Of a DNA stretch of 64,000 nucleotides, positions 1 through 64,000 are shown piece by piece. A program made the position numbers and the translations under genes. The stretch's first letter is position 1. Each line of letters opens with the position of its first letter. The notes beneath the pieces are model-generated. The model worked only from the letters and a program-made list of their open reading frames with translations, was not told where the DNA came from and searched no databases. Origin of the DNA: Citricoccus sp. SGAir0253 (lineage in GTDB: Bacteria; Actinomycetota; Actinomycetes; Actinomycetales; Micrococcaceae); the NCBI RefSeq assembly GCF_005877055.1, contig NZ_CP039424.1, positions 1,922,001 through 1,986,000 on the forward strand, read 5' to 3'.

Positions 1-837
1 CTGAGCAAGGAGTACCTGTACGGCGTCTTCGGGGACCGGGCCACGTTCCGCTGGGAGCCGGAGCCGATCGTGCCGGTCAGCGGACACGCCCCGGACGCGT
101 CCACGATGGACGCCCTGCTGGCGATGGTGGACGCCGCCGACCCGGACCTGTGCTTCACCAACCTCGGGGACATCGACCGGATGGGCCACAGCGACCTGAC
201 CGGCACCACGCTGCGCGCGGCACGCGGGGCCGCCCTGCTGTCCACGGACCGGCAGGTGGGGCGGCTGGTGGACCACCTGGTGGGGCGCGGACTGTGGGAG
301 AGCACGGTGCTGGTGGTCCTGGCCGACCACTCCATGGACTGGTCCTATGCCTGGAAGACGGTGTCCGCGACCGAGGTCCTGGCCGCCGATCCTGAGCTGG
401 TCGAGCACCTGGCCGTGGCCCAGAACGGCGGGGCGGACCTGTTCTCCTGGACCGGGCCCGACGTCGGCCGGTCTGCCGCACTCGAGCGCGCGGCGGCCCT
501 GCTGCGCGCCCACCCCGGGGTGCTCTCCGTCCATGCCCCGGCCGAGCTGCGGCTCGGCGCCGAGGCCGGCGACCTCGTGGCCTACTGCCGGGCCGGGTGG
601 CGGTTCACGGACCCCACCGTGGTGTCCAATCCGATCCCGGGCAACCACGGGCACCCCGCGACCGAGCCGATCCCCTTCATGGTGACGGGCGGGTCCCCGC
701 TGGTTCGCCGGGGCCACGTGTCCTCGGAGCCGGTCCGGACAGTGGACGTCGCGCCCACGGTGGGCTCGCTGCTCGGGCTCGGCGCGCCCGCCGGGGGCTA
801 CGACGGGACGGCGCGGACCGCGGCGTTCGTGGGGTGA
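1..837 (+). CDS. alkaline phosphatase / phosphodiesterase superfamily protein, 5'-truncated by window
   Basis: The reading frame is open from base 1 to a TGA at 835-837, so the amino end lies outside the window and 278 residues are visible. The segment NLGDIDRMGHSD, followed by VVLADHSMDWS and later NHGHPATEPIPFMV, matches the metal-binding part of type I phosphodiesterase/nucleotide pyrophosphatase and alkaline-phosphatase-like hydrolases, where Asp and His residues of DxxGH, ADH and GNHG motifs hold two metal ions. The substrate cannot be told from this fragment. No signal or membrane segment is visible in the part present. The next gene is convergent, with 46 bases between the stops. Confidence 0.7.
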   Translation: MSKEYLYGVFGDRATFRWEPEPIVPVSGHAPDASTMDALLAMVDAADPDLCFTNLGDIDRMGHSDLTGTTLRAARGAALLSTDRQVGRLVDHLVGRGLWESTVLVVLADHSMDWSYAWKTVSATEVLAADPELVEHLAVAQNGGADLFSWTGPDVGRSAALERAAALLRAHPGVLSVHAPAELRLGAEAGDLVAYCRAGWRFTDPTVVSNPIPGNHGHPATEPIPFMVTGGSPLVRRGHVSSEPVRTVDVAPTVGSLLGLGAPAGGYDGTARTAAFVG

Positions 838-883
838 GCCGGGCGGCGGGGCGCTCTCCGCACGGGGCGCCACCCAGGTGGGG

Positions 884-1279
884 TCATCCGACGAACGCGT
901 CGGCGATGGAGACCACGAGCCCGACCAGCCCGGCGGCCACGAGCGTGGCGCCGAGGGCCAGGGACACCGTGGTGATCGGCAGCCGCCGCTCCAGCCGCAT
1001 CTGCGCCGGATTGGTGGGGCTGACGTAGGCGAGCGTGAAGTCCCGGCCGTCCAGCCGGGAGCGTTCCCCCGGGCGGAGCGGCCGTTCGTGGATGTCCTCG
1101 GCGTCGAACCAGCGGGCGCGGGGGTCGTCCGGCTGGCCCACGATGACGACCTCCGTGGTGACCAGGTCACGCTCCCGGGCCCGCAGGACGATCCCGCCCA
1201 CGAGCAGGGGCAGCCCGATCATCGGCCCGAGCCAGGCCATCACCTCCGCGGCGAGGCCGAGGACTTGGAAGCCGTTCAC
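884..1279 (-). CDS. small membrane protein with two transmembrane segments, unknown function
   Basis: The 131-aa protein has a hydrophobic segment near residues 13-30 (AWLGPMIGLPLLVGGIVL) and another at its carboxyl end (VSLALGATLVAAGLVGLVV). About 65 mostly polar residues with several Asp and Arg lie between them. I chose the GTG at 1277-1279 because the protein there begins just ahead of the first membrane helix, a TAGCCT -10-like hexamer lies 7 bases upstream and GGGAG overlaps the same spot. A longer frame exists upstream, but its translation is Arg/Pro-rich and runs antisense into the neighbouring lipoprotein gene. The layout resembles DUF3592-type membrane proteins, but I do not assign it. 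Confidence 0.5.
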   Translation of the reverse strand: MNGFQVLGLAAEVMAWLGPMIGLPLLVGGIVLRARERDLVTTEVVIVGQPDDPRARWFDAEDIHERPLRPGERSRLDGRDFTLAYVSPTNPAQMRLERRLPITTVSLALGATLVAAGLVGLVVSIADAFVG

Positions 1280-1397
1280 GCTCCCAAGGCTAGACGGGTC
1301 CTCCGTGGCGTGGGTCAACACCGCAAGGGTCCGGGCGGGCGGGACATCGGGGCGCGGGTGGCGGCAAGATGGCGTCACGAGCAGAGGGGGGCCCACC

Positions 1398-1991
1398 ATG
1401 CGACCTGCGGCGACCACCCCGGCGAATCGAGCCGCGGAGCCGGCCCGCCGCGCCCGGGCAGGAGGGCCCGCGAGGAGCGCGGGGGTGGCGCTGCGACGCC
1501 GGTGGGACTGCACGGCCTCCTCGGTGATGGTCGGTGCCCTGCTGTCGTCCTGCGGGGTCGGCGATCCGCTCGCGGCGACCGGGTCCGTGCCTCCCCCGGA
1601 ACCTGCGGTGACGTCGTCATCCCCTCACGAGACTGCAGGGCGCTTCGCCAGCCTGGACGAGCTCTTCCGGGAGGTGGACGGGCAGCTGGGCTGTCCCGAG
1701 GACAGCGCAGACCACTACTTCATGGTCGACGGCGCGCCGACGGGGCTGCCGGGACGACAGTGCGGGAGCGGCGTGGTGATGGCCTGGTCCGAGAACCCAG
1801 CCATGGCGGACCACGCCGAACAGGTATTGCGGGACGCCGGCGGCCCCGTGCCGCGGGCCACGGGCCCGGGCTGGTTCGTGGCCGACGTGTCCGCCGTGGT
1901 CGAGACGGGCGGTCTCGAACCCTCCATGCCGGACTCCACGGACCTGCGGAACCTCGCCGGAAGCCTGGGCGGTCGGTACACGGCAGGATAG
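1398..1991 (+). CDS. putative lipoprotein, unknown function
   Basis: The product is 197 aa. An Arg-rich amino end (residues 1-36) is followed by a hydrophobic stretch ending in LLSSC at about residue 52, which reads as a lipobox, so the mature protein would be lipid-anchored outside the membrane. The rest is soluble and has paired cysteines (LGCPED and GRQCGSG) that could form a disulfide. The ATG at 1398 follows a purine-rich GCAGAGGGGGG. The n-region before the lipobox is long, so an internal GTG nearer the signal is possible. No family recognised. Confidence 0.55.
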   Translation: MRPAATTPANRAAEPARRARAGGPARSAGVALRRRWDCTASSVMVGALLSSCGVGDPLAATGSVPPPEPAVTSSSPHETAGRFASLDELFREVDGQLGCPEDSADHYFMVDGAPTGLPGRQCGSGVVMAWSENPAMADHAEQVLRDAGGPVPRATGPGWFVADVSAVVETGGLEPSMPDSTDLRNLAGSLGGRYTAG

Positions 1992-2098
1992 TCCCGCCTC
2001 GGCCGCGAGGGCCGCTGAGCCGGCCCATTCCCGACGACGGCAGCCCGGGCAGGCGGTGGTGCGCAGCGGGTGGGGAGGGCCCGCTGGGGAAAGGCAAA

Positions 2099-2123
2099 GC
2101 CCCCGGCCCTGGGGGCCGGGGGC
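2099..2123 (-). terminator. intrinsic terminator of the tRNA gene
   Basis: A perfect 11-bp inverted repeat (2099-2109 and 2113-2123) with a 3-base loop begins 5 bases past the tRNA 3' end on the minus strand. It is followed on that strand by TTTGCCTTT. Position and shape fit a rho-independent terminator. Confidence 0.75.
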
Positions 2124-2127
2124 TGCA

Positions 2128-2204
2128 TGGTTGCGGGGGCAAGATTTGAACTTGCGACCTCCGGGTTATGAGCCCGGCGAGCTACCGAACTGCTCCACCC
2201 CGCG
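2128..2204 (-). tRNA. initiator tRNA-fMet (anticodon CAT)
   Basis: The minus strand reads CGCGGGGTGGAGCAG at the 5' end and closes with CCCCGCA, a discriminator A and an encoded CCA (2128-2130), 77 nt in all. The anticodon loop is CTCATAA. Two hallmarks mark it as the initiator rather than the elongator tRNA: an unpaired C1:A72 at the top of the acceptor stem, and three consecutive G:C pairs next to the anticodon loop. The T-arm GTTCAAATC is intact. Confidence 0.95.
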
Positions 2205-3185
2205 TCGGAGACATTGATCCTACAGGCCCGTGGAGAGATACCCAAATTGACGCTCCTGTCGGGACGCACCTGCCATCCTCGAGCGGCCTGCCGCACGATG
2301 CCCCGCTCGCCCCGGGCGCCAGCCCCGAGACGCAGCACGAGGCCAAGGCCACCGGCAGGCCCATGTGCGGCATCTTCGCGGGAACGGCCGAGTTCGAACG
2401 CCAGCTGATCCCCGAACGCCCGAGGGCCCGGCTGGCCGGCGGCCGCGATCGGGTTCGCCCGGACGGCCTGCCGTACGAGATGCTCACGACCATGATCCTC
2501 CCGGCGCCGGTGAACACGCCGAGGCACGGTTCCCGTGGACGCCGCCTCCAGGCTGCGGGTTGGCGACGACCGATCGCGGGACGTGTCCGTTTGGCACCCC
2601 CCACCGGCCAGACCACCGGACCGGTCCTCTGGGACGCTGGCCAAGGGGCTGCGACCTCGGTCCACGTCGACTCGGGAAGGTCCGGTGGGGGTTCGTCTCC
2701 TGAAACGTTGGGCACAGGGTGGCCTGGTCACTCGGAGGGTCACGATTTCCAGGACGCCGAGATCCTCCCGCCGTCTGATCTTCGTGACTCGCTCACCCGG
2801 GTCACGAGAAGGCCGGGCACGGACCATTCATGAGACCACCCCTGCAGGAGTTGTCAGAAACTCTTGCTGGCCGGGCAAGGACATCGTTCCTTGCATTCCT
2901 CTCACCCTCTTCGACTCCATTCAAGAACCGGCGAGCCGAACGCTGGATCGTGGACGACCAGGACCATTGTCCGTAACGGGCTCTCCGCGGCTCGCGCCTG
3001 GGCTTGCGAGGGATCACTGATGGCGGGAGCGGTCCAGGTATGGTCCATGACCCTCAGAGCGAATTTCCTGACCTAGGTGTCAACGACAGTCGTAAAGGGG
3101 GCGGTGCACGACTACAGGGCGTTGACTGAGGCGTCTCCTGCTGATTGGTTATTCCCGTCACTCGCACCAAAGCACAGGGGGAACA
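2205..3185. other. gene-poor stretch, no supportable gene
   Basis: About 980 bases without a convincing gene. Open frames here run into the tRNA or have shadow-like composition. Base composition falls towards the right: sampled 60-base lines at 2821 and 3121 are near 57-58% GC, against more than 70% in the flanks. A short frame starting at ATG 2492 begins MILPAP, like the small ORF at 4013; the first 18 bases of the two frames match at 16 positions. Confidence 0.5.
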
Positions 3186-3488
3186 GTGAAATTTCGTGGA
3201 ATAGCCACCGGACTGGCCGGCCTTGCCCTGGCGACAGGGATGGTGGCGGCCGGGCCAGCACCTGCAGCCCAGGCGGTGCCCTATGCCTGCACGATGACCG
3301 TGAGCGGCCGAGACCTGGGGTGGTACGGCGACGTGAGGTGCTACCAGGGATATGGGGGGTATCGAGCCGTCGCAAAGTGCAATGGCTTCGGCGGGACCGC
3401 CTATGGCAACTGGGTGGGAGTCGGACAGCGTTCCAGCGCGTGGTGCGGGTGGTGGGGCGTCAGCTCGGTCTGGTATCAGACGCGCTAG
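3186..3488 (+). CDS. small secreted cysteine-containing protein
   Basis: The 100-aa product starts at GTG with a strong Shine-Dalgarno AGGGGGAA six bases ahead. Residues 1-30 form a clear Sec signal peptide: a short basic n-region, a hydrophobic core GLAGLALATGMVAAG and an AQA cleavage site. The mature part of about 70 residues is rich in Tyr, Trp and Gly and has four cysteines spaced like two disulfides (contexts YACTM, VRCYQ, AKCNG, AWCGW). Small secreted proteins of this layout are common and uncharacterised in actinobacteria. A bacteriocin or envelope role is possible but unproven. It stands alone, with a hairpin downstream. Confidence 0.75.
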   Translation: MKFRGIATGLAGLALATGMVAAGPAPAAQAVPYACTMTVSGRDLGWYGDVRCYQGYGGYRAVAKCNGFGGTAYGNWVGVGQRSSAWCGWWGVSSVWYQTR

Positions 3489-3535
3489 GGCTGACCTGGG
3501 GCCTCAGGAAGTCCTAACGCGGAGCCCCGGACTTC

Positions 3536-3577
3536 GACTCACGGCGCCATGCCTCCCAGAGCGAGGCGCCGTGAGTC
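3536..3577 (+). terminator. terminator-like inverted repeat
   Basis: Perfect 13-bp arms (3536-3548 and 3565-3577) around a 16-base loop, 48 bases after the secreted-protein stop. There is no T-run, which is common for terminators in high-GC actinobacteria. Confidence 0.6.
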
Positions 3578-3601
3578 GCCTCTGCCTAGGGCAACACTCT
3601 T

Positions 3602-4012
3602 GAGTAGTCCTCCAACCCCGTCAGGTTGGGGGGGCACCCGGTCGGACCCGGTCTAGCTGACGTCATCGTCGAACGCTGAGCACGTCGGCGTTGGTTCGCG
3701 TCGACACGGCAGTCGACTAAGTCGAAGGCCACCCGTAGGGGATCCCGCCCTGGTCCTCACCGTCCAGGACTTCCCGGCAACGGCCATGGTCTCCAGACCG
3801 AGGTGGTCGCGGACGTGCCTGGGCCGGTTGACGCCCCCGGTGAGGGCGCCGCGCAGGTCCACGTCCGCCAACCCGGTGATGGCGACGGGCTTGTCATCCT
3901 TGGTGAAGGACTGGACCTGGCCGATGGGTCGGGGTCGGCTGGTCGGTCGTCGGAGCTTGGGTTGGCGTAGCATCGCTGACGCGAGCGTCCTTGCTCAGTG
4001 AATGGAGCAGTC
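3602..4012. other. intergenic region with a possible gene remnant on the minus strand
   Basis: A 106-codon minus-strand frame (3653-3973) contains protein-like text (QSFTKDDKPVAITGLADVDL, then GALTGGVNRPRHVRDHLG) but has a basic, low-complexity start and end and no good ribosome-binding site. I cannot name a family. It may be a decayed fragment. Confidence 0.3.
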
Positions 4013-4102
4013 ATGATCCTCCCAGCACCGAAGCCCGTCACCAGGAATCCGGGCCGCCTCGCCCCCGGCGCCAAGGCCCTCGTCGTGGTCGTGGCATCGT
4101 GA
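4013..4102 (+). CDS. 29-residue peptide ORF overlapping the next start codon
   Basis: The ATG at 4013 follows AATGGAGCAGTC (GGAG 6 bases upstream). The frame encodes 29 residues beginning MILPAPKPVTRNPGRLAPGA and ends at TGA 4100-4102, overlapping the GTG start of the DHFR-like gene (GTGA). This arrangement fits translational coupling or a leader peptide. It is too short for statistical support, but the MILPAP start recurs at 2492. Confidence 0.4.
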   Translation: MILPAPKPVTRNPGRLAPGAKALVVVVAS

Positions 4103-4656
4103 CTAGGATCGTCGTGTCGATGTGGACCACCCTCGACGGGTACGTGGCCGGCCCCGCCGACGAGATGGACTGGCTGGAACCCGACGACCGCATGATGGCC
4201 TACGAGACGGCCCTCGTCGCCGACGCCGACGCGCTCCTGCTGGGTCGGGTGACCCACGGGGATTTCGCCGGAACGTGGCCCGCGGTCGCCCGGAACGAGG
4301 CGGAGCCACCGGCGGTGCGCCACTACGCGCGGCGCGTGGACGAGATGCCCAAGATCGTGGTCTCGGGATCGGGACAGACCACGGCCTGGGCCAACACCTC
4401 GCACCTGGAGGCCCTCGATGCCCAGACCGTGGCCCGGATCAAGGACGGGGACGACGGCTACCTCGTCGTCTACGGCAGCCTGACCCTCATCGCTTCCCTC
4501 CAAGGACTCGACGCCATCGACGAGTACCACCTGCTGGTGCACCCCACCGCGATCTGCCAGGGCAAGGCGTTGTTCGCCTCACCCACCCGGTTGCGGCTCC
4601 TCTCGGCCGAGACCTTCCCCTCCGGTGTGACGTTGATGCGCCACACCCCGCGCTGA
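4099..4656 (+). CDS. dihydrofolate reductase / RibD C-terminal domain family protein
   Basis: The 185-aa product opens with RIVVSMWTTLDGYVAGPADE, the typical beta strand and substrate loop of the RibD_C (DHFR-like) family. It continues with ADALLLGRVTHGDFAG, KIVVSGSG, DDGYLVVYGSLTLIASLQ and LHPTAICQGKALF, all positions expected for the NADPH-binding reductase fold. Stand-alone members are reductases of unknown substrate in most genomes. The start is the GTG that overlaps the preceding 29-codon ORF; no separate strong ribosome-binding site is seen, which favours coupling. A second member of the same family lies at 57671-58309. Confidence 0.8.
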   Translation: MTRIVVSMWTTLDGYVAGPADEMDWLEPDDRMMAYETALVADADALLLGRVTHGDFAGTWPAVARNEAEPPAVRHYARRVDEMPKIVVSGSGQTTAWANTSHLEALDAQTVARIKDGDDGYLVVYGSLTLIASLQGLDAIDEYHLLVHPTAICQGKALFASPTRLRLLSAETFPSGVTLMRHTPR

Positions 4657-5071
4657 GCGCACCAAGCGAACCGGAGGCGCTGGTCGACGGGCCGCCTCCA
4701 TCGAAGGGCGATCGCCCTTGGCGCTGCCCGAGTACCTGGCCGCCGTCGAGGCCTAGACCGACGTGTGGCTGAACTCCCTGTGGAACTCCGTCGGCGGTGG
4801 ATACACCGACGAGGCCTCCTTGCGTCACCTCGACCTGGGTGGCAGGCCCTGGTGGACAGGAGCGCCGATGGTGGATGCGTGCGACCTCGACGGGGCGCAC
4901 ACGGGTGATGACAGCAGCGGGGCCGGCCTCAGACACCGGCCCCGCTGCAAGGTCCGAGCGCCTGCCGCCTCCGGGATCCTCCCGGGCCGCGAAGGCCGCG
5001 GCGACGGTCGTGGCCAGGGCTCCGGAGGGGGACGGCCGGCATCCCCCTCGGGGGTGGGGCCACCCTTGCGC
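4657..5071. other. intergenic region upstream of the copper ATPase
   Basis: No gene is supportable in these 415 bases. The region holds a 14-bp palindrome AGGGCGATCGCCCT near 4705, a strong hairpin (listed separately) and short frames without start signals. Confidence 0.5.
4914..4948. terminator. strong hairpin, probable terminator
   Basis: Perfect 13-bp arms (4914-4926 and 4936-4948) with a 9-base loop between the DHFR-like gene and the copper ATPase operator. It probably insulates the copper promoter from upstream reading. Confidence 0.55.
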
Positions 5072-5090
5072 TATACCCCCAGGGGGTATA
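5072..5090. promoter_or_regulatory. palindromic metal-responsive operator upstream of the copper ATPase
   Basis: The 19-bp sequence TATACCCCCAGGGGGTATA is a perfect palindrome with 9-bp arms and a central A. It resembles the G/C-tract TACCCC...GGGGTA operators bound by CsoR-type copper sensors. It lies 92 bases before the ATPase start. No CsoR gene is in the window, so a regulator acting in trans is inferred. Confidence 0.65.
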
Positions 5091-5182
5091 TACCGGGAGG
5101 GAGGACATGACCCCGGCACCGAACCGCAGTCCTGATCAACGACCATCGTCTCGGCTGGCCGGCAACCGAGTGGAAGGAAGCC

Positions 5183-7363
5183 ATGAGTACCGCGCCTCAT
5201 CACGATCCGCACGAGCACGCACACCACGCCGACCACGACACGCACGGCCAGGCGATGCCGGAGGGGCACTTCCACTCCGCCGTGGACGAGGAGCACCAGG
5301 TCCACTCCCACGGGGAGCACGCCGGGCACAGCGTGGCCATGTTCAAGAACAGGTTCTGGCTCTCGCTGGCACTGTCCGTCCCCGTGGTGGTCTTCAGCCC
5401 GATGTTCGCCCACCTGCTGGGCTACCACCTGCCCGAGTTCCCCGGCTCCGCGTGGATCCCCCCGGTGCTCGGCACGGTCATCTTCGTCTACGGCGGCACC
5501 CCGTTCCTCCAGGGCGGCTGGCGTGAGCTGCGCTCCCGCCAGCCGGGGATGATGCTGCTCATCTCGCTGGCCATCGCGGTGGCCTTCCTCGCCTCCTGGG
5601 TCACCACCCTGGGCCTCGGCGGGTTCGACCTCGACTTCTGGTGGGAGCTGGCCCTGCTGGTGACCATCATGCTGCTGGGCCACTGGATGGAGATGCGCGC
5701 CCTCGGGGCGGCCTCCTCGGCACTGGACGCCCTGGCGGCGCTGCTGCCGGACGAGGCCGAGAGGATCGTGGACGGCAACCCCGTCACCGTGCCGATCTCG
5801 GCCCTGGCCGTGGGCGACGTGGTGCTGGTCCGGGCCGGGGCCCGGGTGCCGGCCGACGGTCAGATCGTGGACGGGTCCGCGGAGTTCGACGAGGCGATGA
5901 TCACGGGCGAGTCGAAGGCGGTCTCCCGCGGCGTGGGGGACACCGTGGTGGCCGGGACCGTCGCCACGGACAACACCGTGCGGGTCCGCATCGAGGCCGT
6001 GGGCGAGGACACGGCGCTGGCCGGGATCCAGCGGATGGTCGCGGAGGCGCAGGAGTCGTCCTCGCGCGCCCAGGCCCTCGCCGACCGTGCCGCCGCCCTG
6101 CTGTTCTGGTTCGCCCTGGTTGCCGGCATCCTCACCGCGATCGCCTGGACGTGGCTGGGCAGCCCGGATGACGCGGTCACCCGGACGGTCACCGTGCTGG
6201 TCATCGCCTGCCCGCACGCGCTGGGCCTGGCCATCCCGCTGGTCATCGCGATCTCCACGGAGCGCGCCGCGCGGGCGGGGGTGCTCATCAAGGACCGGCT
6301 GGCCCTGGAGCGGATGCGCACCATCGACGTGGTCCTGTTCGACAAGACCGGCACCCTCACCGAGGGCGCCCACGCGGTCACGGGCCTCGCGCCCCGGCCC
6401 GGCGTCTCCGAGGCCCGCCTGCTGGCCCTCGCCGCCGCGGCCGAGGCCGACAGCGAGCACCCGGTCGCCCGCGCCATCGTCACCGCGGCCGCCGACCACC
6501 CCGAGGCCTCCGCCCAGCGGCTGCACGGCACCGGGTTCACCGCGGCCAGCGGCCGCGGGGTCCGTGCCACCGTGGACGGGGCCGAGGTGCTCGTCGGCGG
6601 GCCGAACATGCTCCGCGAGCTGGGTCTGGACACGCCCGCCGAGCTGCGGGCCGACGTCGAGGGCTGGGTGGGCCGCGGGGCCGGCGTCCTGCACGTCATC
6701 GCCGACGGCGAGGTCCTGGGCGCCCTGGCCCTGGAGGACCGGGTGCGCCCCGAGTCCCGGGCCGCCGTGCTGGCCCTGCAGGACCGCGGGCTCAAGGTCG
6801 CGATGATCACCGGGGACGCGCAGCAGGTGGCCCGGGCCGTGGGCGCCGACCTGGGCATCGACGAGGTCTTCGCCGAGGTGCTGCCCCAGGACAAGGACGC
6901 CGCGGTCGCCGAGCTGCAGTCCCGCGGACTGGGCGTGGCCATGGTGGGCGACGGCGTCAACGACGCCCCCGCCCTGGCCCGCGCGGAGGTCGGCATCGCC
7001 ATCGGCGCCGGCACCGACGTGGCCATGGAATCGGCCGGCGTCGTGCTGGCAGGCAATGACCCGCGGGCCGTGCTGTCCATGATCGACCTGTCCCGGGCCA
7101 GCTACCGCAAGATGATCCAGAACCTCGTCTGGGCCGCCGGGTACAACGTCATCTCGGTCCCGCTGGCCGCCGGCGTCCTGGCCCCGGTCGGGTTCCTGCT
7201 CTCGCCGGCGGTCGGGGCGATCCTCATGTCCGTCTCCACCATCGTGGTGGCCCTCAACGCCCAGCTCCTGCGCCGGATCGACCTCGCCCCGGCCCACCTG
7301 GCCCCCCTCGGGTCCGAGGACCGGAGTGGCGCGGCGCGGCCCACGGCGGCCGCCGCCCGCTGA
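5183..7363 (+). CDS. copB: copper-translocating P1B-type ATPase, CopB-like
   Basis: The 726-aa inner-membrane pump has a His-rich amino terminus (more than a dozen His in residues 6-50) in place of a CxxC metal-binding domain. The catalytic parts are all present: TGES (241-244), the phosphorylation site DKTGT (387-391), the SEHP nucleotide-binding motif (424-427) and GDGVNDAP (589-596). The intramembrane motif is CPH (343-345), which marks the P1B-3/CopB group for Cu ions, rather than CPC of CopA. The ATG at 5183 follows GGAAGGAAG. The palindrome at 5072-5090 suggests copper induction. No chaperone or regulator gene is adjacent. Confidence 0.9.
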   Translation: MSTAPHHDPHEHAHHADHDTHGQAMPEGHFHSAVDEEHQVHSHGEHAGHSVAMFKNRFWLSLALSVPVVVFSPMFAHLLGYHLPEFPGSAWIPPVLGTVIFVYGGTPFLQGGWRELRSRQPGMMLLISLAIAVAFLASWVTTLGLGGFDLDFWWELALLVTIMLLGHWMEMRALGAASSALDALAALLPDEAERIVDGNPVTVPISALAVGDVVLVRAGARVPADGQIVDGSAEFDEAMITGESKAVSRGVGDTVVAGTVATDNTVRVRIEAVGEDTALAGIQRMVAEAQESSSRAQALADRAAALLFWFALVAGILTAIAWTWLGSPDDAVTRTVTVLVIACPHALGLAIPLVIAISTERAARAGVLIKDRLALERMRTIDVVLFDKTGTLTEGAHAVTGLAPRPGVSEARLLALAAAAEADSEHPVARAIVTAAADHPEASAQRLHGTGFTAASGRGVRATVDGAEVLVGGPNMLRELGLDTPAELRADVEGWVGRGAGVLHVIADGEVLGALALEDRVRPESRAAVLALQDRGLKVAMITGDAQQVARAVGADLGIDEVFAEVLPQDKDAAVAELQSRGLGVAMVGDGVNDAPALARAEVGIAIGAGTDVAMESAGVVLAGNDPRAVLSMIDLSRASYRKMIQNLVWAAGYNVISVPLAAGVLAPVGFLLSPAVGAILMSVSTIVVALNAQLLRRIDLAPAHLAPLGSEDRSGAARPTAAAAR

Positions 7364-7759
7364 CCCCTCCCCCGGCCGGCGCAGGACCACGAGCGGGGCG
7401 TCGAGGGCGAGGTCGAACCCACCCCTGGCCCGAACGGGCCGGCGCCCGGGAAATGTGGACGAAAGGCCACTACCGCAGCCCGGGCCCCCTTCAGTACGGT
7501 GAGAGGGCCCAGTGAGACGGTGCACGCGGATCACCAGATGGATCAAGCCCGGGGGGATACGGGCCCATCGCATGACGATCTGCGGAGAGGCGGTGGCGTC
7601 AGCCACCGCCTCTCCTTCGTCCCGGGCCAACGACACCGGCCCCTTTTCCCGGGCCCGCGGGCGGCGGCACCGGGACGAGGCGGGGTATGCCATACCCCGG
7701 ATCGGCCGGGCCGGGCTCGCGGCCCCCTCCGGCGGGCGGGAGCTGGTGGGATGGGGACC
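7364..7759. other. intergenic region between the copper ATPase and the SDR gene
   Basis: No gene supported in 396 bases. It contains the hairpin listed at 7584-7615. An open frame running through it into the SDR gene lacks a start signal until 7751-7760. Confidence 0.5.
7584..7615 (+). terminator. hairpin, probable terminator
   Basis: Perfect 14-bp arms (7584-7597 and 7602-7615) around a GTCA tetraloop, followed by TTCGT. It fits a rho-independent terminator, possibly for a short transcript or read-through from the copper ATPase. Confidence 0.65.
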
Positions 7760-8530
7760 ATGACGAACAGCACCGAGCACACTCCCTCCCCTGACCGCCG
7801 GCGTGCCGTGGTGACCGGTGCGAGCACCGGCATCGGGGCCGCCACCGTGCGGCAGCTGGCCACCGTAGGCTGGTCCGTGCTGGCCGTGGCCCGCCGCGGT
7901 GACCGCCTCCGGGCCCTCGCCGGGGACACCGGCTGCGACGTCGTGACCGCGGACATCACCTCCGAGGACGACGTCGCCCGCATCGTCGAGGCGGCCGGCC
8001 CCGTCCACGCCGTGGTCAACAACGCCGGCGGGGCACGCGGCGTGGAGACGATCGCCGACGCGGACCTGGGCAAGTGGTCCTGGATGTACGACGTCAACGT
8101 CCTGGGCACCGTCCGGCTGACCAAGGCCCTGCTCCCGGCCCTGCGCGCCTCCGGGCGCGGCGACATCGTGATCGTGTCCTCCGTGGCCGGCCGGGTCACC
8201 TACGAGGGCGGTGGCGGTTACGCGGCGGCCAAGCACGCGGAGCGGGTGGTCGCCGAGACCCTGCGCCTGGAACTCAATGGCGAACCGATCCGGGTGATCG
8301 AGATCGCCCCGGGGCTGGTCCACACGGAGGAGTTCTCCCTGCGACGGCTCGGCGGGGACCGGGCCGCGGCCGACGCGGTCTACGCCGGGGTGCCGGGCCC
8401 GCTCTCGGCCGACGACGTGGCCGAGTGCATCGCGTGGACGCTCTCCCGGCCGCACCACGTGAACATCGACCAGCTGGTGGTCAAGCCCCTGGCGCAGGCC
8501 GCGATCCACAAGATGCACCGCACCCCCTGA
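7760..8530 (+). CDS. short-chain dehydrogenase/reductase (classical SDR)
   Basis: The 256-aa protein shows the classical SDR pattern: cofactor loop TGASTGIG (19-26), NNAG (87-90), catalytic Ser in IVSS (140-141) and YAAAK (154-158). A basic residue pair after the second strand (ARRGDR) suggests NADP(H). The substrate is unknown. An in-frame ATG at 7751 is an alternative start; 7760 was preferred because ATGGGGACC offers the closer purine stretch. The 3' 151 bases overlap, on the opposite strand, the end of the PAP2 phosphatase gene. Confidence 0.85.
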   Translation: MTNSTEHTPSPDRRRAVVTGASTGIGAATVRQLATVGWSVLAVARRGDRLRALAGDTGCDVVTADITSEDDVARIVEAAGPVHAVVNNAGGARGVETIADADLGKWSWMYDVNVLGTVRLTKALLPALRASGRGDIVIVSSVAGRVTYEGGGGYAAAKHAERVVAETLRLELNGEPIRVIEIAPGLVHTEEFSLRRLGGDRAAADAVYAGVPGPLSADDVAECIAWTLSRPHHVNIDQLVVKPLAQAAIHKMHRTP

Positions 8531-9300
8531 GCGGGGCCACCGCCGACGGGTCCGGCCCGGCGGCCGGGTGAGCGGGCCGTGCGCCAGGTGTCCAGCGCGA
8601 TGACCGCGGCCAGCACGACCAGGGACAGCGACACCGATGCCACCGCGTCGGTGATCCAGTGGTACCCGAGGTACACCCTGCTCACCGCCACGAGGAGGAC
8701 CCCGAGGGACGCGGCGGCGAAACCGGGGGCGGCGGCCCTGCGCCATCGGCCCCGGGACACGAGCAGGAAGGTCGTGACCAGCAGGAAGTCGGCGGCGCCG
8801 AGGACATGGCCGGAGGGGAAGGAGAACGTGTGGTCGGCCCCCAGCATCATCTGGTCCACCGGGGGGCGCCGCCGCTGGACGGACCGCGCGATGACCTGGG
8901 CGAGACCCACTCCCACCATCATGGCCCCGGCCAGCAGCAGCGGCCGCCACGCGTGCCGGGCGCGCACCCCCCAGGCCACGGTGAACACCAGGACGATGAG
9001 GGGCATCACCACCGGCCCGAAGACCACGGCGATGGCCATCATCACGGCGGTCAGCGCGTCCGAGCGCACGGTCAGGAACCAGTGGCGCGCGGGCCCGTCC
9101 ACACCGGCCAGGCCGTCGTGGTCCACGACGCCCACGAGCGTGGCGGAGAAGACCGACAGCCCGGCGACCGCCAGCAGCATCGCGGTCAGGTACAGCGCCC
9201 TCCTCGCACCCGTCGCGAGGCATCGTTGCTCCACCACGACCTTCTCGTGGAGGATGCGCCGCCAGTCCCGGGGCCCACCGCCGCCTGTCCCTGCCGCCAT
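8380..9300 (-). CDS. PAP2-family membrane phosphatase
   Basis: The 306-aa protein has several membrane helices and the three-part PAP2 active site: basic motif QRRRPP (142-147), PSGH (162-165), and SR (207-208) with H214 and D218 in SRVYLGYHWITD. Such enzymes dephosphorylate lipid phosphates such as phosphatidate or undecaprenyl pyrophosphate at the outer face of the membrane. No stop codon occurs after the conserved domain until TAG at 8380-8382, so roughly the last 50 residues are encoded antisense to the SDR gene and look like shadow composition. The start at 9300 is the first ATG before the first hydrophobic helix; its ribosome-binding site is weak. Confidence 0.8.
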   Translation of the reverse strand: MAAGTGGGGPRDWRRILHEKVVVEQRCLATGARRALYLTAMLLAVAGLSVFSATLVGVVDHDGLAGVDGPARHWFLTVRSDALTAVMMAIAVVFGPVVMPLIVLVFTVAWGVRARHAWRPLLLAGAMMVGVGLAQVIARSVQRRRPPVDQMMLGADHTFSFPSGHVLGAADFLLVTTFLLVSRGRWRRAAAPGFAAASLGVLLVAVSRVYLGYHWITDAVASVSLSLVVLAAVIALDTWRTARSPGRRAGPVGGGPAQGVRCILWIAACARGLTTSWSMFTWCGRESVHAMHSATSSAESGPGTPA

Positions 9301-9450
9301 CGGTCGTACCGCCCGTCCTGGGAGAACGCCCCCGTGGGAGCCCGTGCATGATCTTCGCCCCGGACCCCGTGGCCTGCCAGAGCCGACCGGCGGCAGGGTC
9401 GCGGCCCATGCGACAACCGTGGCGGCACCGTGGGACCGGCCTGGCCATTG

Positions 9451-9467
9451 CTATCGTTTAACGATAG
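9451..9467. promoter_or_regulatory. palindromic operator of the DUF2975-XRE pair
   Basis: CTATCGTTTAACGATAG is a perfect inverted repeat with 8-bp arms and one central base, 33 bases before the DUF2975 start. It stands out as AT-rich in its context. The likely ligand is the XRE regulator encoded by the second gene of the pair (autoregulation); this is inference. Confidence 0.6.
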
Positions 9468-9499
9468 ATTTGCATCGTTCATCGACCGAGGGAGCCGTC

Positions 9500-9985
9500 A
9501 TGCGCGCCATCACCATCATCGTCCTGCGGGGCATCCTCGCCCTGGCCCTGCTGGGGTCCCTGGCCGTCCAGCTCCTGCTGGTCCCCCTGTTCTGGGCGGA
9601 CCTGCACGGCGCCCCGGACGGCCTGCGGGTCACCCTGGTCATCCTCGTGGTCCTGGGGGTCGTCAGCCTCCAGGTCGTCGGGGTGTGCGTCTGGCGCCTG
9701 CTCGCCATGGTCCGCCGGGGCACGGTCTTCACCCGCGCCGCGTTCGGCTGGGTGGACACGATCATCGGGGCCATCGCGGCCGGTGCGGTGATCGTGTTCG
9801 CCGTCGCGGTCGCGCTCGCGCCGACCACGGTGGCCCCCGGCGTGGTCGGGCTCGTCTGCGGCGCGGCGCTCGTCGTGGCAGGCGTGGCCCTCGTGGTCTA
9901 CGTCCAGCGGATGCTGCTGGCCCAGGCCGTGGACCGGGACGCCGAGGCCCGGGTGATGCGCGCCGAACTCGACGAGGTGATCTGA
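9500..9985 (+). CDS. DUF2975 family membrane protein
   Basis: The 161-aa protein has four hydrophobic segments (ALALLGSLAVQLLLVPLFW, VTLVILVVLGVVSLQVVGV, IIGAIAAGAVIVFAVAVAL, VVGLVCGAALVVAGVALVV) and a polar tail rich in Asp/Glu. This is the layout of DUF2975 proteins, which are found next to small XRE regulators, as here. The ATG follows GAGGGAGCC. The stop overlaps the XRE start (TGATG), so the two genes are translationally coupled. Confidence 0.75.
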   Translation: MRAITIIVLRGILALALLGSLAVQLLLVPLFWADLHGAPDGLRVTLVILVVLGVVSLQVVGVCVWRLLAMVRRGTVFTRAAFGWVDTIIGAIAAGAVIVFAVAVALAPTTVAPGVVGLVCGAALVVAGVALVVYVQRMLLAQAVDRDAEARVMRAELDEVI

Positions 9986-10206
9986 TGCCGATCGTGGTGG
10001 ACATCGACGTCATGCTCGCCCGGCGCAAGATGGCCGTGGGCACCCTGGCCGAGAGGGTCGGCATCACCCCGGCCAACCTGGCCGTGCTGAAGAACGGCCG
10101 GGCCAAGGCCGTGCGCTTCACCACCCTCCAGGCGCTGTGCGAGGCCCTGGACTGCCAGCCGGGTGACCTGCTGCGGTGGGAGCCGGACGGCGATGCGGCC
10201 GGCTGA
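9985..10206 (+). CDS. small XRE/Cro-CI family transcriptional regulator
   Basis: The 73-aa protein is almost entirely one helix-turn-helix: MLARRKMAVGTLAERVGITP, then NLAVLKNGRAKAVRFTTLQALCEALDCQPGDLL with the recognition helix around NLAVLKNGRA. This short Cro/CI type (HTH_26/YozG-like) usually represses its own operon. It overlaps the upstream DUF2975 gene by one base (TGATG). Its stop lies 12 bases from the stop of the convergent large membrane gene. Confidence 0.85.
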   Translation: MPIVVDIDVMLARRKMAVGTLAERVGITPANLAVLKNGRAKAVRFTTLQALCEALDCQPGDLLRWEPDGDAAG

Positions 10207-10218
10207 TCCCGCCGGCTG

Positions 10219-12774
10219 TCACAGCCTCCCGGCCACGTCCCGGACGGCCCGGGCATAGGCCGCGGACTCCAGGTAGGCGTCGTGCGTGGCGACCGTGAAC
10301 TGGTAGGCCCCGCGCACGAACTCCTCGGCCTGCACGTCCATCCCGTCCGCGGGCCACGCGGCGCCGTAGCGGACGGTGAACCCGAGCGGGTCGTTGGGCC
10401 GGTAGAGGTTGGTCCAGCGCTCCCCCAGCAGCTCCCACAGGTGGCCCGGCACCGGCCCGGGGCTGCCCGGTGCGGGCGTCCACCCGGCGTCGGCCTCGCG
10501 GCGCACCTCCCCCGCCAGCAGCGGCGGCCACGGGTCCCGGCCCGCGGCCGAGGGCGGCGGGGCCGGCACGGTCGACAGCACCGGCGCGCCCAGGACCTCG
10601 GGGAAGAAGCGGCCGAAGTAGCGCCGTACCTGCGTCCCGTAGCTCACCAGCCCCAGGCGCCGGAACCGCGCCGCGGGCATCCCGCGCGCGGAGAGGTGGA
10701 ACAGCACGCAGAGCGCGAGGACCAGTCCCATGGAGTGGCCCGAGAGCAGCACCCGACGGCGGCCGGCGCCCTCCGGCCGCAGCCAGTCCTCGATCCGGTC
10801 GACCACCTCGGGGACCACCCGCTCGGAGTAGCACGGCGGCCCGTAGGGGTGGGCCTGGGTGGGCAGGAAGCACATGAGGTCCCACAGCAGCCCCACGGGC
10901 CGGCCCTGGTCGCGGGCCGAGAGGACCGCCGTGGTCACCACGAGCGCCACCGCCGCCCACAGCCCCGCCTGACCGGCCGCGCGCAGCACCGGCCACGCCT
11001 GCTCCAGCACGGGCCACCCGGCCAGCCACGCCCCGCCGAGCACCGCTGAGGCGACGAGACCGGCGAGCACCGCCGCGGCCGCCCATCCGGCGGTGACCTC
11101 GGCGCGCCGGAACAGCGAGGCGCGCCGCCGGGAGGCCCACACGGCACGGGCGGCGGTGCTCACCACGGGGGCCTCGTCCCATGCGCCGGCGTCCGTGACG
11201 AGCCGCTCGCGGACGGCGGCCAGCTCCGCTGCGGCGCCCTCCCCGCCGGCGCGCCAGGCCAGTACGAACTGGACGCCCAGGGCGAGCAGCGCGGCCAGGG
11301 CCAGCAGCGTGAACCCCGCGGCGAAGACGACGTAGAGCACGGGCGGGGCGGTGTCCCCGAGCACCCAGCCGGCCACGATCACCGCGGAGAAGGACAGGAC
11401 GAGCGCGAAGCCGCACGCCAGGGCGGCGAAGACGAAGGGCCCCTGGCCGCGCCACGCCACCGCGTCGCGGCGCTCCCGCGGGACGGCGCCGGCCCCCTGG
11501 ACCAGCAGGACCCCCAGCAGCAGGACCAGGGCCACGGTCACCCCGACGACGGCCAGCCCCCCACCGCCGCCCTCCACCGGCGCGGCCGGGGTGCCGGTGG
11601 GCGGGCCGGGAGGTGAGCCGGGGAGGACCGTGCTCCCGGCCCGGTCGGGCAGCCGGCCGTCCAGCAAGGAGCAGGCGACGCCGGCCACCAGCACGCCGGC
11701 CCCCGCCGCCAGCAGCACCCAGTGCAGGACCGGCGTGCGGGAGCGCGGGTCGTGGACCTGGGGACGCAGGATCCGGATCCCGACGGCGGCGGTCACCACC
11801 GCGCCGAGGACGACGACCACGACCCAGGACCTCGCGAGCGGCTCGGCCGGCCAGCCGGCGGCGAGGACCCAGGGCACCCGGCCCAGTCCCAGCACGGTGC
11901 CGGTCCAGGCCAGCGCCGCGGCCCCGTGCAGCACCCCCAGTCGCCGCATCCCCGCCCCGACGCGCCACAGGCCCCGGCGGGCCAGCGCCGGCGGCGGACC
12001 GGCCGGGCCCGCGGCGGCGGGTGCGGGGGTGGCGTCGCCGTCCGGCCTTCCGGCGTCCGGTTCCCTGTCCCGTGGTCCCCTGTCGCGCGGGCCGGGGAGG
12101 TAGCGCGTGCGCGAGACCGTGGACAGCACGGCCAGGGCGGTGACCGCGAGCACGGGCAGCCCGGCCAGCAGCGCCGTCCGCGCCCCGGCGGGCCACTGGG
12201 CGAGCAGGTCGCGGACCCAGCCGCCGCGGCTCGCGGCGGCCATGTCCAGGGCGATCGTGGTGGCGGTCGTGACGAAGAGCAGGGTCAGTGCGAGCCCGAG
12301 GACGCGCACGGTCCCGGCGGAGCGGCCGCGGCCGATCACGTCGTGGACGGTGTCCGTCTCCTCGCCGTCTCCCGGTCCTCCCGGCACCCCGGCACCGGCG
12401 GGCGCCGACGTCGGGCCCGTCCCGAGCTGGTGCCGGGACCAGTAGGCCGTGTTGACCAGGCCGAACGGGGCGAGCGAGAACCACGCGGCGCGCACGGCGG
12501 CGTCACCCACCCGGCCCAGGGCGGGCAGCCCGGTGAAGCGGGCCAGCCGGCCCCACGCGTACGCCTCCACCCGGTGCCCGGCGGTGGAGCCGCGCGCGGT
12601 GGAGAAGCCGGCGAGCGCGTCGCCGCGCGTGGACACCACGCGGGACGGGGTGGTCTGCAGCATCCGGTGCGGCGGGGTGTTGCGCACGCCGTGGATGCGC
12701 AGCTCCAGCAGTCCGGGGTCGTGGGGCGGCGGCATGGCACCATCGTCGCCGGGGGGCACGGGCTCGGGAACCAC
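10219..12774 (-). CDS. large membrane protein with a C-terminal alpha/beta-hydrolase-like domain
   Basis: The protein is 851 aa. The amino part has a conserved-looking opening LLELRIHGVRNTPPHRML, then about 500 residues with many hydrophobic helices and Pro/Ala-rich linkers. The carboxyl part contains GHSMG (679-683), the nucleophile elbow of lipases and esterases, with plausible acid and base partners at about D795 (RPNDPLG) and H831 (VATHDAYL). I infer a membrane-bound serine hydrolase of unknown substrate. The GTG at 12774 begins 8 bases after the stop of the dehydrogenase gene upstream; an internal ATG at 12735 is an equally likely start. Usual family length is unknown to me. Confidence 0.6.
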   Translation of the reverse strand: MVPEPVPPGDDGAMPPPHDPGLLELRIHGVRNTPPHRMLQTTPSRVVSTRGDALAGFSTARGSTAGHRVEAYAWGRLARFTGLPALGRVGDAAVRAAWFSLAPFGLVNTAYWSRHQLGTGPTSAPAGAGVPGGPGDGEETDTVHDVIGRGRSAGTVRVLGLALTLLFVTTATTIALDMAAASRGGWVRDLLAQWPAGARTALLAGLPVLAVTALAVLSTVSRTRYLPGPRDRGPRDREPDAGRPDGDATPAPAAAGPAGPPPALARRGLWRVGAGMRRLGVLHGAAALAWTGTVLGLGRVPWVLAAGWPAEPLARSWVVVVVLGAVVTAAVGIRILRPQVHDPRSRTPVLHWVLLAAGAGVLVAGVACSLLDGRLPDRAGSTVLPGSPPGPPTGTPAAPVEGGGGGLAVVGVTVALVLLLGVLLVQGAGAVPRERRDAVAWRGQGPFVFAALACGFALVLSFSAVIVAGWVLGDTAPPVLYVVFAAGFTLLALAALLALGVQFVLAWRAGGEGAAAELAAVRERLVTDAGAWDEAPVVSTAARAVWASRRRASLFRRAEVTAGWAAAAVLAGLVASAVLGGAWLAGWPVLEQAWPVLRAAGQAGLWAAVALVVTTAVLSARDQGRPVGLLWDLMCFLPTQAHPYGPPCYSERVVPEVVDRIEDWLRPEGAGRRRVLLSGHSMGLVLALCVLFHLSARGMPAARFRRLGLVSYGTQVRRYFGRFFPEVLGAPVLSTVPAPPPSAAGRDPWPPLLAGEVRREADAGWTPAPGSPGPVPGHLWELLGERWTNLYRPNDPLGFTVRYGAAWPADGMDVQAEEFVRGAYQFTVATHDAYLESAAYARAVRDVAGRL

Positions 12775-12782
12775 GGGTGCCC

Positions 12783-13832
12783 CTACGGGACCAGCATCAC
12801 CTTGAGCGCCTCACGGGCGTCCATGGCGGCGTAGGCCTCCGGGGTGCGCTCCAGCGGCATGGTGCGGTCGAAGACCCGGCCCGGGGCGATCTCCCCGGCC
12901 AGCACCTGGCCGATGGCCTGCTCCATGTACCGGCGCACGGGGGCGGTGCCGCCGGTGAGCGTGATGTTGTGGCGGAACATCGGCCCGCCGATGGGCGCCT
13001 CGGGGTACTGCGGCACGCCCACCCGGGAGACGGTGCCGCCGGGGCGGACCACGCCGAGGGCCTGCTCGTAGGCGGGCAGGTGGCCCACGGCCTCGAGGAC
13101 CACGTGGGAGCCCTCGCCGCCGGTCAGCTCGCGCACGCGCCCGATGCCCTCCTCGCCGCGCTCGGCCACCACGTCCGTGGCGCCGAACTCGCGGCCCAGG
13201 TCCGTACGCCCGGCGTGGCGGCCCATGAGGATGATCCGCTCGGCGCCGAGCTGGCGGGAGGCCAGGACGGCGGACAGGCCCACCGCGCCGTCGCCGACGA
13301 CGGTCACCGTGTGCCCCGGGCCCACGCGGCCCATCGTGGCGGCGTGGAGACCGGTGAGGTAGACGTCCGAGAGGGTCAGCAGGCTCGCGAGCAGCTCCTC
13401 CGAGCCGTTGCCGGTCTCGTCCACGTCCGGCACCACCACGAGCGTGCCGTCGGCCCGCGGGACGCGCACGTACTCCGCCTGCAGGCCGCCAAGGCCGTTG
13501 CTGCCGAAGAACCCGCCGTGCAGGCAGGAGACGTGGAAGCCCTCGCGGCAGTACACGCAGGTGTTGTCCTGGAAGGTGAAGGAGGAGACCACCAGGTCCC
13601 CGGGCTTGAGGCTCGTGACCTCCGGGCCGGTCTCCTCGACCACGCCCATCACCTCGTGGCCCATGGGCGCGCCGTGCTCCCGCGCGGGCATGGTGTGGAA
13701 CGGGTGCAGGTCCGAGCCGCACACGCACGAGCGGACCGTGCGGATGATGGCCTCGTGGGGCTCCTGCAGGGTGGGATCCGGCACGGTCTCCACGCGGACG
13801 TCACCGGCGCCGTACATGACTGCGGCCTTCAT
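12783..13832 (-). CDS. zinc-dependent alcohol dehydrogenase (MDR family)
   Basis: The 349-aa protein starts MKAAVMYGAGDVRVETVPDP and carries the catalytic zinc ligands in CGSDLHPF and GHEVMGVVEE. The structural-zinc lobe reads TCVYCREGFHVSCLHG and is altered from the usual four-Cys pattern, as in several formaldehyde/threonine dehydrogenase relatives. A Rossmann GDGAVGL follows near residue 180. It is likely an NAD(P)-dependent alcohol or aldehyde dehydrogenase; substrate unknown. The ATG at 13832 has a good ribosome-binding site (GAGAGAGGTGG). The large hydrolase gene follows closely on the same strand. Confidence 0.85.
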   Translation of the reverse strand: MKAAVMYGAGDVRVETVPDPTLQEPHEAIIRTVRSCVCGSDLHPFHTMPAREHGAPMGHEVMGVVEETGPEVTSLKPGDLVVSSFTFQDNTCVYCREGFHVSCLHGGFFGSNGLGGLQAEYVRVPRADGTLVVVPDVDETGNGSEELLASLLTLSDVYLTGLHAATMGRVGPGHTVTVVGDGAVGLSAVLASRQLGAERIILMGRHAGRTDLGREFGATDVVAERGEEGIGRVRELTGGEGSHVVLEAVGHLPAYEQALGVVRPGGTVSRVGVPQYPEAPIGGPMFRHNITLTGGTAPVRRYMEQAIGQVLAGEIAPGRVFDRTMPLERTPEAYAAMDAREALKVMLVP

Positions 13833-13942
13833 TCGGGACCACCTCTCTCCGTGGGGCTTGACCCTCCCACCGTAGCGGGCGGCCCGGACGGCGCCGGTGA
13901 CCGCTGCCGGCGGCCCCCGCCAGAACCGCTGCCGGACCCGGC

Positions 13943-15565
13943 TCAGCCGGCGCCGGCCAGCTCGCGCCGGCGCATGAGGACCAGGGCTGCCGCGCTCCCG
14001 GCCGCCACCACCGCGAGCAGCCACCACAGTCCGCGCACGTCCACCTCGCCGCCCACGGTGACGGGCGACTGGGCGAACGGGGAGAGGTCCGCGGTCCACT
14101 CGGGCAGGCCCAGCAGCGGGCCGAACATGCCCAGGACGGTGGCCACGAGCACGAGGCCCCATGCCACGCCGAGGGTGGCCCGGGGGACGAGCACGAAGGC
14201 CAGCGCGGCCAGCACCGTGAAGACGCTGGCCGCGACCACCTGCCCCAGCCCGGCCACCGTGACCACCCGGTACAGGGACTCCGCTCCCCCGCTCGCGGCC
14301 AGGCCGAGGTAGGCGGCCGCCAGCGCGGCGGCCACGACGATGAGGACCGCCCCGGTGGCGACCGCCAGGTACCCGGCGAGCCAGCGCGCCCGGCCGGTCG
14401 GCGTCGAGAGCACGGGCTCGGCCGTGCCGTGTACCTCGGCCTGCCGCGCCCGCACCACGGTCTGGACCGCGCTGCACGCCGCGAGGATGCCCAGGAAGGT
14501 GAAGAACGTGGTGACCACGGCCTCCTCGAGGGCCCCGGCCCCGGCGATCCGCTCGAGGATGTGCTCCACGGCGGTGTTCTGCCCGGCGATCTGGTCCACG
14601 AGCCTGCCCAGCGTGGTCGCCAGGATCCCGACGACGGCCCCGCCGGCCGCCCAGCCCAGGACCGAGCCGGCCGCCAGCCGCCACGTCAGGGCGCTCGGCG
14701 AGGACAGCCCGCGCCGGGCGGTGGCCCGGCCGTCGCGCGCGGCGACGAGGCTCGCGCCGACGTCGCGGGTCGACTGCAGCGCGAGGGCGCCGAGGGACAG
14801 GACCAGCGCGCAGGCCACGGACAGGGCGAGCGGCCACCACCGGTCGGCGTCGAAGGGGCGGGTCTGCTCGGCCCAGCCGAACGGGGACAGCCACACCGGC
14901 CAGGCGCTGTCCATCCGGCTCAGGTCCGAGCTGGGGGTACCGACGGCATTGGACAGCCCCGCGAGCAGGAACGTGCCCAGCAGCACCCAGACCGCCAGGG
15001 AGTTCGCCCCGCGGGCAGTCGGCATGACCTGCGCGGCGAGCAGTCCGGCTCCGAGGAAGACGACGCCGGTCGCGGCCGCCGCGGCCCCGCACAGCAGCGC
15101 GCCGTCCACCTCCAGGTCCCCGATCGCCAGCGCGCCGGCCGAGGCCAGGCCCAGGGCCGCGTTGGCGGCGACGCCGTGCACGAGCGTGGCGAGCGTGGGC
15201 AGGGTGCGGCCGGCCGGCGTGGAGGACAGCAGCTCGGTGCGCCCGGCGTCCTCGTCCCCGCGGGTGTGCCGCACGGCCAGGAAGACGCTCATCAGGGCCG
15301 CGAGGATGGCCAGCCACGGCAGCAGCAGGAAGGCGAGGAAGGCGCCCTCCGACGTGCCGGACGGCAGGCCGCGGAAGACGAGGATCACGGGATTGGCCAG
15401 GGCGAGGGCCACCAGCGTCTGCCGGTCCTGGGGGGTGCCGTAGGACTCCGCGACCCCGGACTGGCCCGAGAGCGCGAGCGCCCCGGTGCCGAGGATCCAC
15501 AGCAGCAGCTGGATCCGGTCCCGCCGCAGCCGCTGGCGCAGCAGCACCGGCAGCAGGCCGCTCAT
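13943..15565 (-). CDS. ABC-2 type export permease (polyketide-antibiotic exporter family)
   Basis: The 540-aa membrane protein has about 12 hydrophobic helices in two similar halves, with a cytoplasmic loop containing RHTRGDEDAGRTELLSSTPA and its repeat RARQAEVHGTAEPVLSTPT. This duplicated loop motif is typical of the large single-chain permeases of the TnrB3/COG3559 family annotated as exporters of polyketide antibiotics. Its ATG overlaps the TGA of the ATPase gene (ATGA), so the two form an exporter operon. The substrate is unknown; drug or lipid export is inferred. Confidence 0.85.
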   Translation of the reverse strand: MSGLLPVLLRQRLRRDRIQLLLWILGTGALALSGQSGVAESYGTPQDRQTLVALALANPVILVFRGLPSGTSEGAFLAFLLLPWLAILAALMSVFLAVRHTRGDEDAGRTELLSSTPAGRTLPTLATLVHGVAANAALGLASAGALAIGDLEVDGALLCGAAAAATGVVFLGAGLLAAQVMPTARGANSLAVWVLLGTFLLAGLSNAVGTPSSDLSRMDSAWPVWLSPFGWAEQTRPFDADRWWPLALSVACALVLSLGALALQSTRDVGASLVAARDGRATARRGLSSPSALTWRLAAGSVLGWAAGGAVVGILATTLGRLVDQIAGQNTAVEHILERIAGAGALEEAVVTTFFTFLGILAACSAVQTVVRARQAEVHGTAEPVLSTPTGRARWLAGYLAVATGAVLIVVAAALAAAYLGLAASGGAESLYRVVTVAGLGQVVAASVFTVLAALAFVLVPRATLGVAWGLVLVATVLGMFGPLLGLPEWTADLSPFAQSPVTVGGEVDVRGLWWLLAVVAAGSAAALVLMRRRELAGAG

Positions 15566-16629
15566 CGCCGGTCCCGTCCGTGGCCTGGCCGGACGCCGTC
15601 GGCCCGGTGCCGGGGGGCCTGGTCGGACGCGGGGCCAGTGCCCTGCCCGGCGGCGTGGGATGAGGCGCCCGCGCCCTCCGGGGGGCGCGGCCCGTCCGGG
15701 CCGGCGGGGCCGGCGTCGTCCCCGTAGTGCCGCAGGAACAGCTCCTCGAGCGAGGGCGGCGCCACCTGCAGGCCCACGACGCCGAGCTCGGCGAGCGCCG
15801 GGAGCACCGTGGCGATCGCGTCGCTGTCCACGGTGAACCGGGCCCGGCCGTCCTGCACGGTGGCGTCGTGCGCGCCGGGCAGGGCGGCGAGCCGCTCGGG
15901 GGTGATCCCGTCCGCGACGAAGGAGACGTCCGTGCGGGTCAGGTGGCGCAGCTCGGCGAGCGTTCCGCTGTCCACGATGCGGCCGGCGCGGATGATGGAG
16001 ACGCGGTCGCACAGTTGCTCGACGACGGAGAGCACGTGGCTGGACAGCAGCACCGTGGCGCCGGCGTCCCGCACCCGCCGGACCTCCTGCTGGAAGACCA
16101 CGCCCATGAGGGGGTCCAGTCCGCTCGTGGGCTCGTCGAGCACGTACAGCTCGGCGGGCACGGCGAACGCGGCGATGAGGGCCACCTTCTGGCGGTTGCC
16201 CTTCGAGTAGCTGCGGCCCTTCTTGCGCGGATCGAAGTCGAAGGCGGCGGTGAGCCGGTCCCGCTCGGCGCGGTAGGCCGGGTCGTCGTGGCGCACCCCG
16301 CGCAGCCGGGCCAGCAGGTCGAGGCTCTCCCCGCCCGAGAGGTTCGGCCAGACGCTCACGTCCCCGGGCACCGAGGCGAGGCGCCGGTGCAGCTGCACGG
16401 CGTCCGTCCACGGGTCGCGGCCGAAGACCTCGACCTCCCCGGCGGTGCGGCGGGCCAGGCCGAGCAGGATGCGGATGGTGGTGGTCTTGCCGGCCCCGTT
16501 GGGCCCCAGGAAGCCGTGCACCTGGCCCGCCCCGACGGCCAGGTACAGGCCGTCCAGGGCGTGGACGCGGCCGTAGTGCTTGTGGAGGTCGCGGGTGGAG
16601 ATGACGGGGGCCGCGGTGGGGGTGCTCAC
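15562..16629 (-). CDS. ABC exporter ATP-binding protein
   Basis: The 355-aa ATPase has Walker A GPNGAGKTTT (about 45-54), a degenerate signature YSKGNRQKV instead of LSGGQ, Walker B LYVLDEPTSGLDP and the H-loop SSHVLSVVEQ. The Pro/Gly-rich tail after residue 310 is variable. The GTG at 16629 places the protein start next to PVISTRDLHKHYGRV, and a TAGCAT hexamer lies 8 bases upstream, so the message may be leaderless. The frame extends further upstream without features. It pairs with the permease at 13943-15565. Confidence 0.85.
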   Translation of the reverse strand: MSTPTAAPVISTRDLHKHYGRVHALDGLYLAVGAGQVHGFLGPNGAGKTTTIRILLGLARRTAGEVEVFGRDPWTDAVQLHRRLASVPGDVSVWPNLSGGESLDLLARLRGVRHDDPAYRAERDRLTAAFDFDPRKKGRSYSKGNRQKVALIAAFAVPAELYVLDEPTSGLDPLMGVVFQQEVRRVRDAGATVLLSSHVLSVVEQLCDRVSIIRAGRIVDSGTLAELRHLTRTDVSFVADGITPERLAALPGAHDATVQDGRARFTVDSDAIATVLPALAELGVVGLQVAPPSLEELFLRHYGDDAGPAGPDGPRPPEGAGASSHAAGQGTGPASDQAPRHRADGVRPGHGRDRR

Positions 16630-17039
16630 GAGGCCGGATGCTACGCCGTCGCCTTGGGTGCGGGAAGGCGCGCGGGTCCGGTCGGATGTCCTGGCACCCC
16701 TGCGATGTCTCCCCGCACCGGTGGACGTTACGGAGATATCGCTGAGATAGGGCCCGCCAAGGTGGTCGAGCTGGTCCACGCCCCAGAGCATTCAACGACA
16801 CCGACGCCAGTGCCCAGCGCGACCTTGCTCGCGAACACCTCGAGTACGGCGTGTATGCCAGTGCTGCCACCGCATCGCTTCGATGCGAACCAGTCCCGAT
16901 TTGGGTTCGGCCGGTGCGGTCCTGCCGGCTGAGGGTGAAGCTGGTTATTGCCATGGCCGTCGAGTGTTGTTCATGATCCCGTGCCCGGTGCTCTCTACGT
17001 TGAGGTCGTCCACTCCACCTTGCTGAAAGTTGCACCGAG
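16630..17039. other. divergent intergenic region
   Basis: 410 bases between the ABC exporter (minus) and the phosphoesterase (plus). It must hold both promoters. A TAGCAT -10-like box for the minus gene is at about 16638-16643. I see no gene and no clear operator. Confidence 0.5.
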
Positions 17040-18743
17040 ATGCGTCTACGCGCCCGAAAGCTGACCGTGGCCACGGCCACCAGCGCCACCCTTGCCAGCA
17101 TCCTCCTCGTTCCCGGCGCGGTCGCCGCCGCGACGACCACCGGAGAGACGGCCGAGGGAATCGTCTACAACGACCTCAATGAGAACAACCAGCGGGACGC
17201 CGACGAGCCGGGCGTTCCCGGCGTTGCCGTGTCCAATGGCCTCGATGTGGTGACCACCGATGAGAACGGCGCATACCGTCTGCCGGTGGACGAGGAGACC
17301 ATCCTCTTCGTCACCAAGCCCAACGGTTACATGGTGCCCGTCAACGACGTGCAGCTCCCGCAGTTCTACTACCTGCACTACCCGAACGGGACGCCGCACG
17401 AACTGCGCTACGGGGGCATTGCCCCCACGGGTCCGCTGCCGGATTCGGTGGACTTCCCGCTCGTGGAACAAGAGGACAGCGACGTCTTCGACGCGCTCGT
17501 CTTCGCCGACCCGCAGACCCGCACCTCCGGGGAAATCGAGGAACTGCGGAAAGACCTGGTCAATGAGCTCAAAGGGTCCGACGCAACGTTCGGGCTCACC
17601 GTCGGCGACGTGGTGAACGATCCGCTGCATCTTTTCCCCGAGCACAATGCGGCCGTGGCCGAGATCGGGATCCCGTGGTGGAACCTGCCCGGTAACCACG
17701 ACATGGACTACGACGCGCCCAGCGACGAGCACGCCACAGACACCTACAAGTCGGTGTTCGGCCCCACGAACTACTCCTTCGACTACGGCCAGGTGCATGT
17801 GGTGGCCATGGACAACATCGAGAAGGTCGGCTCCGGCTACCGCGCGCACCTGAGCGAGGCCCAGCTTGCCTGGCTTGCCAACGACCTCGCCCTGGTGCCC
17901 GAGGACAAGCTCGTCGTGCTCGCCACCCACAGCCCGCTGCGCACCGGAGCCACGTCTTCGAACCGCTTGAACCTCAACGATGAGAGCCTCCATGGACTCT
18001 TCGAGGTGCTCGGGGACCGCAAGCACGTCTACAGCTTCTCCGGGCACGACACCTCCAACAGCTGGCAGATGTACCTCGGTGAGGAGGAGGGCTGGACGGG
18101 CGCCGAGCCGTTCCACCATCAGGTCCTGGCCGAGGCCCGCGGCGGCGGATGGGGCACCGGACCGATCGATGACCGGGGCGTCTCCGCCGCGGACATGGCC
18201 GACGGCAACCCCAACGGCTACTACACGATGCACTTCGACGGCGCCGACTACACCCCCCGGTACAAGGCGGCAAGCCTGCCGGCAGACTTCCAGATGCGCC
18301 TGTCCTTCTCCGGCGGAGCCAGTGGCAAGACCCACCTGCCGACCGGGCCGAGCGGATCCGGTGAGTTCGCCGAGCCGGTGACCTACCATCCGCGTGACTG
18401 GGACCTCGAACGGTGGCAGGCCCCGACGCTCACTGCCAACGTCTTCGACGGTGGAGAACGCCACACCGTCGAGGTGTCCATCGACGGCCGCGCCTATGAG
18501 CCCATGACGCATGTCGCACCGCAGAACGACCCCTACATGACCCACCTGTTCCAGCAGTTCACCGGAACACCGGAACAGCCGGCCCGCCCCGAGGCCTCCT
18601 CCCACCTGTGGACGGCACCGCTGCCTACGAACCTCAGCCCCGGCACGCACACCGTGACCGTGCGCAGCACCGACCCCTACGGCCAGGTCTCCACGTCGAA
18701 AACCGACATCGAGATCATCGCCGGCAAGCCCACCAAGGACTGA
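17040..18743 (+). CDS. secreted calcineurin-like metallophosphoesterase
   Basis: The 567-aa protein has a signal peptide (residues 1-30, AVAA cleavage). A MetallophosN-like Ig domain follows at about 38-100 (GIVYNDLNENNQRDADEPGV, a Ca-binding SdrD-type start). The metallophosphatase core runs from 150 to 350, then a C-terminal beta domain. Metal ligands seen are DPQ (157), GD (189-190), GNHD (218-221) and THSP (H297). The final motif, normally GHxH, reads GHDT (335-338), so one ligand is missing or shifted. Sampled lines are about 58-65% GC, lower than the neighbours, and the gene lies next to an insertion sequence, so transfer is possible. The ribosome-binding site is weak. Confidence 0.85.
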   Translation: MRLRARKLTVATATSATLASILLVPGAVAAATTTGETAEGIVYNDLNENNQRDADEPGVPGVAVSNGLDVVTTDENGAYRLPVDEETILFVTKPNGYMVPVNDVQLPQFYYLHYPNGTPHELRYGGIAPTGPLPDSVDFPLVEQEDSDVFDALVFADPQTRTSGEIEELRKDLVNELKGSDATFGLTVGDVVNDPLHLFPEHNAAVAEIGIPWWNLPGNHDMDYDAPSDEHATDTYKSVFGPTNYSFDYGQVHVVAMDNIEKVGSGYRAHLSEAQLAWLANDLALVPEDKLVVLATHSPLRTGATSSNRLNLNDESLHGLFEVLGDRKHVYSFSGHDTSNSWQMYLGEEEGWTGAEPFHHQVLAEARGGGWGTGPIDDRGVSAADMADGNPNGYYTMHFDGADYTPRYKAASLPADFQMRLSFSGGASGKTHLPTGPSGSGEFAEPVTYHPRDWDLERWQAPTLTANVFDGGERHTVEVSIDGRAYEPMTHVAPQNDPYMTHLFQQFTGTPEQPARPEASSHLWTAPLPTNLSPGTHTVTVRSTDPYGQVSTSKTDIEIIAGKPTKD

Positions 18744-18758
18744 CCCACGACATAGGCT

Positions 18759-18796
18759 GACGGAGGGCCCCACGCCTCGGTGTGGGGCCCTCCGTC
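18759..18796 (+). terminator. intrinsic terminator of the phosphoesterase gene
   Basis: Perfect 15-bp arms (18759-18773 and 18782-18796) with an 8-base loop begin 15 bases after the stop codon. No T-run follows. Confidence 0.75.
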
Positions 18797-18950
18797 GACA
18801 CCAGCATGACCCGCCCAATCCTTGAACACAGGAATCAGCGCCCTAGCTTTTCCGTTACGACAACGCCGCCGGAGTGAACGAGATAGAGAGGGCCGTGCGA
18901 ACGCGCCATCCATCCCTCCCCTGCGTTTCGAAGGACGCTCACAGAAGGCC

Positions 18951-18958
18951 GGAAACCG
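18951..18958. repeat. 8-bp target site duplication, left copy
   Basis: GGAAACCG lies directly outside the left end of the IS256 element and recurs directly outside the right end. Eight bases is the duplication size produced by IS256-family elements. Confidence 0.9.
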
Positions 18959-20337
18959 GGGACTGTAAGAAAAACGGTGTGTGAGGGTCCGGCCTGATCC
19001 GAAAGGAGACGGCCGTGACTGACACGACCGAGGCAACAGAGGCGATGATCGATCCCGTGACCGGAGAGATCATCGATCAGAAACAACTCGCCGAACAACT
19101 GCTCGCCCAGGCCAAGGAGCAAGGCGTGAGCCTGGTCGGCCCCGGCGGGCTGCTCAACCAGCTGACGAAGAACGTGCTGGAAACGGCGCTCGAGGCGGAG
19201 CTGACTGAGCACCTCGGCCACGAGCATGGTGAGGTGCCGATCGCGGAGAATATGCGCAACGGCACGAGATCGAAGACGGTGTTGACCGAGATCGGCCCCG
19301 TGCAGATCGAGGTGCCGCGGGATCGGGAGGGGTCCTTCGAGCCGGTGATCGTGCCCAAGCGCAAACGGCGCCTGGACGGGATCGACCAGATCGTGCTGTC
19401 CCTCTCGGCTCGGGGTTTGACGACCGGGGAGATCGCCGCGCACTTCGAGGAGGTCTACGGAGCCACCGTCTCCAAGGACACCATCTCCAGGATCACCGAG
19501 AAGGTCGCCGGGGAACTCGCGGAGTGGTCCGCCCGGCCGCTGGACTCGCTCTACCCGGTGATCTTCGTCGACGCCATTGTGGTCAAGGTCCGGGACGGTC
19601 AGGTGCGCAACACCCCGTTCTACGTGGTCATGGGCGTCACCACCAATGGAGAACGCGACATCCTCGGGATCTGGGCCGGTGACGGCGCCGAGGGCGCCCG
19701 GTTCTGGCTGCAGGTCTTCTCCGAACTGAAGAACCGGGGCGTGGAGGATGTGCTCATCGCCGTGTGCGATGGGCTCAAGGGCCTGCCGGAGGCGATCACG
19801 ACCACCTGGGAGCGGACGGTGGTCCAGCAGTGCATCGTGCATCTGATCCGCAACAGCTTCCGCTACGCCGGCCGACAGCACCGCGACGGGATCGTCAAGG
19901 CCCTCAAGCCGGTCTACACCGCCCCGAGCGAGCAAGCGGCGAAGGACCGCTTCGCCGAGTTCAGGGACGAGTGGGGTCAGCGGTATCCGGCGATCGTGCA
20001 GCTCTGGGAGTCCTCGTGGGCGGAGTTCGTGCCGTTCCTGGAGTACGACGTGGAGATCCGCCGGGTGATCTGCACGACCAACGCGATCGAGTCGATCAAC
20101 GCCCGCTACCGCCGGGCGGTCCGCGCCCGGGGCCACTTCCCGAACGAGGCAGCCGCCCTGAAGTGTCTGTATCTCGTCACCCGGTCCCTTGATCCCACCG
20201 GCGGCGGGAGGGCACGCTGGGTGATGAGGTGGAAGCCGGCGCTCAACGCCTTCGCGATCACCTTCGCCGGACGGTTCGAGAGAACCACTCACTGATGAAA
20301 ACCGCCGGACCCCACACACCCTTTATCGGACAGTCCC
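18959..20337 (+). mobile_element. complete IS256-family insertion sequence (1379 bp)
   Basis: The element is bounded by imperfect terminal inverted repeats of about 34-35 bp: left 18959-18993 and right 20304-20337, both reading inward GGGACTGT, then sharing GGTGTGTG and GGGTCCGGC. It contains one full-length transposase gene. Flanking GGAAACCG repeats (18951-18958 and 20338-20345) show that it arrived by transposition and that the ends are intact. Because the target duplication is perfect, the insertion is probably recent. It sits between a secreted phosphoesterase gene and the phosphonate regulon, in DNA with no supportable gene. Confidence 0.93.
19015..20295 (+). CDS. IS256-family transposase (Mutator type)
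   Basis: The 426-aa DDE transposase begins at GTG after a strong ribosome-binding site (GAAAGGAGACGG). The catalytic triad is visible: D186 in VIFVDAIVVKVRDG, D252 in AVCDGLKGLPEA and E359 in CTTNAIESINARYRR. The typical IS256 features NQLTKNVLETALEAELTEHL, RNGTRSKTV and VPRDREGSFEP are present. Length is normal for the family and no frameshift is seen, so it should be active. Confidence 0.95.
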   Translation: MTDTTEATEAMIDPVTGEIIDQKQLAEQLLAQAKEQGVSLVGPGGLLNQLTKNVLETALEAELTEHLGHEHGEVPIAENMRNGTRSKTVLTEIGPVQIEVPRDREGSFEPVIVPKRKRRLDGIDQIVLSLSARGLTTGEIAAHFEEVYGATVSKDTISRITEKVAGELAEWSARPLDSLYPVIFVDAIVVKVRDGQVRNTPFYVVMGVTTNGERDILGIWAGDGAEGARFWLQVFSELKNRGVEDVLIAVCDGLKGLPEAITTTWERTVVQQCIVHLIRNSFRYAGRQHRDGIVKALKPVYTAPSEQAAKDRFAEFRDEWGQRYPAIVQLWESSWAEFVPFLEYDVEIRRVICTTNAIESINARYRRAVRARGHFPNEAAALKCLYLVTRSLDPTGGGRARWVMRWKPALNAFAITFAGRFERTTH

Positions 20338-20345
20338 GGAAACCG
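20338..20345. repeat. 8-bp target site duplication, right copy
   Basis: GGAAACCG, identical to 18951-18958, abuts the right inverted repeat. Confidence 0.9.
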
Positions 20346-20653
20346 CGATGACGTCGAGTGATGCCTTGCCAGGTGCGGTTTCCGCACAGAGTAACGATGC
20401 GGGTAGTGCTTTGTACGGTCCCTGCTTGTGGGCTGACGGGTACCTACCCTCCAAGGCCGTCGGGGCGAGTGGTGACCACGCTGGTGAGGCAGCGACGCCC
20501 CGGAGAGTCCCAAGATCGCATCATGAGGTGCGGGGCGCCGGTACGTGACTGCCAGTCTCGCAATCGGTGTACGAGTGTCGCCCTCTCCTTCCGGACCCCC
20601 TGTCGGGCCGTGGCTAGGTGCGTTGCGCCGACATGGCCTCCCTTGTCATTGAG
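20346..20653. other. intergenic DNA right of the insertion sequence
   Basis: 308 bases of mixed composition with no supportable gene. A short inverted repeat GTGCGG/CCGCAC (20373-20387) is present. If the IS is removed together with one target copy, the joined sequence still shows no recognisable gene. Confidence 0.45.
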
Positions 20654-20686
20654 TGGTGGGGAAATGGATAGTGGATTTCCCCACCA
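20654..20686 (-). terminator. terminator-like hairpin of the GntR gene
   Basis: Perfect 12-bp arms (20654-20665 and 20675-20686) with a 9-base loop, 63 bases past the stop of the minus-strand GntR gene. Confidence 0.6.
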
Positions 20687-20749
20687 TTGCCCTGTGCAGA
20701 GCTCGGGTCACCGGCGGGAGGCCTCGCTGGCCGGCCGCGTGTGGTCGGC

Positions 20750-21499
20750 CTACCGGGCGGAGACCATGGAGAGGGGGGAGGGATTCCCGCGGATGGTGTT
20801 CAGGGTGAAGCTGGCCGTCCCGGGCAGATACCGGTCGTCGGAGGACTCGACCGGCGTCCCGTTGCTGGTGAACGCCCTGCGTCGGACCCTCAGCAGTGGC
20901 GCGCCCTCGGCGACGCCGAGGAGTTGGGCATCGTCCGCGTCGGCGCCGATGGCATCGATGGTGCGCGTGGCGTTGTTGATGTCCACCCCGGAGTCGATCA
21001 GGTGCTGGTAGATGGAGCCGGAGTCAGTGTCGAACGTCAGGAGGTGCCGCCCCACCTCGAGGGGGTAGTTCAAGCGTTCGACCATGGCTGGTCTGCCGTT
21101 GAGCAGCCGCAACCGGAAGACGGAGACCACGGGAGTCCGTGGCTCGATCTCCAGGGCGGCAGCCAGTGCCGGGTCGGCGGGCCGACGCGTGACGCTCTGG
21201 GTGAGCTGTCCCGGTTCGAACCCCGACTGCCGGCACCACTCCGAGTAGGAGATGACGCCGTCGAAGGACTGGGTCGGCACCGTGTCCAGGACGATGGTGC
21301 GCCGGCCCCGCCCCGAGGAGATCAGTCCTTCCGCGCGCAACGCGGCCATGGCCTGGCGCACAGGGCCCCGGGAGGTTTCGAACCGTTGGCACAACTCCGA
21401 TTCGGAGGGCAGCGGGTCTCCGGGAGCGAACTCCTGGCTGCTGATCGCCGACCGCAGGTACGCGGTGATCTCCTCATGTTGCTGCCGTCCATTGCCCAT
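20750..21499 (-). CDS. GntR-family regulator, HutC/UTRA subfamily, of the phosphonate cluster
   Basis: The 249-aa protein has an amino-terminal winged helix (about 8-75: ITAYLRSAISSQEFAPGDPL, SELCQRFETSRGPVRQAMAAL) and a UTRA ligand-binding domain (about 95-240, ending RYLPGTASFTLN). HutC-type regulators bind operators with GT-N-TA-N-AC spacing, and two such sites lie in the 310-base gap to the divergent oxidoreductase gene. I infer that it controls itself and the phosphonate genes 21810-28510, with a phosphonate or pathway intermediate as effector. The ATG at 21499 has GAGGGGG about 14 bases upstream. Confidence 0.85.
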   Translation of the reverse strand: MGNGRQQHEEITAYLRSAISSQEFAPGDPLPSESELCQRFETSRGPVRQAMAALRAEGLISSGRGRRTIVLDTVPTQSFDGVISYSEWCRQSGFEPGQLTQSVTRRPADPALAAALEIEPRTPVVSVFRLRLLNGRPAMVERLNYPLEVGRHLLTFDTDSGSIYQHLIDSGVDINNATRTIDAIGADADDAQLLGVAEGAPLLRVRRRAFTSNGTPVESSDDRYLPGTASFTLNTIRGNPSPLSMVSAR

Positions 21500-21626
21500 G
21501 CGTGTAAACCGGCCCCCTCACGATAGGTGCGGGGCGACACACCGGCCTTTCACCCCACAGACACGAACTGCATGACCGGTGCCAGCCCCCATGGACACCG
21601 GCACCGCTGTTCTTCTGACAACTATA

Positions 21627-21636
21627 TGTATAGACA
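21627..21636. promoter_or_regulatory. HutC-type GntR operator, site 1
   Basis: TGTATAGACA fits the HutC-subfamily consensus GT-N-TA-N-AC. It is the reverse complement of site 2, and both extend by one more matching base (ATGTATAGACA). Confidence 0.7.
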
Positions 21637-21759
21637 CACTAGCGTGCGGTACCGCCAAGCACTACCGGTAAGATCGTGTTGGCCCCGGCAATGTTGTGCT
21701 CGACCTGAACTGTCGGGCCACTCGCGGTGTCAGCGCCGAGGGTGAACAGTTGGCAAACA

Positions 21760-21769
21760 TGTCTATACA
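21760..21769. promoter_or_regulatory. HutC-type GntR operator, site 2
   Basis: TGTCTATACA is the exact reverse complement of site 1. It lies about 30 bases upstream of the TAGCAT -10 box of the oxidoreductase gene, where a repressor or activator would act on its promoter. Confidence 0.7.
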
Positions 21770-21809
21770 TCCGGAAGTTCGGATAGGTGGCACCCGTAGC
21801 ATCGCTTGT

Positions 21810-22931
21810 ATGAACAAGCACTCCGACCTCTTGGTCGTCGGCTCCGGGATCCTGGGCCTTGCGACCGCCTTCCTGGCCCATCAACAGGGTCAGTCCGTCC
21901 GCGTGATCGACGGCGAGGATCGCCCCGTGGGCTCCTCGATCCAGAACTTCGGCCACGCCTGCTTCACCGGCCAGGCCGACCTCATCCAGGACGTCGCCGA
22001 CCGCGCCCGGGCCGGCTGGCTGAGCGCAGCGGCGCAGGCGGGTTTCTGGGCAGCGGAGTCGGGAACCTACATCCCGGCAATGACGGAGACCGAGCAGCAG
22101 GTGCTGCGGGAGTTCGCCGAGCACCGCGGCACCGACCAGGTCACCCTCCTCACCGGCGCTGAGGCGGCCGAGGCGATCGGAAACCCCGAACTGCAAGCCG
22201 TGTCCGGAGCTCACCTCCCCCGCGATATGCGAGTCAATCCCCGCGAGGCGGCGCCCCTACTGGCCCGCTGGCTCAGCGCGCAGGGAGTCGACTTCGCCTG
22301 GGGCACGCGCGCCACCGCCGTGGGCGACGGTGTCGCGCAGACCAGCCGCGGCGAGTACACGGCTTCCCGGATCATCGTCTGCCCCGGCTACGGGCTCAGG
22401 GACCTGTTCCCCGCCCTGGCCGAACAGCATGGAGTCCGGACGAGCACGCTGGTGATGTCCCTTATCGATCGGCCCCGACGCGTGCCGGCAGACCTCGCCC
22501 TGCTGACCGGGACCTCCCTGACCCGGTACGACGGCTTCACCGCCATGCCGTCCGCCGACCAGCTGCGCCGCGAACTTGCTGAGCGGGAGCCGGAACTCGT
22601 CGACTGCATCGCCAACCTCATGGTGACGGGCATCGAGGGCGGGCTGTTCATCGGCGACAGTCACGCCTATGACACCAGCCCGGAGCCCTTCATCGACGAG
22701 CGCATCAGCGAGTTGCTGCTGGACCGCGCCACCCAGCTCCTGGGCATCGACTCACCGATGGTCGGCCAGCGGTGGCTGGGTCGCTACGCGGACAGCTCCT
22801 CCACCAACCTCGTCCTGGAGCACCCCGACGAGCGCACCACCGTCGCGGTGGTCACCTCCGGGATCGGCATGACCCTGTCCTTCGGCATCGCCGAACTCGC
22901 CCTCGACGGGGGCGACGTCCCCGGATTTTGA
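21810..22931 (+). CDS. FAD-dependent oxidoreductase of phosphonate catabolism (TIGR03364 type)
   Basis: The 373-aa flavoprotein belongs to the D-amino-acid/glycine oxidase fold. It has the dinucleotide motif VVGSGILGLATAFLAHQQG (9-27), SSIQNFGHACFTGQ near 42-55 and a C-terminal QRWLGRYA...VTSGIGMTLSFGIAE. The amino terminus and the setting beside phosphonate transport genes match the family annotated as phosphonate-associated FAD oxidoreductase. Inferred role: oxidising the amine of an aminoalkylphosphonate (aminoethylphosphonate or an N-alkyl form) to phosphonoacetaldehyde, since no PhnW transaminase is present. No ribosome-binding site is seen; TAGCAT six bases upstream suggests leaderless translation. 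Confidence 0.8.
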   Translation: MNKHSDLLVVGSGILGLATAFLAHQQGQSVRVIDGEDRPVGSSIQNFGHACFTGQADLIQDVADRARAGWLSAAAQAGFWAAESGTYIPAMTETEQQVLREFAEHRGTDQVTLLTGAEAAEAIGNPELQAVSGAHLPRDMRVNPREAAPLLARWLSAQGVDFAWGTRATAVGDGVAQTSRGEYTASRIIVCPGYGLRDLFPALAEQHGVRTSTLVMSLIDRPRRVPADLALLTGTSLTRYDGFTAMPSADQLRRELAEREPELVDCIANLMVTGIEGGLFIGDSHAYDTSPEPFIDERISELLLDRATQLLGIDSPMVGQRWLGRYADSSSTNLVLEHPDERTTVAVVTSGIGMTLSFGIAELALDGGDVPGF

Positions 22932-22987
22932 GGCCCTGCCCGTCGTCCGCATGACGTTTCCGTGAACACTTGCGGAACACCCCAACT

Positions 22988-23000
22988 TGTATATATATGT
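22988..23000. promoter_or_regulatory. AT-rich palindromic site upstream of phnD, possible promoter/operator
   Basis: TGTATATATATGT is a strongly AT-rich patch in high-GC DNA, 151 bases before phnD. It partly matches the GT-N-TA-N-AC operator (GTATATAT) and also supplies a -10-like TATATA, so a second regulated promoter is plausible. Confidence 0.4.
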
Positions 23001-23150
23001 TGCCCTTCCTTGGGGCACACTGGATGAGGCCCGACCGGGCCGCGCTCCGAGGACCCACTCTCCCCGGCTCCCCCGCTGAAAGACATCACCTACCCCGATC
23101 CTGCTCCCTCGAGCTTTCGACCTGTCCTGCCCTCCGAAAGGAACCGTCCC

Positions 23151-24089
23151 ATGAAGACCGCCCGTCTTGAGTCCCCCGCCGTCCGCGCTGCCGCCCTGGC
23201 TGCCGTCACCGTCCCGTTCCTCGCCGCCTGCGGCGGCGGTGCAGACGGCGGCGAGACCCTGACCTTCGCTGCCATCCCGGCCGAGTCCTCGGCCTCCCTG
23301 GAGAGCGATTACTCCAATATCACCGCGCTCATCGAGCAGGAGACCGGCGTCGACGTCGAGTTCCAGAACGCCTCGGACTACGCCGCGGTCATCGAGGGCC
23401 AGCGCGCCGGACAGATCGACATCGCCTCCTACGGCCCGTTCTCCTACGTCATCGCCAAGGACTCCGGCGTGAACATCGAGCCGGTCGCCGCCCCGACCAG
23501 CGACCAGGACAAGCAGCCGGCCTACACCTCGCTCGCCTATGTCCGGGCCGACTCCGACATCCAGGACCTGGCCGACCTCGAGGGCAAGAAGGTGTGCTTC
23601 GTGGACGCCGCTTCGACCTCCGGCTATCTGGTGCCGATGAAGGGCCTGCTGGACGAGGGCATCGACCTGAATACCGAGACCGAGGCCGTCCTGGCCGGCG
23701 GCCACGACGCCTCGCTGCTCTCCCTCGACGCCGGCTCCTGCGACGCCGCCTTCGCCCACGACACCATGCTCAACACCCTGGTCACTTCCGGTCAGGTCGA
23801 CGAGGGCGCCCTCAAGCCGGTGTGGGAGTCCGCGCCGATCACGGAGGACCCGATCGCCCTGAACATGGACACCATCGAGCCCGAGCTGGCCGAGCAGATC
23901 TCCACCGTCATCCGGGAGAAGGCCAACAAGCCCGCCTTGGTCGAGGCCGGCATCTGTGCCTCCGAGGAGGACTGCGTGCTGCCGGAGGAGATCGAGTACG
24001 GCTACCTGCCGGTGGATGACTCCGACTTCGACGCCATCCGCGAGATCTGCGCAGCGACCGACGCCGATGCCTGCCACAGCGTCGGCTAA
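23151..24089 (+). CDS. phnD: phosphonate ABC transporter, substrate-binding lipoprotein
   Basis: The 312-aa protein has a lipoprotein signal ending LAAC (C27) and a PhnD-type periplasmic-binding fold: FAAIPAESSASLESDYSNIT, EFQNASDYAAVIEGQRAGQID, ASYGPFSYVIAKDSGVN and CFVDAASTSGYLVPMKGL. The region around VDAASTSGY corresponds to the phosphonate-binding loop with Ser/Thr. It delivers phosphonate to the PhnC-PhnE importer encoded next. The ATG at 23151 follows GAAAGGAACC. Nineteen bases separate it from phnC. Confidence 0.88.
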   Translation: MKTARLESPAVRAAALAAVTVPFLAACGGGADGGETLTFAAIPAESSASLESDYSNITALIEQETGVDVEFQNASDYAAVIEGQRAGQIDIASYGPFSYVIAKDSGVNIEPVAAPTSDQDKQPAYTSLAYVRADSDIQDLADLEGKKVCFVDAASTSGYLVPMKGLLDEGIDLNTETEAVLAGGHDASLLSLDAGSCDAAFAHDTMLNTLVTSGQVDEGALKPVWESAPITEDPIALNMDTIEPELAEQISTVIREKANKPALVEAGICASEEDCVLPEEIEYGYLPVDDSDFDAIREICAATDADACHSVG

Positions 24090-24108
24090 CCGGAAGGGCA
24101 GAGAGAAC

Positions 24109-25019
<911 letters not shown>

Positions 25020-25023
<4 letters not shown>

Positions 25024-26696
25024 CCGTGACCGCCCCCCACCCGCCCAGCGTCCAGCTGCCGTCGCGCCCCACCCCGCTCGCGGGGACGGTCGCGGCCGGG
25101 CTCGTGCTGATCGGCCTCGTGGCGGCGGGGATCTGGTCGGTCAACTCCTTGGGCATCGACCTGGCGACCATCGTCCAGTCGCTGGACAACGCCGTCGCGT
25201 TCACCCAGCGGATGTTCCCGCTGGACTTCCCGCCGCTGGGTGAGACCCTCGGGTTGATCTTCGAGACCCTGGCCATCGTCTTCCTGGCCACGTTACTGTC
25301 CGTCGTGCTGTCCATCCCGGTGGCCCTGGCCGCCGCCAACGCCACCACGCGGGGAAAGGTCTCCCAGGGCACGGCGCGTACGCTCATCGTCCTGGCCCGG
25401 GCGATCCCCGACCTGGTGTTGGCCATCGTGTTCCTGCGGATGTTCGGCCTCGGTGCCACAGCCGGCATCCTGGCCATGGGCATCCACTCCGTGGGCATGG
25501 TCGCCAAGCTCTATGCCGACGCGATCGAGGAGCTCGACGACGGCCCCCGGGAGTCCGTCGAGGCCGCCGGTGGCAGCCGAGGCCAGCAGATCACGGCCTC
25601 CATCCCCCAGGTACTGATGCCCCAGCTCGTGGCCACCGCACTGCACCGCTTCGACATCAACCTGCGCACCTCCGTGCTGCTGGGCTACGTGGGGGTCGGT
25701 GGGATCGGCCTGGCCATCGCCGACGCCCTGCGCACGCTGAACTACCAGCGAGGCATGGCCCTGGCCCTGCTCGTCCTGGGGCTGTGTATCGGCATCGAGC
25801 TCCTTTCCGGGGCCATCCGGGCAGCGATCATGAAGGGCTCGGGGGGTTCCGTCGTCGGGGGTACCTGGGCCGACCGGCTCTTCAACCGCGGCGCCGCCGA
25901 TGCTCCCGGCGCGGTGCGGCTGACCCCGCCGTGGACCGGCGCCCGGACCCAGCGGTTCCTCGCCGGAGTGGTCATCCTGGTGTTGCTGCTGGCATCCCTG
26001 TGGCAAGTCGAGATGTCCCTGGCCGTGCTGTGGCAGGGCCTGCTGGACCTGCCCGAGACCCTCGGCCTGTTCTTCCCACCCGCGACCGGGGGTGCCCTGG
26101 ACGCGCTGGTGCAACAGCTGCTGGTGACGATCCAGATCGCCCTGGCGGCCACCTTCCTCGGCGCCGTCCTGGCCCTGCCGATCGGCGTCCTGGCGGCGAA
26201 CAACGTCGTGGCCAACCGCGCCGTGCGCACCACCTTCCGGGTGTTCATCGTGGTGGTTCGCGGCATCCCGGAACTGATCCTGGCCATCATCTTCGTGGTC
26301 ATCTCCGGCCTCGGCGGCGTGGCCGGCACCCTGGCCCTGGCCGTGGGCGCCGTCGGCCTGCTCTCCAAGCTCGTGGCGGACTCCCTCGAGGAGACCGACA
26401 CCGCGGTCCAGGACGCGATGCGCACCGCCGGCGCCACGGAGGTCCAGGTGTTCTTCGCAGCCACCGTGCGCCAGGCCGCCCCGGCCTTTGTGGCCCACAC
26501 CCTGTACCTGCTGGACTCCAACATTCGCGCCGCCACCCTGCTGGGGGTCGTCGGCGCCGGCGGCATCGGCTTCCTGCTCCTGAATGCCTCGCGCGTGAAC
26601 CAGTTCGAGGTGGTCACCATGATCCTGATCCTCATGGTCGCCGTGGTACTGGCCGTCGAGGCACTGTCCATGTGGCTGCGCAAGACCGTCCGTTGA
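25020..26696 (+). CDS. phnE: phosphonate ABC transporter permease, two PhnE domains fused
   Basis: The 558-aa protein holds two complete PhnE-like permease units in one chain. Unit one (about 75-265) has its EAA loop at EAAGGSRGQQITASIPQ and ends GYVGVGGIGLAI. Unit two (about 370-555) has DAMRTAGATEVQVFFAATV and ends GVVGAGGIGFLLL. Elsewhere PhnE works as a homodimer or as PhnE1/PhnE2; here the dimer is covalent. It overlaps phnC by 4 bases. The gap to the hydrolase gene is 84 bases. Confidence 0.9.
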
Positions 26697-26780
26697 CCCG
26701 CCGCGCACCACGCCCGCACCGAGAGCCCGGGCCCTCTGGACCTTCCTTAAAGAACTCCCCGTGAAAGAGGAAAACGCATC

Positions 26781-27476
26781 ATGATTGAACTCGCCATCTT
26801 CGACATGGCCGGCACCACCATCGACGACCGCGACGAGGTGTACCGCGTGCTGCGCGAGGCCACCGAACGCCACGGAGCGCGCTACTCGGACGAGGTCTTC
26901 CAGCAGTGGATGGGTACCGAGAAGCGGTGGGCCATCGAGAACCTGCTGCGGATCGGCGGGGTCGACGCCGACGAGGCGTTCATCGATCAGGCCTTCGCCT
27001 GGTTCCTGGACGAACTCCGGCGCACCTACACCCAGAATCCCCCGGCGCCCCTGGACGGTATCGAGCCCGCCCTGCGCGAGCTCCGCGGCCGGGGCATCAA
27101 GATCGGCCTGACGACAGGCTTCTCCCGGGAGATCGCGGAACTGATTCTGGGCAGTCTCGGCTGGGCCGAGGGCGGGACCATCGACCGCCTCGTGGCCGGC
27201 GACGAGGTGCCGGCCGGCCGGCCCGAGCCCTTCCTCATCCAGAAGACCATGGCCGACCTCGGCGTGCAGGCTACCGCCGCCGTCATCAGCGCCGGTGACA
27301 CCGCCTCGGACATCGAATCGGCCCGCCGGGCCGGGGTCACCTCGATCGGGGTGCTCACCGGACACCTGACCCGGGCCGAGTTCGAGGACCTCGGGGCCGA
27401 GCTCATCATCGATTCCGTCGCCGTCCTTCCCTCCCACGCGGTGCTGACCGGCGACCGCGCCGGAGGCAACCGGTGA
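26781..27476 (+). CDS. phosphonatase-like HAD hydrolase (PhnX-like)
   Basis: The 231-aa HAD enzyme begins MIELAIFDMAGTTIDD; D8 and the DMAGTT motif are those of phosphonoacetaldehyde hydrolase. In the cap domain MGTEK (44-48) places Lys48 where PhnX has the Schiff-base lysine of its MGxxK motif. GLTTGFSRE, RPEPFLIQKTMADLGV and SAGDTASDIESARRAG complete the HAD motifs. Inferred reaction: cleaving the C-P bond of phosphonoacetaldehyde to acetaldehyde and phosphate. The ATG follows GAAAGAGGAAAACG. The stop overlaps the next start (GTGA). Confidence 0.85.
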   Translation: MIELAIFDMAGTTIDDRDEVYRVLREATERHGARYSDEVFQQWMGTEKRWAIENLLRIGGVDADEAFIDQAFAWFLDELRRTYTQNPPAPLDGIEPALRELRGRGIKIGLTTGFSREIAELILGSLGWAEGGTIDRLVAGDEVPAGRPEPFLIQKTMADLGVQATAAVISAGDTASDIESARRAGVTSIGVLTGHLTRAEFEDLGAELIIDSVAVLPSHAVLTGDRAGGNR

Positions 27477-28510
27477 ACGGTACGGCAAGTGCCCTCGTCT
27501 GGCGCGGTGGCAGCTCCTTCGAGACGGTCGAGGTGGACCTGCCCCAGCCCGGGCCCGGGGAGACCCTGGTGCGCCTGACCGCAGCCACGGTCTGCGGCTC
27601 GGACCGGCATACCGTCAGCGGACGGCGCCCGGCCCCCTGTCCCTCCGTGCTGGGCCACGAGGGCGTCGGCACGGTCGTGACCACCAATGGGGGACGGACC
27701 GTGGACGGCGCTGCCGTGGTCCCCGGCACCCGCGTGGTCTTCGGCGTCACGCGCACCTGTGGCACGTGCGAGCCGTGCCGCCGGGGGCTCACCGCCAAGT
27801 GCACGAGCGTGCAGAAGGCCGGGCACGAATCCTTCGACAGCGATTGGCCCCTTTCGGGCACCTACGCCAGCCACATCCTGCTCCGTGACGGGCAGGCCAT
27901 CGTCGCCGTCCCGGAATCCCTGCAGGACGGCGTTGCCGCGACCGCCGGATGCGCCGTGGCCACCGTGATGGCCGTGCTCGAACGTGCCGGTGAACTCACC
28001 GGCCGACGCGTGCTGGTCAACGGACTGGGCATGCTTGGCATCGTGGCCGTGGCCGCAGCCCTCCAGCGCGGCGCCGCAGAGGTCGTGGCCATGGACCCGA
28101 ACGCGGAGCGCCGCAGCCTGGCCCGAGGGCTTGGCGCCACCGCCCTGGCCCCCGCGACCGATCGCCCCGGCACGGTCGACGTGTCCCTGGAACTGTCCGG
28201 AGCACCCGCGGGCGTCCGGAGCTGCATCGAGGCCCTGGGCATCGGCGGCACCGCGGTCCTGGCCGGCAGCGTCGCCCCGGCCGGGACCATCGAGGTGGAC
28301 CCGGAGTGGCTCGTCCGCGGCTGGCGAACCCTCACCGGAGTCCACAACTACGAGCCCCGGCACCTTCAACAGGCCGTCGACTTCCTCGAGGACCTCGGCG
28401 ACGGGTTGCCCTGGACCGACATCCTGGACGGCCCCATCGCAGCCGACGAGCTCGCCGCGGAGTTCCTGCGGGACGATGTCCCCCGGCTACGCACCGTGCT
28501 GATCATGTAG
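27473..28510 (+). CDS. zinc alcohol dehydrogenase associated with phosphonate catabolism
   Basis: The 345-aa MDR-family enzyme has catalytic zinc ligands Cys41 (TVCGSDRH) and His62-Glu63 (LGHEGVG), and a full structural zinc lobe C96, C99, C102, C110 in CGTCEPCRRGLTAKC. The Rossmann motif is GLGMLGIV. Relatives found in phosphonate clusters are annotated as proposed phosphonate-catabolism alcohol dehydrogenases. In this setting it could reduce the acetaldehyde made by the HAD enzyme or oxidise a hydroxyphosphonate; which is not decidable here. Its GTG overlaps the hydrolase stop. A terminator follows. Confidence 0.85.
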   Translation: MNGTASALVWRGGSSFETVEVDLPQPGPGETLVRLTAATVCGSDRHTVSGRRPAPCPSVLGHEGVGTVVTTNGGRTVDGAAVVPGTRVVFGVTRTCGTCEPCRRGLTAKCTSVQKAGHESFDSDWPLSGTYASHILLRDGQAIVAVPESLQDGVAATAGCAVATVMAVLERAGELTGRRVLVNGLGMLGIVAVAAALQRGAAEVVAMDPNAERRSLARGLGATALAPATDRPGTVDVSLELSGAPAGVRSCIEALGIGGTAVLAGSVAPAGTIEVDPEWLVRGWRTLTGVHNYEPRHLQQAVDFLEDLGDGLPWTDILDGPIAADELAAEFLRDDVPRLRTVLIM

Positions 28511-28527
28511 CGGCGACACCGCCCCGG

Positions 28528-28564
28528 CAAGGAGTCCGCCGTACGCTGCACGGCGGGCTCCTTG
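28528..28564 (+). terminator. terminator of the phosphonate operon
   Basis: 15-bp arms (28528-28542 and 28550-28564) with one G-T wobble and a 7-base loop, starting 17 bases after the dehydrogenase stop. Confidence 0.75.
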
Positions 28565-28684
28565 ACCTCGGGCTGGCCCCAGCGCCTAGAGATGCCGCTG
28601 TGCCAGTCAACGCGTTCCCGTCCCGGCACCGATGGCCCGGTTACCGCTGGCAGGAGCCGTCACCGAGACGATAGCCAGGAGACG

Positions 28685-29338
28685 ATGACTGAGCGTCACC
28701 CCGCACCCTGCCCGGCCACCACGGACCGTCCCCGCGGGGCCCTGACCGCCCTGTGCATGGCGGTCACCACCAGCTGGGGACTGCTCTACTACTCCCTGCC
28801 GGTGGCCTTGACCCAGGCCACCATGGCACTGGGCACCCTCACCCTCTATACCGTGACGATCAGCCTCATCCCAATACTGCTGGAACGCGGCGTGCCCTAT
28901 GCAACGGCCGCTCCCACCCTGGGCCTGGTGGGCGCCGGACAGGTCCTCGGACGCCTCGGCTACTCAGCCCTGCACCGCACCACCACCCCGCAGGTCCGGA
29001 CCGTGGCCATCCTCGGCGCCGGGGCGCTCGGACTCGGGGGCCTCGCCCTGGTACCCGGGCCATACTGGCTGCTCATCGCCCTGGACGTCATCACCGGCGC
29101 AACCCGAGGTTGCCTCACCCTGCTCCAGACCACCGCCGTCTCCGACCGATGGGGAACGCAACACTATGGCTCCGTCAATGCCGCCTTCACCACACCCATG
29201 ACCGCCGTCGGCGCCCTGGCGCCCATCGCCGGCCCGATTCTGGCAGGCCCGCTCGGCAGCTATTCCGCCATGACGCCCCTGATCGCCCTGGCCGGTGATC
29301 GCCCCCACCCCTCTCAGGAGTGGACTGGGGAAGGATGA
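28685..29338 (+). pseudogene. MFS transporter remnant, internally deleted and C-terminally truncated
   Basis: The 217-codon frame starts at ATG after AGGAG. It encodes the first MFS helix (MAVTTSWGLLYYSLPVALTQ) and then jumps directly to sequence typical of the second half (LTLYTVTISLIPILLERGVP, LGRLGYSAL, GATRGCLTLLQTTAVSDRWG). About five helices after helix 1 are missing. After SYSAMTPLIALAG the frame ends in non-membrane text. A working MFS protein has about 400 residues and 12 helices. It lies beyond the phosphonate operon terminator, perhaps once an exporter or importer of that cluster. Confidence 0.7.
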
Positions 29339-29753
29339 CCTCCTGCACGCAGACCCGCACCCGCGGAGCTGACCGGAACGTTACAGAACTATGACCCAGC
29401 CCCGGTCGTTGGACTGGCTCCAAAGCCCGAAGCAGCGCTGCACAGGGCCGTGACCGAACGGTCCCACGCAGAACAGCACCTGCTGAAGGCTATTCGGGGC
29501 AGCCGTTGGGCAGGCCTGTCGCGGGAGGCCATCGGCGCACTGGTCCGCACCAGCGATGAGGCCACCCGGCCGCGCTATGCCCACACGGTGACGTGAACCG
29601 GCCAGCGGCCCAGGGGTCGGCCCATGCTGCCGGTTCCCGGACGGGCCATCGCCAGGCCGCTCGGCCGCATCTGAAACCGGGGCCCTCGGGGGCGTGGGCG
29701 TCCGTCAGCCGCGTACGCAACCGGCACGGCGATGCTGGGGCTGCCGGGCCGGA
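29339..29753. other. intergenic region with one possible small ORF
   Basis: 415 bases between the MFS remnant and the XRE gene. Only the 48-codon ORF at 29450-29596 looks protein-like. The rest shows nothing recognisable and may be decayed sequence. Confidence 0.4.
29450..29596 (+). CDS. possible 48-aa ORF with helix-turn-helix-like text
   Basis: It starts at GTG and reads AEQHLLKAIRGSRWAGLSRE followed by AIGALVRTSDEATRPRYAHT. The stretch WAGLSREAIGALVRTS resembles a helix-turn-helix. There is no clear ribosome-binding site. It could be the remnant of a longer regulator. Confidence 0.3.
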   Translation: MTERSHAEQHLLKAIRGSRWAGLSREAIGALVRTSDEATRPRYAHTVT

Positions 29754-30005
29754 TCAGATGAGCGGGAGGCGGTCTTCACCGTGTTCGATCTCCACGTGGA
29801 GGGCCGCACCCAGGGCCCGGGCGTAGCGGTGCAGCAGGTGGAGCCGGACCGTCTCCAGGTCTCCGCCCTCGATCGCTGCGACCTGGGCCCGGCTGATATC
29901 CATCCGGTCGGCCACGTCCTCTTGGGTTAACCCGGCGGCCTCGCGCAGGGCGCGCAGCGGCGTCCCCGGTACCTCGCTGGGTACATGCTCCACGTGCTGG
30001 GTCAT
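29754..30005 (-). CDS. XRE-family helix-turn-helix protein, antitoxin-like
   Basis: The 83-aa protein contains one XRE domain (LRALREAAGLTQEDVADRMD, ISRAQVAAIEGGDLETVRL, then HRYARALGAALHVEIEHGED). The carboxyl LGAALHVEIEHG is typical of HigA/RelB-like antitoxins and stand-alone XRE regulators. The ATG at 30005 has an excellent ribosome-binding site (GAGGAGGCGGAC). No toxin gene is seen on either side, so an orphan regulator is as likely as an antitoxin. Confidence 0.8.
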   Translation of the reverse strand: MTQHVEHVPSEVPGTPLRALREAAGLTQEDVADRMDISRAQVAAIEGGDLETVRLHLLHRYARALGAALHVEIEHGEDRLPLI

Positions 30006-30155
30006 GTCCGCCTCCTCGGGGGTGGTTCGATACCGCCCCAGTATCACACCGCGGACCACCCAAGCCGAGGGGACCGGCCATCCCAGGCCCTCCGCGTTCA
30101 CCGCATGCGCGCGAGGACCACGACGCGCCGGGCCCGTCGATCCGGGGACTGCGCC

Positions 30156-30668
30156 TCAGGCGTCGGGTTCGAGTCCGGGCAGGGTCGCCTGCCCGATGCA
30201 CGCGCAGTAGCGCTCGGACGGTGAGTGGTTGAGTTCCCGGGCGTCGTCCTCCCGGGCCAGGGCGGTGGCCAGCGCGTGGCGGGCCGCCCGGTTCAGCCCG
30301 AACCCACGGTCGACCCGGCGTCCGGCCGCCTCGGGGCAGTCCGCGGAGGCGTGGATGACCCGCTCGCCGGCGGTGCACCCCTCCACGGCCACGCCGCGCC
30401 GGATCGCCTCGGCCCGTTCCAGGGCCTGCTGGGCCCACCCCGCGTGCGAGAGCCCGGGCAGCCCGGTCGGGATGATCTCGGCCGGCCGGTACCTGGTGGG
30501 CATCTTCAGCAGCTCCCACGCCCCGCGGGCGTCCAGCCCCCACCGGGAGGCGACCGCCGGGCCCTCGGCCTGGATCGTGAAGCTCCGCCCCGCGACGGTG
30601 ACGGTCGACCCCACCTCGAAGGGCGCCGGGCCGGACCGCGCTTCGCTCGACTGACTCATGGACCGCAT
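30156..30668 (-). CDS. hypothetical protein, 170 aa
   Basis: Soluble protein of unknown family. Visible stretches include GSTVTVAGRSFTIQAEGPAV, RYRPAEIIPTGLPGLSHAGW and a C-terminal SERYCACIGQATLPGLEPDA with two close cysteines. Other cysteines occur in EGCTAGE and ADCPEAAG. The ATG at 30668 is preceded by AGGGTC and by TAGCGT eight bases upstream, so the message may be leaderless; an ATG at 30659 is possible. Codon use is normal for the region. Confidence 0.55.
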   Translation of the reverse strand: MRSMSQSSEARSGPAPFEVGSTVTVAGRSFTIQAEGPAVASRWGLDARGAWELLKMPTRYRPAEIIPTGLPGLSHAGWAQQALERAEAIRRGVAVEGCTAGERVIHASADCPEAAGRRVDRGFGLNRAARHALATALAREDDARELNHSPSERYCACIGQATLPGLEPDA

Positions 30669-30779
30669 GACCCTGAACGCTACCGGCCCCGGCGCCCGAC
30701 CTCGCGGAGGCGGGCCCGGCACCGAGGGGAACCGCCGGCGGATGACGCCTGCGCCGACGTCGGCCCGGGTGGGTGTCAG

Positions 30780-30950
30780 CTAGGAGACACTGCCGGGCCA
30801 GCGTGCGCCATCGGGTTCGGCCTGCTCCTCGGAGGCCGTCCCGGACGGAGCGTCGAGGTAGATGTCCGCGACCGTCCCGATCGGGTTCCCCCGGATGTCG
30901 TACACGGTCGCATCCGGGTCGCGGCCCGGGGCGGGGAACGTGGCGGCCAT
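30780..30950 (-). CDS. 56-aa PRC-barrel-like protein
   Basis: A short gene with an excellent ribosome-binding site (CCAGGAGTCCCGC before ATG at 30950). It encodes DATVYDIRGNPIGTVADIYL followed by DAPSGTASEE, the DxxGxxIGxVxDxYxD pattern of PRC-barrel proteins. These small beta-barrels act in RNA processing (RimM), stress or photosynthetic complexes; this one is too short to assign. It lies 40 bases downstream of folD on the same strand and may be cotranscribed with it. Confidence 0.65.
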   Translation of the reverse strand: MAATFPAPGRDPDATVYDIRGNPIGTVADIYLDAPSGTASEEQAEPDGARWPGSVS

Positions 30951-30990
30951 GCGGGACTCCTGGGACGGTTCGGGTTCGGGGAGGTGGTGC

Positions 30991-31923
30991 TCACGGACCG
31001 CCGGTCTCGTGGCCTCGGGGAGTCGCGGTGGGCACCGGCACCCGGGCCGCCGCCAGCCGCTCGGCGGCCTCGACGACGTTGGCGACCAGCATCACGCGCG
31101 TCATGGGGCCCACTCCCCCGGGGTTGGGCGAGACCCACGAGGCGACCTCGGCCACGGCCGGCTCCACGTCGCCGACGATGCGCGTCCGCCCGTCCTCGCC
31201 CACCGCCTGGGAGACCCCGACGTCGAGCACGATGGCGCCCGGCTTCACGTCGTCCTTGCGCACCATGTGAGCGGCCCCGGCGGCGGCGATGACGACGTCC
31301 GCGGCGCGGATCTCCCGCCCGACGTCGGCCGTGCCGGTGTGCGCCAGGGTGACGGTGGCGTTGACCTCCTTGCGGGTCAGGACCAGTCCGGCGGGGCGGC
31401 CGATCGTCACCCCGCGGCCGATGACCAGGACCCGGCGCCCGACCAGGTCGATCCCATGGTGGCGGAGGAGCTCCACGCAGCCCGCCGGGGTGCAGGGCAG
31501 CGGGGACCCCAGCTCCCCGGAGACGGAGGCCACGAGCCGGCCGAGGTTCATCGGGTGCAGCCCGTCGGCGTCCTTGGCCGGGTCGATCGCCTCGAGCACC
31601 CGTTGGGTGTCGATGTGCGGGGGCAGCGGGAGCTGGACGATGTACCCGGTGCAGTCCGGGTCCTCGTTGAGCTCGCCCAGCACCGCCAGCAGGTCCTCCT
31701 CGGTGGTGGTGGCGGGCAGGTCCCGGCGCAGCGAGGCCACGCCGACCTCGGCGCAGTCCCGGTGCTTGCCGGCCACGTAGGAGCGGGACCCGGGGTCGTC
31801 GCCCACCAGCACCGTGCCCAGGCCGGGGACGATCCCGCGCTCGGCCAGCGCGGCCACCCTCCGGGCCAGGTCCTCCTTGATCGCCGCTGCCGTGGCGCGG
31901 CCGTCCAGTACTCGAGCAGTCAT
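30991..31923 (-). CDS. folD: bifunctional methylenetetrahydrofolate dehydrogenase/cyclohydrolase
   Basis: The 310-aa FolD interconverts 5,10-methylene-, methenyl- and 10-formyl-tetrahydrofolate. Diagnostic text: [17 protein letters not shown] with catalytic Lys53, [48 protein letters not shown] and [16 protein letters not shown]. It lies directly downstream of the dimethylglycine oxidase gene on the same strand (79 bases apart). That fits a role in removing the methylene-THF made by that oxidase. The ATG at 31923 follows GAAAGG. Confidence 0.95.
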
Positions 31924-32002
31924 GCCAGATGCCTTTCGACGTCGTCTGTGGGGGTGGGAGGGCCCGGCGACCCGGGCCCTCCCGTCGTGCCGTGGTGCCG
32001 CC

Positions 32003-34507
32003 TCAGGAGCGCAGCTTCTCCATCTCCGGGTCCACGAGGGGTTCCTGGGCGATGGTGGCCGCGACCTCCCGGTCGAAGGTCCGGACGGTGACCCGGTCCC
32101 CGGGCACCAGGTGCTCCGGCACCCAGGCCAGCGCGATCGGCCGGTGCACGGTGTAGCCGTAGTCGGCGCTGGTGACGAAGCCGGCCGGGGCGCCGTCCAC
32201 CAGGACCGGCTCGTGCCGGCCGGTGAGCACCGTGGTGCCGTCGTCCACGGTGAGGCAGCGCAGGGCCCGGCCGCGGCCCGATCCGGCCAGCCCGGCCTGC
32301 TCGGCGAGGGCCTGCGCGCCGACATAGCCGACCTTGTCCTTCTTGACGGCGAAGCCGAGGCCGGCCTGCTCGGGGTAGTGCCCGGTGTGCACGTCCGTGC
32401 CCCAGGAGCGGTACCCCTTCTCCAGGCGCAGGCTGTTGAAGGCCCCCCGCCCGGCAGCGATGATGCCGTGCGGCGCGCCGGCCTCCCAGAGGGCGTCCCA
32501 CAGCCGGGCGCCGTCCTCGGCGGCCGCGTAGATCTCCCAGCCCAGCTCGCCGACGTAGGAGAGCCGGAGCAGGCGGACGGGGATGCCGGCGATCTCGGTC
32601 TCCACGCCCTGGAAGTACCGCAGGCCGTCATTGGTCAGGTCCTGGTCCGTCAGCGGCTGGACCACCCTGCGCGCGTTGGGCCCCCAGAGGCCGATGCAGC
32701 AGGTCGCGTCGGTGATGTCCTCCACGGACACCGGGCATTCGGGGTGGGCCTCGGTGAACCTCCGGGCCTCCACCGCCAGGTAGTTCGCGTCGATCCCGCC
32801 GTTGATGCCGGCCATGAACCGCTCGTCCCCGAGCCGGGCCACGGTGATGTCGCTGCGGATGCCGCCGGCGTCGTCCAGCATCAGCGTGTAGGCGACGGCA
32901 CCGACCTTGCGCCGCATGTTGCCGGTGGTCAGGCGGTCCAGGAACGACTCGGCGCCCGGACCCGTGATGTCCACCCGGCGCAGGGCCGTCATGTCGTACA
33001 TCGCCACGTTGGTGCGGGTGGCATGGGCCTCGGCCGCGCTGATGGGCGAGGAGTACTGTCCGGACCAGGCATCCCGCTGGGGCGGGACCCACTCCGCCGG
33101 CAGGTCCTCGAGCAGGGACGCGTTCGCCTCGTACCAGTGCGGGCGCTCCCACCCGGCCGCCTCCAGGAAGAAGGCCCCCAGCTCGCGCTCCCGTTCGACG
33201 AAGGGCGAGAGCCGGAGGTTCCGCGGGGAGTCCTTGGGCTGCAGGGGATGCTTGATGTGGTAGACCTCCACGAAGCTCTGGGCGGAGGTCTCCTGGATGT
33301 AGTCGTGCTCGAGCTGGACCTCCTCGAACCGGTGCAGGTCCATCTCCCGCAGGTCGGAGTCGCTGTGTCCGTCCACCAGCAGCTGGGCCAGGGACCGGGC
33401 CACACCGGCCGAGTGGGTGACCCAGACCGCCTCGGCCACGTAGAGGCCGGACACGTTCGAGGCCTCGCCCACCAGGGAGTTCCCGTCCGGGGTGAAGGAG
33501 AAGATGCCGTTGAAGGCGTCCTCCACGGTGGTCTGCGCCAGTTCGGGCAGCAGCCGGCGGCTGTCGTCCCACGCGGGGGCGAAGTCCTCGGGGGTGAACT
33601 CGAGGCGGGAGGGCATCCGGTCGTTCTCCACGTCGACCTGCCGGGGCATCTCCTCGTAGCGCGTCGGCATGGGCCGGTGCCCGTAGGAGCCGATGCCGAT
33701 CCGGGAGCCGTGCTGGCGGAAGTAGAGGTTGTCCTCCTGCAGGCGCAGGATCGGCAGCCGGGCATTGTTGCCGGTGCCCACCGCCTCCTCCGTCTCGCCC
33801 CGGAGGGAGGGCAGGGACGTGGTCCGGACGTACTGGTGGGCCATGGGCACCAGGGGGATGGTCATCCCGGCCATCTCCCCCAGCTCCGGACCCCAGAACC
33901 CGCCGGCGCAGACCACGATGTCCGCGGGGACGACCTCGTCCCCGCACCGCACCCCGGTGACCCGCCCCGAGGCCTCCTCGATCCCGGTGACCAGGGTGTT
34001 CTCCCGGAACACCGCCCCGCGCTCCTCGGCCCGGCGGCGCAGCAGCTCGACCGCCAGCAGGGAGGAGGCCAACCCGTCGGTGGGCACGTACAGGCCCCCC
34101 AGCAGCCGGCTCTCGTCCACCAGGGGGTGCAGGCGCTTGGCCTCCGCGGGGTCCACGACCCGGGATTCCACACCCCAGCAGGCGTTGAAGTTGTTGCGGC
34201 GGTGCAGTTCCGCCAGCCGCTCGGGAGTGGTGGCGACCTCCAGCCCGCCCACGGGATTGAACGCGGCGGCCCCGTCCTTCACGAGCCCGAGCAGCTTGGC
34301 GCCGGTGTAGGCCGCCAGCTCGGAGAGCAGTTCCGAGGGGGAGGACTGGAAGACCAGCCCCGGGGCGTGGGACGTCGACCCGCCGGTGCGCGGGATGGGC
34401 CCGCGGTCCAGGACGGTGACGTCCGTCCAGCCCCTCTGGGTGAGCTCGTCGGCCAGGTTGGCGCCGACGATGCCGGCCCCGATGACCACGACGCGGGGAG
34501 ATTCCAT
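32003..34507 (-). CDS. dimethylglycine oxidase (FAD/THF-dependent demethylase)
   Basis: The 834-aa two-domain enzyme closely resembles Arthrobacter dimethylglycine oxidase. The amino half is an FAD amine oxidase: [17 protein letters not shown], then [12 protein letters not shown], where His47 is the likely covalent flavin ligand. The carboxyl half (about 430-834) is GcvT-like and binds tetrahydrofolate: [50 protein letters not shown]. It oxidises N,N-dimethylglycine to sarcosine and transfers the methyl carbon to THF as methylene-THF. The ATG has GAAGGATTGG upstream. It is divergent from a GntR/FCD regulator, with operator-like repeats between. Confidence 0.92.
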
Positions 34508-34864
34508 GGTGTGTCCAATCCTTCGGTCCCCGGAGCGGGGAGTCATACACAAGTCGTATATGAGCAACGTAGTGAGGTGGGTCACGTGCCGTCAAGAGGG
34601 TCCCGGGCCGGTCTGCGCTTCCTCTATGGCTATTGCGCCGCACCCTCACGTGGACTACGGTCTCCCAAGAACGCGATATACGTCTCATATGCCAGCTACG
34701 TGTGGACAATGGGTCACCGAGACCGAGGAGCAGTCCCCCGAATGAACTCCGCCCCGCCCATGGCGCTCGGAGCGCCCGCCCGCGCGCCGCGGGCATCCTC
34801 CCGCTCGGCGGCCCAGCCTCTCCTAGGCTCTGTCCTAACCGTGGAGACCGCCCGAGGAGCGTCG
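34508..34864. promoter_or_regulatory. divergent control region between dimethylglycine oxidase and the GntR/FCD regulator
   Basis: 357 bases with two AT-rich operator-like sites. One is a 21-bp imperfect palindrome at 34543-34563 with TCATA outer arms. The other, at 34672-34693, has ATAT on both sides of a 7-base centre. Both share ATATACG or its complement. They are the probable binding sites of the GntR regulator at 34865. Confidence 0.5.
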
Positions 34865-35518
34865 ATGCACACCGTGGAGAAAGCACCCAAGCGCATCACC
34901 CTGGCCGAGCGTGCCTACCAGGAGATCCGCACCCGGATCATCGACAACCGCCTGGCCCCCGGCACCCCCCTGGACGAGGAGGCGCTGATGACCGAACTGT
35001 CCATCGGCCGCACCCCGCTGCGCGAGGCCGTCAAGAGACTGGAATCCGAACGGCTGATCACCATCTACTCGCACCGGGGCACGTTCGTCCCGGAGGTGAC
35101 CGTCCGCGACCTGCGGGAGATCTCCGACGCCCGCCGGCTGCTCGAGGGCTACGCCGCCCGGCGGGCCGCCCTGCAGGCCACGGAGGACGGCCGCCGGGAC
35201 CTGCAGTCCTGCCTGCAGGAGCTGCAGTCCCTGGACGCCCGGTCCCCGGCGGACCTCATCCAGGTCGATGGACGGATCCACGAGTCGATCTACCGCGCCA
35301 TGGGCAACCGGTACATCGAGGAGAGCCTGGTCCAGTACTTCTCGCTGTCCATGCGCATGTGGAACCACGTGCTGCCCCGCCTGGGCACCATGGAACCCCA
35401 CGTGCAGGAACACCTCGGCCTGCTCCAGGCCATCCTCGACGGTGATGCGGAGGAGGCGGAACGCCTCGCCGTGGACCACGTGACCCACTTCGAGGACATG
35501 GTGGTCTCCGCCCTCTAG
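34865..35518 (+). CDS. GntR-family regulator, FCD (FadR) subfamily
   Basis: The 217-aa protein has a winged helix (about 10-80: AERAYQEIRTRIIDNRLAPG, RTPLREAVKRLESERLI) and an all-helical FCD domain. The metal/ligand residues of FCD are visible in DARRLLEGYAARRA, RIHESIYRAMGN and HLGLLQAILDGDAEEAERLAVDH. It probably regulates the divergent dimethylglycine oxidase-folD genes and perhaps purU, 101 bases downstream on the same strand. The ATG follows GAGGAGCG. Confidence 0.85.
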   Translation: MHTVEKAPKRITLAERAYQEIRTRIIDNRLAPGTPLDEEALMTELSIGRTPLREAVKRLESERLITIYSHRGTFVPEVTVRDLREISDARRLLEGYAARRAALQATEDGRRDLQSCLQELQSLDARSPADLIQVDGRIHESIYRAMGNRYIEESLVQYFSLSMRMWNHVLPRLGTMEPHVQEHLGLLQAILDGDAEEAERLAVDHVTHFEDMVVSAL

Positions 35519-35619
35519 GGCACTCGACCTTCCCCTCGGCGGCCCCGGCCGCCACGCATCCCGACAGACACCCACCCGACCCGGGCGACCAACGCCCCGC
35601 ACAGTAAGGCCAGATACCC

Positions 35620-36537
35620 ATGACCACGTCCACCACCTCCCCCGCCGTCGAGTCGGCCGCGACCACCGGACCGGCCTCCACCACCCGCGCGGTCCTCTCC
35701 CTGTCCTGCACCAATGCCCGTGGGATCGTCCACGCCGTCTCGGGTGCCCTGATGTCGGTGGAGGCCGACATCACCTCGTCGCAGCAGTTCGACTCCCCGG
35801 ACACGGGCAACTTCTTCATGCGCGTCGAGTGCACCATGGAGGCGCCCCTCGCCGACCTGGAACGGGCGCTGGAGCCGGTGGAGGAGGAGTTCGGCATGGA
35901 GATCGGCCTGTGGGAGGCCTCCCGCAAGACCCGGGCCCTGATCATGTGCTCCAAGGACGGACGCACCCTGAACGACCTGCTGTTCCAGCAGCGCGCCGGC
36001 ACCCTGCCCATCGACATCCCCGTCATCGTCTCCAACCACCTCGAGCTGCAGCCGATGGCCTACTTCTACGGCATCCCCTTCGTGCACATCCCCCTGATCA
36101 AGCGCCCCGACGGCACCGACAACAAGGCCGAGGCCGAGGCCCGGCTGATGGAACTGGTCAACGAGTACGACATCGAACTGGTCGTGCTGGCCCGCTACAT
36201 GCAGGTCCTCTCCGATGACCTGTGCCGCAAGCTCGGGGGCCGGGCCATCAACATCCACCACTCCTTCCTGCCCTCCTTCAAGGGCGCCAAGCCCTACCAC
36301 CAGGCCCACGAGCGCGGGGTCAAGCTCATCGGCGCCACCGCCCACTACGTCACCCCGGACCTGGACGAGGGCCCGATCATCGACCAGACCGTCCAGCGCG
36401 TCACCCATGCCCAGTCCGCTCGGGACTTCGTCAACATGGGCCGCGAGGTCGAGGGCTCCACCCTGTGCCGGGCCGTGCGCTGGCACGCCGAGCACCGGGT
36501 GCTGCTCGACGGCAACCGCACCGTCGTCTTCGACTGA
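35620..36537 (+). CDS. purU: formyltetrahydrofolate deformylase
   Basis: The 305-aa enzyme hydrolyses 10-formyl-THF to formate and THF. An ACT domain (about 25-95: SLSCTNARGIVHAVSGAL) precedes a formyltransferase domain with NIHHSFLPSFKGAKPY (211-226), IGATAHYVTPDLDEGPII (237-254) and RYMQVLSDDL. Next to dimethylglycine oxidase and FolD it would regenerate free THF and release the oxidised methyl carbons as formate. The Thr/Ala-rich first 23 residues are variable in the family. Its 3' neighbour, a LysR gene, is convergent. Confidence 0.94.
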   Translation: MTTSTTSPAVESAATTGPASTTRAVLSLSCTNARGIVHAVSGALMSVEADITSSQQFDSPDTGNFFMRVECTMEAPLADLERALEPVEEEFGMEIGLWEASRKTRALIMCSKDGRTLNDLLFQQRAGTLPIDIPVIVSNHLELQPMAYFYGIPFVHIPLIKRPDGTDNKAEAEARLMELVNEYDIELVVLARYMQVLSDDLCRKLGGRAINIHHSFLPSFKGAKPYHQAHERGVKLIGATAHYVTPDLDEGPIIDQTVQRVTHAQSARDFVNMGREVEGSTLCRAVRWHAEHRVLLDGNRTVVFD

Positions 36538-36572
36538 CCCACCACCCCCCACGCGCGCACGCGCGCACCCCA

Positions 36573-36630
36573 GGGCCCGGCCGGCCCCGGACCCCCCGCC
36601 CCCCGGCGGGGCCCGGACCCGGCCGGGCCC
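36573..36630. terminator. nested GC-rich hairpins, probable bidirectional terminator
   Basis: Between convergent purU and lysR. The outer arms (36573-36584 and 36619-36630) are a perfect 12-bp pair, enclosing a CCCCGCC/GGCGGGG stem. A CGCGCGCA run lies just to the left. Confidence 0.6.
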
Positions 36631-36769
36631 CGCCGCGTCCACCCCCCGGCCGGCCACTGGGCGCCGGTCCGCCGCGCCCCCGCGGACGGCCGCGGGCGCC
36701 GTCGAGCGGGCCCGGGTCCGCAGGACTCTCGGCCATGCCCCGCACCCCGGCCGGCGGACCCGGGAGAGG

Positions 36770-37717
36770 TCACAGGTCGTCGTCGAGCCGACCGGCGAGG
36801 ATCCGCTGGGCGTTGACCTGCAGGATGCCGAGCGACTCCTGGACCAGGGGCGAGGTGATGCTGCCCCGGCGCACGGCGGCGACGATGCGGCGGGCCGGCT
36901 TGCCCGCGCCGGCCAGGCGCAGCCGCACCACGTTCTCCGCGCCGTGCAGCGGTGCCAGGCGCGGCAGCAGGCCCACGCCCAGGCCCGCGCCGACGAAGGC
37001 GATCTGCGTCTCCCACTCGACCGCCTCGTGGGCGATCCGCGGCGTCACCCCGACCGACGTGAACGCGGCGGTGAACAGGGAATGGTAGGTGGAGCCGGGC
37101 GTCTCGGTGATCCAGGGCTCCTGCGCCAGCTCCTCGAGCGTCACCGACGTCCGCGATGCCAGCGGGTGGTCGGCCGGGATGATCACGTCCAGGGGATCGT
37201 CGAGCAGGACCGTCTGCTCGAAGCGCGGGTCGTCCTCGGCATACGCCTCGGACTGCATGGCCACCATGACCGCCAGGTCGATCCGCTCGGCGACCAGCAG
37301 GTCGAAGCAGCGGGCCGGGTCGGCCTCGAGGACGTGGACCTGCACCAGGGGGTGCGTCGCGCGCAGGGTGGCGGCCAGCGGCGCGAGCAACTGGGCGGCC
37401 GCCGTCGAGAACCCGCCGAGGCCGAAACGGGACGGCATCTGGTCGCCGGCCTCCATGGCCGCGGTGCGCAGGCTCTCCCACTCGGCGATGAGGGCGTCCG
37501 AGCCCGTCACGAGGAAGCGGCCGGCGGCGGTCAGGCGCACTCCCCGGCCGTCCTTCGTCAGCAGCTGCATGCCGAGCGCGTGCTGCAGCCCCCGCAGCTG
37601 GGCGGAGACGGCAGACGGCGAGTAGCCCAGGAGGTCTGCGGTGGCGCCCACGGTGCCGCACCGGGCGAAGACGCGGAGCGTGATGAGGCGGGGATCGATC
37701 ATGCACATATTGTGCAC
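36770..37717 (-). CDS. LysR-family transcriptional regulator
   Basis: The 315-aa protein has an amino-terminal LysR winged helix (PRLITLRVFARCGTVGATAD, LLGYSPSAVSAQLRGL) and a periplasmic-binding-like effector domain. It is transcribed away from the Rieske oxygenase operon, with 140 bases between the starts, so control of that operon is likely. GTG at 37717 was chosen because GGAG lies 6 bases before it; ATGs at 37708 and 37702 also fit. The helix-turn-helix sits close to the start in every case. Confidence 0.85.
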   Translation of the reverse strand: MHNMCMIDPRLITLRVFARCGTVGATADLLGYSPSAVSAQLRGLQHALGMQLLTKDGRGVRLTAAGRFLVTGSDALIAEWESLRTAAMEAGDQMPSRFGLGGFSTAAAQLLAPLAATLRATHPLVQVHVLEADPARCFDLLVAERIDLAVMVAMQSEAYAEDDPRFEQTVLLDDPLDVIIPADHPLASRTSVTLEELAQEPWITETPGSTYHSLFTAAFTSVGVTPRIAHEAVEWETQIAFVGAGLGVGLLPRLAPLHGAENVVRLRLAGAGKPARRIVAAVRRGSITSPLVQESLGILQVNAQRILAGRLDDDL

Positions 37718-37857
37718 GGTTATCTCCGGGAATTTGCGCTTTTTCCGCAGGGCCAGTGTGCCTAATGTCACATGCATACCCCTTGGGAGCCGGTCCGGTG
37801 ACCACCAGTTCCAGGTCGTACCGATCGCCCCTGCCAGACCCCTCCGGGAGGAAACAC

Positions 37858-39162
37858 ATGACTGCTGCAGTGAACGCGCCCCTCGCCTCGCGCGGGACAC
37901 TCTCTTCCGCGGTGCCCGCCGAGCAGATGGCGGAGATCAGCGAGTTGTTCAGCGCGCGCCGCGCGGGATACTCCCTCGAGGCCCCGTTCTACACCGACCC
38001 GACGATCTTCGGCGTCGACATGCAGGCCGTCTTCGGCCAGCACTGGATCTTCGCGGCCAGCATCGCCGAGCTCCCGGAGCCGGGCGACTACGTCACCGTG
38101 GACTACGGACCCTACTCCCTGATCGTCCTGCACAACGACGAGGGCGGCGTGAACGTGCTGCACAACGTGTGCCGCCACCGCGGGGCCCGCGTCCTGACCG
38201 AGCCCGCGGGGACCACGGGAAACCTGGTGTGCGGCTACCACTCCTGGACCTACTCCCCCGAGGGTGACCTGATCCACGCCTCGGCTCCCGGGGAGGCGAC
38301 GTTCGACAAGGGGTGCTTCGGCCTGCGGCGCGCCCACAGCCGCATGGTCGCCGGCCTCATCTTCGTCTGCATCGCGGACGAGCCGCCGGCGGACTTCGAC
38401 GAGACCGCGAAGATCTTCGAGCCCTACCTGGCGCCCCACGAGCTGTCGAAGACGAAGATCGCCTACCAGCAGAACATCGTCGAGGAGGGCAACTGGAAGC
38501 TCGTCATGGAGAACAACCGTGAGTGCTACCACTGCGATGGCCACCCCGAGCTGGCCTGCTCCCTCTTCCCCACCTGGGGCCTGTCCGAGGGCCTGATCCC
38601 GGCCCACCTCGAGGAGGTGTGGGACCGGAACAAGGAGGCGCAGTCCTCGCTCGAGGACCGGTGCCGCCGCTACGGCCTGCCCTACGAGGTCGTCGAGGAA
38701 CTCGACACGCGCATCGCGGGCATCCGGATCTCCCGCGAGTCGCTCGACGGCCACGGTGAGTCGTTCTCGCCCGACGGGCGCCGGCTCTCCAAGAAGCTGC
38801 TCGGGGACCTGCGGGACTTCCGACTCGGCCGGTGCTCGATGCACCTGCAGCCCAACAGCTGGTTCCACTTCCTCGGGGACCACGTCATCACTTTCGGCGT
38901 CTTCCCCATCAACGAGCACCAGACCCTGGTGCGCACCACCTGGCTGGTGGCCGACGACGCCGAGGAGGGCGTCGACTACGACCTCGAGAAGCTCACCTAC
39001 ACCTGGAAGCAGACCAACCTGCAGGACAAGGCGTTCGTGGAGCTGTGCCAGAAGGGCGCCGGCAGCCCCGCCTACCAGCCGGGCCCCTACATGAAGAGCG
39101 AGTACCAGGTGGAGGCGTTCATCAACTGGTACGTGCAGCGCGTCCAGGAGCACCTGGCATGA
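37858..39162 (+). CDS. gbcA: Rieske-type oxygenase, probable glycine betaine monooxygenase oxygenase subunit
   Basis: The 434-aa protein has a Rieske [2Fe-2S] site C105-H107...C125-H128 (CRHRGA and CGYHSW). The mononuclear iron site starts in ENNRECYHCDGHPE with H225 and H229. This architecture and the neighbouring dimethylglycine oxidase favour the GbcA group, which hydroxylates a methyl of glycine betaine to release formaldehyde and dimethylglycine. Stachydrine or carnitine demethylases share the fold and cannot be excluded. The ATG follows GGGAGGAAAC. It overlaps its reductase gene by 4 bases. Confidence 0.8.
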   Translation: MTAAVNAPLASRGTLSSAVPAEQMAEISELFSARRAGYSLEAPFYTDPTIFGVDMQAVFGQHWIFAASIAELPEPGDYVTVDYGPYSLIVLHNDEGGVNVLHNVCRHRGARVLTEPAGTTGNLVCGYHSWTYSPEGDLIHASAPGEATFDKGCFGLRRAHSRMVAGLIFVCIADEPPADFDETAKIFEPYLAPHELSKTKIAYQQNIVEEGNWKLVMENNRECYHCDGHPELACSLFPTWGLSEGLIPAHLEEVWDRNKEAQSSLEDRCRRYGLPYEVVEELDTRIAGIRISRESLDGHGESFSPDGRRLSKKLLGDLRDFRLGRCSMHLQPNSWFHFLGDHVITFGVFPINEHQTLVRTTWLVADDAEEGVDYDLEKLTYTWKQTNLQDKAFVELCQKGAGSPAYQPGPYMKSEYQVEAFINWYVQRVQEHLA

Positions 39163-40577
39163 CCGGACGAGTCACCGAGGCGGCCCTCCAGCAACCACAG
39201 CGGATCCGTGGTCTCGAGATGCCGTGGAACAGGGTGATGGGCGCCGCCGAGGGCCCCGCGGGCGCCGCCCGCGCCCTGGGTCCCTGGCATCCGCAGGAGT
39301 TCAGGGCGGAGTGCGTCGAGACCGTTCCCGAGGCCGGGGACATGATGACCTTCGTGTTCCGCCGCTGCGACGGGGCGCCCCTGGCGTTCCGTCCGGGCCA
39401 GTACGTGAACGTCGCCTTCCCCGTCAACGGCGAGGACCAGGAACCGGTGGACCGCAGCTACTCGCTGTCCAGTTCGCCCACGCAGCCGTGGACCTTCGCC
39501 ATCTCGGTCAAGCGCGACCCCACGGGGCTCGTCTCGCCCTGGGTGCACGAGAACGTCCGGCCCGGCACCGTCCTCGAGATGCTCGGACCGGTCGGGGCGT
39601 TCCACCTGCCCGACGCCGACCGGCGGGCCCGGTACCTCCTGCTGGCCGCCGGCGCGGGCATCACCCCCATCATGTCGATGGTGCGGACCATCCACTCCCT
39701 GCCGGGCCAGGCCGACGTCGTGGTGCTTTACCACGGCGCGCAGGCCGGAGGCTATGCCTTCCACCAGGAGCTGACCTACATCGCCTCGGTGGATCCGCGC
39801 ATCAAGGTCTTCTGGTCCCTGGGGGACCGCAGCATGCCCGAGGGGTGGGAATGGCTCGCCGGGAGGCTGACGGCGGCCATGCTCGAGGAGGTGGCCCCGG
39901 ATGCCAACGGCCGGCAGGTCTACGCCTGCGGACCGGAGGGATACCTGAACACGGCCGCCGATCTGCTCCGGGCGGTCGGCGTCGACGACACGTCCATCAA
40001 CATGGAGTTCTTCTCGGGAGACCGGCAGACCCTTCTGGAGTACGAGGCGGAGATCGCGCTGGCGGCGGACATCGCGGAGGAGATCGCGGAGGAGATCGCC
40101 GACTCCGCCGAGGACTACTACGACAGCCAGCCCAGCGCGTTCGGGATGTACGAGCCGGGCTACGACGCCGAGGGGACCCCGCGGGCCACGGGCCTGCCCC
40201 TGGAGGCCGTCGGTCCGGACGCCCCCCACCCCGACGGCGGCCCGGAGGCCGGTGGGGAGACGGGCGCGGAGGCTGGTCCCCCCGACGCCTCGGCCTTCGA
40301 CACGGTGGGCACCGGGAGCCTCACCCTGTCCTTCCTGCGCACCGGCCTGAACGTGCGCATCGATCCCGACGAGCACATCCTGGAGGTCGCCCAGCGTGCC
40401 GGCGTCAGGATCGGCGCGAACTGCAAGGAGGGCATGTGCGGTTCCTGCAAGGTCGTCAAGCTCTCCGGGGAGGTCGAGATGAACCACCAGGGCGGGATCC
40501 GCCAGCGGGAGATCGATGCCGGCAAGTTCCTGCCCTGCTGCTCCACCGCGCAGACCGACGTGGTGATCGACGCCTAG
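39159..40577 (+). CDS. gbcB: hybrid flavin/[2Fe-2S] reductase, electron donor to the Rieske oxygenase
   Basis: The 472-aa protein has an FAD domain (about 45-150: FRPGQYVNVAFPV, DRSYSLSSSP), an NAD domain (LLAAGAGITPIMSMVRTI, YACGPEGYLN) and a C-terminal plant-type ferredoxin with C422, C427, C430 and C460. A long acidic linker of about 85 residues (roughly 300-385, with the repeat AEEIAEEIA) joins reductase and ferredoxin. This is much longer than expected for the class. ATGA overlap with the oxygenase gene shows coupled synthesis. It would pass electrons from NAD(P)H to the Rieske centre. Confidence 0.83.
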   Translation: MTGRVTEAALQQPQRIRGLEMPWNRVMGAAEGPAGAARALGPWHPQEFRAECVETVPEAGDMMTFVFRRCDGAPLAFRPGQYVNVAFPVNGEDQEPVDRSYSLSSSPTQPWTFAISVKRDPTGLVSPWVHENVRPGTVLEMLGPVGAFHLPDADRRARYLLLAAGAGITPIMSMVRTIHSLPGQADVVVLYHGAQAGGYAFHQELTYIASVDPRIKVFWSLGDRSMPEGWEWLAGRLTAAMLEEVAPDANGRQVYACGPEGYLNTAADLLRAVGVDDTSINMEFFSGDRQTLLEYEAEIALAADIAEEIAEEIADSAEDYYDSQPSAFGMYEPGYDAEGTPRATGLPLEAVGPDAPHPDGGPEAGGETGAEAGPPDASAFDTVGTGSLTLSFLRTGLNVRIDPDEHILEVAQRAGVRIGANCKEGMCGSCKVVKLSGEVEMNHQGGIRQREIDAGKFLPCCSTAQTDVVIDA

Positions 40578-40587
40578 CCGCCTCGCG

Positions 40588-40619
40588 GCCGGTCCCGGAG
40601 GACCACCTCCGGGACCGGC
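40588..40619. terminator. bidirectional terminator
   Basis: Perfect 14-bp arms (40588-40601 and 40606-40619) with an ACCA loop, exactly between the convergent reductase (stop 40577) and exporter (stop 40624). Confidence 0.8.
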
Positions 40620-40623
40620 GTGC

Positions 40624-41703
40624 CTACGGGCTGCCGAGGACGAGGATCCCGGCCAGGGACACGAGCAGGATGACGGTGGTGGAGGCCACCCCCAGCAGCA
40701 TCGGCCTGGGGCCCACCCGGACGAGGCTGGGCAGGTGGACGCCCAGCCCCAGGGCGAACATGGCGGCGGCCAGCAGGAGCGTCTGGAGCACCTGCAGGAT
40801 GGACAGCAGGGCCTCGGGCAGGACGCCCGCCGAGCGGACCAGCATCGCGGCGAGGAAGCCGACCACGAACAGCGGGACGATCGGCGGCCTCCGCTCCCCC
40901 ACCGCGGCGCCCCGGTGCCGCCGGACGATCGAGATGCCGGCGATGATCGGCGCCAGGGTGATGACCCGCGCCAGCTTCACGGTGACCGCCACGGCCAGGG
41001 CTCCGCCCCCCACGGCACCGCCGGCGGCCACCACCTGGGCGACCTCGTGCGTGGAGGCACCGATCCACAGGCCGGTCATCTCCTCCGGCAGGCCCAGCAG
41101 GCCGCCGAGGAACGGCACGAGGGGGATCACCAGGGTGCCGAAGAGGACCACGAGCGCGACGGCCGTGGCCACCTCCTCCTCCTCGGCCGGGGCCGCTCCC
41201 TCCACGGCGGTGACCGCGGCGGCCCCGCAGATCGAGAACCCCGCGGCGACGAGCAGCCGCTGCGCCGGGCCGACGCCCAGCAGGCGCCCCACCCACAGCG
41301 TGGTGAGGAACGTGAGGGTCACGGAGAGCACGACGACCAGCAGGATCCCGAGGCCCAGGTCCAGGATGGCGGAGAGGGACAGCTGGAACCCCAGGAGCAC
41401 GATCCCGGTGCGCAGGAGCCTCCTCGAGGAGAACGCCACGCCCCGGCAGAGCGCGGCGGGAACCCGGGCCACGTTGCGCCACACCGCACCCCCCAGGATG
41501 GCGAGCAACAGGGCGCTGGCTCCCGGCACCGCCTGCGCGCCCAGCCAGGCCACCAAGGCACCGGCCAGGCACACGCCCAGGCCCGGCAGGACCGCAGCGG
41601 GACGGCGGGTCGGCCGCGGAGGGCCGCCTCCCGTTCGGACCGCGGGGACGGCGAGGCCGGGTGCGGGGTGGGGCGGGACGGCGCCTCGGCCGGGGGAACT
41701 CAC
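40624..41703 (-). CDS. YeiH/UPF0324-type membrane transporter (putative sulfate exporter family)
   Basis: The 359-aa protein has about ten hydrophobic helices and the family text GIVLLGFQLSLSAILDLG, AAGFSICGAAAVTAVEGAAP, IGASTHEVAQVVAAGGAVG and LAPIIAGISI. Members are annotated as putative sulfate exporters; some are linked to sulfonate or uracil physiology, so the substrate is open. The start is uncertain: GTG at 41703 gives a normal-length protein, while ATG at 41769 adds 22 polar residues and reaches into the palindrome shared with the divergent LysR gene. Confidence 0.8.
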   Translation of the reverse strand: MSSPGRGAVPPHPAPGLAVPAVRTGGGPPRPTRRPAAVLPGLGVCLAGALVAWLGAQAVPGASALLLAILGGAVWRNVARVPAALCRGVAFSSRRLLRTGIVLLGFQLSLSAILDLGLGILLVVVLSVTLTFLTTLWVGRLLGVGPAQRLLVAAGFSICGAAAVTAVEGAAPAEEEEVATAVALVVLFGTLVIPLVPFLGGLLGLPEEMTGLWIGASTHEVAQVVAAGGAVGGGALAVAVTVKLARVITLAPIIAGISIVRRHRGAAVGERRPPIVPLFVVGFLAAMLVRSAGVLPEALLSILQVLQTLLLAAAMFALGLGVHLPSLVRVGPRPMLLGVASTTVILLVSLAGILVLGSP

Positions 41704-41761
41704 GCCCTCGACGCTCGCATCCGCCGGGGACCTCCGGTAGCCCTCCGTTCGCCATCGCCGC

Positions 41762-41778
41762 CATATCATGGTGATATG
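41762..41778. promoter_or_regulatory. palindrome over the start of the LysR gene
   Basis: CATATCATGGTGATATG has perfect 7-bp arms around TGG. It contains TATCAT (a -10-like hexamer five bases before the LysR ATG) and the ATG itself. It is a candidate operator for autoregulation. Confidence 0.5.
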
Positions 41779-42693
41779 TCCCTGGCAGCGAACCTCGACG
41801 ACTGGTTGAGCCTGTCCATGCTCCGCCTGCTGGTCGGCGTCGCGGACCACGGCAGCCTCAGCGCCTCCGCCCGCGCCGCGCGGATCGCCCAGTCGAATGC
41901 CTCCCGGTCCCTGAGGACGCTGGAGAGGCGGCTGGGCTACACGCTGCTGCTCCGCTCCACCCGCGGCTCGACGCTCACCCCGGAGGGGATGCTCACGGTC
42001 GAGTGGGCCCGGGAGGCACTCGAGGCGATCGATCGGCTCCACGCCGGCAGCGAGGCCCTCGCCGACTCCGGTCGTCACGAGGTGACCATCGGCACCAGCA
42101 TGACCATCGCCGAGCACCTGCTCCCCGGATGGATCGGGACGTTCCGGGCCCGGCGGCCGGACGTCGCCACGAGGCTGCAGGTGATGAACTCCGCGAGCGT
42201 GATCGAGGCCGTGGGCACGGGGACGGTGGCCCTGGGCTTCGTGGAGACCCCGGACATCCCCTCCTCCCTGCGGTCCGCGCCCGTCTGGACCGACGACCTC
42301 GTGGCGGTGACGAGTCCGGGACACCCGTGGGCCCGCCGCGCGCGGCCGGTGCCCACCCGCGAGCTGGCCGTCACCCCGCTCGTGGAACGGGAGCTGGGCT
42401 CCGGGACGCGGGCCTTCCTGGACCGGCTCGTCAGCGCCGGACGGCCTCGACCCCTCCTGGAGCTCAACAGCAACGCGGCCATCTGCCAGGCCGTCGCCGA
42501 GGGCATCGGGCCGGCGGTGCTCAGCCGACTGGCCGTCGAGAACTGCCTGCGCACGGGGCAGCTGGTGGAGGTGCCCACGGTGGGCGCGGCCCTCGACCGC
42601 ACGCTCCACGCGCTGTGGAGGGACCCCGCCCCGACGGGCCCCGCCGCGGAGTTCCTGGACATCGCACTCGGCGGGGCACGGGCCGGGAGCTGA
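41776..42693 (+). CDS. LysR-family transcriptional regulator
   Basis: The 305-aa protein has the LysR helix-turn-helix (MLRLLVGVADHGSLSASARA, ARIAQSNASRSLRTLERRL) and a C-terminal co-inducer domain. It is divergent from the YeiH-type exporter, the arrangement known for yeiE-yeiH and its relatives, so it probably controls that exporter. There is no ribosome-binding site. TATCAT five bases upstream suggests a leaderless message. Confidence 0.85.
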   Translation: MSLAANLDDWLSLSMLRLLVGVADHGSLSASARAARIAQSNASRSLRTLERRLGYTLLLRSTRGSTLTPEGMLTVEWAREALEAIDRLHAGSEALADSGRHEVTIGTSMTIAEHLLPGWIGTFRARRPDVATRLQVMNSASVIEAVGTGTVALGFVETPDIPSSLRSAPVWTDDLVAVTSPGHPWARRARPVPTRELAVTPLVERELGSGTRAFLDRLVSAGRPRPLLELNSNAAICQAVAEGIGPAVLSRLAVENCLRTGQLVEVPTVGAALDRTLHALWRDPAPTGPAAEFLDIALGGARAGS

Positions 42694-42773
42694 CCGGGGA
42701 CGGCGCGGCCCCGTGCCGGTGGTCGCCTCGCGAGGCCTTCTGGCGGCCCGGTCCGCCGTTGTACCGTCGGGGC

Positions 42774-43667
42774 GTGATCGTCCCCCAGATTCCCCCGGGC
42801 CCCGAGGCGGTGGCCGACCACTACGACGAGCTCGACCCGGTCTACCGCCGCTTGTGGGGAGAGCACGTCCACCACGGCCTGTGGGCCACGGGCCGCGAGA
42901 CGCCCGTCGAGGCCGTCGAGGCCCTCGTGGACACCGTCGGCGACCGGCTGCGGCTGGCCCCCGGAGAGGCGTGCGTCGACATCGGGTGCGGCTACGGCTC
43001 CACCGCGCGTCGCCTCGCCGCCACGCGCGGGGTCCGGGTCATCGGCATCACGCTCTCCGCCGAGCAGGCCCGCCATGCCGCCGCGCATCCCGCGGCCGGG
43101 GTGGAGGTGCGCCGGGGTGACTGGTTGGACAACGGGCTGCGCGCGGCCTCGTTCGATGCCGCGTGGGCGATCGAGTCGAGCGAGCACATGGTGGACAAGC
43201 CCCGGTTCTTCGCCGAGGCGCACCGCGTGCTCTCCCCCGGCGGACGCCTCGTCGTCTGCGCCTGGCTCTCGGGGTCCGGGGCGAGCGGATGGCGGGTCCG
43301 CCACCTGCTCGAGCCGATCTGCCGTGAGGGGCGCCTGCCCTCGATGGGCACTCGCGAGGAGTACGAGGCCATGGCCGAGGCCGCCGGATTCGCGGTCGAG
43401 GGCTACGAGGACGTCAGCCGCCGCGTCGCCCGGACCTGGACGATCTGCGCCCGCCGCGCCCTGGTGGCCCTGCTCCGGGACCGAGAGTCCCGCCGGCTGG
43501 CCCGCCGCGGCCGCAACCGCGACTTCCTGCGGACGCTTCCCCGGCTGGTCCTGGCCTACCGCACGGGGGCCATGCGGTACGGGATCCTCACCCTGTCCAC
43601 GGCCCGGGCGGACGAGGACGGAGTGCCCGGCACCAGCGGGACCGGTCCCTCCGCCCCGCGGGACTAG
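42774..43667 (+). CDS. SAM-dependent methyltransferase
   Basis: The 297-aa protein has the class I SAM-binding motif VDIGCGYGST (68-77), a following acidic loop (ITLSAEQARHA) and GDWLDNGLRAASFDAAWAIE. AIESSEHMVDKPRFFAEAHR with VLSPGGRLVVCAW is typical of the tocopherol/sterol or cyclopropane-type methyltransferase group (Methyltransf_11/25). The substrate is unknown. A TACCGT hexamer six bases before the GTG at 42774 suggests a leaderless transcript. A basic C-terminal region (ALLRDRESRRLARRGRNRD) may bind membrane. Confidence 0.8.
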   Translation: MIVPQIPPGPEAVADHYDELDPVYRRLWGEHVHHGLWATGRETPVEAVEALVDTVGDRLRLAPGEACVDIGCGYGSTARRLAATRGVRVIGITLSAEQARHAAAHPAAGVEVRRGDWLDNGLRAASFDAAWAIESSEHMVDKPRFFAEAHRVLSPGGRLVVCAWLSGSGASGWRVRHLLEPICREGRLPSMGTREEYEAMAEAAGFAVEGYEDVSRRVARTWTICARRALVALLRDRESRRLARRGRNRDFLRTLPRLVLAYRTGAMRYGILTLSTARADEDGVPGTSGTGPSAPRD

Positions 43668-43879
43668 TCGTCCGCGCCCCCGGTATCCGCGGGCCCCGGG
43701 TCGGCGACCACCTGCCGGAGGACCAGTCTCGGTGCGGCGCCCACCGAGCGGAACGGCCGCGGGCCGCACCCGCCATCCCCGGCAGGCTTCGCGCACCGTT
43801 CACCGGCCGATCACGCGACCGTGGTGCGGGCGGGGGACAATGGACCGTCGACGACCTGCCGCCGCGGAGGAGGCCACCC

Positions 43880-44143
43880 ATGATCCACCACGCCTGGCCC
43901 GCCCGTGCCTACGCGCACCCCTGGGGCTGGGAGGTGGTCCTCCCCGGCCGGGAGGCGTCCGTCCGGGACGGGGCGGGGTCGCCCCGCCGGCAGACGGCGC
44001 CGGGTCCCGGGCCGGATCCCCGCGAGGCCCCCGCCACGAGCGACGGTCCCCGGGTGCGGAAGGTGCTCCCCCACGACGAGGTGTCCCTCCGCGGCGGTCC
44101 GCGCCTCCCCCCGATCGAGCCCGCCGTCGACCCGGGGCCCTGA
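43880..44143 (+). CDS. hypothetical protein, 87 aa
   Basis: The ATG at 43880 has a strong ribosome-binding site (GGAGGAGG). The codons show the very high third-position GC of the region. The protein starts MIHHAWPARAYAHPWGWEVV and is Pro/Gly/Arg-rich after residue 25. No family recognised. A same-length frame on the other strand is probably its shadow. Confidence 0.45.
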   Translation: MIHHAWPARAYAHPWGWEVVLPGREASVRDGAGSPRRQTAPGPGPDPREAPATSDGPRVRKVLPHDEVSLRGGPRLPPIEPAVDPGP

Positions 44144-44349
44144 CGGCCCGGGCCGGAACTGCTCGAGGCCCGGACCACCTCCGCCCGCGGCAGCGTCGAC
44201 CGCACCTCGGGGGACGCGGGCCGGCCGATGACCTGGCCGTGGCACGACCGGCCCGGATCCGGTCCTGGACGGTGATCGCCGCCGCCGCGGACGCCCGCTG
44301 CACCCCGGACCTCGTCGCCGCGCTGCGGCGGGCGCCGTAGGGCCGGAGC

Positions 44350-45509
44350 TCAGCCGGCCCGCTGCAGCCCCGCCGCGGCGTGCCCCGCCTTCGGCGACGG
44401 CAGGCCGACGGCCGTCCCGGGGCGGGGGAACACCCGCACCTCCCCGACCACGCTGATGGCCACGCGGTCCCCCGGCAGGGGCAGGTCCCGGCCGAGCAGG
44501 CGGGCGCGGACGCCGTCCACGGGCTCCGGCAGTTCCTCGGGCAGGCCGTCGGCTGCGGCCACGCCGGGTACGGTCGCGGCGTCCCCGGGCAGGTCGAGCT
44601 CCACGATCGCGTCATGGCCGAAGTACTCCACCTCGCGCACGGTGGCCTCGCACGGGGTGGTGCCGGACGGGGCCACGGTGATCTGCTCGGGCCGGATCAT
44701 CGCCTGGACGGGGCCGTCCGCGGCGGTGCCGCGCACCGGCAGGTCGCCGAGGGCGCAGCGCAGCCGGCCGCCGGACACCGTCCCGGACACGAACACCGCG
44801 TCTCCCAGGAAGGCGGCGACGCCGGCGTCCGCGGGGTCCCCGTAGGCCTCACGGGGGCGGGCCACCTGCCGGAACCGGCCGCCGTCGAGGATGGCCACCT
44901 CGTCGGCGAAGGACAGCGCCTCGCCCTGGTCGTGGGTGACCAGCACGGCGGTGGCGCCGGTGGCCTTCAGGGCGCGGGCGGTCGCCTCGCGGGTGGCGGC
45001 CCGCAGGGCGGTGTCCAGGGAGGAGAACGGCTCATCCAGCAGCACGAGCTCGGGCCGCGGGGCGAGCGCCCGCGCCAGCGCCACGCGCTGCTGCTGCCCG
45101 CCGGAGAGCTGGTCCGGCCGGCGGTCGGCCGCCTCCGCGGGCAGTCCCACGAGCTCGAGCAGCTCGAGCACCCGGGCGCGGTGCCGGCGGCGCGGCCAGG
45201 GCAGCCCGAAGGCGACGTTGGCGGCCACCGTCAGGTGCGGGAACAGCCCGCCCTCCTGGCGCACGTAGCCCACGCCCCGGCGCTCGGGCGGGACCCAGGT
45301 GCCGGGCCCGGCCACCGCGCGGCCGCCGATGCGCACCTCGCCGGAGCGCGGGGCCAGGAAGCCGGCCACGACGCGCAGCAGCGTCGTCTTGCCGTTCCCG
45401 GACCCGCCCAGCACGGCCGTCGTGGTGCCGGCGGCGACCGTCAGGTCCACGTCCTGCAGCACCGCGTCACGGCCGTACCCGGCGGTGACGCCGCGCAGCG
45501 TGAGCTCGC

Positions 45510-45513
<4 letters not shown>
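44350..45513 (-). CDS. ferric iron ABC transporter, ATP-binding protein
   Basis: The 387-aa ATPase is of the FbpC/PotA type. Walker A is GGSGNGKT (36-43, with Asn where Ser or Ala is usual), then YVRQEGGLFPHLTVAANVAF, LSGGQQQR, LLDEPFSSLD, and a C-terminal TOBE/regulatory domain (AMIRPEQITVAP). It energises the permease encoded upstream, with which it overlaps by 4 bases (ATGA). Last gene of the iron uptake set. Confidence 0.88.
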
Positions 45514-47181
<1,668 letters not shown>

Positions 47182-47198
<17 letters not shown>

Positions 47199-48240
47199 CC
47201 GTCATCAGCTCGATCACCGTGCCGGAGTTCAGCGCGGAGGGGTCGACGGCGGGGGCCTCGAGCTCGTCCAGCGGGGGCAGCGCCGGGTCGGACTCCACGC
47301 CCTCGCCGACGGCGTACTCCATGGAGCCGGAGTCCACGAGCGCCTGCTGCCCCTTCGGGCCGGTGACGTACTCGAGGAACTGCTGGGCCTCGTCCGGCAT
47401 GTCCGAGGACGCCAGCACGCCGCCGGCGGACAGGCTCACGAAGGCCCCCGGGTCCTCCCCGCCGAAGTAGTGCAGCCTCGTGTTGCCGCTGCCCTCGCCG
47501 GCCTCGGCCTGGTCGCGGTACCAGTAGTAGTGGTACATGATGCCGACCGGCACCTCGCCGGCGTTGACCGCCTTCATGGTGGCGATGTTGTTCTGGTACA
47601 CCTCGGCGTTCTCGGCCAGGGACTCCAGCCACGCGCGCGTCTCCTCCTCGCCGCGCTCGGCGAGCATCCCGGCCACGATCGCCTGGAAGTCCGCGCCACC
47701 CGGCGCCGCACCCCACTTGCCGGCCCACTCCGGGTCGGCGAGGTCCATCATGGACGTCGGCAGCTCGTCCTCGCTGATGAGGTCCGGGTTGTAGACGAGG
47801 ACCGTGGAGCGGGCGGCGATCGGCACCCACAGTCCGGAGGAGGGCGACAGGTCCTCGCGCAGCTGCTCGCGGGTGCCCTGGTCCACCTCCGCCAGCAGGC
47901 CCTCGCGCTCCACGACGGTCATGGCCGGGGAGTTCTCCGTGAGGAAGACGTCCGCCGGCGAGGCCTCACCCTCCTGGACGATCATGTGCCCCATCGAGGA
48001 GTCCTGGCCGTCGCGCACCTGCGTGGGGATCCCGGTCTCCTCCGTGAACGCCTCCGCCACGGCCTCGGTGACCTCGATGTGCTGGGCGGAGTAGACCTGC
48101 AGCGTGTCCGGCCGTGCCTCGTAGGCCTCCTCCGCGGAGGTCCCTCCGCCCGCCGGTTCCCCGGCTCCGCCGCCGCACGCGGTCAGGGCCAGCGGCAGGG
48201 CCAGGGCGAGGGCGAGCAGGGAGCGGGTCGTGGTCGGCAT
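47182..48240 (-). CDS. ferric iron ABC transporter, substrate-binding lipoprotein
   Basis: The 352-aa protein has a lipoprotein signal ending LTAC (C22). It has an FbpA-like fold: LQVYSAQHIEVTEAVAEAFT, SPADVFLTENSPAMTVVE, IAARSTVLVYNPDLI, and the iron-ligand-like Tyr cluster MYHYYWYRDQAE near 237-248. It binds ferric iron or a small ferric chelate outside the membrane. It lies 79 bases downstream of the iron-box-linked synthetase fusion, on the same strand. Confidence 0.88.
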
Positions 48241-48319
48241 GGGGGTCCTTCGTGTCGGTGGTCGAGATCCGGGATGGTCGAGGGGGTGGGGTCGGGGTCC
48301 GGGAGGGCGCCGGGGGCGG

Positions 48320-51169
48320 TCAGGGCTGCGGTGCGGGGACGAGGCCCTGCAGCCGCCGCATCGGCCGGTCGGCGAGCCACCACACGAGGCAGCCGGTGGC
48401 CAGGGCGGCGACCGTCTCGACGACGTCGTCCTCGAAGGAGGACAGCACCATGAACTGGACGAGGTAGACGTACAGCGAGGCTGCGGCCAGCACCCCCACG
48501 AGCGGCAGGGCGAGCGCCGGGACGCGCAGCCGCGGCACCCAGACCAGGACCAGCAGGCCGACGAGGATCGCCAACTCGCGGCCCGGCTGGTCGGGGAAGA
48601 ACCATGCCCCGCCGACCACGGCGAGCCCGGCGGTGATCCACCGGCGCCGCGTGCTGTCCGCCCACGCGGCGGCCGCCCCGACCCCCACGAGCCACAGCGT
48701 GGTCGGCATGATCGACTGGGCCATGTGGCTGTCCGTGAGGGACAGGACGAGGAACCGGGGCACGAGTGCGGCGGCCGTGAACCACGCGGCCACCCGCCAC
48801 GGGTCCCGCCGCCAGGCCCGGGACACCGCGGGGACCGAGAGCACCGCCACGAGCACGAGCACCGAGGCCAGCAGGGCGTCGATGAACCAGTACTCGTTGG
48901 CCGTGGACCCCTCGGTGGTGTCCCCGGTGATCCAGTGGCTCAGCATGATGTTCGACCACCCGTAGCGGCCCGTGGTCAGCATGCCGACGGCGGCGATCAG
49001 CATGGCGGGCACGGCCACGCCGATCGCGATGCGCGCGGTGGAACGCCACCGGCCGGCCACCGTGGGCACGGACAGCCCGAAGCGGGCGGTGTTGAACCCG
49101 GCCACGGCCATCAGCACGTGGGCCCCGCCCATGAGGTCGATGAGGTCGGCGTGCGAGCCGCAGATCGCCACCACGGCGACAGCGCGCAGTACCACGGAAG
49201 TCTCCACGCCGCGCCAGGCCAGCGCCGCGCGGGCGCGGTCCCGCCACGGGCGTCCCGGGGCACGGCGCGTCCCCTGGCGACCCGGGCGGTCCCCGCGCCC
49301 CGGGGCGGTGGGGGCGGCGCCCCCGACCGCGGCACGCCCAGCCGGTGCCCCACGGTCAGGGCCGGCGGCACGGCCGCGCTCCAGGCCGAGCTCCACGAGG
49401 TCGGACAGCGGACGGTGGTGCCAGTCGCGCGGCAGGGGCCCGAGGAGCCGCTCCAGCCGGGCCGAGGCCTGCACGTGGCTCAGGGAGTCCCCACCGTGCT
49501 GCACGAACGTCCGGTCCAGGTCGGCGGCGTCGAGCACGAGGACCGAGGAGACGGCCGCGGCGACGCCGGCGGCCAGGCGCGTGCGCGCGTCCAGGGGCGC
49601 GGTGGCGTCGGCCGCCTCGCCGGCGTGCTCGCCGGCAGCCGGCGCGCGGTCCTGTTCCGGAGCCGTCCCCCGGGGTCCCGGTGCGGCCGGGGCCGCGGTG
49701 CGCGGGCCGGCGTCGGGCGCCGTGGCCTGCTCCGCGACGGAGCGCACCAGGGCCGCGCTGGCGGGGCGGTCCACCTTGCCGTTGGGCAGCCGGGGCAGGG
49801 GCGCGACGGCGACGGCGACGGCCGCCGGGCCGAGCCCGGAGGCGGTGCCGGCGAGCCGGCGCACCTCGGTGGACACCTCGCGGTCCGCTCGCCCGGCCAC
49901 GGGCTCGACGGCCACGGTGAGCCGGCTGCCGTCCCCGCCCACGCACGCGCGGTACCCGGCCGTGTCCAGCCGGTCCTCGACCGTGCCGACGTCGATCCGC
50001 ACGCCCATGACCTTGGTGAAGCCGGAGCGCCGGCCGACCAGCCGGAGCAGGCCGTCGGGGCCGATGCCCCCCAGGTCGCCCGTGCGCAGTTCGTCCAGCA
50101 TGGCGCCCAGGGCGAGGTCGTCCGGGTGCTCGGCGTAGCCCATCATGACGCCCGGCCCGCGGACCACCACCTCCCCGGCCCCCTCGGCGGCCTCGGGGAC
50201 GGTCGTGTCCAGGTGCAGGGTCGTGTCCGCGACCGGCCGGCCCACCGAGTCGGGGTGCGCTGCGACCAGGGCGGGGTCCAGCACGCAGATCCGGGCGGTG
50301 GCCTCGGTCTGGCCGTACATCACGGACAGCCCCCAGCCGTGGCGCTCGCCCAGCGTCGCCGTGCGGAGCACCCGTTCCGGGCCCATCCGGCCGCCGGCCT
50401 GGGCCACGAGGCGCAGCGAGGGGTGCGGCCGGTCCAGCGCACCGGTGGTCTCCATCAGCTCCACGAGGTGCGGCACGACGGCCAGGGTGGTGACGCCGAG
50501 CCCGTCGACCGCCGACCAGAAGTCCTCGTCCAGCACCGATCCCTCGTGCAGCACCACGGAGGCGCCGGCCACGAGGTGGGAGTGCAGCACCGAGAGGCCG
50601 AAGGTGTAGTGCAGCGGCAACGAGGTGATGGCCCGGTCCTCGGCGGTGAGCGCCAGGGCCTGGGCGATCGCGGCGGCGTTGTGGTGCAGGTTGGCATGGG
50701 ACAGCCGCACGAGCTTCGGCGAGCCCGTGCTCCCGGAGGTGCTCAGCAGCAGCGCGAGGTCCGGGTGCAGCAGGTGCCGCGGGGCCGCCTGCAGCACCTC
50801 GAAGGGGCGCACCGGATCCCCCGTGGCCGTGACGTCCGGGGCGTAGCGCTCGAGCACGGCGGAGGCCCGGTCCTCGCCGGCCGTCACGAGCGCCACGTGG
50901 CCGGCCTCGAGGGTGGCCAGGTAGGACAGCACGCCCAGCAGGTCCCGGCCCAGCGGCAGGTGGACGAGCCGGCGGCCCTCGGCCGCGTCCGGCAGCCGCG
51001 CCGCGAGGCCGGCGACGGCCGCGCCCAGCTCGGCGTGGGACATCGCCCGGCCGGAGGCGGACACCACCGCCGGGCGGTCGGCGTGGACGGGGTCGGCGAG
51101 CGGCGCGAGCGAGGGACGAGTGGGACGGTCGAGCACCGGGGATGGCGTCGACCCGGCGGTCAGGGTCAC
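48320..51169 (-). CDS. adenylation - carrier protein - membrane acyltransferase fusion, iron-regulated
   Basis: The 949-aa fusion has three parts. An AMP-forming adenylation domain (1-480) has P-loop STSGSTGSPK (143-152), YGQTEA (285-290), TGD (363-365) and PNGKVDR with catalytic Lys465. A carrier domain (525-600) has the phosphopantetheine Ser in GGDS (559-562). A 300-residue membrane part (655-949) with about ten helices resembles acyltransferase-3 proteins. It would activate an acid, load it on the carrier and hand it to a membrane acyl acceptor. The GTG at 51169 was chosen because longer starts lie inside the iron box. No condensation or thioesterase domain is present. Confidence 0.8.
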   Translation of the reverse strand: MTLTAGSTPSPVLDRPTRPSLAPLADPVHADRPAVVSASGRAMSHAELGAAVAGLAARLPDAAEGRRLVHLPLGRDLLGVLSYLATLEAGHVALVTAGEDRASAVLERYAPDVTATGDPVRPFEVLQAAPRHLLHPDLALLLSTSGSTGSPKLVRLSHANLHHNAAAIAQALALTAEDRAITSLPLHYTFGLSVLHSHLVAGASVVLHEGSVLDEDFWSAVDGLGVTTLAVVPHLVELMETTGALDRPHPSLRLVAQAGGRMGPERVLRTATLGERHGWGLSVMYGQTEATARICVLDPALVAAHPDSVGRPVADTTLHLDTTVPEAAEGAGEVVVRGPGVMMGYAEHPDDLALGAMLDELRTGDLGGIGPDGLLRLVGRRSGFTKVMGVRIDVGTVEDRLDTAGYRACVGGDGSRLTVAVEPVAGRADREVSTEVRRLAGTASGLGPAAVAVAVAPLPRLPNGKVDRPASAALVRSVAEQATAPDAGPRTAAPAAPGPRGTAPEQDRAPAAGEHAGEAADATAPLDARTRLAAGVAAAVSSVLVLDAADLDRTFVQHGGDSLSHVQASARLERLLGPLPRDWHHRPLSDLVELGLERGRAAGPDRGAPAGRAAVGGAAPTAPGRGDRPGRQGTRRAPGRPWRDRARAALAWRGVETSVVLRAVAVVAICGSHADLIDLMGGAHVLMAVAGFNTARFGLSVPTVAGRWRSTARIAIGVAVPAMLIAAVGMLTTGRYGWSNIMLSHWITGDTTEGSTANEYWFIDALLASVLVLVAVLSVPAVSRAWRRDPWRVAAWFTAAALVPRFLVLSLTDSHMAQSIMPTTLWLVGVGAAAAWADSTRRRWITAGLAVVGGAWFFPDQPGRELAILVGLLVLVWVPRLRVPALALPLVGVLAAASLYVYLVQFMVLSSFEDDVVETVAALATGCLVWWLADRPMRRLQGLVPAPQP

Positions 51170-51188
51170 ATAGGTTAGGCTAACCTGC
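51170..51188. promoter_or_regulatory. DtxR/IdeR-type iron box
   Basis: ATAGGTTAGGCTAACCTGC matches 16 of 19 positions of the actinobacterial iron-box consensus (core AGGTTAGGCTAACCT). It abuts the start of the fusion gene and lies 31 bases before the phosphopantetheinyl transferase. A TAGCCT -10-like element of the minus gene lies inside it, so Fe-loaded repressor should silence both divergent genes. Confidence 0.88.
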
Positions 51189-51219
51189 CCCAAATAGCCC
51201 AGGCAATCACGAGGTAAAT

Positions 51220-51783
51220 ATGACGGTGGAGATCCGGTGGGCTCTGCTCACCGCCGCGCACGCCGGCCTGCTGCCCGTCCTGAGCCCGCTCGAGCGCCGG
51301 CGGATCGAGTCCCTCGACCGCCCGGCGGACCGGGCCCGCTCCCTCGTCGCCGCGGCGCTGCTGCGCGTGGCGGTCGCCGAACACCTGGGCCAGTCCCCCG
51401 CCGAGGTGGCGGTGGACCGCACCTGCCCCGAGTGCGGCCGGCCCCACGGCGCGCCACGGATCCTCGGCGCCGGACCGACCCCCCCGGTGCCGCACGTCTC
51501 CGTGTCCCACTCCGGCCTGCTCGTCGTGGTCGCCCTGGACCCCGGCAGCCCCGTGGGGGTGGACGTCCAGCGCGCAGCCGACCTGGAGGACCCGGCCGGC
51601 GCTGCCGCGTGGGCGCGGTCGGAGGCGCTGTTCAAGGCGCGGGCGACCGGCTACGCGGCGGACCGCGTCTCAGTACGTCATCTCGAGGCGCCCCTGGACG
51701 GCTACGCCGCCGCCCTGGCGGGCGCGCCGGACCGCCTCGCGTCCCTGCGGGCCAGCCGCTGGGACGGTGCTGCCGGCCGGTGA
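51220..51783 (+). CDS. 4'-phosphopantetheinyl transferase (Sfp type)
   Basis: The 187-aa enzyme carries VSVSHS (93-98), GVDVQ (113-117) and WARSEALFK (131-139). These correspond to the Sfp motifs SxSHS, G(V/I)D(V/I)E and WxxKEAxxK. Two common residues differ: Gln for the second acidic residue, and Ser for Lys before Glu. It transfers phosphopantetheine from CoA to a carrier Ser; the divergent fusion protein, which shares its iron box, is the obvious partner. A Cys pair (CPEC, 69-72) may bind a metal. Confidence 0.85.
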   Translation: MTVEIRWALLTAAHAGLLPVLSPLERRRIESLDRPADRARSLVAAALLRVAVAEHLGQSPAEVAVDRTCPECGRPHGAPRILGAGPTPPVPHVSVSHSGLLVVVALDPGSPVGVDVQRAADLEDPAGAAAWARSEALFKARATGYAADRVSVRHLEAPLDGYAAALAGAPDRLASLRASRWDGAAGR

Positions 51784-51887
51784 CGGCGGGCGCCGGGGGG
51801 CGCCGGGAGGTGGGCGACCGGCCGCCGCCGGAGCGGCGTCGAGGGCCGCCATGGTGTCCCGCCGAGGGCCCGTGGCACGCGACGCGG

Positions 51888-51917
51888 TTGATCGGGAGGC
51901 GCGGGAGCGACTACGCT
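51888..51917 (+). promoter_or_regulatory. promoter of the gcvH operon
   Basis: -35 TTGATC (51888-51893) and -10 TACGCT (51912-51917) with an 18-base spacer, about 40 bases ahead of the riboswitch. Confidence 0.6.
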
Positions 51918-51954
51918 GTGAGGGCAGTCACAGGCTGCAGGGCCGTTGACGTGC

Positions 51955-52140
51955 GGCGGGAGAGTCCCGTCCAGCAGCACTGGTCGGGCGCCGAAGGAGC
52001 AATTCCTCCCCGGGAAACTCTCAGGCAACCGTACCGCCGCACAGAGGCACATCTGGAAAGTAGCGCGGAGTCACTCCGGGCTCGCCGACGGAGCAACCCC
52101 CTCCCCTCCGGGAGGGACGAAAACTCTCAGGCCACGCAAC
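51955..52140 (+). ncRNA. tandem glycine riboswitch (gcvT element)
   Basis: Two aptamers lie in series. Aptamer 1 (about 51957-52030) shows GGGAGAGTC, GGGCGCCGAAGGAGCAA and GGGAAACTCTCAGGCA. Aptamer 2 (about 52045-52136) shows GCCGACGGAGCAA and GACGAAAACTCTCAGGCC. These are the conserved blocks of the glycine riboswitch, which turns on glycine-use genes when glycine is plentiful. It precedes gcvH-glyA-sdaA, all glycine or serine metabolism. Exact ends are approximate. Confidence 0.92.
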
Positions 52141-52199
52141 AGATCGGGGAGGAACCACAGACGCCGCGGGCGACCGCGCAGAGACCTGGAGTTCCCCCG

Positions 52200-52340
52200 A
52201 TGACCATCACCTCCCTCCGCCCGTGGACCGCCCGCGCGCCCCGGCCCCTGACGGGGTCCGCCGCGCCGTGCTCCGCCCCGGGTCCCGGGGGCTGCGTGGT
52301 CCGCGGGTCCGGGTCGTGCGCCGGCGCCCCGGTGTCCTGA
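52200..52340 (+). CDS. possible 46-aa ORF between the riboswitch and gcvH
   Basis: The ATG at 52200 has GGAG eight bases upstream and encodes MTITSLRPWTARAPRPLTGS plus 26 more residues with three cysteines. No family. It may be a leader peptide or meaningless; it is the first start codon after the riboswitch. Confidence 0.35.
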   Translation: MTITSLRPWTARAPRPLTGSAAPCSAPGPGGCVVRGSGSCAGAPVS

Positions 52341-52385
52341 ACCCTTCCAGATCCAGCCTCACCGTCACGTCCGAGAGGAACACCC

Positions 52386-52766
52386 ATGAGCACTGTCCTG
52401 TCCGCACTGCGCTATTCCGCCGAGCACGAGTGGATCGACGGCGCCTCGCCGGCGCGCGTCGGCATCAGCCAGGTGGCCGCCGACGCGCTCGGCGACGTCG
52501 TCTACGTGGACCTGCCCGAGGCCGGCTCCACCGTCACCGCCGGCGAGACCTGCGGCGAGATCGAGTCCACCAAGTCCGTCTCCGAGCTGTTCACCCCCGT
52601 CACCGGCACGGTGGTGGAGGTCAACGACCAGGTCGTGGACAACCCGGCCCTGGTCAACGAGGACCCGTACGGCGCCGGCTGGCTGTTCACCGTGGAGGTG
52701 TCCGAGGAGGGCCCGCTGCTGTCCGCCGCGGAGTACGCCGAGGCCAACGGCGGTGAGCTGGCATGA
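52386..52766 (+). CDS. gcvH: glycine cleavage system H protein
   Basis: The 126-aa lipoyl carrier has [25 protein letters not shown] and the lipoylation site [12 protein letters not shown] with Lys63. It shuttles the aminomethyl group between GcvP, GcvT and GcvL. No gcvP or gcvT is adjacent, so those subunits must be encoded elsewhere. The ATG follows GAGAGGAAC. The stop overlaps the glyA start (ATGA). Confidence 0.95.
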
Positions 52767-54115
52767 GCGTCCTCGACCAGGAGATGACCGCCGTTCCGGC
52801 GGAGTTGACGCGGTCGCTGGGGGAGCTGGATCCGGAGGTGGCCGGGCTGATCGATGCCGAGCTGGACCGGCAGCGTTCGGGCCTGGAGATGATCGCCTCG
52901 GAGAACCACACGGCCGCGGCGGTGATGGCCGCCCAGGGCTCGGTGCTGACGAACAAGTACGCCGAGGGCTACCCGGGCAAGCGGTACTACGGCGGGTGCG
53001 AGCACGTGGACGCGATCGAGACGATCGCGATCGAGCGGGCCAAGGCCCTGTTCGGGGCGGGCTTCGCCAACGTCCAGCCGCACTCCGGGGCCCAGGCCAA
53101 CGCCTCGGTGATGCACGCGCTGATCCGTCCCGGGGACACGGTGCTGGGCCTGGACCTGGCCCACGGCGGGCACCTGACCCACGGGATGCGCCTGAACTTC
53201 TCCGGCCGGCTCTACGACATCGTCGCCTACGGGGTGGACGAGGCCACCCACCGGGTGGACATGGACCAGGTCGCCGCCCTGGCCCGGGCGCACCGGCCCA
53301 AGCTGATCGTGGCCGGCTGGTCGGCCTACCCCCGCCAGCTGGACTTCGCCGCGTTCCGGGCGATCGCCGACGAGGTCGGGGCGTACCTGATGGTGGACAT
53401 GGCCCACTTCGCCGGGCTGGTGGCCACCGGGCTGCACCCGAACCCGGTCCCGCACGCCCACGTGGTGACCTCCACCACGCACAAGACCCTGGCCGGCCCG
53501 CGCGGGGGGATCATCCTGACCAACGACGCCGAGATCGCCAAGAAGGTCAACTCCGCGGTGTTCCCCGGCCAGCAGGGCGGGCCGCTGGAGCACGTGATCG
53601 CCGGCAAGGCGGTCGCGTTCCGGATCGCCGCCGGCCAGGCGTTCGCCGACCGGCAGGCCCGGACCCTGGCCGGGGCGCGGATCCTGGCCGAGCGGCTCAC
53701 CGCTGAGGACGTGGCCGGGCACGGGATCACCGTGCTGACCGGGGGCACCGACGTGCACCTGGTGCTGGTGGACCTGCGCGACTCGTCCCTGGACGGCCGG
53801 CAGGGCGAGGACCTGCTGGCGCAGGTGGAGATCACCATCAACCGCAACGCGGTCCCGTTCGACCCGCGCCCGCCGATGGTCACCTCCGGGCTGCGGATCG
53901 GCACCCCGGCCCTGGCCACCCGCGGGTTCGGCGAGGCCGCCTTCACCGAGGTCGCCGAGATCATCGCCGCCACCCTGGTCGCCGGGGCCACCGCCGCCGC
54001 CAACGGCACCGAGGTCCCCGACACCGTCCTGGCCGGACTGCGCGACCGCGTCACCGCCCTGGCCACCACCCACCCCCTGTACCCGGAACTGGCGCCCCTG
54101 GCGCCCGGACTGTAA
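52763..54115 (+). CDS. glyA: serine hydroxymethyltransferase
   Basis: The 450-aa PLP enzyme interconverts glycine plus methylene-THF with serine. Diagnostic text: [58 protein letters not shown] and [13 protein letters not shown] with PLP-Lys241. It is coupled to gcvH by a 4-base overlap and precedes sdaA by 11 bases. In this operon it runs from glycine to serine. A separate biosynthetic glyA elsewhere is likely but not visible. Confidence 0.96.
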
Positions 54116-54126
54116 GGAGTCGCAGC

Positions 54127-55554
54127 ATGGCCATCAGTGTCTTCGACCTCTTCACCGTCGGCATCGGTCCCTCCAGCTCCCACACCGTGGGACCGATGCG
54201 GGCCGCCCGCCGTTTCGCCCAGACCCTCGCCGAGGGCGGGCTGCTGGAGCGCACGGAGGGACTGCGGGTGGACGTCTACGGTTCGCTCGCCGCGACCGGC
54301 CGCGGCCACGGCACCTTCACCGCGATCCTGCTCGGCCTCGAGGGCTACGACCCCGAGGTCGTGCTCCCGGACCAGGTGGAGGAGCGCCTCGCCTCGATCG
54401 CCTCGACCGGGACGCTGGCCCTCTGCTCGGCCCTCGGGGCCGGGAAGGACCTGCCGTTCACGGTCGAGGACATGGTCCAGCACCCGCTGACCGTCCTGGA
54501 CCGGCACACCAACGGCATGCGCTTCCAGGCCCTGGCCGCGGACGGTGCCGTCCTGGCGGACGAGACCTGGTTCTCCGTGGGCGGCGGTTTCATCGTCCAG
54601 GAGGGCGAGGAGGACGCCGGCCAGGCCGGCCCGGCCGAGGAGGCCCCGCTGCCGCACCCCTTCACCACGGCGCGCGAGCTGCTCGAGCACTGCCGGTCCA
54701 CCGGCAAGGGCATCAGCGAGGTGATGCTCGCCAACGAGCTCGCCTCGCGCGACGAGGAGGAGATCCGCCGGGGGCTGCTGCACCTGTGGAGCGTCATGGA
54801 GGAGTGCAAGGACATGAGCCTGCGCCGCACCGGCACCCTGCCGGGCGGGCTGGACGTGGCCCGCCGCGCGCCGGACTGGCACGCGCGGCTGCGCTCCGAG
54901 GACCCGGACCGCGATCCGCGGTTCTGGCAGGAGTGGGTCAACCTCGTGGCCCTGGCCGTGAACGAGGAGAACGCCTCCGGCGGTCGCGTCGTCACGGCTC
55001 CCACCAACGGGGCGGCCGGCATCATCCCGGCCGTGCTGTTCTACGCGACCCACTACTCCCCCGCCGTGCTGGACGCCGCCCTCGAGGGCGCCGAGGCGCA
55101 CCGCCGGGTCCTGGAGGACACCGTCTGCCGGTTCCTGCTGGCCGCCGCCGCCGTCGGGGTGCTCTACAAGGAGCAGGCCTCCATCTCCGGCGCCGAGGTC
55201 GGCTGCCAGGGCGAGGTCGGCTCGGCCTCCTCGATGGCCGCCGCGGGACTCGCCGAGATCCTCGGCGGGTCCCCCGAGCAGGTGGAGAACGCCGCCGAGA
55301 TCGCCATGGAGCACAACCTCGGCCTGACCTGCGACCCCATCGGCGGGCTCGTGCAGATCCCCTGCATCGAGCGCAACGCCATCGCCGCCGCCAAGGCGAT
55401 CAACGCCGCCAAGATGGCGCTGTGGGGTGACGGGACGCACCGCGTGAGCCTCGACGAGGTGATCGTCACCATGCGGGAGACCGGCAAGGACATGAGCCAC
55501 AAGTACAAGGAGACCGCCCTCGGCGGCCTCGCCGTCAACGTCGTCGAATGCTGA
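54127..55554 (+). CDS. sdaA: L-serine ammonia-lyase (iron-sulfur type, single chain)
   Basis: The 475-aa enzyme converts serine to pyruvate and ammonia. The beta-domain motif [19 protein letters not shown] is near the start. The alpha-domain motifs [37 protein letters not shown] and [20 protein letters not shown] include the cysteines for the [4Fe-4S] cluster. Together with GcvH and GlyA it turns glycine into pyruvate. An acidic insertion with [14 protein letters not shown] (about 160-175) is unusual. An 11-bp hairpin follows. Confidence 0.95.
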
Positions 55555-55558
55555 CCTC

Positions 55559-55586
55559 TGCCGGGCGGCCCATGCGCCGCCCGGCA
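55559..55586 (+). terminator. hairpin between sdaA and the permease gene
   Basis: Perfect 11-bp arms (55559-55569 and 55576-55586) with a 6-base loop, 4 bases after the sdaA stop. It may end or attenuate the operon before the permease. Confidence 0.6.
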
Positions 55587-55635
55587 CCGGGGCAGCGACC
55601 CTGACCCCGACGACCCGAACAGAAACGGTTCCTCG

Positions 55636-57117
55636 ATGACCACTACCCAAGCACGTCCTGCGAGTGAGACCCCGCAGTCCCCGCACCTGGAGCGGGCGCT
55701 GTCCAACCGCCACATCCAGCTGATCGCGATCGGCGGGGCCATCGGCACCGGCCTGTTCATGGGCTCGGGCAAGACCATCTCGGTGGCCGGGCCCTCGGTG
55801 ATCTTCGTCTACATGATCATCGGGTTCATGCTGTTCTTCGTCATGCGCGCCATGGGCGAGCTGCTGCTGAGCAACACCGAGTACAAGAGCTTCGCGGACT
55901 TCGCCGCGGACATCCTGGGCCCCTGGGCCGGGTTCTTCACCGGCTGGACCTACTGGTTCTGCTGGGTCGTCACCGGCATCGCCGACGTGGTCGCCATCGC
56001 CCACTACGTGTCCTTCTGGTGGGCCGAGCTGCCCCTGTGGATCCCCGCGGTGGTGTGCATCGTGCTGCTGGTGGGGCTGAACCTGCCCTCGGTCAAGGCC
56101 TTCGGCGAGACCGAGTTCTGGTTCGCCCTGGTCAAGATCGTGGCCATCCTGGCCCTGATCGTGGTGGGCCTGGTGATGATCATCACCGGCTTCGAGTCCG
56201 ACGGCACCCGGGCGGCGTTCGCCAACCTGTGGACCGAGGGCGGGATGTTCCCCACCGGGTTCATGGGCTTCGTGGCCGGGTTCCAGATCGCCGTGTTCGC
56301 CTTCGTGGGCATCGAGCTGGTCGGCACCACCGCCGCCGAGGCCAAGGACCCCGAGAAGACCCTGCCCCGGGCGATCAACTCCATCCCGGTGCGCATCCTG
56401 CTGTTCTACGTCGGCGCCCTGGTCGTGCTGATGGCCGTCAAGCCCTGGACCGCCTACAGCGCCGAGGAGTCCCCCTTCGTGGGCATGTTCGCCCTGGCCG
56501 GGCTCGCCGGGGCCGCCGGGGTGGTCAACTTCATCGTGCTCACCTCCGCGACCTCCTCGGCGAACTCCGGGATCTACTCCACCTCCCGGATGATCTACGG
56601 CCTGGCCCAGGAGGGCGACGCCCCCCAGCGCTTCGCCCGCCTGTCCTCCCGGCAGGTGCCGCGCAACGCCCTGCTGTTCTCCTGCATGTTCCTGCTGGCC
56701 GGGGTCGCCCTGCTCTACGCCGAGGGCGGGGTCGCCGAGGCCTTCACCCTGGTCACCACCATCTCCGCGCTGTGCTTCATGTTCGTGTGGTCCATCATCC
56801 TGGTCAGCTACCTCGTCTACCGGCACCGCCGCCCCCACCTGCACGCGGCCAGCGCGTTCAAGATGCCCGGCGGGTCCTTCATGCCCTACGTGGTGCTCGG
56901 CTTCTTCGGATTCGTCGTCTGGGCCCTGACCACCCAGCCCGACACCCTGGCCGCCCTGCTGTCCACCCCGGCCTGGTTCCTCGCCCTCGGCGCCGGCTAC
57001 CTCGTGCTGCGCCGCAACCCCGAGCACCAGGCCCTGCGCGCCGCCCACGACGCCAAGGTGGCCCGGGAGTACCAGCAACGCCACGCCACCACCGGCCAGC
57101 CCACCCCCACCCGCTGA
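55636..57117 (+). CDS. cycA: APC-family amino acid permease, CycA-like (D-serine/D-alanine/glycine)
   Basis: The 493-aa permease has 12 hydrophobic segments and the amino acid transporter start HLERALSNRHIQLIAIGGAI followed by GTGLFMGSGKTI. FADFAADILGPWAGFFTGWT, YWFCWVVTGIADVVAIAHYV and GFQIAVFAFVGIELVGTTAA match the CycA group. Its place after gcvH-glyA-sdaA supports uptake of glycine or serine. The ATG at 55636 has a weak upstream purine signal (AGAAACGG). Confidence 0.88.
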   Translation: MTTTQARPASETPQSPHLERALSNRHIQLIAIGGAIGTGLFMGSGKTISVAGPSVIFVYMIIGFMLFFVMRAMGELLLSNTEYKSFADFAADILGPWAGFFTGWTYWFCWVVTGIADVVAIAHYVSFWWAELPLWIPAVVCIVLLVGLNLPSVKAFGETEFWFALVKIVAILALIVVGLVMIITGFESDGTRAAFANLWTEGGMFPTGFMGFVAGFQIAVFAFVGIELVGTTAAEAKDPEKTLPRAINSIPVRILLFYVGALVVLMAVKPWTAYSAEESPFVGMFALAGLAGAAGVVNFIVLTSATSSANSGIYSTSRMIYGLAQEGDAPQRFARLSSRQVPRNALLFSCMFLLAGVALLYAEGGVAEAFTLVTTISALCFMFVWSIILVSYLVYRHRRPHLHAASAFKMPGGSFMPYVVLGFFGFVVWALTTQPDTLAALLSTPAWFLALGAGYLVLRRNPEHQALRAAHDAKVAREYQQRHATTGQPTPTR

Positions 57118-57140
57118 CCCCGGACGTCCCCCGGACACGG

Positions 57141-57172
57141 ACGGCGCCGGGCCCCCAGGGGTCCGGCGCCGT
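57141..57172 (+). terminator. terminator of the permease gene
   Basis: 15-base arms (57141-57155 and 57158-57172) with one G-T wobble and a tight loop, 23 bases after the stop. Confidence 0.65.
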
Positions 57173-57225
57173 TCGCCGTCCCGGGCCGGACCCCACGGTC
57201 CGGCGCCCGGCGTCACGGGCGGGAG

Positions 57226-57585
57226 TCACTCGTCCCAGACCTGGACCACGGTCTGCCGGGTGATCAGCCCGTCGGAGAGTTCCGCGGTGCAGGCGCAGTG
57301 CACGTTGGTCCCGTCCGGGTAGCGGCACAGGGTCGTCAACGCGACCCGGTCCCCGCCCACCACCGGGTCCACCACGTGGTGGGTCATGTCCCGGGAGTAG
57401 GTGTCCTCCAGCCAGGGCCGGATGGCCTCCCTGCCCTTCAGGACCTGCGGCGTCCTCGGCGGGTTGTTGCGGTCCACGATGCGGACCTCGGCATCCTCTG
57501 CGTAGGCCTCGAGCAGCGCCCGGGCGTCGCGTTCCTCCGTGGCGCGGGTGAAGCGGGCCAGGTCGAAGGCGGTGTGGGTGGTCAT
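57226..57585 (-). CDS. SnoaL/NTF2-like domain protein
   Basis: The 119-aa protein is a single NTF2-like fold: RFTRATEERDARALLEAYAE, DAEVRIVDRNNPPRTPQVLK, GREAIRPWLEDTYSRDMTHH, then a beta-rich tail ending QTVVQVWDE. Such proteins are small enzymes or ligand binders of varied function. The start is the ATG at 57585, after GAAGGACACCGCC. Unknown role. Confidence 0.75.
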   Translation of the reverse strand: MTTHTAFDLARFTRATEERDARALLEAYAEDAEVRIVDRNNPPRTPQVLKGREAIRPWLEDTYSRDMTHHVVDPVVGGDRVALTTLCRYPDGTNVHCACTAELSDGLITRQTVVQVWDE

Positions 57586-57670
57586 GGCGGTGTCCTTCGT
57601 GATGTCCTCCGCACCCCCATTCTCCGACCGCGGGAGGCGGGCGACAAGGTGACCCGGCCCCCGCCGTCGC

Positions 57671-58309
57671 TCAGTGCGCGTCCTCGTCCTCGAAGCTGCC
57701 GGTGACGACCGGCCCGCTGCGCCGGTAGGTGCCCATGACCACGCCGGACGGGGAGACGCCCTGGGCGGTCAGGCGCAGGCCCGCCGGGACCGTCCCCTCG
57801 GCGAACAGGCGCTTGCCCGCGCCGAGCAGCACCGGGAAGGTCAGGACGCGGAACTCGTCGACCAGGTCCGCGGTGAGCAGCGACTGGATGAGGTTCCCGC
57901 TGCCCTGCAGGAGCAGGTCCGGGCCGTCCTGGCCCTTGAGCTCCTCCACCTGCGCCGGGACGTTCCCGGACAGGACGGTGGTGCCGGCCCACGTCGGGTT
58001 CGTGAGCCCGTGGCTGGCCACGTACTTGTGGGCCCGGCGGAACGCGGCGCCGACCGGGGTGTCCTCGTGCCGGGGCCAGTAGGCGGCGAAGATCTCGTAG
58101 GTGCGCCGGCCCAGCAGCAGGTCGAAGGGCCGCGAGAACGTCTCGTCGAGCCAGCCCCCGGCCGTCTCGTCGAAGAACGGCCAGGTCCACCCGCCGTGGG
58201 CGAAGCCGCCGTCTCGGTCCTCGTCCGGTCCGCCGGGCGCCTGCATGACCCCGTCGAGGGAGACGAACGTGCTGGCGATGAGCTCTCTCATGGCAGTAGT
58301 GAAGGGCAT
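57671..58309 (-). CDS. dihydrofolate reductase / RibD C-terminal domain family protein
   Basis: The 212-aa protein opens RELIASTFVSLDGVMQAPGG and continues FDLLLGRRTYEIFAAYWP, VLSGNVPAQVEELKGQDGPD, LLLQGSGNLIQSLL and FPVLLGAGKRLFAEG. This is the standard order of motifs of stand-alone RibD_C reductases. ATG at 58309 was chosen because AGAGGG lies 7 bases upstream; the ATG at 58291 would drop six residues. It is a distant paralogue of the protein at 4099-4656. Confidence 0.85.
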   Translation of the reverse strand: MPFTTAMRELIASTFVSLDGVMQAPGGPDEDRDGGFAHGGWTWPFFDETAGGWLDETFSRPFDLLLGRRTYEIFAAYWPRHEDTPVGAAFRRAHKYVASHGLTNPTWAGTTVLSGNVPAQVEELKGQDGPDLLLQGSGNLIQSLLTADLVDEFRVLTFPVLLGAGKRLFAEGTVPAGLRLTAQGVSPSGVVMGTYRRSGPVVTGSFEDEDAH

Positions 58310-58396
58310 CCGGCGCCCTCTTGGCCACGGCAGAGGAGCGGCGGAGGCGCGGCGGAGTCGCGGCGTGGACACGGTCCGCCGCGGGCGGGCGAACGA

Positions 58397-58426
58397 CTGA
58401 CATCCGCGCGCGGCACTGCTTACCCT
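58397..58426 (+). promoter_or_regulatory. promoter of a leaderless gene
   Basis: -35 CTGACA (58397-58402) and -10 TACCCT (58421-58426) with an 18-base spacer. The ATG begins 7 bases after the -10 box, which places the transcript start at or next to the start codon. Confidence 0.6.
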
Positions 58427-58432
58427 TCTGCC

Positions 58433-58828
58433 ATGAGCACCACGACGGCGGTGTGGAACCGCGCCCTCGACTTCGATGCCCTGCCCGAGGCCACCTCCCC
58501 CGGCGACATCGCGTTGCGCGATGTCCTGACCTTCCACGAGGCCGTCCGCCGGGACGGGCTCGTGTCCGCGATCGAGGACCACCTGGAGGACGACGAGTTC
58601 CCCCTGCCGCGCGTCCTCGCCGGGTACGAGTACCTCGGCCTCGACGACGTGGCCGAGGCCATCACCGAGGCCCGGTCGCGCTACGTGGCCGCCGACGACG
58701 ACGAGGAGACGCTGGAGGACCTCGCCCGGGAGGTGGACCCCACCTACGAGCTCGAGGACGAGGACCTCAGCCAGGCCCTGGAGGGCCGGCTGGACAAGGA
58801 TCCCGAGGACTTCGACCCGGTGCGCTGA
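58433..58828 (+). CDS. hypothetical acidic protein, DUF4375-like
   Basis: The 131-aa protein is strongly acidic in its second half (AADDDEETLEDLAREVDPTY). The central HEAVRRDGLVSAIEDHLEDD and GYEYLGLDDVAEAITEA resemble the DMP19/DUF4375 fold, which carries surface charge like DNA. This assignment is tentative. The 3' 62 bases overlap the end of the convergent permease gene. The promoter suggests leaderless translation. Confidence 0.6.
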   Translation: MSTTTAVWNRALDFDALPEATSPGDIALRDVLTFHEAVRRDGLVSAIEDHLEDDEFPLPRVLAGYEYLGLDDVAEAITEARSRYVAADDDEETLEDLAREVDPTYELEDEDLSQALEGRLDKDPEDFDPVR

Positions 58829-59825
58829 CCAGCCGGGGCAGCCACCGGACGAGCAGCACCATCACCACCAGCTCGACGAGGGTCTGGGTCACCACCACGA
58901 GCGGGGCCAGCCCGAGCCGCTCCCCGGCCGCTGCGGGCCCCGCGGAGCCGCCCAGGGAGGCCGGCAGCGCCAGCACCAGGGGCAGCACCACGAGCGAGTT
59001 CCGGGTGACTCCCGTGAACACCACCGCGCGCCGGGCCGGCCCGTCGAGCCCGGCCACCCGCCCCGCGCCCAGCCCGAGGGCCACCATGACCGCGGCGAAG
59101 AGGACGTAGACGGGCACCACGGCGAGCAGGGAGCGCAGGTGCCGGCCGACGTCGTGCGCCTGGGACGCGACCACCAGCGCGAGCGTGAGCATCATGAGCG
59201 GCACCATCGCCGCGTCGGCCGCGCGGGACACCGCGCCCACCCGGGGCCGGCGGGCCGCGGCGGCCTGGGTCAGCCAGGCCGCCGCCAGCGGCAGGGCGAG
59301 CAGGACCGCGAAGGCCTCGAGGAAGGGGCCGGGGTCCAGCCGACCGACGACGCCGGGGCCGGCCATCAGCCAGAGGTACCCCGGCAGCAGCGCCAGCTGG
59401 CCCAGCAGCAGCACGGGCGTGGCGGCCAGCAGCCGGTCCCGGGCCCCTCCGGCCAGTCCCGTGAAGACGACCACGTAGTCGATGCAGGGCGTCAGCAGGA
59501 CGATCAGCACCCCGAGCAGCAGCACGGGGTCGTAGGCCACCGGCCGGGACAGGGCCAGGACGACGAGCGGCACCACGAGGAAGTCCAGCACCAGCACGGT
59601 GACGAGGAACCGCACGTCGAGGGCGGCACGGCCCAGCCGGCGCAGCGGGACGCCCAGGAACGTGGCGTAGAGCAGCAGGGCCAGGACGGGCGTGACGGCC
59701 GCGCCGGCCGGCCCGGCGAGGGCCGGGACCCCGAGCCCGACGGCGACCCCCACCACCAGCGCGGCCAGGTACAGGGACACCTGGTGCCGCACCATCACCT
59801 CGACCGCCTCGACCGTCCACCGCAT
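58767..59825 (-). CDS. SBF/ACR3-like membrane permease, possible arsenic-resistance type
   Basis: The 352-aa protein has about ten helices and the text LLLYATFLGVPLRRLG, VLLTPCIDYVVVFTGLAGGA and VFTGVTRNSLVVLPLVLALP. These fit the bile-acid:sodium symporter-like proteins annotated as arsenic resistance proteins. A Cys in TPCIDY matches the conserved Cys of ACR3 arsenite exporters. It is divergent from an ArsR-type gene with a perfect palindrome between, which supports metalloid or toxicant export. The ATG at 59825 has GGGAGACTGG upstream. The stop overlaps the convergent gene by 62 bases. Confidence 0.75.
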   Translation of the reverse strand: MRWTVEAVEVMVRHQVSLYLAALVVGVAVGLGVPALAGPAGAAVTPVLALLLYATFLGVPLRRLGRAALDVRFLVTVLVLDFLVVPLVVLALSRPVAYDPVLLLGVLIVLLTPCIDYVVVFTGLAGGARDRLLAATPVLLLGQLALLPGYLWLMAGPGVVGRLDPGPFLEAFAVLLALPLAAAWLTQAAAARRPRVGAVSRAADAAMVPLMMLTLALVVASQAHDVGRHLRSLLAVVPVYVLFAAVMVALGLGAGRVAGLDGPARRAVVFTGVTRNSLVVLPLVLALPASLGGSAGPAAAGERLGLAPLVVVTQTLVELVVMVLLVRWLPRLVSAPGRSPRDPCPAGPPGPG

Positions 59826-59858
59826 GCCACCAGTCTCCCATGGAAACGCAAGCCCACG

Positions 59859-59871
59859 CTTGACAGTCAAG
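59859..59871. promoter_or_regulatory. ArsR-type operator and overlapping promoter
   Basis: CTTGACAGTCAAG is a perfect palindrome with 6-bp arms. It contains the -35 TTGACA (59860-59865) of the ArsR gene, whose -10 is TACGGT (59884-59889) after an 18-base spacer. Binding here would block RNA polymerase in both directions. Confidence 0.75.
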
Positions 59872-59895
59872 ACCCCACTTGCCTACGGTCGGGGC

Positions 59896-60234
59896 ATGTC
59901 CGAGGAGCTGTTCAGGGCGCTGGCCGACGCGACGCGCCGGGCCATCCTGGACGAGCTCACCGAACGCGACGGGCAGACGCTGTTCGAGCTCTGTGCCCGG
60001 CTGCGGTCGCGGCACGGCATCGGTTCCTCCCGGCAGGCGATCTCCCAGCACCTCGCCGTGCTCGCCGAGGCCGGACTCGTGACCGCCGAGCGGCGCGGCC
60101 GCAGCAAGCACCACCACCTCCACACCGCGCCGCTGCGGGAGATCCAGCGGCGCTGGCCGGCCCCGGCGCCGCCGGACGGTCCCGGCCCCTCCCCGACATC
60201 CCCGATCCAACCCCACCCTCCGAACGGAGCATGA
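59896..60234 (+). CDS. ArsR/SmtB-family transcriptional regulator
   Basis: The 112-aa winged-helix protein has MSEELFRALADATRRAILDE and SSRQAISQHLAVLAEAGLVT as helix-turn-helix core. The helix 3 metal site of classic ArsR (ELCVCD) reads ELCARL, keeping only one cysteine, so arsenic sensing by that site is doubtful. Regulators of this subtype often travel with VOC or activator-of-Hsp90 genes, as here. The start lies six bases after the -10 box (leaderless). The stop is one base from the VOC start region. Confidence 0.85.
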   Translation: MSEELFRALADATRRAILDELTERDGQTLFELCARLRSRHGIGSSRQAISQHLAVLAEAGLVTAERRGRSKHHHLHTAPLREIQRRWPAPAPPDGPGPSPTSPIQPHPPNGA

Positions 60235-60235
60235 C

Positions 60236-60625
60236 ATGCGCATCCAGGTCACCAGCGTCTTCGTCGACGACCAGGCGAAGGCCCTCGACTTCTACACCGG
60301 GGTCCTCGGCTTCCGGGTGAAGAACGACATCCCGATCGGCGGTCCCGATCGCTGGCTCACCGTCGTCTCCCCCGAGCGCCCGGACGGACCGGAACTGCTG
60401 CTCGAGCCCGCGGGCCACCCCGCGGTGGGCCCCTATCGGGAGGCGATCGTGGCCGATGGCATCCCGCTGCTCCAGCTGGAGGTGGACGACGTGCGCGCCG
60501 AGGCCGAGCGGTTGCGAGCGGCGGGCGTGCGCTTCACCCAGGAGCCGATGGAGGCCGGGCCGGTGACCGTGGCCGTCTTCGACGACACCGTGGGCAACCT
60601 GGTGCAGATCGTCTCCGCGAACTGA
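60236..60625 (+). CDS. VOC-family (glyoxalase/bleomycin resistance-like) protein
   Basis: The 129-aa protein has two betaalphabetabetabeta units: QVTSVFVDDQAKALDFYTGV and LGFRVKND, then PLLQLEVDDVRAEAERLRAA and TVAVFDDTVGNLVQIV. The final motif GNLVQIV carries the usual position of a metal-ligand Glu replaced by Gln, so it may bind rather than convert ligands. It is cotranscribed with the ArsR gene (1 base apart). Confidence 0.85.
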   Translation: MRIQVTSVFVDDQAKALDFYTGVLGFRVKNDIPIGGPDRWLTVVSPERPDGPELLLEPAGHPAVGPYREAIVADGIPLLQLEVDDVRAEAERLRAAGVRFTQEPMEAGPVTVAVFDDTVGNLVQIVSAN

Positions 60626-60636
60626 CCGCCGGGCCG

Positions 60637-60665
60637 TTGAGGCGTCCCGGCGGCGGGGATAGGGT
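60637..60665 (+). promoter_or_regulatory. promoter of a leaderless membrane-protein gene
   Basis: -35 TTGAGG (60637-60642) and -10 TAGGGT (60660-60665) with a 17-base spacer. The ATG starts 7 bases after the -10 box. Confidence 0.6.
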
Positions 60666-60671
60666 CGGCGC

Positions 60672-61007
60672 ATGAGAGCGACCCGCACGGGCGTGAACCC
60701 GGCCGTGGCGGCCGGCACGCTCGGCCTCGCCGCCGCGGCGGCCCTGGTGCTGGACGTCGGCGAGGCGGCGTGGTCCCGCGCGGACGCCCCCGAATCCCTC
60801 GCCGTGGCCGCGTGGATCCTCGGCTGGACGCTCCTCGCCTGGGCCGTGGTCCTCGGCGGTCTCGGCACCCTGCAGGTCGTCCGGGCCCTGGAGTCCCGGC
60901 GGCGCCCGGCGTGGCCGGCCGTGCTGGTGCTCGCCACGGGAGCCGCCGTCATCGCGGCCGTGTGCTGGGCGCACCCGTGGGTGGGCCACGGCGCGGGCTG
61001 GGGATAG
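60672..61007 (+). CDS. small membrane protein, unknown function
   Basis: The 111-aa protein has three hydrophobic helices (AVAAGTLGLAAAAALVLDV, VAAWILGWTLLAWAVVLGGL, AVLVLATGAAVIAAVCW) and short polar ends. No family recognised. The promoter six bases before the ATG and the lack of a ribosome-binding site suggest a leaderless message. Confidence 0.6.
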   Translation: MRATRTGVNPAVAAGTLGLAAAAALVLDVGEAAWSRADAPESLAVAAWILGWTLLAWAVVLGGLGTLQVVRALESRRRPAWPAVLVLATGAAVIAAVCWAHPWVGHGAGWG

Positions 61008-61182
61008 CGGCATGCCGCGGACGGCCCGACGCCGGCCCTGCGGACCGGGCGTTGACCGGCCGGGACGCCGGTGGTCCACTGGTGATCGTCAGCCCGGTTC
61101 CGGCCCTGACCGCGGTGTCCGGCCGGGGGCCGGCGGACGGTCGGCACCGGCCGGGGTGTCCCGCCGAGGCCAGGAGAGCACC

Positions 61183-61566
61183 ATGGGCACCAGCAACGAC
61201 CGGCCGCGTCCGTCCTTCGGGCGCGCCTACGGCTTCGGGATCATCACGGGGGCGCTGTTCCTGCTCTCGTGGATCGGCCAGTTCGTGTTCCAGCTCATCG
61301 AGGTGCGCAACGACGCCGGCGAGCACGGCCAGCCGTTCCAGTGGCCAGAGTTCTGGCCCCAGTTCCTCGCCTCCACGCTGGAGAACTGGCAGTCCGAGTT
61401 CCTCCAGTTGATGTGGCAGGCCGCGGGCCTGACCTTCCTGCTGTTCTGGGGCTCGTCCCAGTCGAAGGAGTCGGACGAGCGGCTCGAGGCCAAGGTGGAC
61501 GCGCTGCTGCGCGAGCGAGGCCTCGACCCGGAGGAGCTGAGCCGGCGGTCGAACGAGTCGATGTGA
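61183..61566 (+). CDS. small membrane protein, DUF6766-like
   Basis: The 127-aa protein starts after AGGAGAGCACC. It has one helix near 15-38 (YGFGIITGALFLLSWIGQFV) and another near 78-95 (LMWQAAGLTFLLFWGSS). Between them lies WPEFWPQFLASTLENWQSEF, and it ends in a charged tail. This pattern matches small proteins annotated DUF6766; function unknown. It is convergent with the RNase J gene, 26 bases apart. Confidence 0.7.
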   Translation: MGTSNDRPRPSFGRAYGFGIITGALFLLSWIGQFVFQLIEVRNDAGEHGQPFQWPEFWPQFLASTLENWQSEFLQLMWQAAGLTFLLFWGSSQSKESDERLEAKVDALLRERGLDPEELSRRSNESM

Positions 61567-61592
61567 CCGGCCCAGCGTCCGGGGCCGCGCGA

Positions 61593-63290
<1,698 letters not shown>

Positions 63291-63391
63291 AGGATCACTT
63301 CTTCTTCGTCGGGGAGGTCCCGGCGGAGGAGGGCTTCCGCGGGGCGCACGCCCGCAGCGGTGCCGGCGGTGCCGGGAGGACCGTCCCAACT

Positions 63392-64000
63392 CTAGCCGAC
63401 GCCGGGCGGGCGGCGCCCCTCCCGGCCTGCGTCCGCCGGTCCGGCCGGCACCACGTGCACGACGGCACCGTGCAGGTGAGGGACCTCGCGGCGCAGGACG
63501 GCCGCCACCTGCTCGGCGATGCGGTGCCCCTCGCGGACGCTCAGGGCGCCGTCGACGGCGACGTCGAGGTCCGCCTCGAGGCGGTGCCCGCTCCATCGAG
63601 CCCGCGCCCGGGGCACGGACTCCACCCCCGCCACCGCGGCGGCGGCGCCCTCCACGCGGTCGAGGGTGCCGGCGTCGACCCCGTCCATGAGCCGGCGCAC
63701 GACCGTGCGCATGGACCCGGCCAGCACGGCGACGATGACGGCGGCGATCGCCAGGCCGACGACGGGGTCGACCCACGGCAGGCCGAGCCACGCCCCCACC
63801 ACCCCCAGGACCACGGCGAGGGAGGTCAGGGCGTCCGCGCGGGCGTGCTGGCCCTCGGCGACGAGGGCCGCCGAGCCGATCCGCCGGCCGGCCCGGATCC
63901 GGTAGACGGCCACCACCTCGTTGCCGGCCGCGCCGACGAGCGCGGCCGCCAGCACCCAGGGCAGGTGCGTCATGTCCCGCTGCTGCGTCAGCGCCCGGAC
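63392..64000 (-). CDS. cation diffusion facilitator transporter, 5'-truncated by window
   Basis: The frame is open to the right edge; 202 codons are visible. Membrane helices carry the CDF zinc site HARADALTSLAVVLGVVGAW (HxxxD) after NEVVAVYRIRAGRRIGSAAL. A cytoplasmic C-terminal domain follows (DLDVAVDGALSVREGHRIAE, LHGAVVHVVPAG). It exports zinc or similar divalent cations by proton antiport. It lies 101 bases upstream of RNase J on the same strand. Confidence 0.88.
   Translation of the reverse strand, partial: VRALTQQRDMTHLPWVLAAALVGAAGNEVVAVYRIRAGRRIGSAALVAEGQHARADALTSLAVVLGVVGAWLGLPWVDPVVGLAIAAVIVAVLAGSMRTVVRRLMDGVDAGTLDRVEGAAAAVAGVESVPRARARWSGHRLEADLDVAVDGALSVREGHRIAEQVAAVLRREVPHLHGAVVHVVPAGPADAGREGRRPPGVG

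Follow-up and report, generated by a model that had tools for sequence, protein, structure and literature searches.

Some actinobacteria appear to switch on an acid-activating, membrane-transferring enzyme at low iron, often together with a ferric-iron pump

Genes and domains of the locus

We analysed a window of DNA (the whole stretch, 64,000 nt) that holds a gene for a three-domain fusion protein, a divergent gene for a phosphopantetheinyl transferase (PPTase), a candidate iron box between the two, and three transporter genes behind the fusion:

44350 to 45513, minus strand: FbpC, ATPase of an Fe(III) ABC transporter
45510 to 47198, minus strand: FbpB, permease of an Fe(III) ABC transporter
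47182 to 48240, minus strand: FbpA, Fe(III)-binding protein of the YfuA/SfuA/HitA class, with the tyrosine motif YHYYWYRDQ
48320 to 51169, minus strand: fusion protein of 949 aa with adenylation, carrier and membrane acyltransferase domains
48323 to 49222, minus strand: its membrane acyltransferase domain (AT3 / HGSNAT-like), residues ~650-949
49364 to 49591, minus strand: its carrier (PCP) domain with a GGDS motif, residues ~527-602
49736 to 51082, minus strand: its adenylation (AMP-forming) domain, residues ~30-478
51170 to 51188, no strand assigned: DtxR/IdeR-type iron box, ATAGGTTAGGCTAACCTGC, a 16/19 match
51220 to 51783, plus strand: compact Sfp-type 4'-phosphopantetheinyl transferase of 187 aa

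The fusion ORF begins with a GTG codon that directly abuts the iron box. Its layout was derived from the ORF, Pfam, alignments of 24 and 16 homologues and an AlphaFold model. AMP-binding scored 133.5 bits. PP-binding (19.4 bits, cut-off 20.8) and Acyl_transf_3 (25.1 bits, cut-off 31) fell just under their Pfam cut-offs here, but both exceeded them in the relatives L088 and L089, as did Acyl_transf_3 in L064. Pfam gave only these three families. The condensation and release domains or partner modules of an NRPS siderophore synthetase are thus missing from the fusion and its locus, and the protein has no IucA/IucC domain in Pfam, as an NIS synthetase would. Ser562 of the GGDS motif, the putative phosphopantetheine site, is invariant across all aligned relatives. 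The PPTase scored above the AASDHPPT_N cut-off (28.3 versus 27 bits), its orthologues keep the SHSG, GVD and EAxxK motifs, and it adjoins the fusion divergently in 18/18 close orthologues; family match and catalytic motifs predict an intact enzyme of the Sfp type. These results agree with a sequence-only reading of the locus, which had described an AMP-forming, carrier and acyltransferase-3-like membrane fusion lacking condensation and release domains and divergent from an Sfp-type transferase.

That reading had left open whether an acyl or an aminoacyl group is transferred, and the adenylation domain bears on this point. In NRPS adenylation domains an Asp at position 235 holds the amino group of the substrate. 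The equivalent residue of the fusion is T189, and the position is occupied by T, C or S, never by Asp, in every aligned relative. We therefore rejected an alpha-amino acid as the substrate; an acyl group fits, and an aminoacyl group is unlikely. Position 331 corresponds to R293, and column counts showed this Arg to be invariant in the relatives. The catalytic lysine is Lys465.

The predicted model of the membrane domain (pLDDT 86.7, pTM 0.86) comprises ~300 residues, mostly membrane helices, with no soluble domains. By itself, Foldseek returned no significant hit for it. Using VIA-align, the model matched HGSNAT with Z 13.1 over 248 residues and GWT1 with Z 9.0. Since middling Z values are common among helical proteins, the HGSNAT match rests on the difference between 13.1 and the 5.4 of the next unrelated chain, together with the Pfam match of the relatives. 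R662 and H673, which both lie on the domain's first helix, are invariant in the relatives. By fold and profile, the C-terminal domain is predicted to be of the Acyltransferase-3 / HGSNAT type.

The three same-strand genes behind the fusion (44350-48240) had been absent from the earlier reading. FbpA matched YfuA (E 1.4e-107) and SfuA (E 2.2e-102) in the PDB, and 21 fusion-linked FbpA homologues retain the YHYY motif. This strong match and the iron-binding tyrosine motif indicate an Fe(III)-binding protein of the YfuA/SfuA type. BPD_transp_1 was found over two stretches of FbpB, and ABC_tran and TOBE_2 in FbpC, both genes being syntenic.

Conservation of the iron box and the neighbourhood

The iron box was the sole match in the window, and 100 shuffles gave none. 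The 3.56-Mb genome has five such sites, compared with zero for a reversed-pattern control, and the other four all lie near iron genes: one at a decarboxylase gene about 4 kb before IucA/IucC, one at a gene for a siderophore-interacting protein and two at genes for Peripla_BP_2 binding proteins. Across 18/18 close orthologues the box stands 0-31 bp from the fusion start with 2-4 mismatches, compared with a null mean of about 9. It also precedes plasmid-borne copies of the fusion in Rhodococcus and Arthrobacter (L057, L059, L060 and L066; 2-4 mismatches), lies directly upstream of five further, distant Micrococcales homologues (1-3 mismatches), and occurs with one mismatch before fbpABC-fusion in Nocardioides. 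No clear box was seen at the Demequina homologue (L028) or at two Mycolicibacterium chromosomal homologues (L031 and L032), and no DtxR-type box was found at the alphaproteobacterial homologues. A promoter scan, which is uninformative for this phylum, gave no sigma-70 consensus at the box. A chance origin is ruled out by the shuffles, the genome-wide control and the conservation, and the 16/19 box that the sequence-only reading had placed between the fusion and the PPTase as their common element holds. A 19-bp palindrome conserved at the promoter across orthologues predicts a DtxR/IdeR-regulated gene.

The transporter genes fbpABC adjoin the fusion in 15/18 close orthologues and are linked to it in other gene orders in Nocardioides, Rhodococcus and M. 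rufum. None of the five distant iron-box homologues has a transporter beside it, which indicates that iron control goes with the fusion itself. Besides the PPTase and fbpABC, no further gene, and no exporter, was conserved in the neighbourhood, where gene calling at these high-GC loci is crude. The alphaproteobacterial homologues likewise have no adjacent iron transporter, except in Phyllobacterium, which has transport genes there but another type of binding protein; as these homologues have neither the box nor, mostly, a transporter, an association with iron is not universal for this type of enzyme. Within Actinomycetota the spread of the fusion is patchy and partly on plasmids, and several iron-box homologues are solitary, with no transporter or pathway gene at all.

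Together, the boxes at 18 close and five distant homologues, in Nocardioides and in Rhodococcus, and the Fe(III)-transporter linkage, lend support at the sequence level to the earlier suggestion that iron-starved cells transfer an acyl group at the membrane.

Proposed role and rival explanations

The fusion looks like an undescribed route to iron; a search of open-access papers returned no account of such an enzyme. Our leading, though tentative, proposal is an iron-starvation module in which the fusion loads a non-amino carboxylic acid and transfers it across the membrane, yielding an external iron ligand that feeds ferric uptake. The box and its conservation, the architecture, the fold, the linkage and the transporter class were computed, and from there we infer an acid, an acceptor, a product, outward transfer, iron binding by the product and its hand-over to the transporter. 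At low iron, IdeR/DtxR would leave the shared box, so that the PPTase and the fusion are expressed, and the Fe(III) transporter genes by read-through. The PPTase would load phosphopantetheine onto Ser562. The adenylation domain would then adenylate a carboxylic acid that has no alpha-amino group, and load it onto the carrier; central metabolism might supply this acid as a hydroxy- or dicarboxylic acid. From the carrier, rather than from CoA, the HGSNAT-like domain would accept the acyl group and deliver it to an acceptor at the external side of the membrane; the product would then emerge outside the cell without a separate exporter. There it may hold Fe(III) in solution or close to the membrane and pass it to the YfuA/SfuA-type binding protein for import by the ABC transporter. 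Where studied, YfuA/SfuA-type transporters handle Fe(III) without a dedicated siderophore, and the linkage of the fusion to fbpABC may therefore reflect common regulation only. In its more specific form, the proposal is a single-protein siderophore route outside NRPS and NIS, in which a carboxylate ligand made from central metabolites is delivered outside in the same step and taken up by the YfuA/SfuA-type transporter; this form we regard as rather unlikely.

An envelope-bound product is the main rival to a soluble external ligand. Here, the iron-starved cell would acylate a lipid, teichoic acid or wall glycan, either to create a surface Fe(III) ligand from which the binding protein is supplied or to alter the envelope for some other purpose. 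We rate this as somewhat doubtful. HGSNAT/AT3 enzymes act across a membrane on glycans and lipids, and the fold match likens the membrane domain to that family; the solitary iron-box homologues would suit a ubiquitous acceptor, and the alphaproteobacterial homologues have no iron genes nearby. Against a general envelope change, the Fe(III) transporter recurs beside the fusion in most close orthologues and, elsewhere, in differing arrangements, which points towards iron import. The same linkage in differing gene orders weighs against an improbable alternative, namely that the box is real but the purpose of the enzyme is unrelated to iron or iron-sparing, such as making a signal or a defence metabolite when iron is scarce; some genes of IdeR/DtxR regulons are indeed non-uptake genes.

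A polymer synthase, whose membrane domain would polymerise the carrier-bound acid into a polyanionic iron-binding chain, is very unlikely. Epsilon-poly-lysine synthetase and the proposed polymalate synthetase do carry an adenylation domain, a carrier and a membrane part on a single polypeptide (PMC10522769; PMC9210645), and the pocket of the fusion is not of the amino-acid type. In the epsilon-poly-lysine synthetase family (CHPA synthetases; PosA), which like the fusion has no thioesterase, the C-terminal membrane part runs to ~730 aa with six helices and three soluble domains, compared with the ~300-residue HGSNAT/AT3 fold here, and the substrates are diamino acids, whereas the fusion pocket has no amino-binding Asp; PosA is likewise solitary in its genome (PMC10522769). 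We rejected this type of enzyme for its differing C-terminal architecture, and a polymer would presumably not fit an FbpA-type pocket. Most improbable is acylation of the desferrioxamine-type siderophore that the same genome seems to encode at its iron-boxed decarboxylase and IucA/IucC genes: IucA/IucC matches are absent from 12/18 fusion-bearing genomes (some of them incomplete assemblies), so that such tailoring is rejected as a general role, and the binding protein encoded beside the fusion belongs to the free-Fe(III) class rather than to Peripla_BP_2.

Significance and comparison with known systems

Siderophore assembly is known mainly by two logics, NRPS/PKS and NIS, and free-Fe(III) transporters are usually thought to need no siderophore. 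The fusion is a conserved, iron-boxed single enzyme of neither logic that recurs next to a free-Fe(III) transporter. Were its product to bind iron, the enzyme would represent a third, minimal siderophore logic, which genome mining on condensation or IucA/IucC domains would probably miss as siderophore biosynthesis, and could account for iron uptake by Actinomycetota without recognised siderophore genes. If the envelope is decorated instead, the result would be a surface modification under iron control, for which the open-access papers searched likewise gave no description.

Parts of the locus resemble known systems. The adenylation domain has its best sequence and fold matches in VinN, a 3-methylaspartate adenylating enzyme, and in MenE / oxalate-CoA ligases, at a low identity of about 25% over the fold matches. 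It shares with VinN the Arg at position 331, whose role there is taken from a review, but VinN D230 is replaced by T, C or S in the fusion relatives, and the domain is fused to a carrier and a membrane domain, unlike in these enzymes. The transporter resembles YfuABC, SfuABC and HitABC in its FbpA match and motif, its two-domain permease and its TOBE ATPase; no biosynthetic fusion or PPTase is known to belong to those operons. HGSNAT and other acyltransferase-3 proteins share the membrane fold and the invariant Arg and His of its first helix. Their donor is acyl-CoA in HGSNAT and another cytosolic donor in other family members, whereas that of the fusion would be its own adenylation-carrier unit. 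The same three activities are found in the D-alanylation system DltA-DltC-DltB, in which an adenylation enzyme, a carrier and a membrane acyltransferase move an activated acyl group across the membrane. There they are separate proteins with an MBOAT-type transferase and D-Ala as substrate, whereas the fusion unites them in one chain with an HGSNAT/AT3-type domain and a non-amino-acid pocket.

The fusion gene, its transferase and its iron box

From the sequence-only reading came the proposal of a protein joining AMP-forming, carrier and acyltransferase-3-like domains, divergent from an Sfp-type transferase, with a 16/19 DtxR/IdeR box between them. The features are as follows:

48320-51169, (-), fusion open reading frame, 949 residues, GTG start directly abutting the iron box
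51170-51188, between the divergent genes, iron box ATAGGTTAGGCTAACCTGC, 16/19 match
51947-52046, (+), glycine riboswitch, Rfam RF00504, 73.8 bits

A Pfam search of the fusion detected AMP-binding at 133.5 bits, and PP-binding and Acyl_transf_3 at scores slightly below the curated cut-offs. The latter two domains exceed the cut-offs in two relatives (L088 and L089), and carrier Ser562, A-domain Lys465 and membrane-domain Arg662/His673 are invariant across all aligned relatives. The predicted structure of the C-terminal domain (pLDDT 86.7, pTM 0.86) matched the transmembrane acetyltransferase HGSNAT (Z 13.1, 248 residues) and the acyltransferase GWT1 (Z 9.0); the next unrelated fold reached only 5.4. 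Given the scores in L088 and L089, the invariant residues and the HGSNAT match, both sub-threshold domains are genuine, and the proposed combination holds. As proposed, the divergent gene encodes a compact Sfp-type transferase (187 aa; Pfam); motifs SHSG, GVD and EAxxK are retained in its orthologues. The riboswitch has this gene on one side and apparent glycine cleavage protein H, serine hydroxymethyltransferase and serine dehydratase genes on the other.

The box is the sole site in the window and had no match in 100 shuffles. Genome-wide, the pattern gave five sites and a reversed-pattern control none. The remaining four adjoin genes for a pyridoxal-dependent decarboxylase, a siderophore-interacting protein and two siderophore-type binding proteins; thus, the pattern selects iron genes in this genome. 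The boxed decarboxylase gene lies ~4 kb before an IucA/IucC gene (source contig, G000:C1:3002019-3006911, outside the window; loci L005, L067), in what is probably a desferrioxamine-type siderophore locus.

The three same-strand genes 3' of the fusion, missed in the sequence-only reading, encode an Fe(III) ABC transporter (fbpABC). Its binding protein, FbpA, resembles YfuA (E 1.4e-107) and SfuA (E 2.2e-102) and contains a YHYY motif common to all 21 fusion-linked FbpA homologues compared in Actinomycetota; permease and then ATPase genes follow (Pfam). Since only 79 bases separate the fusion stop from the fbpA start and no second iron box was found within the window, co-transcription is likely.

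Conservation of the locus

A scan of genome contigs yielded 18 close orthologues (54-79% identity), including representatives of Micrococcus, Arthrobacter, Paeniglutamicibacter, Georgenia, Isoptericola, Promicromonospora, Cellulomonas, Antribacter, Raineyella and Ornithinimicrobium. The gene-neighbourhood comparison that had been suggested showed the divergent transferase in 18/18, fbpABC directly downstream in 15/18 and no other conserved neighbour. In all 18, a box precedes the fusion start by 0-31 bp, with 2-4 mismatches against a mean of ~9 in random windows from the same loci, which upholds the assigned site. In nearly all, it ends 0-7 bases before the start codon (51169-51188; also orthologue loci L010, L015, L018, L021, L022). 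This suggests a leaderless transcript whose promoter would be covered by the repressor.

In the three genomes where fbpABC is not adjacent (L011-L013), an FbpA homologue is encoded at another locus; one of these is very similar in sequence (E 8e-123) and has a box next to its gene. Other arrangements preserve the link: box-fbpABC-fusion in Nocardioides, box-fusion-fbpABC on Rhodococcus plasmids, and fbpABC-fusion on a Mycolicibacterium plasmid, at which no box was found.

In five additional Micrococcales homologues (L087-L091), whose A domains are 45-50% identical, a box (1-3 mismatches) is located directly upstream. None adjoins fbpABC, and four also lack the transferase, so that predicted iron control accompanies the fusion even in the absence of an adjacent transporter. 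L087, L088, L089 and L090 are stand-alone boxed fusion genes with neither neighbour, perhaps the minimal unit of the system. No clear box was found upstream in Demequina (L028) or at two Mycolicibacterium chromosomal copies (L031, L032). The fusion gene occurs in 9/59 related genomes and 2/8 within the genus; it is an accessory, patchy trait, in agreement with the plasmid copies.

Homologues in Rhizobium, Leisingera, Phyllobacterium and Roseateles records (32-35% identity) had no DtxR-type boxes. Only in Phyllobacterium are transport genes adjacent, with a binding protein of a different kind. The enzyme type may have arisen before its iron role; alternatively, non-actinobacterial hosts may use other iron regulators. 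Two Rhizobium plasmid relatives (L063, L065) adjoin AAA ATPase and YcaO/TfuA genes.

Substrate, product and known systems

The A domain is closest in sequence to VinN and in fold to CahJ, McbA, MenE and oxalate-CoA ligase. At the Asp position of amino-acid-activating domains (VinN D230, GrsA D235; PMC11253843), all aligned relatives have T, C or S, and all have Arg at the VinN R331 position. Judged from this alignment, an amino acid is an unlikely substrate, and the aminoacyl cargo first envisaged finds no backing; the substrate could be an acid bearing a second negative group.

HGSNAT transfers acetyl from cytosolic acetyl-CoA to an acceptor across the membrane. In the fusion, where A and carrier domains precede the HGSNAT-like domain in one chain, the carrier-bound acyl group would serve as its donor. 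The product would be released outside the cell, which would account for the absence of any conserved exporter. The setting points to iron acquisition, and the iron box and Fe(III) transporter linkage make an extracellular iron ligand the leading, still tentative, candidate for the product; modification of the cell surface, the main rival, we consider rather less probable. Desferrioxamine tailoring was set aside, an IucA/IucC match being absent in 12/18 fusion genomes.

The fusion is a real and conserved enzyme, predicted by sequence comparison to be iron-controlled. Relatives in plasmid records are named merely 'AMP-binding protein', and we found no description of an iron-controlled fusion of this kind in the open-access literature, the scope of our search. 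It is not of the poly-lysine synthetase type, whose C-terminal part differs (~730 residues, six helices and three soluble domains; PMC10522769). Its novelty is that known parts, adenylation-carrier and transmembrane acyltransferase, are joined in a new combination.
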